A stretch of 17,078 nt of DNA from Thermodesulfatator sp. (lineage in GTDB: Bacteria; Desulfobacterota; Thermodesulfobacteria; Thermodesulfobacteriales; Thermodesulfobacteriaceae), in the NCBI GenBank assembly GCA_026993045.1, contig JALWWR010000116.1:1-17078 (forward strand), in the 5' to 3' direction. This document shows positions 1-17,078 of the stretch, piece after piece. The notes below the pieces were generated by a model that searched no databases, was not told where the DNA came from, and was given only the letters and a program-made list of their open reading frames with translations. The position numbers and the translations under genes are program-made. Each line of letters opens with the position of its first letter. Positions within the stretch are counted from its first letter, which is position 1.

Positions 1-22
1 ATCCGAGAGGTTTGAAAAATAT

Positions 23-51
23 TTTACTTTTTGATCTTCTTAAACTATAAT
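23..51 (+). promoter_or_regulatory. Predicted sigma-70 promoter of the copper operon
   Basis: A perfect -10 box TATAAT lies at 46-51. A -35-like TTTACT (4 of 6 matches to TTGACA) lies at 23-28, with a 17-base spacer. The surroundings are very A+T-rich. The implied transcript starts near 58 and carries the strong ribosome site AAGGAGG (71-77) before the ATG at 84. No operator such as a CueR or CopY box could be recognised, but the upstream side is cut by the window edge. Confidence 0.6.
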
Positions 52-83
52 AAAAATTTATTAAAAATAAAAGGAGGTTTTAG

Positions 84-467
84 ATGAAGAAAGGATGGTG
101 GTTTTTGATTTTTGCGGTGGCCTTCTGGGCTACGGCGGTCTGGGCTCAGGGTTATGAAAATCGATGGCACCAGCAGAAAATGCAGTCGCAATCGGAGGCC
201 TCACAGGGGCGAGGCATGATGGGCCAGGAGATGATGGGCTGCCCCATGATGATGCCCTCTTCTCCCAAGAAAATTTCCCCCGAGATGCTTCGGGAAAGGG
301 CCCGGATGATGCGAGAGATGGCGCAGGAGATGGAGGCCATGGCCAAGAAAATGGAAGCGGGTAGCGTGAGCCAGGAGGAATGGGATGAGTTTCGGGAAAA
401 GATGCGGGAAAAATGTCGACGCTGCCCTGGACACCGGGGCATGATGATGCCTCACCACAACCAATAG
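84..467 (+). CDS. Secreted Met-rich small protein, probable periplasmic copper binder
   Basis: This 127-residue protein has a Sec-type signal peptide: KK, then a hydrophobic run to about residue 20, with a likely cut after AWA (residue 21). The mature part holds about 19 Met residues, clustered as MM or MMM near 45-57, 75-90 and 120-122, plus Cys53, a CxxC pair (Cys111, Cys114) and a His-containing tail. Residues 63-110 are charged and probably helical. Met/Cys/His clusters of this type bind Cu(I) in periplasmic copper proteins, so a metal chaperone or buffer role is inferred, not shown by homology. It is the first gene of the copper operon, 46 bases before the P-type ATPase, with its own promoter and a consensus ribosome site AAGGAGG seven bases before the ATG. 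It could also be a CpxP/Spy-like metal sensor or chaperone. I do not recognise a named family. Confidence 0.75.
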   Translation: MKKGWWFLIFAVAFWATAVWAQGYENRWHQQKMQSQSEASQGRGMMGQEMMGCPMMMPSSPKKISPEMLRERARMMREMAQEMEAMAKKMEAGSVSQEEWDEFREKMREKCRRCPGHRGMMMPHHNQ

Positions 468-474
468 AACTCCG

Positions 475-498
475 CCTGGGGCGGGCTCCCGCCCCGGG
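475..498 (+). promoter_or_regulatory. G+C-rich intercistronic hairpin
   Basis: Between the Met-rich gene and the ATPase gene lies a near-perfect inverted repeat. The arms at 475-485 and 488-498 are almost wholly G/C, with one G-U pair, and the loop must open to about four bases. No T-run follows; instead the ribosome site GGGAGG (504-509) of the ATPase comes right after. It more likely tunes mRNA stability or relative expression of the two genes than ends transcription. Confidence 0.5.
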
Positions 499-513
499 TA
501 GAAGGGAGGTCCA

Positions 514-2553
514 ATGGTTTCTTCCGAACATCATCACCATGCTCATCACGCTCCCGGCTCTCATAAAACTCACGCCCACGGATCCCACATTTCCCATGGT
601 GATCATCATGGCGGACACTCCCACCACGCTCACATGATAGAGGACTTTAAGCGCCGCTTCTGGGTCTCCCTCTTCCTCACCCTTCCCATCCTCTTCCTTT
701 CCCCGATGATAAGAAAGCTTCTCGGGCTTTCGGCCCCGGCCTTTCCCGGCGACCGCTATCTCCTCTTCGGGCTTTCCTCCGGGGTCTATTTTTACGGGGG
801 CTGGCCCTTTCTCAAAGGGCTTTTCTCCGAGCTTCGCACCCGCCGTCCGGGGATGATGACCCTCATCGCGGTGGCCATCACCACGGCTTACGGTTATAGC
901 TCGCTGGTGACCTTCGGGCTTCCGGGAAAGGTCTTCTTCTGGGAGCTTGCCACCCTGATTGACATCATGCTCCTTGGGCACTGGATTGAGATGCGCTCGG
1001 TACTCGGGGCCTCCCGGGCCCTTGAGGAGCTTGCCCGCCTCATGCCCTCAACGGCTCACCGGCTCCTTCCAAACGGCAAAACCGAAGAGGTTCCTCTTGC
1101 GGATCTGCGCCCCGGAGACCGGGTGCTGGTGCGCCCGGGGGAGAAGATTCCGGCCGACGGCCGGGTGCTGGAGGGGCAGAGCGCGGTAAACGAGGCCGTG
1201 GTGACCGGGGAGTCCCGCCCGGTGGAAAAGAAGCCCGGGGATGAGGTCATCGGCGGGGCCATAAACGGGGAGGGCTCCTTGGTGGTGGAGATCACCCGCA
1301 CCGGGGCGGAGTCCTTTCTTTCCCAGGTCATTGAGTTGGTGCGCCAGGCCCAGGAAAGCAAATCCCGCACCCAGGATCTCGCCAACCGGGCGGCCTTCTG
1401 GCTCACCCTGATCGCCCTCTCCGGCGGGGCCGTCACCTTCCTTATCTGGTGGGCCTTAATGCGCAGGGATCTGGCCTTTGCCCTGGAGCGCACGGTAACG
1501 GTGATGGTCATCACCTGCCCCCATGCCCTGGGGCTTGCCGTGCCCTTGGTGGTGGCGGTCTCCACGGCCCTTGCGGCCAAGCGAGGGCTTCTCATTCGCA
1601 ACCGGGCGGCCTTTGAGCGGGCCCGAAACCTCACCGCGGTGGTCTTTGACAAGACCGGAACCCTTACGGAGGGCCGTTTCGGGGTAACCCGGGTCCTTTC
1701 CTGGGAGGGTCTTTCCCCGGAGGAAGTCCTGCGGCTTGCCGCTTCGGTAGAGACCCATTCCGAACACCCCATCGCCCGGGCCGTGGCCGAGGCCTCTTCC
1801 GAGAAGGACCCGGTGGAAGACTTTAAGGCCCTTCCCGGCCGCGGGGCCCGGGCCAGGGTCTCCGGCCGGGAGGTCCTGGTAGTAAGTCCGGGCTATCTCC
1901 GGGAAAAGGGGTTAAACCCTCCGGAAGAGGCCCTTAAGCTTTCGGCCCAGGGGCAGACGGTGATCTTCGTCCTGGTTGAGGGCCGGCTCGTCGGGGCCAT
2001 CGGTCTTTCCGACCGGGTGCGGCCGGAATCGCGCTCGGCCATAAAGGCCCTTAAGGATCGGGGTATCAGATGTTTCATGCTCACCGGGGATAACGCCCGG
2101 GTGGCCCGGGCGGTGGCCGAGGAACTGGGCCTGGATGAATTCTTCGCCGAGGTCCTGCCGCAAGAAAAGGCCCAAAAGATCCGCGAGGTCAAGGCCCGGG
2201 GCGAGATCGTGGCCATGACCGGCGACGGAGTGAACGACGCCCCGGCCTTAGCCGAAGCGGATGTGGGCATTGCCATCGGGGCCGGAACCGAAGTGGCCAT
2301 TGAGACCGCGGACATCGTTCTGGTGCGCAACAACCCTGAGGATGTGGTGACCATCATTGATCTGGCCCGGGCCACCTACCGCAAGATGCTCCAGAATCTC
2401 TTCTGGGCCACGGGGTACAACGCGGTGGCCATTCCCCTGGCCGCAGGGGTCCTTTACAAATACGGGGTGCTTTTGAGCCCGGCTGTGGGGGCGGTGCTCA
2501 TGTCGCTGAGCACGGTGATCGTGGCCTTAAATGCCCGTCTCCTTAAGGTTTAA
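514..2553 (+). CDS. copB: Copper-exporting P1B-type ATPase, CopB-like (CPH class)
   Basis: This is a 679-residue heavy-metal P-type ATPase of the inner membrane, using ATP to move copper or silver out of the cytoplasm. The first 40 residues hold 17 His (HHHH at 6-9, then many HxH and HH), replacing the usual CxxC domain. Further motifs are actuator TGES at 231-234, the membrane metal site CPH at 335-337, phosphorylation loop DKTGT at 379-383, the HP motif at 418-419, TGDN at 524-527 and GDGVNDAP at 570-577. A YN pair in the next membrane helix (635-636) and MSLST (663-667) fit the P1B-3/CopB class. That class is linked to Cu(II)/Ag(I) rather than the CPC Cu(I) class. Ribosome site GGGAGG at 504-509 supports the ATG at 514. 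The multicopper oxidase follows 12 bases downstream. The symbol means the P-type ATPase CopB, not the outer-membrane CopB. Confidence 0.93.
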
Positions 2554-2565
2554 GGGGGCAAGAAG

Positions 2566-4704
2566 ATGAAAAAGGCTCTTCTCCTTGCCCTGGGAGTCAT
2601 CCTTCTTTGGAGCGTTTGGGCTGCGGCTCGGGTCCGGGAATATCACCTGGTACTTGAGGAGCGCCCGGTCACCATCCGGGGACGCACCATCAAGGCTATG
2701 ACCATAAACGGTCAGATCCCCGGCCCCACTCTTTACTTTGAAGAAGGGGATCTGGCCCGCATTGTGGTGGAAAACCGGATGCCAGAGGAAAGCTCCATCC
2801 ACTGGCACGGAGTCCTGGTGCCCCCGGAGATGGACGGAGTTCCTTATGTGAGTTTCCCGCCCATTGAGCCTGGGACCACCTTCACTTACGAATTCCGCAT
2901 TCGGCAAAGCGGCACCTACTGGTACCACTCGCACACCGGCCTTCAGGAGCAGAGAGGGGTTTACGGGGCCATAGTGATTCGTCCGAAGAAAGAGCGCTTT
3001 CCCGTAGACAGGGACTATGTGGTGGTCCTTTCGGACTGGACCTATCAGAATCCCGACGAGATCCTTCGCACTCTTAAGGCCGGCCGTGAATGGTACAACA
3101 TCAAGAAGGGCACGGCTCAGAGTCTTTTAGGGGCTTTCAAGGTCGGCATGGTGAAACATTTCTTCAAACGTGAACTTTTGCGCATGCCTCCCATGGACCT
3201 TTCAGACATTGCCTACGACGCTTTTCTTATTAATGGTAAACCCGAGGACCACCTTCCCGCCCGTCCCGGAGAAAAGATTCGTTTGCGGATCATAAATGCG
3301 GCGGCCGGGACCAACTTTTACGTGGAGTTTGCGGGCGGTCCCCTGACCATAGTTTCTGCCGACGGCCAGGAAGTACAACCCGTAAAACTCAAGCGATTTC
3401 TGATGGTCATTGCCGAGACCTACGACGTGATCCTTACGGTCCCGGAAGGGGGAGCCTTTGAGTTTCGGGCCACGGCCCAGGACAATTCCGGTCAGGCCTC
3501 GCTCTGGATAGGCAAGGGGCCCAGACACCTGGCCCCGGATATTCCGCCTCCCAATCTTTATCACACCATGGGGAAGGTGACCCTTAAGTCCCTTCTGGCG
3601 GTAAAACCGGAGTCGGCCATGGGGATGTCCGATGCGGCGGTAAAAGCCGGAAAGTTCGACCGGGCGGGGATGATGCCGGGCATGAAGATGGGGCACCGAA
3701 AAATGGTCTTCCATTCCAAATGGGCCCTTGACGGGATGGACCCCCGCCGGCCCTGGCCTCCTTATCGCTTCCTGCGGGCCTTAAAGCCCACCTCTCCTCC
3801 GCCGGGAAAGCCCGTGCGGATCATCCGCCTGACCCTGGACGGGGACATGGAACGCTATGTCTGGTTCATGGGCAAGAAGGCCCTTTCGGAAAGCGATGTC
3901 ATCCGCATCCGGAAGGGAGAGATCGTCCGCATTATCATGGTCAATCGCACCATGATGCACCATCCCATGCATCTTCACGGCCATTTCTTCCGGGTCTTAA
4001 ACGGCCAGGGCCCTTATGCGCCCTGGAAACACACCGTGGACGTGGCTCCTATGAGCACCACGGTGATTGAATTTCCGGCCAACGAGAAGGGAGACTGGTT
4101 CTTTCACTGCCACATCCTTTACCATCTTAAGAGCGGAATGGCCCGGGTGGTGCACTACGAAGGGTATTCCCCTCCGCCGGCGGTGAAAAAGGTACGGCCC
4201 CTGCTCTATGAGGATCACTGGTACGCCTGGGCGGAAGCCACGCTGGCCACCAATATGAGCGAGGGATACCTGAATCTTTCAAGCACCCGGTGGAACTTAA
4301 GGGCGGTATGGGAGATAGGTTGGGAAGGGGTTCCGGAAAGCGAGTCGGAATGGGTCTTTCTGGCGGAACGCTATTTCAACCGTTTCTTTACCCTCTTTGT
4401 GGGTGCGGATCTTCTGGCCAACGAGGAGGATAAGACCCGGGGAGTGGCGGGTTTTACCTATCTTTTACCCCTTAATTTGAGGACCTATTTCTGGGTGGAT
4501 ACCGATGGCGGAACGCGCCTGGGCGTTGAAAAGCACCTGCCGCTTACTCCCAGGCTTTCCCTTGAAGGATATGTGGAGTACGACACCTGGGAGAAGTGGG
4601 AGGGGGAGATAGGTTTTAGTTACGTGCTCAATCGTCGACTAAGTTTCAGGGCCTTCTGGCACTCGGACTATTTCTGGGGGCTGGGGTTTAATCTCTGGTT
4701 TTAA
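2566..4704 (+). CDS. copA: CopA-like multicopper oxidase with C-terminal outer-membrane barrel-like domain
   Basis: This 712-residue protein has a Sec-type signal peptide (1-20) and three cupredoxin domains to about residue 535. All four copper-ligand motifs are present: HWH 79-81, HSH 121-123, HPMHLHGH 466-473 and HCHxxxH 514-520 with axial Met525. A Met/His segment (MMPGMKMGH, 369-377) matches the methionine-rich insert of CopA/PcoA and CueO enzymes, which oxidise Cu(I) in the periplasm. Residues about 545-712 are not cupredoxin. They show alternating aromatic strands, short polar turns and a final Phe, as in outer-membrane barrels, and occupy the place of the separate CopB protein in other operons. 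No twin-arginine motif is seen, unlike typical CopA. It is last in the copper operon, with a GGGGG ribosome site. Its stop overlaps the stop of the opposing kinase gene (TTAA at 4701-4704). The oxidase call is firm; the barrel is inferred from pattern. Confidence 0.92.
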   Translation: MKKALLLALGVILLWSVWAAARVREYHLVLEERPVTIRGRTIKAMTINGQIPGPTLYFEEGDLARIVVENRMPEESSIHWHGVLVPPEMDGVPYVSFPPIEPGTTFTYEFRIRQSGTYWYHSHTGLQEQRGVYGAIVIRPKKERFPVDRDYVVVLSDWTYQNPDEILRTLKAGREWYNIKKGTAQSLLGAFKVGMVKHFFKRELLRMPPMDLSDIAYDAFLINGKPEDHLPARPGEKIRLRIINAAAGTNFYVEFAGGPLTIVSADGQEVQPVKLKRFLMVIAETYDVILTVPEGGAFEFRATAQDNSGQASLWIGKGPRHLAPDIPPPNLYHTMGKVTLKSLLAVKPESAMGMSDAAVKAGKFDRAGMMPGMKMGHRKMVFHSKWALDGMDPRRPWPPYRFLRALKPTSPPPGKPVRIIRLTLDGDMERYVWFMGKKALSESDVIRIRKGEIVRIIMVNRTMMHHPMHLHGHFFRVLNGQGPYAPWKHTVDVAPMSTTVIEFPANEKGDWFFHCHILYHLKSGMARVVHYEGYSPPPAVKKVRPLLYEDHWYAWAEATLATNMSEGYLNLSSTRWNLRAVWEIGWEGVPESESEWVFLAERYFNRFFTLFVGADLLANEEDKTRGVAGFTYLLPLNLRTYFWVDTDGGTRLGVEKHLPLTPRLSLEGYVEYDTWEKWEGEIGFSYVLNRRLSFRAFWHSDYFWGLGFNLWF

Positions 4705-6479
4705 GGCGAGGGGTTTGCCTCTTGGGCGCAACGGAAGCCTACCTCCTCAAAGGCCTCCCAGGGCATGCGTTTTACTGGGGCCAAACCCAAGGTCTGCGAG
4801 GGTTCATGGAGTTTTAGACCGCTTATAAGGACGATCTCGGCCTCAGAGGAAGGAAGAACACTATTTTCCACCCATTCGCCGAAATGGGTGCTAAGCCCCC
4901 GGATCCCGAGGGCATTAGGTTTTAAGTCCATTACGCTTACCGGAAACTCAAAGTGCTTATAAAAATTTCTGGGGACTTCTAGTTGGAGGCCCTTTAACCC
5001 CCGGCCTTCAGTGACGGCGTAAAACCATTCCACTTTAGTGGGAAGTCTTTTTCCGTAATGTCTGGCATAGGCTCGGGCCCCAAGGGCCGTAACCCGCACC
5101 ACCGGACAAGAAGCGTGGATCGGATTTCGAATCAAGAACCTTCCTTCTTCATAGATGATGGGTTCGTAATTTTCACTGACTTTACCTAGATAAAGCCAGA
5201 CTTCGTTACGGTGTTTGACCACCCCGTTTTCCACCCGAATTTGGGAAGAGATCTCGTTGAGAAAGGTTACATATTGATGGTTGGTGACCGGGTGTTCGTC
5301 TAGATAAAAAGGCTTAAGGGTTACGGTTTGGGGCTTAGATTCTAAGAATCCCGGAGGGAGTTTTATCTTCCCTCCGGGAAGAAAGCGCATCACCGCTCCG
5401 TCTGAAGACACCTTTACCGAGGGAAAGTCGCGGGCTAGCTCAGGATAAAGCGTGAGTTGTACTTCCTGGTGTTGTCCGGCGCGCATCTTCTGCCAGAGAT
5501 AGTAAAAAGTCCCTCCCAAGACCAAAAGGACCACCGCGGAAGCCAGGATCAGCCAGAGGGGAGGCCTCAAGCGCACTGCCGAAGGGGGGATCTTTTCCCT
5601 TTTCTGAAGGGCCAGGGCCTCTCTCAGGGCTTCTTCCATCTCCTCTACGCTGGAAAAGCGCCGGTCTGGGTCCTCCTCGGTGGCCTGGCGGATGATGTGA
5701 TCTAGGGCCTTGAAGAAGGGCGTCGGAGTCTCCTTAAGACCTACCTGAGTAAAGGGGCGGGCCGAGGACGGAATCTTTCCCGCTACGGCTTCGAAAAGGA
5801 TCTTTCCCAGGGCGTAGATATCCGCCCGCTGATCAGTGCCCTTCAAATCTACAAACTGTTCCGGGGCCATGTAGGTCGGGGTGCCCTTTATCTCTAAGGA
5901 AGTGGTGATGGACTCGAGCTTTATGGAACGGGCCAGGCCGAAGTCCGCTATCTTGGGGATCTCCCCGTCAAGGAGAATGTTTTCGGGCTTAAGATCCCGG
6001 TGAAAGATGCCCATCTGGTGAATGGTCTTTACCCCTTCAAGCACCGGGAAGAAATATTTTTCAATCCAGGCCCGGGTCTCTTTTTCGGAGGGATAAAAGC
6101 CTTCCTCCCGCATGGTGCTCCGCAGGGTGCGGCCTGGTATATATTCCAGCACGATATATTCCAGCTCTACCGGACCCTCCGGGAGCTCCACCCGGGCCTT
6201 GTCGTAGTCGTAGATCTGGATCACGTTGGGATGCCGGATCTGGACCATAGTCTCTACTTCCTGGCGGAAACGACGCAGGGCGCCCTCCAGTTCCTCGGGA
6301 TCATCGATAAAGGTTTTGAGCCATTCCCGGGAAACGATCTTGAGGGCCACGTCCCTTTTGAGATTTATCTGATGGGCCCGGTAGACCTCGCCCATTCCAC
6401 CCCGGGCAATAAATTCCAAAATCACCCACTTTCCATTAAGAACCGTGCCTATGGGAAGCAGGGGCTGCTCTTTACCCAT
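4701..6479 (-). CDS. Transmembrane Ser/Thr protein kinase with extracytoplasmic FGE-sulfatase-like domain
   Basis: This is a Hanks-type (PknB-like) kinase of 592 residues. The kinase domain (about 10-290) has a glycine loop (GGMG, 27-30), Lys47, Glu74, the catalytic loop HRDLKPEN starting at 160, DFG 179-181 and APE 205-207, so it should be active. One membrane helix (about 308-329) leads to an outer region. Residues about 373-588 match the SUMF1/formylglycine-generating fold (FYLDEHPVTNHQY, GKRLPTKVEWFYA, GFR near the end). The RGGSW segment and the catalytic Cys pair of true enzymes are absent, so it is probably a binding or sensor domain. I chose the ATG at 6479 because AGGAG (6486-6490) sits six bases before it. 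The ATG at 6485 directly abuts that site. The start overlaps the PP2C gene by 8 bases, so the phosphatase and kinase form one transcript. Confidence 0.9.
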   Translation of the reverse strand: MGKEQPLLPIGTVLNGKWVILEFIARGGMGEVYRAHQINLKRDVALKIVSREWLKTFIDDPEELEGALRRFRQEVETMVQIRHPNVIQIYDYDKARVELPEGPVELEYIVLEYIPGRTLRSTMREEGFYPSEKETRAWIEKYFFPVLEGVKTIHQMGIFHRDLKPENILLDGEIPKIADFGLARSIKLESITTSLEIKGTPTYMAPEQFVDLKGTDQRADIYALGKILFEAVAGKIPSSARPFTQVGLKETPTPFFKALDHIIRQATEEDPDRRFSSVEEMEEALREALALQKREKIPPSAVRLRPPLWLILASAVVLLVLGGTFYYLWQKMRAGQHQEVQLTLYPELARDFPSVKVSSDGAVMRFLPGGKIKLPPGFLESKPQTVTLKPFYLDEHPVTNHQYVTFLNEISSQIRVENGVVKHRNEVWLYLGKVSENYEPIIYEEGRFLIRNPIHASCPVVRVTALGARAYARHYGKRLPTKVEWFYAVTEGRGLKGLQLEVPRNFYKHFEFPVSVMDLKPNALGIRGLSTHFGEWVENSVLPSSEAEIVLISGLKLHEPSQTLGLAPVKRMPWEAFEEVGFRCAQEANPSP

Positions 6480-7239
6480 TTCCATCTCCTACCTGAACTA
6501 CGATTACCGTCACGTTGTCCCGTCCTCCCCGCGCCAGAGCCGCCTCCACCAAGAGATCACACACCATGGGGAGAGGGTGGCTTAGAAGGATTTCTCGTAT
6601 CACACGGTGGGGAACCAGGTCATGGAGTCCATCAGTGGAAAGAAGAAAAAGGTCTCCAGGGCGGACATCAATGGCAAAGCAGGCCACCTTTTCATAGCCG
6701 CCGCCCAAGGCCTGGGTGAGAATGTGTCGGTAACGACTAGTGCGGGCCTCTTCCTCGGTCATCTCACCTTCTTCTACCATCTCTTGGACTAGGGTGTCAT
6801 CGGTGGTGAGTTGGGTTAGGCTGCCGGCTCGAAGAAGGTAAATGCGGCTGTCTCCCACATGGGCGACAAACCCGTTCCCTCCTCTGATCACCAGGGCTGA
6901 AAGAGTGGTCCCAAAGCCCTCGCTTTCCGGATGGGTTTCTTCGTAACGCAAAAGTTTCTTCTGGGCCTTTTCTACCGCTTGTTCGAGTCGCTTGAGGAGA
7001 GCTCGGGGATAGAGACGGTAAAGGAGCCTCTCTTTCAGACTCAAAGGGGTAAAATAACTTTCTTTCAAGGCTTCGCATACCAGGCGGCTTGCAAGGTCTC
7101 CAGCGGGGTGTCCGCCCATGCCGTCAGCCACAGCCCAAAGTCTTCCTAACGGAGAAGGCTCATCCACCACCAGATAGTGATCTTCGTTTCTTGGCCGGCG
7201 GAGTCCTACATCCGTGCGAACACAATATTTGGGAGGCAT
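6472..7239 (-). CDS. PP2C-family (PrpC/Stp-like) protein serine/threonine phosphatase
   Basis: This 255-residue cytoplasmic metal-dependent phosphatase has the full PP2C motif set: RPRNED (15-20), VADGMGGH (37-44), GTT (110-112), VGDSR (128-132), STDG (201-204) and GGRDN (238-242). The two-metal-site Asp residues Asp20, Asp39, Asp203 and Asp241 are all present, so it is probably active. It lies directly upstream of, and overlaps, the Ser/Thr kinase gene. Bacterial kinase-phosphatase pairs of this kind usually act on the same targets, and the phosphatase often reverses kinase autophosphorylation. No ribosome site is visible before the ATG, and a predicted -10 box lies only seven bases upstream, suggesting a leaderless transcript. 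Which cell process the pair controls cannot be read from the sequence. Confidence 0.95.
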   Translation of the reverse strand: MPPKYCVRTDVGLRRPRNEDHYLVVDEPSPLGRLWAVADGMGGHPAGDLASRLVCEALKESYFTPLSLKERLLYRLYPRALLKRLEQAVEKAQKKLLRYEETHPESEGFGTTLSALVIRGGNGFVAHVGDSRIYLLRAGSLTQLTTDDTLVQEMVEEGEMTEEEARTSRYRHILTQALGGGYEKVACFAIDVRPGDLFLLSTDGLHDLVPHRVIREILLSHPLPMVCDLLVEAALARGGRDNVTVIVVQVGDGNG

Positions 7240-7246
7240 TTAGCTA

Positions 7247-7275
7247 ATTGTACTGGCAAAGGAAAGAAAAGTCAT
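7247..7275 (-). promoter_or_regulatory. Predicted promoter of the phosphatase-kinase pair
   Basis: On the minus strand a -10-like TACAAT (7252 to 7247) is preceded, after a 17-base spacer, by ATGACT (7275 to 7270; 4 of 6 matches to TTGACA). Transcription would begin near 7240, practically at the ATG at 7239, giving a leaderless message. The rest of the 174-base gap to the divergent operon (7240-7413) holds only weak small hairpins (7326-7350 and 7353-7368) and a weak TAAAAT at 7311-7316 on the + strand. Confidence 0.45.
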
Positions 7276-7413
7276 CCAAACCTGGAACTTAGACTCCTAT
7301 GAAAACGTGCTAAAATCTTTAGACAGCTCCTTAGGAAAAGCAAGGTGAGCCGTCTCCTTTTGGGGAGGATAAGGTAGGTCAAGATTTAAAATTTACAGAT
7401 AAATGGGTGGAGT

Positions 7414-7656
7414 ATGAAACTCAACCGTTTAGCTATCAGCGAAGAAGGTTTCATCTTTGATCCGGAGACTGGTAATAGTTACACCGTGAACGAGACCGGA
7501 TTAAAGGTCCTTAAGGCCCTGCGGGCCGGGCAGAGCCCTTCAGAGATTGCCGAGGCCTTGAGTGAAGAGTTCGAGATCTCGGTTCCAGAAGCCTTACGAG
7601 ATGTAGAGGAATTCTTAGAGAGCCTGAAGCGCTTTCGTCTTTGGGAGGAATCGTGA
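7414..7656 (+). CDS. PqqD-like small protein, probable RiPP recognition element (RRE)
   Basis: This 80-residue protein of the PqqD family (winged-helix fold) opens with the typical beta-hairpin (EEGFIFDPETGNSYTVNETG, about 10-29) and continues with helices (LKVLKALRAGQSPSEIAEAL; FEISVPEALRDVEEFLESL). Family members bind leader peptides of ribosomally made, modified peptides (RiPPs) and present them to enzymes; PQQ and lasso-peptide systems are known examples. No PQQ genes are present here. The gene starts a six-gene operon. Its stop (TGA, 7654-7656) overlaps the GTG start of the ATP-grasp gene, so the two are likely coupled. The ribosome site GGTGG (7406-7410) is weak and close to the ATG. 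The partner peptide may be the N-terminal extension of the decarboxylase two genes on; that link is my inference. Confidence 0.85.
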   Translation: MKLNRLAISEEGFIFDPETGNSYTVNETGLKVLKALRAGQSPSEIAEALSEEFEISVPEALRDVEEFLESLKRFRLWEES

Positions 7657-8681
7657 TTAAAGTGGCCGTCTCTGGAATCAATGCTGTAGACAATCCTGGC
7701 CCAGGTTTGGGGATTATAAAAGGATTGCGCCAAGGGAAGATTCCAGTAGCTCCTATAGGATTGGCCTATGACGCTATGGAGCCCGGAATCTATCTTGACC
7801 ACCTGGTGGAACGGGCTTACCTCATGCCATATCCTTCCGAAGGGGAAGCGCCTTTTTTAAACCGTTTGCTTTATATCAAAGAGAAGGAAGGCCTAGAGGT
7901 GGTCATTCCAGCCTTGGATGCCGAGCTTCCCCTTTTTATCGATTTGGAATCGAGACTTTCGGCTTACGGAATTAAGAGTTTTTTGCCCACCAAAGAACAA
8001 TTTCGTTTGCGTGCAAAAGACCGCTTGCAAGAAGTGGCCCGAAGAATCGGGATTAAGATCCCTCAAACTTTGGCCGTAACCTCGATAAAAGAGCTAGAAG
8101 AGGCCCTTTCCGAACTCTCTTTTCCGGTAATGATAAAGGGGCTCTTTTACAAGGCCCTTAAGGCCTACACTCCAGCCGAAGCCCAGCAGTATTTTTACTC
8201 TATTGCGGCCGAGTGGGGCTATCCGGTACTGGTGCAGGAAGTGGTGGAGGGAGAAGAGGTGAATGTGGTAGGAGTCGGAGATGGAGAAGGGGGACATTTT
8301 GGTCTCTTAGCTATTAAAAAGCTCTGGATTACAAGCTTAGGGAAGATCTGGACCGGGGTAACCATTACTCATTCGGGTCTTCTTAAGGCCGCGGAAGATT
8401 TTGTTAGGGCCTATGCCTGGCGAGGGGCCTTTGAATTGGAGGTCATCGCCCAGGACGAAGATCTTTACTTAGTAGAAATCAACCCCCGTTTTCCGGCCTG
8501 GATCTATTTCGCGGTAGGCGTGGGGATTAACCTTCCGGAACGGCTTTTAGCTGCGGCTCTGGGACAGGAACCTGAAAGAAGTTGGGACTATCCGGCTGGG
8601 AAGCTTTATATCCGTTTCACCGACGATCTGGTCACGGAACTAGAAGTCTTTCAGCACATGGTTACCCGAGGTGAGAGATGA
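7653..8681 (+). CDS. ATP-grasp carboxylate-amine ligase-like protein
   Basis: This 342-residue protein has ATP-grasp architecture. It has an N-terminal pre-ATP-grasp domain (1-115), an ATP-binding Lys in FPVMIKG (157-163), a hinge strand VLVQEVVEGEEV (192-203), and the metal/ATP motif ELEV...LVEINPRFPAW (261-283) with Glu274, Asn276 and Arg278. Such enzymes activate a carboxylate as an acyl-phosphate and join it to an amine or thiol; the substrate cannot be read here. The start is GTG at 7653: GGGAGGA (7643-7649) precedes it by 3 bases, and the product then begins MIKVAVSGIN as is usual for this fold. A TTG at 7641 would bury the ribosome site inside the gene. It overlaps both neighbours by 4 bases or fewer. 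Pairing with a PLP decarboxylase recalls BtrJ/BtrK of butirosin synthesis, where a ligase loads Glu on a carrier and the decarboxylase acts on it. That is analogy only. Confidence 0.88.
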   Translation: MIKVAVSGINAVDNPGPGLGIIKGLRQGKIPVAPIGLAYDAMEPGIYLDHLVERAYLMPYPSEGEAPFLNRLLYIKEKEGLEVVIPALDAELPLFIDLESRLSAYGIKSFLPTKEQFRLRAKDRLQEVARRIGIKIPQTLAVTSIKELEEALSELSFPVMIKGLFYKALKAYTPAEAQQYFYSIAAEWGYPVLVQEVVEGEEVNVVGVGDGEGGHFGLLAIKKLWITSLGKIWTGVTITHSGLLKAAEDFVRAYAWRGAFELEVIAQDEDLYLVEINPRFPAWIYFAVGVGINLPERLLAAALGQEPERSWDYPAGKLYIRFTDDLVTELEVFQHMVTRGER

Positions 8682-8758
8682 AAAAGCCCTATCAAAAACC
8701 CACCATTGTCAAACTCCAAATCGGTACCTTGCGGGAACAAAAGAGTGCCCTGGCGCAA
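8678..8758 (+). other. Leader-peptide-like N-terminal extension (YxxP) of the decarboxylase
   Basis: The first 27 residues lie outside the decarboxylase domain. They begin MKKPYQKPTIVKLQIG, with Tyr5, Pro8 and Ile10, then Gly16 and Leu18. Lasso-peptide leaders share Y-x2-P-x-(L/I), which is the part held by the PqqD-like recognition domain. A PqqD-like protein is encoded two genes upstream. Binding is inferred. The tail may instead be a simple N-terminal arm. Confidence 0.5.
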
Positions 8759-10018
8759 AGGGTGCGGTTTGAAATTGATGGAGTACCGGTAAAAGATCTT
8801 CTCCAAAAGTTTGGCTCTCCCCTCTTTGTTTTTTCGGAAAAGCGATTGCGGGAGCAATTTCGCTATGCGAAAAGACTCTTTGAGACCCATTATCCCCGGG
8901 TGGAATTCAGTTGGTCTTACAAAACTAACTATCTTGACGCTATCTGTCGGATCTTTCATCAAGAGGGGGCCACGGCGGAGGTGGTTTCGGAATTCGAATA
9001 CGAGAAGGCCCGCCGTTTAGGGGTGCCAGGAGAAAAGATCATCTTTAACGGGCCTTATAAACCTCGAACCATTCTAAAAAAGGCTGTAGAAGAAGGGGCT
9101 CGCATCCATGTAGATTCCATGGATGAGATTCTTGACCTAGAAGAGATAGCGAAGGAACTGGAGAGAAAGATTTCCATCGGAATCCGTCTCAACCTAGATA
9201 CTGGCATTTATCCCCGTTGGGATCGCTTCGGATTCAATCTGGAAAGTGGCGAGGCCCTCCAGGTGGTCCAGAGGATAGCAGCTGGCGGCCAGCTCGAAAT
9301 CGTAGGGCTTCATTGTCACCAGGGGACTTTTATCCTGGAACCAGCGGCCTACGGGCGGGCAGCCGAAAAACTTCTGGGCTTTGCTCAAAAGTTAGAAGAA
9401 GCCTTTGGCTGGACCATCGAATATCTAGATTTAGGTGGAGGTTTTCCCTCTCGTAATCGTTTGAAGGGGCTTTATCTTCCTCCCGAAGTAGCGGTCCCGC
9501 CCCTTTCGGAGTATGCGGAAAGTATAGCCAAAGCCCTCCTTTCAAACTTGAATTCTAGAGATTATCCCTTGCTCATTTTAGAAAGCGGTCGGGCCTTGGT
9601 GGACGAAGCGGGGTTTTTAATCACTACCGTGCAGGCGGTAAAACGTCTGCCTGACGGACGTCGAGCTTACGTACTGGATGCTGGCGTAAATTTGCTCTTC
9701 ACCGCTTTTTGGTATCATTTTCGGGTGGATTTGGGAGAGGAAGTGCTCGGGCCTCCGGAGCCTAGCGTCCTTTACGGGCCCCTTTGCATGAACATTGATG
9801 TGGTGGAAGAAGCCGTAAATCTCCCTCCTTTGAGCCGAGGAGTGCCCTTAGTCCTTTCACCAGTGGGGGCCTATAATGTGACCCAGTGGATGCAATTTAT
9901 CACCTATCGTCCCCGGGTGATCTTGATTACCGAAAAAGGAGAGGCCGAAGTCATTAGGGAAGCAGAAACGCTAGAAGACCTCGTGCGCCTGGAACGTGTA
10001 CCGGCCCATCTCCGATGA
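8678..10018 (+). CDS. PLP-dependent decarboxylase of the LysA/Orn-Arg-DAP group IV family, with leader-like N-terminus
   Basis: This 446-residue fold-type III PLP enzyme has the PLP Lys in SYKTN (Lys82), LHCHQGT (211-217), the phosphate-binding GGGF (253-256), ESGR (302-305), GPLC with Cys370 and Asp374 across the dimer, and GAY (397-399). These match diaminopimelate, arginine and related decarboxylases. True LysA usually reads CES.D at the Cys site; here it is CMNID, Met replacing the conserved Glu, so the substrate is probably not diaminopimelate. About 27 residues precede the usual start of the domain (VRFEIDG, from 29) and carry KKPYQKP, a YxxP motif like RiPP leaders. The ATG overlaps the ATP-grasp stop (ATGA), with GAGGTGA just upstream. 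Likely a dedicated enzyme of this operon's product. Annotating it as lysA would probably be wrong. Confidence 0.88.
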   Translation: MKKPYQKPTIVKLQIGTLREQKSALAQRVRFEIDGVPVKDLLQKFGSPLFVFSEKRLREQFRYAKRLFETHYPRVEFSWSYKTNYLDAICRIFHQEGATAEVVSEFEYEKARRLGVPGEKIIFNGPYKPRTILKKAVEEGARIHVDSMDEILDLEEIAKELERKISIGIRLNLDTGIYPRWDRFGFNLESGEALQVVQRIAAGGQLEIVGLHCHQGTFILEPAAYGRAAEKLLGFAQKLEEAFGWTIEYLDLGGGFPSRNRLKGLYLPPEVAVPPLSEYAESIAKALLSNLNSRDYPLLILESGRALVDEAGFLITTVQAVKRLPDGRRAYVLDAGVNLLFTAFWYHFRVDLGEEVLGPPEPSVLYGPLCMNIDVVEEAVNLPPLSRGVPLVLSPVGAYNVTQWMQFITYRPRVILITEKGEAEVIREAETLEDLVRLERVPAHLR

Positions 10019-12105
10019 AGGACCTGAAAGTCATCCCGCGCTCCATCTTAAATAGTTATTCCGGAGTCCTTTTCATTGCGCATCCTGGAGCAGGTTTAGT
10101 TATACTATTTCTCACCTTGATTTATCCCAACCTGGGGCTTTCGGCCCTGGTGTGCACCCTTTCAGCCTATACCTTTGCTCGCTTTCTGGGATTAAAAGAA
10201 GATTTTCTGCGGCTAGATTTTTATACTTACAATCCCCTATTGGTAGGCCTCTCTATTGGTTATTATTTCAAAATATGCTGTCTTAGTCTGCTCTTTTTAG
10301 TCTTAATGGGTATCTTTACCTTTGTTCTTACTTACGCCACCTATAACTTTTTTTCTTATTATCTACGTCTTCCCATTTTGAGTCTCCCCTTTGTTGCAGG
10401 CAGTCTGCTGGCGGCTCTGGCTTCTTATAAATATTCTAACCTTTTTGTGGTCAGCCTTTACCCTCGTTTCCAGCTCCCAGCCTGGGAGTTTCCGATTCCT
10501 CTGGCAGGCTTTTTTAAGGCTTTGGGAGCCATATTTTTCCTCCCCTATCCCCTAGTAGGCCTGATCCTTTTCCTTTTATTACTTTGGTTCTCCCCTATTC
10601 TGGGATTTTTGGCCCTCGCAGGCTATATATTTGGGAGCCTCTTGGCGGCTCTTTTTGTAGGCTCCTTAGAGGCCTCTTTTTCCCACTTGGGACATTTTAA
10701 TTTCGTTCTTATCGCGATGGCTCTCGGCGGGGTCTTCCTTTTACCTTCGCTACGAAGTTACCTCTTAGCTTTAGTGGCCGTAGGAGTGGCCTCACCTCTA
10801 AGCGAGGCCTCGCAGGTCTTCTGGCAGAAATTTGGTCTTCCGGCCTTTGCCTTGCCTTTTAATTTGGTGACCCTGCTTTTTCTTTACTCCTTGAGACTGG
10901 CGGGATACCCCAGGCTTGCCTTTTATTATCGGGGGACTCCGGAAAGGACCTTAGATTACCACTTGAGTTTAGACCGCCGTTTCCCCTTTGGCGTTTGGGT
11001 TATCGAATGGCCTTTAAGTGGCAAATGGACCGTATGGCAGGGTACTAACGGCAAATTTACCCATCAAGGGCCCTGGCGTTACGCCTTGGATTTTGTGGTT
11101 CAGGACGAAGCTGGTCGCACCTTTGAAGGCTCGGGGCGGGTATTGGAGGACTATTATGCCTACCGTAAGCCCGTATTTTCTCCGGTGAGCGGTCGGGTGG
11201 TGGAGCTGGTAGATGAACTCCCAGATGAACCTCCGGGATCCGCTAATACGGAGCGCCCCTGGGGAAATTACATCCTTATCTACGACTCCCGGGGTTTCTA
11301 TGTCTTAATGGCCCACTTTAGTCCTGGCACTTTCCAAGTTAAAAAGGGAGACTGGGTGGTGGAGGGCACCCTTTTAGGGCTTTGCGGGAGCTCGGGTTAC
11401 GCTCCCCAACCCCATCTCCACCTCCATATTCAAGGAAGTCCTGAGCTGGGGGCCCCTACTATGCCCTTTGTTTTTAAGGCCTATCAAAGCGAAGGGCGCT
11501 TCTGGGATTTCCAGCTGCCGAAAGAGGGAGAAACGGTGGAAGCCCTTCCCCCAGACAAGCGTCTAAAACAAAGCCTGAATTTCCTTTTAGGGGAAACCTT
11601 TTCTTATGAGATTTACCAAAATCAAACTTTAAAAGAGACCCTAGACTTGCGGGTGGAGATGGCTCCGGATGGCACCTTTTATCTTACGGAAGGGAAAGGA
11701 AAGCTCTATTTTGGATGGCGGGGAGGGGCTTTTTATTTTCTAAACTATCAAGGCCCCGGAAACTCGTCCCTAAAAGATCTATTCCTAGCGGCCCCTAAAA
11801 TTCCTTTAGGTTTAAGGGAAGGGCTTAAATGGGAAGATTTCCTACCTTTAGAGCTTTTGCTTCCTTGGTGGCAAAAGAACGCCTATCTCTTCTTAGGTTC
11901 TTTCTGGCCGCGCGCTTTAGATTTTAAAGGACAATATCAGGCCTTAAGCAAGTTTGACTTTGAGGGGCAGATCTGCTTTAATAAGAAGGAGGTCAAAACC
12001 CGGGTGAAACTTTGTCAGGTCAAGGGGTTTAAGGAAGTAGAGATCCAAAAGGGAAACCAAATTTACCTTTGGAGGAGGAAAGATCATGAAGAAAAAGGGG
12101 TTTAG
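10015..12105 (+). CDS. Urea-transporter-like membrane protein fused to an M23 (LytM-type) peptidase domain
   Basis: This 696-residue protein has three parts. Residues 1-300 form a polytopic membrane domain with two related halves: TYNPLLVGLSIG (71-82) and HFNFVLIAMALGG (227-239) match the paired signature of bacterial urea transporters, followed by GLPAFALPFNLVTLLFL (274-290). Residues about 335-475 match M23 metallopeptidases: H350xG..D359, H434, and PHLHLH with His467 and His469, so all zinc ligands seem present. Residues 500-696 are unrecognised, beta-rich and end in a charged tail. M23 enzymes cut peptidoglycan cross-links or act as scaffolds; UT channels pass urea and small amides. The start (ATG) overlaps the decarboxylase stop by 4 bases and has no ribosome site, so translation is coupled. 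UT proteins normally keep both ends in the cytoplasm, which would leave the peptidase on the wrong side; the topology is unclear. Confidence 0.85.
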   Translation: MKDLKVIPRSILNSYSGVLFIAHPGAGLVILFLTLIYPNLGLSALVCTLSAYTFARFLGLKEDFLRLDFYTYNPLLVGLSIGYYFKICCLSLLFLVLMGIFTFVLTYATYNFFSYYLRLPILSLPFVAGSLLAALASYKYSNLFVVSLYPRFQLPAWEFPIPLAGFFKALGAIFFLPYPLVGLILFLLLLWFSPILGFLALAGYIFGSLLAALFVGSLEASFSHLGHFNFVLIAMALGGVFLLPSLRSYLLALVAVGVASPLSEASQVFWQKFGLPAFALPFNLVTLLFLYSLRLAGYPRLAFYYRGTPERTLDYHLSLDRRFPFGVWVIEWPLSGKWTVWQGTNGKFTHQGPWRYALDFVVQDEAGRTFEGSGRVLEDYYAYRKPVFSPVSGRVVELVDELPDEPPGSANTERPWGNYILIYDSRGFYVLMAHFSPGTFQVKKGDWVVEGTLLGLCGSSGYAPQPHLHLHIQGSPELGAPTMPFVFKAYQSEGRFWDFQLPKEGETVEALPPDKRLKQSLNFLLGETFSYEIYQNQTLKETLDLRVEMAPDGTFYLTEGKGKLYFGWRGGAFYFLNYQGPGNSSLKDLFLAAPKIPLGLREGLKWEDFLPLELLLPWWQKNAYLFLGSFWPRALDFKGQYQALSKFDFEGQICFNKKEVKTRVKLCQVKGFKEVEIQKGNQIYLWRRKDHEEKGV

Positions 12106-12955
12106 TTTAGGGGTCTTGTTGCTTTTTCTCCTGGGCTTGGCTTGGTCCGGAGAGGCTGCGGGTCTCAAAAAGTACTTTTCTCTTTATGGGACTTATTTAA
12201 ACTATGGCAATTCCAAAGTTAAGGAGGACGGATACGCCGTTACTGCTTACGGCAGCCTTGGAGACGGGAAGCACCACGGGGTGGAAGTAGGTCTCTCTCA
12301 AATGCACTTGAATTATGAATCTGGTTATTCGGATCTGGATCAGACGGATTTCACCTTGGCCTACACCAATACCGGAAGCCTTCATCCCAACTTTAGTTTC
12401 CGTCTGGGAGGACATTATATCTCCAGTGACGACGATCTGACCGACGAAGGGCTGATCCTCGTGGGAGACCTTACCTATTTTGTTCCCTATCGTTGGAATG
12501 TGGGATTGGAAGCTTCCTATTCTGACTACGACGAACTGGTGGACTTTGAGGTCTTTCAGGCGGTTCCCCATGCGGGACGTTATTTTTCCTTCGCTAAGGG
12601 GAAAGTTTATCTTGAAGCCCGAGGCTATTACATCCATGTTAGTGATTCGGATCGGATAGGGATCTCTCTTGAGAATTATTATTCTTTAGAGGCTTCAGCC
12701 ACCTACCTTCAAGGCCCCTGGAGCCTCAAACTTTCAGGCTGGGCAGGACAACAGATCTTTGCGGTGAAGAACGCGGGTTTTGTAGTGTATAACCTCAGGG
12801 AAAAATACCGTGGGGGAATTACCGGGGAGATCACCTATCGGCTCCGACAATATCTTTTGGGAGCCAACCTTACCTGGAATACCTATAAAGAAGTGGAAAG
12901 CGATAACACGGTAAATCAGGCTATCTTTACCGTCTTTGTAGGTCTTAATTTCTAG
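12086..12955 (+). CDS. Outer-membrane beta-barrel protein of unknown function
   Basis: This 289-residue protein has a signal peptide (KKK, hydrophobic core to about residue 18, likely cut near SGEAA, 21-25). The rest is a run of amphipathic beta strands with aromatic girdles and acidic turns (for example 30-60, 95-125, 140-165 and 250-289), ending in VFVGLNF. A C-terminal Phe is the classic BAM assembly signal. I count roughly 10-12 possible strands. The product resembles YaiO-like barrels found beside TPR proteins, but I cannot assign it to a family with confidence. It overlaps the end of the UT-M23 gene by 20 bases. GGAGGAGG (12071-12078) just before the ATG is one of the strongest ribosome sites in the operon, so it may be made in higher amounts. 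The TPR gene follows after two bases. Confidence 0.75.
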   Translation: MKKKGFSLGVLLLFLLGLAWSGEAAGLKKYFSLYGTYLNYGNSKVKEDGYAVTAYGSLGDGKHHGVEVGLSQMHLNYESGYSDLDQTDFTLAYTNTGSLHPNFSFRLGGHYISSDDDLTDEGLILVGDLTYFVPYRWNVGLEASYSDYDELVDFEVFQAVPHAGRYFSFAKGKVYLEARGYYIHVSDSDRIGISLENYYSLEASATYLQGPWSLKLSGWAGQQIFAVKNAGFVVYNLREKYRGGITGEITYRLRQYLLGANLTWNTYKEVESDNTVNQAIFTVFVGLNF

Positions 12956-12957
12956 GG

Positions 12958-13587
12958 ATGTTTTGGCTGGCTTGGGTGGTGGTATGGCTTTGGGCCGGGG
13001 TCTCCCCGGCCCAAACTTTATCTTACCAAAAGCTCAAAGAGGCCTATCATCGTTCTTACGAATTTGAAAGGGAAGGGCAGTACGCTAAAAGCATTCAAGC
13101 CCTTATGCCGGTTTATCAGAAATACCCCCGGGGCTACACCATAAATCTTCGTCTGGGCTGGCTTTTTTATCTTTCGGGACGTTATCGCAACGCTATCGAG
13201 CATTACGAAAAGGCCGCGGCTGCCGCTCCAGGGTCGGTAGAGGCCCTCCTAGGCCTAAGCCTCCCTTATTTAGCCCAGAAGAATTGGTCTAAAGTAGAAA
13301 CCTTAATGTATCGGGTCCTCAAAATCGATTTTTACAACTACTATGGCAATTTGCGACTGGCCCAGGCCTTGAGGAACCAGAAAAAATATTACCAGGCCGA
13401 GGCGGTGTGTCGAAAAATGTTGGCCTTGTATCCTACGGATGTAAACTTTTTGGCCGAATTGGCCCTTAATCTCTACTACCGAAATCAAAAATCTGAGGCG
13501 AAAAAGTTGTTCCGAGACCTCTCGATCTTAGCCCCTCAAAACCCCCTTCCCCAAAAATTCCTTTCTGAACCCAAAAATCTTCGCTGA
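12958..13587 (+). CDS. Secreted TPR-repeat protein
   Basis: This 209-residue protein has a signal peptide (hydrophobic residues 2-17, likely cut after SPAQ or SPA) and about five tetratricopeptide repeats (roughly 25-58, 60-92, 94-126, 128-160 and 162-194). The repeats show their usual pattern: Gly-Tyr/Phe-Ala turns, Pro at repeat ends (YPRGY, APGSV, YPTDV, APQNP). TPR proteins are scaffolds, here in the periplasm. The gene starts two bases after the stop of the outer-membrane barrel gene and lacks a clear ribosome site, so the two are probably coupled and the proteins may bind each other. It is the last gene of the operon. The opposite-strand gene ends five bases downstream. A tiny CTTC-GCT-GAAG hairpin at the stop is too short to call a terminator. 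Confidence 0.85.
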   Translation: MFWLAWVVVWLWAGVSPAQTLSYQKLKEAYHRSYEFEREGQYAKSIQALMPVYQKYPRGYTINLRLGWLFYLSGRYRNAIEHYEKAAAAAPGSVEALLGLSLPYLAQKNWSKVETLMYRVLKIDFYNYYGNLRLAQALRNQKKYYQAEAVCRKMLALYPTDVNFLAELALNLYYRNQKSEAKKLFRDLSILAPQNPLPQKFLSEPKNLR

Positions 13588-13592
13588 AGTCT

Positions 13593-14045
13593 TTATTCAG
13601 GTTTGAAGACCATTACGGCCACGGTTGCCAATCCTATCAGGAAGGCAGGGATTCTGAGAAAAATCCATATCTTTTGGTAGCGGGCATAAGAGGGGGAAAG
13701 GACAGACCGACGGGTCTCTTTTTCCATTTTGATCTGCAAGTAGAAGGCCGGAAGCCATAAAAGACCTGCAGAGAGGTAACCGGCCACTCCCAGCTGGAGC
13801 CAAGTGCTACTCCAAGAAAAGCCCGCCGCCTTCACCATGGCCCAACCGGTGGAAGGGAGGATAAGGCCTGAGGGAATGGTGAAGACCAGGTCCGCCCAAA
13901 AGATGGCGCGGTTGCACCAAGCCTGTACCGAAAGCTTTTGAGAGCGGTCTGCTTGCCATTTATAAAAGGCGCTTCCCAAGCCAGTGCCTAGAAAAAGGAG
14001 AGCTCCTAAAAGGTGGAGATATTTAAAAAAGAGATAAAGGCTCAA
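13593..14045 (-). CDS. Four-helix membrane protein, DUF2269-like
   Basis: This 150-residue inner-membrane protein has four predicted helices: about 6-26, 46-64, 82-103 and 126-146. The N-terminus (YLFFKYLHLLGALLFLGTGLG) with its membrane His and Gly-rich tail, and the mid-protein IPSGLILPSTGWAM, match the DUF2269 family as I remember it. That family has no known function. The start codon is TTG at 14045, with GGGAGG (14052-14057) four bases upstream; no ATG fits. It runs toward the TPR gene and lies downstream of the phosphoribosyltransferase on the same strand, separated by 139 bases, so it may or may not share that transcript. Confidence 0.7.
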   Translation of the reverse strand: MSLYLFFKYLHLLGALLFLGTGLGSAFYKWQADRSQKLSVQAWCNRAIFWADLVFTIPSGLILPSTGWAMVKAAGFSWSSTWLQLGVAGYLSAGLLWLPAFYLQIKMEKETRRSVLSPSYARYQKIWIFLRIPAFLIGLATVAVMVFKPE

Positions 14046-14176
14046 AGAACCTCCCTAACTTTCAAAGTTTCCTCTTAAACTTTTATAGGGTTTGGATCTC
14101 GAAATCTTCCCGGAATCCTAGGTTGTCCTGTAGAGAGATATGTCGGCGAATTCTCTCTTTTAGAAACATCTTTTGG

Positions 14177-14190
14177 CCCTAAATTTAGGG
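14177..14190. repeat. Perfect 14-bp palindrome over the phosphoribosyltransferase stop
   Basis: CCCTAAATTTAGGG reads the same on both strands. The TAA stop of the phosphoribosyltransferase gene (14187-14185 on the minus strand) lies inside it. It could be a dyad operator site or a small terminator hairpin, but no T-run follows on either strand. Single-copy in this window as far as I could see. Confidence 0.5.
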
Positions 14191-14871
14191 ATTTTCTCCT
14201 GGGAGGGTCTTCAAATAACGTTTCACTTCTTCATAATCTAGGTCGTACCACTTTTGGTAGGCCTCGGCCACCGCGAAATAGGGGCCTCCCCGGACATTAG
14301 GACAATAAAGCTCGTCCACCAAAGGCAAGATCCGTTCCAAGCTAGATTCAGAGGCCGTAGGCACCGCCACTATCACTTTGGCTGCTCCTTTACGGCGGAC
14401 CATTTGGATCCCGGCCAGCATGGTAAACCCTGAGGCCAGGCCGTCGTCCACCAAAAGGACCGTTTTTCCGGAAAGATCGGGATAAGGGCGGCCTCCGCGC
14501 AAGATCTCGTTGCGCCGGAGGAGTTCCTCCTTCACTTTCTTTTGGGCCCATTCCAAGTCTTTTTCATCTAGGCGAAAATATTTCAGGGCTTCCCGGTTGA
14601 CCAAAAGATCGCCTTCCAAAGTCAAGGCCCCAAAGCCAGCCTCGGGGTTCCAAGGAAGAGGGAGCTTTTTGACTAAAAGGAGATCCAAAGGCCACTTCAA
14701 GACTTTGGCTATTTCTACCCCTACCGGTGCTCCTCCGGCGGGAATGGCCAGAATCAGCCCCGGCCCTTCCTTAGCCAAGGGGGCTACCATTTGGGCCAGT
14801 TTCCGCCCGGCTTCTTCTCGATCTAAAAAGACATAAGTACGATTACGAAGTTTGGGGTCCTCAATCAGCAT
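14185..14871 (-). CDS. Phosphoribosyltransferase-family protein
   Basis: This 228-residue cytoplasmic protein of the type I PRTase fold has the PRPP-binding motif VLLVDDGLASGFT at 138-150 (two acidic residues, then the small-residue loop). It also has an early IPAGGAPVGVEIA segment (43-55), a second conserved loop of this family. The N-terminal RTYVFLDREEAGRKLA (11-26) is typical of a subgroup often annotated simply as phosphoribosyltransferase, in which the base substrate is unknown and a link to nucleotide salvage is only assumed. Family size is about 210-230 residues, so it is full length. The start overlaps the end of the upstream gene by 11 bases. No ribosome site is seen, so it probably depends on coupling. 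No purine or pyrimidine genes lie nearby. Confidence 0.85.
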   Translation of the reverse strand: MLIEDPKLRNRTYVFLDREEAGRKLAQMVAPLAKEGPGLILAIPAGGAPVGVEIAKVLKWPLDLLLVKKLPLPWNPEAGFGALTLEGDLLVNREALKYFRLDEKDLEWAQKKVKEELLRRNEILRGGRPYPDLSGKTVLLVDDGLASGFTMLAGIQMVRRKGAAKVIVAVPTASESSLERILPLVDELYCPNVRGGPYFAVAEAYQKWYDLDYEEVKRYLKTLPGENP

Positions 14872-15370
14872 TTTTTAGTTGCCGACTAGGGGGCTTGAGG
14901 AGCTCAAACCGGGGTTCGGAGACCTCGGTATAGCCGTAAAGTTTTACCAACCAAAATCCTTCGGGCTGGGTTTGGATCTTTCTTTCTAGGCGCCGGCTCA
15001 CCCAGTGGGAGTCTTCCTCTAGGTTATAAAAATAGGAATCGATCCCTAAGAAACCATCGAGGAGATGGGCCAAGGTATGAAAGATCTTTGAAAGATAACC
15101 TTGAGGTAAGAGGGCTAAATCAAAAAGCTCGCGGTAACCTTCCCGGGCCAGGTCTCGAAAGAGGTCTCGTATAACTTGACGGTTGCGTTCTTGGGCTTCC
15201 TGTAAGGCTTTCCAGAAGCGTGGGTGAAAAGCGGGAAGGGAATCTCGGGCCTCAAATTTTAACCGATCATAAGAAAGGAGCTCATATCGCTCGAGAAAGC
15301 GAGTGATACGCTGACAAGCTCGGTTGTAATCCTTTTCTTGAATCAAAAATCGGTGTTCAATAAGCGACAT
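14861..15370 (-). CDS. Conserved-looking protein of unknown function
   Basis: I do not recognise this 169-residue protein. It is soluble, without a signal peptide or membrane helix. Residues 10-35 and 50-80 are charged and probably helical (YNRACQRITRFLERYELL; WKALQEAQERNRQVIRDLF). A middle segment FHTLAHLLDGFLGIDSYFYN (97-116) with DSHW just after looks like a conserved core, with His98, His102, Asp105 and Asp110 as possible metal or catalytic residues. The C-terminal third (WLVKLYGYTEVSEPRFELL) looks beta-rich. It overlaps the phosphoribosyltransferase gene by 11 bases, so the two are likely one operon. The ATG has only AAGG directly beside it, too close for a normal ribosome site, so the message may be leaderless. 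It is divergent from proA. Confidence 0.7.
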   Translation of the reverse strand: MSLIEHRFLIQEKDYNRACQRITRFLERYELLSYDRLKFEARDSLPAFHPRFWKALQEAQERNRQVIRDLFRDLAREGYRELFDLALLPQGYLSKIFHTLAHLLDGFLGIDSYFYNLEEDSHWVSRRLERKIQTQPEGFWLVKLYGYTEVSEPRFELLKPPSRQLKNAD

Positions 15371-15396
15371 ACCTTAAAATAAAATAGGACTAAAAC

Positions 15397-15425
15397 TTGC
15401 CTTTGGGTAGGGTTGCGTTTAAAAA
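15397..15425 (+). promoter_or_regulatory. Possible proA promoter
   Basis: TTGCCT (15397-15402, 4 of 6 to consensus) and TAAAAA (15420-15425, 4 of 6) are 17 bases apart in the 82-base gap before proA. Both boxes are imperfect. No T-box, attenuator or other leader structure was seen between it and the ribosome site. Confidence 0.3.
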
Positions 15426-15452
15426 ATAGAAAACTTGTTAAGGAGGCCTTAG

Positions 15453-16712
15453 ATGTCAGAAATCGAAGCCTTGGTGACAGACCTAGCCCGTAAGGCGCAG
15501 GTTGCTTCCCAGAGATTGCAAGCCTTTCCCACGGGCCTCAAGAACCAAGTGTTGCTGGAGACCGCAAGGCGGCTGCGGGAGGAGAAGGCCTTCCTTCAGG
15601 CTGAAAACGAAAAGGATCTAGCTTACGCCCGGGAAAAGGGACTTTCTTCGGCCCTTATCGACCGGCTTACGCTTTCGGACAGGGTCATAGAGGGCATGGC
15701 CCGGGGGCTTGAGGAGGTGGCGGCCCTTCCGGATCCGGTGGGCGAGGTGGTGAAGATGTGGCGGCGACCGAACGGCCTATGGGTGGGCCGGATGCGGATC
15801 CCCCTCGGGGTAATCGCCATGATCTACGAGAGCCGGCCCAATGTGACCATTGACGCCGCGGGGCTCTGTTTCAAGAGCGGAAATGCGGTCATCCTGCGGG
15901 GGGGCTCGGAGGCCATCCATTCCAATCTGGCTTTGGCCAAGATCTTTCAAGAGGCCCTGCGGTCCGCCGGGGCCCCGGAGGAGGCCGTGCAGGTGATCCC
16001 CACCACGGATCGGGCGGCGGTAAACGTGCTCCTTAAACTGGACGAATACATCGACCTCATCATCCCCCGCGGAGGCGAGGGGCTCATCCGGTTTGTGACC
16101 GAGAACTCCCGTATCCCGGTCTTAAAGCACTTCAAAGGGGTCTGCCACGTCTATGTGGACAAGCATGCCGATCTTGAGATGGCCCGTCGCATTGCGGTAA
16201 ACGCCAAGGTGCAGCGGCCCGGGGTCTGTAACGCCATGGAGACCCTTCTCGTGCACCGGGAGGTGGCCGAGAGGTTTCTTCCAGCGGTGGCCGAGGATTT
16301 GAAGGCCCACGGGGTTGAGATCCGGGGCTGCCCCGAGACCCGGCGGCTCATCCCCTGGGCCAAGGAGGCCACCGAGGAGGACTGGGACGCGGAATACCTG
16401 GATCTGATCCTTGCGGTGCGGGTGGTGCCCTCCATGGACGAGGCCTTAAGGCACATCGCCCGCTACGGCTCCAATCACACCGAGTCCATCGTCACCGAGG
16501 ACTATCACCGGGCCATGCGCTTCCTCAAGGAGGTTGACGCCTCGGTGGTCATGGTGAACGCCTCCACCCGGTTTAACGACGGCGGAGAGCTTGGCCTCGG
16601 GGCCGAGATCGGGATCTCCACCACCAAGCTTCATGCCTACGGCCCCATGGCCCTTGAGGAGCTGACCACCCTCAAGTTCATCGTCTTCGGGGAGGGCCAG
16701 ATCCGGGAGTAG
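15453..16712 (+). CDS. proA: Glutamate-5-semialdehyde dehydrogenase (gamma-glutamyl phosphate reductase)
   Basis: ProA reduces gamma-glutamyl phosphate with NADPH to glutamate-5-semialdehyde, the second step of proline synthesis from glutamate, in the cytoplasm. The 419-residue length is standard. Family motifs are [16 protein letters not shown] (124-139), [13 protein letters not shown] (142-154), [12 protein letters not shown] (201-212), the active-site Cys259 in [32 protein letters not shown] (369-388) and [10 protein letters not shown] (392-401). The ATG follows AGGAGG (15441-15446) at six bases, an ideal ribosome site. proB is not in the window, so proA stands alone here. Its G+C content is clearly higher than that of the middle operon. 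A strong inverted repeat follows the stop by 10 bases. Confidence 0.97.
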
Positions 16713-16722
16713 GACTAAAAAG

Positions 16723-16759
16723 CCCTGCATTTTTAACTTGTAAGGTTAAAAATGCAGGG
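16723..16759. terminator. Perfect 15-bp inverted repeat, probable terminator
   Basis: The arms CCCTGCATTTTTAAC (16723-16737) and its exact complement (16745-16759) enclose the 7-base loop TTGTAAG. It starts 10 bases after the proA stop. On the + strand the stem is followed by TATATTTAACC, a poor T-run. On the minus strand it is followed by CTTTTTAGT, a better one, but no minus-strand gene is seen entering from the right. It is most simply the proA terminator, perhaps two-way. Confidence 0.6.
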
Positions 16760-16771
16760 TATATTTAACCT

Positions 16772-17078
16772 GTGTTCTATCCCCGTCTTATCCGTTTGCC
16801 GATAGGGAGGCGGAGTTTTTTCCTTTTCGGTCCCCGGCAGACCGGGAAAAGCACCCTCATAACCCGGCTTCTTGAGGGGCACCGGGCGCTTCGACTGGAC
16901 TTTCTGCGGAGGGATATTTTCTGGCGCTATCGTTCACGCCCTTCGAGTTTTCTGGAAGATGTGGAATATGAAATAGTGCGAAGCCGAGATTCACTTACGG
17001 TCTTCGTGGACGAGATCCAGAAAATCCCCTCGGTGCTCGATGAAGTCCATCTCCTGCTCGAACAATATAAGGGCCGCG
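16772..17078 (+). CDS. AAA-family ATPase (AAA_14/DUF4143 type), N-terminal part only
   Basis: Reading from a GTG at 16772, the frame is open to the window end (102 codons), so the gene is cut at its 3' side. The product has a Walker A motif GPRQTGKST (about residues 21-29), preceded by RSFFLFG, and a Walker B-like LTVFVDEIQKIPSVLDEV (about 75-92). This pair is typical of the AAA_14 domain of DUF4143 proteins, about 380-450 residues long, which are common mobile or accessory ATPases of unclear function; a toxin-antitoxin or defence role has only been proposed. The in-frame TAA at 16766-16768 lies just before the GTG. No clear ribosome site is seen; a TTG at 16796 is another possible start. Confidence 0.8.
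   Translation, partial: MFYPRLIRLPIGRRSFFLFGPRQTGKSTLITRLLEGHRALRLDFLRRDIFWRYRSRPSSFLEDVEYEIVRSRDSLTVFVDEIQKIPSVLDEVHLLLEQYKGR

Follow-up and report, generated by a model that had tools for sequence, protein, structure and literature searches.

An RRE is taken to mark a RiPP pathway, and genome mining would often meet a PqqD protein such as the one described here and seek its precursor in vain. The window is a stretch of 17,078 nucleotides of Thermodesulfatator sp. DNA (contig JALWWR010000116.1, assembly GCA_026993045.1), for which an earlier note, made from the sequence alone, had proposed a RiPP-like or carrier-based pathway. The features of the gene set are collected in Table 1.

Table 1. 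Features of the PqqD/ATP-grasp/decarboxylase gene set, in window coordinates.
Feature	Position	Strand	Basis or remark
PqqD-family RRE, discrete, 80 aa	7414..7656	+	PF05402
ATP-grasp ligase, GTG start	7653..8681	+	PF15632/PF02655
Fold-III PLP decarboxylase with N-terminal tail, 446 aa	8678..10018	+	PF02784/PF00278
Leader-like decarboxylase tail, residues 1-32	8678..8773	+	Outside the LysA-matching part; conserved in homologues
YQKPTI, RRE-type motif, decarboxylase residues 5-10	8690..8707	+	Motif rows in homologues
Tail Lys22, +17 from Tyr	8741..8743	+	Counterpart of the NKFG lysine in most homologues
Urea-transporter-like membrane domain fused to M23 peptidase domain (UT-M23)	10015..12105	+	PF03253, PF01551
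Putative outer-membrane beta-barrel protein	12086..12955	+	Barrel assignment inferred from sequence
TPR protein of the cluster	12958..13587	+	PF14559 and other TPR models
RRE residues N26 / D63	codons 7489-7491 / 7600-7602	+	Taken as LppB N33 / D70 equivalents

The earlier note had reported three consecutive genes overlapping by 4 bases or fewer, and both overlaps were found to be of 4 bases, between the PqqD stop and the ATP-grasp start (7653-7656) and between the ATP-grasp and decarboxylase genes (8678-8681). The first overlap results from reading the ATP-grasp gene from GTG 7653, which the homologue alignments favour, and not from the TTG 7641 of the mechanical ORF list. The UT-M23 gene, which the earlier note did not name, likewise overlaps the decarboxylase gene by 4 bases (10015-10018), and the coupled genes are therefore four or more. 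The PqqD-like, ATP-grasp and LysA-fold identities were borne out by the Pfam models of Table 1, PF05402 scoring 58 bits (cut-off 23.4) and both ATP-grasp models being over cut-off. The statement that no radical SAM, cyclase or PQQ gene is nearby also holds: a Pfam scan of 15 window proteins detected no radical SAM, YcaO, carrier-protein, lasso cyclase or lasso protease domain, the last two in contrast to lasso systems, and no PQQ gene other than that of PqqD. As to a possible leader peptidase or known RiPP-modifying enzyme in these 15 proteins, the ATP-grasp is present and the M23 domain is presumably extracytoplasmic. Nothing in the window matched Rfam at gathering thresholds.

In the AF2 model of the decarboxylase (mean pLDDT 89) the core is ordered whereas confidence is low in residues 1-30, and the N-terminal tail is thus predicted to be disordered. 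In the relatives, LysA-family matches start no earlier than residue 26 and mostly at 32-34, except in one relative with a stop, where the match begins at residue 10. The tail carries a conserved motif, found as [YFW]xxPx[ILVF] in 98/98 rows of a first, redundant set, as [YF]xxPx[hydrophobic] in all 125 loci fetched from the L096 genome's class and order (script reading for 122, reading by eye for 3), and as [Y/F/W]xxPx[I/L/V/F] with a nearby lysine in 189/189 non-redundant rows. This lysine lies at +13 to +18 from the aromatic residue in every one of the 189 rows and at +15 in 91%, its position being shifted in the clade of the window (Lys22, +17); it is a candidate site for substrate attachment. 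The tail motif is of the type bound by lasso-peptide RREs, and the tail appears to be the target of PqqD.

The best PDB matches of PqqD are the lasso RREs TfuB1 (6jx3) and TbiB1 (5v1u), and TfuB1/FusB1, TbiB1 and the LPP RRE LppB are its sequence kin. Lasso-type RREs bind [Y/W]xxPx[LVIFA] leaders. In LppB, D70 is hydrogen-bonded to the leader Tyr, the D70A mutation weakens leader binding and N33A nearly abolishes it (PMC13381572). By our own mapping, made from the TfuB1 alignment and the text of that article, N26 and D63 of the window PqqD correspond to N33 and D70. Position 26 is Asn in 186 of the 189 rows (Ser in one, a gap in two), including 27/27 rows with a Phe tail, so that the RRE of the Phe-tail group is still constrained. 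With its PF05402 domain and an Asn/Asp pair suited to a YxxP leader, the window protein has the sequence features of an RRE. The conserved Asn and Asp and the [Y/W]xxPx[LVIFA]-type motif are common to the lasso RREs, LppB and the present system, but the motif stands here on a 446-residue PLP enzyme instead of a short precursor, and Phe-for-Tyr variants with loss of the Asp occur in this RRE family, unlike in lasso RREs and LppB. These data suggest, with a probability of about three in four, that the target of the RRE is the tail of the neighbouring decarboxylase, which is thereby linked to the ATP-grasp ligase in one complex. The flexible tail of the adjacent decarboxylase would be gripped by strand pairing and by pockets for the aromatic residue and the Pro, as in lasso RRE-leader complexes, and the coevolution described below points to a single biosynthetic complex of docked decarboxylase and ligase.

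The evidence for binding is silent on the purpose of docking. PqqD could be a regulatory or quality-control adaptor that binds the tail in order to control the decarboxylase (its activity, assembly or turnover) instead of presenting it to the ATP-grasp, and genome G066, in which no ATP-grasp was found within 10 kb around PqqD, is compatible with such a role. Gene order makes it an improbable one. Around the decarboxylase, 80 loci (L033-L112) were collected, partly via the tail pattern MKKPYQKP; in 59 of the 64 having at least 2.2 kb upstream, both PqqD and ATP-grasp genes precede the decarboxylase on the same strand, and neither does in the other five. In G067 the two are still neighbours although the decarboxylase lies on another contig (L323). 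Both results point to teamwork between PqqD and the ligase. No PqqD-ATP-grasp gene fusion was seen among the 80 loci. PqqD is not linked to the decarboxylase in some Aquificota-titled genomes, where the complex would have to form in trans. The recurrence of the three-gene order, which the earlier note had suggested as a check, was observed. The rare co-occurrence that would have told against the note was not: co-occurrence exceeds chance, and in a sample of 60 genomes (own and 59 relatives), all three core genes are present in the same 18 and none of them in the other 42, at cut-offs of E <= 1e-6 for PqqD, 1e-40 for ATP-grasp and 4.6e-80 for the decarboxylase family, the next decarboxylase match down being at 7.7e-48.

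Covariation of tail and RRE was analysed in 189 rows, including 3 that were read by eye, and the same tallies were obtained for 189 distinct PqqD-tail combinations. Where the tail has Tyr, PqqD residue 63 is always Asp, Asn or His (148, 10 and 1 of 159 rows); where it has Phe, the residue is Tyr, Ser or Ala (15, 10 and 2 of 27); the three Trp tails go with Asp. Of 391 columns in PqqD and ATP-grasp, that of D63 is the most closely associated with the tail aromatic (MI 0.473, next 0.237). Such a match could reflect shared ancestry and not contact. The Tyr/Phe and residue 63 switches are concordant on all best trees (8/8, 5/5, 6/6 and 9/9) because the states are identical in every Tyr or Phe row; on well-supported branches only two independent switches remain per tree (sign test p 0.5), and for this reason ancestry was kept as a rival. 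After background correction, moreover, the aromatic-D63 pair ranks second among all pairs of the tail with PqqD and ATP-grasp, and the first, of comparable score, links ATP-grasp residue 280, which lies in the EINPRFPAW stretch, to the presence or absence of Pro at tail position +13. This first pair agrees in 182/185 rows, but with 5 and 3 changes; of its three supported pairs one agrees and two do not differ, and it is weak in 50 rows too. It was dropped as evidence of coupling, and its high score with weak independent support indicates that ancestry can yield one. Shared ancestry is nevertheless quite unlikely to explain the D63 match: the MI of ATP-grasp columns, of the same descent, with the aromatic residue is at most about half that of D63, and on a 50-row tree, rooted by midpoint and with several of the forks concerned weakly supported, Tyr returns within Phe groups, residue 63 then being polar in every case (Asn, His or, in L217 and L220, Asp). 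The proposed D63-aromatic contact also matches the one described for the solved RRE complex of LppB (PMC13381572).

PqqD-family proteins usually serve RiPPs, and the NCBIfam lasso PqqD model matches the window PqqD with 49.8 bits, under its cut-off of 70. In a classical RiPP pathway PqqD would serve a precursor peptide encoded elsewhere and the decarboxylase tail would be incidental. A six-frame search of the 80 loci with a strict leader-plus-Lys pattern revealed no recurrent free peptide. All 71 matches in long frames are at the decarboxylase start; of 12 in short frames, one belongs to L089, whose decarboxylase is interrupted, and the others are unrelated by eye. The search covered these loci with a strict motif, and since this motif misses 8/80 decarboxylase tails, variant peptides could escape as well. 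On the other side, the decarboxylase tail covaries with D63, the window PqqD is the sole PF05402 protein found in its own genome (65% complete), and one match to it per genome was obtained in 12/12 other genomes. A classical RiPP is distinctly unlikely because the motif is on the decarboxylase tail, no separate peptide with the motif recurs in the 80 loci and the unit includes a UT-M23 gene and usually TPR and barrel-like genes. The proposal of the earlier note is partly borne out: a conserved biosynthetic unit of RRE, ligase and non-LysA decarboxylase, RiPP-like or carrier-based, is supported, while the leader-like motif on the decarboxylase tail and the further genes of the unit had escaped it.

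That the decarboxylase is merely a lysA variant of lysine biosynthesis, as its 222 bits with the NCBIfam lysA model might suggest, is hardly credible, since this score is under the cut-off of 297.9, T342, W345 and M371 (invariant in 58/58 homologues) align with Arg, Tyr and Glu of 1twi, which we take to be the distal-centre (DAP-recognition) site of DAPDC, and contig C94 of the same genome bears another LysA-family gene (207 bits with PF02784, against 121 for the window enzyme). From its replaced DAP-recognition residues and this other gene, the window decarboxylase is not LysA; the case raised in the earlier note, that it be the only lysA of its genome, does not apply. Its PLP lysine is K82 by homology. 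The closest solved relative is the N-citrylornithine decarboxylase FslC (7kh2; 309 bits with the family profile, versus 230 for DAPDC), whose setting is rhizoferrin. FslC shares with it a W.RFGF stretch and a Cys-Met in the active-site loop, but the NCBIfam FslC model gives 207.5, far under the cut-off of 500. Being nearer to an enzyme of N-acyl-amino acids than to DAP decarboxylase, the window enzyme would, by homology, strip the alpha-carboxylate of a conjugate, and a decarboxylated amino-acid derivative is a plausible product.

The 7653..8681 product has the domain and the acidic and Asn residues expected of an ATP-grasp ligase, and would couple a carboxylate to an amine. Its residues E263, E275, N277 and R279 are invariant in 44/44 sequences, and the first three are presumably metal-binding. 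PylC (4ffl; 8.2e-6 with the family profile) and MfnD (0.013) show weak homology to it, whereas its closest solved relatives are carbamoyl-phosphate-synthase-like (2pn1, 1a9x).

Docking of the RRE on the decarboxylase tail leads to a further, tentative proposal, which we regard as possible but doubtful: the decarboxylase would be its own carrier. The RRE would present the tail to the ligase, an amino acid would be joined via its side-chain carboxylate to the tail Lys, decarboxylated on this arm, released and passed outward. In the docking model itself the weakest step concerns this Lys, about 15 residues past the aromatic and roughly where a RiPP core would lie, which is most likely the site shown to the ligase. 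No enzyme that might free a product from a lysine carrier was recognised. BtrJ and BtrK of butirosin are likewise a pair of ATP-grasp and LysA-fold decarboxylase, and BtrK is homologous to the window enzyme (7ru7 and 2j66; 154 and 153 bits). The butirosin pathway uses an acyl carrier protein; here none was found in the 15 window proteins scanned, and what is present instead is the leader-like tail and its conserved Lys. Pearlins (PMC9303977) are small molecules built on a ribosomally made carrier peptide, a likeness to the present system, but a tRNA-dependent ligase loads that carrier at the C-terminus, while the tag is here fused to an enzyme. If the self-carrier proposal is correct, the leader-tagged enzyme would, by gene fusion, take the place of a carrier protein for acyl or amino groups; genomes that have it are titled from many phyla and make up about a quarter of those sampled in one Bacteroidota class. 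The decarboxylase family was detected in 50/198 genomes from the class to which the L096 genome (titled Bacteroidales) belongs and in 83/198 from its order.

The unit also holds UT-M23 and usually TPR and barrel-like genes, and this gene order suggests that their products would move or use the small molecule in the envelope. Of the 80 loci, 67 have at least 2.3 kb downstream, and in 59 of these UT-M23 comes directly after the decarboxylase. The fusion scores 201 bits with PF03253 and 40 with PF01551, and its residues H350, D359, H434, H467 and H469 are invariant in 73/73 sequences. Urea as the substrate of the UT domain was considered and set aside: the side chains that bind urea in DvUT map to positions 17 and 172, at which no conservation is seen. 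The putative barrel protein has no Pfam or NCBIfam match, and its gene is beside the core in part of the loci; the TPR gene is near it in many.

The gene set recurs in sequence records titled from many phyla, and is widespread in bacteria and apparently undescribed. It points to a small molecule yet to be found, with a possible link to the cell envelope. Should the RRE bind an enzyme tail, RRE-leader docking would be a more general way of assembling metabolic enzymes, and other orphan RREs may target enzymes; this suggests that the peptide-tagging trick would serve to organise ordinary small-molecule metabolism. Tyr/Asp, Tyr/Asn, Phe/Tyr and Phe/Ser are offered as natural candidate docking pairs. 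In the open-licence PMC literature nothing was found naming this cluster, combining PqqD, ATP-grasp, urea transporter and decarboxylase, joining an RRE with decarboxylase, ATP-grasp and PqqD, or describing a urea transporter and peptidase M23 gene cluster, and the word "decarboxylase" does not occur in the main text, as far as available, of PMC12710340, PMC7470986 and PMC8939145. For PqqD together with diaminopimelate decarboxylase, the match there was a paper on Pseudomonas metabolites against potato pathogens.

The coupling between an RRE-like protein (RRE, RiPP recognition element), an ATP-grasp ligase and a LysA-fold decarboxylase proposed in the earlier note was borne out in the window, where successive genes in the run PqqD, ATP-grasp, decarboxylase and UT-M23 (urea-transporter-like domain fused to an M23 peptidase domain) share 4 bases. 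The contig belongs to a 1.18-Mb, 65%-complete assembly, and Thermosulfurimonas is among the close relatives of its ATP-grasp, which makes Thermodesulfobacteriota the probable phylum. Across 73 UT-M23 proteins, the residues presumed to bind metal and to act in catalysis in the M23 domain never vary (73/73), whereas the urea-site positions of the UT domain do.

Features of the window and of related loci in other genomes
Location	Coordinates	Strand	Feature
Window	7414-13587	+	six genes, head to tail
Window	7414-7656	+	gene 1, PqqD-family protein, 80 aa
Window	7653-8681	+	gene 2, ATP-grasp ligase
Window	8678-10018	+	gene 3, LysA-fold decarboxylase, 446 aa
Window		+	gene 4, urea-transporter/M23 fusion
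Window		+	gene 5, putative outer-membrane barrel protein
Window		+	gene 6, TPR protein
Window	4701-7239	-	Ser/Thr kinase fused to formylglycine-generating-enzyme-like domain, divergent from operon; PP2C phosphatase
Window	2566-4704, 514-2553, 84-467		metal island, probably copper
Locus L321 (genome G059)	1560-4767		distant operon version
Locus L043	194-3846		extra PqqD + ATP-grasp match before complete set
Genome G030, contig C1	1278465-1279488		ATP-grasp match in two pieces, one with stop
Locus L068	13909-15619		two-component regulators adjoining cluster
Locus L110	6236-7608		two-component regulators adjoining cluster

Rare co-occurrence of the three core genes was not what was found: in 60 genomes (the own one and 59 relatives) all three were present in the same 18 and none in the other 42, at cut-offs of E <= 1e-6 for PqqD, 1e-40 for ATP-grasp and 4.6e-80 for the decarboxylase family, the next decarboxylase match lying at 7.7e-48. 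Of 189 decarboxylase relatives found by scanning species genomes, the best 80 were kept; their record titles, mostly those of MAGs, include Aquificota, Campylobacterales, Bacteroidales, Ignavibacteriae, Gammaproteobacteria, Riflebacteria, Cloacimonadota, Muiribacteriota and Fibrobacter, among others. Among these 80, PqqD and ATP-grasp lie upstream of the decarboxylase at 59 of the 64 loci with at least 2.2 kb upstream, and UT-M23 directly downstream at 59 of the 67 with enough downstream sequence. Neither upstream gene was seen at the remaining five (L053, L054, L056, L061 and L077). The L054 and L056 genomes carry PqqD on a different contig from the decarboxylase; in one the unlinked PqqD (L323) adjoins an ATP-grasp, and in the other (L322) no ATP-grasp was found in the 10-kb piece around it. 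Around the L096 genome, whose record is titled Bacteroidales, the family was detected at E <= 1e-90 in 50/198 sampled genomes of its class and 83/198 of its order. In the operon version at L321, PqqD and decarboxylase are separated by a tandem pair of ATP-grasp genes (36% and 34% identity), the extra ATP-grasp of L043 is incomplete, and the split one of G030 is flanked by PqqD and decarboxylase matches that contain no stop.

The decarboxylase is not the sole lysA candidate of its genome, as a second LysA-family gene on contig C94 scores 207 bits to PF02784 versus 121 for the window enzyme. With a 58-member decarboxylase profile, the closest solved enzyme was FslC, an N-citrylornithine decarboxylase (309 bits), ahead of DAP decarboxylases (230), D-ornithine/D-lysine decarboxylase (166) and BtrK (154). 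In the alignment T342, W345 and M371, invariant in 58/58, stand where the DAP decarboxylase 1twi has Arg, Tyr and Glu, which we take to recognise the distal end of DAP. Judged by its sequence, the window decarboxylase is not lysA.

Ahead of its LysA-like part, the decarboxylase carries an extension of about 30 residues with the majority form MKKxYEKPxIxKxxxGxxNKFG; LysA-family matches in relatives start at residue 26 or later, mostly 32-34, except for a G048 match with a stop, which starts at residue 10. The motif [YFW]xxPx[ILVF] was present in 98/98 tails of a first set, redundant and in part chosen through a tail pattern, and in 125/125 loci (122 by script, 3 by eye) fetched out of 135 matches of a second set, selected at E <= 1e-90, a score that needs the enzyme core (G060 being counted under both class and order). 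The Pro is invariant in 86/86 aligned tails. A Lys lies 13-18 residues past the aromatic in 189/189 rows, at +15 in 91% and at +17 in the window. The AlphaFold2 model has a mean pLDDT of 89 and values of 49, 45 and 58 for the first three ten-residue blocks, so the tail is predicted to be flexible by itself. In a six-frame search of 80 loci (L033-L112) with a strict leader-plus-Lys pattern, which misses 8/80 tails, all 71 long-frame matches fell at the decarboxylase start; of 12 short-frame matches one was the interrupted decarboxylase of L089, and no recurrent peptide was found among the others.

The best solved relatives of the window PqqD are the lasso-peptide B1 proteins TfuB1 (3.6e-6) and TbiB1 (1.1e-5). 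According to PMC13381572, discrete lasso RREs recognise [Y/W]xxPx[L/V/I/F/A], LppB forms hydrogen bonds to the leader Tyr through D70 and to the backbone at Pro through N33, and complex formation is reduced by D70A and nearly lost in N33A. By our own alignment, made to TfuB1 and read with that description of LppB, N26 and D63 of PqqD occupy the places of N33 and D70. Position 26 is Asn in 186/189 rows (1 Ser, 2 gaps), including 27/27 Phe-tail rows.

Residue 63 covaries with the tail aromatic. In 189 PqqD-tail pairs (10 of 199 were removed as duplicates or near-duplicates), it is D (148), N (10) or H (1) with Tyr tails, Y (15), S (10) or A (2) with Phe tails and D (3) with Trp tails, with no exception among Tyr and Phe rows (Fisher's test, 4e-33, taking no account of ancestry). 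In a control comparison with 391 variable PqqD and ATP-grasp columns (185 rows), D63 was the top partner of the aromatic, with a mutual information of 0.473 against 0.237 for the runner-up, an ATP-grasp column. When all tail columns were scored with background correction, this pair ranked second, a point against it, behind tail +13 with ATP-grasp residue 280 (EINPRFPAW stretch), where Pro pairs with non-Phe and 182/185 rows agree; this coupling, with few independent changes and little independent support, is a lead to a candidate tail-ligase contact. Genome G334 has two Tyr-tailed decarboxylase copies (contigs C234 and C56), whose PqqD residue 63 is Asp (L211) and Asn (L225).

On trees made without tail or PqqD, the aromatic and residue 63 each changed 8 times (ATP-grasp, 130 rows), 9 times (ATP-grasp, 185 rows), 5 times (three proteins, 50 rows) and 6 times (decarboxylase core + UT, 50 rows). 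The midpoint-rooted 50-row tree of three proteins reads as a passage from Tyr/Asp to Phe with Ser, Ala or Tyr, followed by a regain of Tyr in 14 rows that form a well-supported group, where its partner is mostly Asn, in one row His and in one (L217) Asp; weak forks inside it show renewed Phe with Ser (L280) or Ala (L212), and a Tyr/Asp row (L220) is weakly placed among Phe/Ser rows. That the match stems from shared ancestry is improbable in our judgement; it keeps a formal standing, since well-supported branches leave only two independent pairs per tree, both concordant (p 0.5).

The simplest reading of the observed gene set, tail, motif and covariation is that the RRE would dock on the tail of the neighbouring decarboxylase, forming a complex. 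Given the joint occurrence of PqqD and ATP-grasp, docking probably serves to bring the tail, or the decarboxylase as a whole, to the ligase, for which the tail Lys, near the expected core-peptide start, would be the obvious candidate acceptor amine. By its family profile, the ATP-grasp is a weak relative (8.2e-6) of PylC, which ligates to a lysine side-chain amine. The tethered amino acid could then lose its carboxylate, in parallel with BtrK, which decarboxylates a tethered amino acid, and the product would be exported. The boldest reading, in which the decarboxylase is a self-carrier enzyme, would if true be categorically new. The protein families of the cluster and the RRE-leader principle are each already known, and the cluster would extend this recognition to a target motif on an enzyme; in the open-licence PMC literature, no report was found of an RRE targeting a metabolic-enzyme motif or of a PqqD/ATP-grasp/decarboxylase/UT-M23 cluster.

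The two-component regulators adjoining the cluster in two distant genomes are perhaps a sign of regulated expression. In the window, the kinase fusion and phosphatase genes share 14 bases, and this pair is rarely present at the other loci. The metal island comprises a P-type ATPase, a small Met-rich exported-looking protein and a multicopper oxidase, whose domains fall within 34-530 and are followed by ~180 residues that by eye resemble part of an outer-membrane barrel; this protein may be a fusion of oxidase and barrel.
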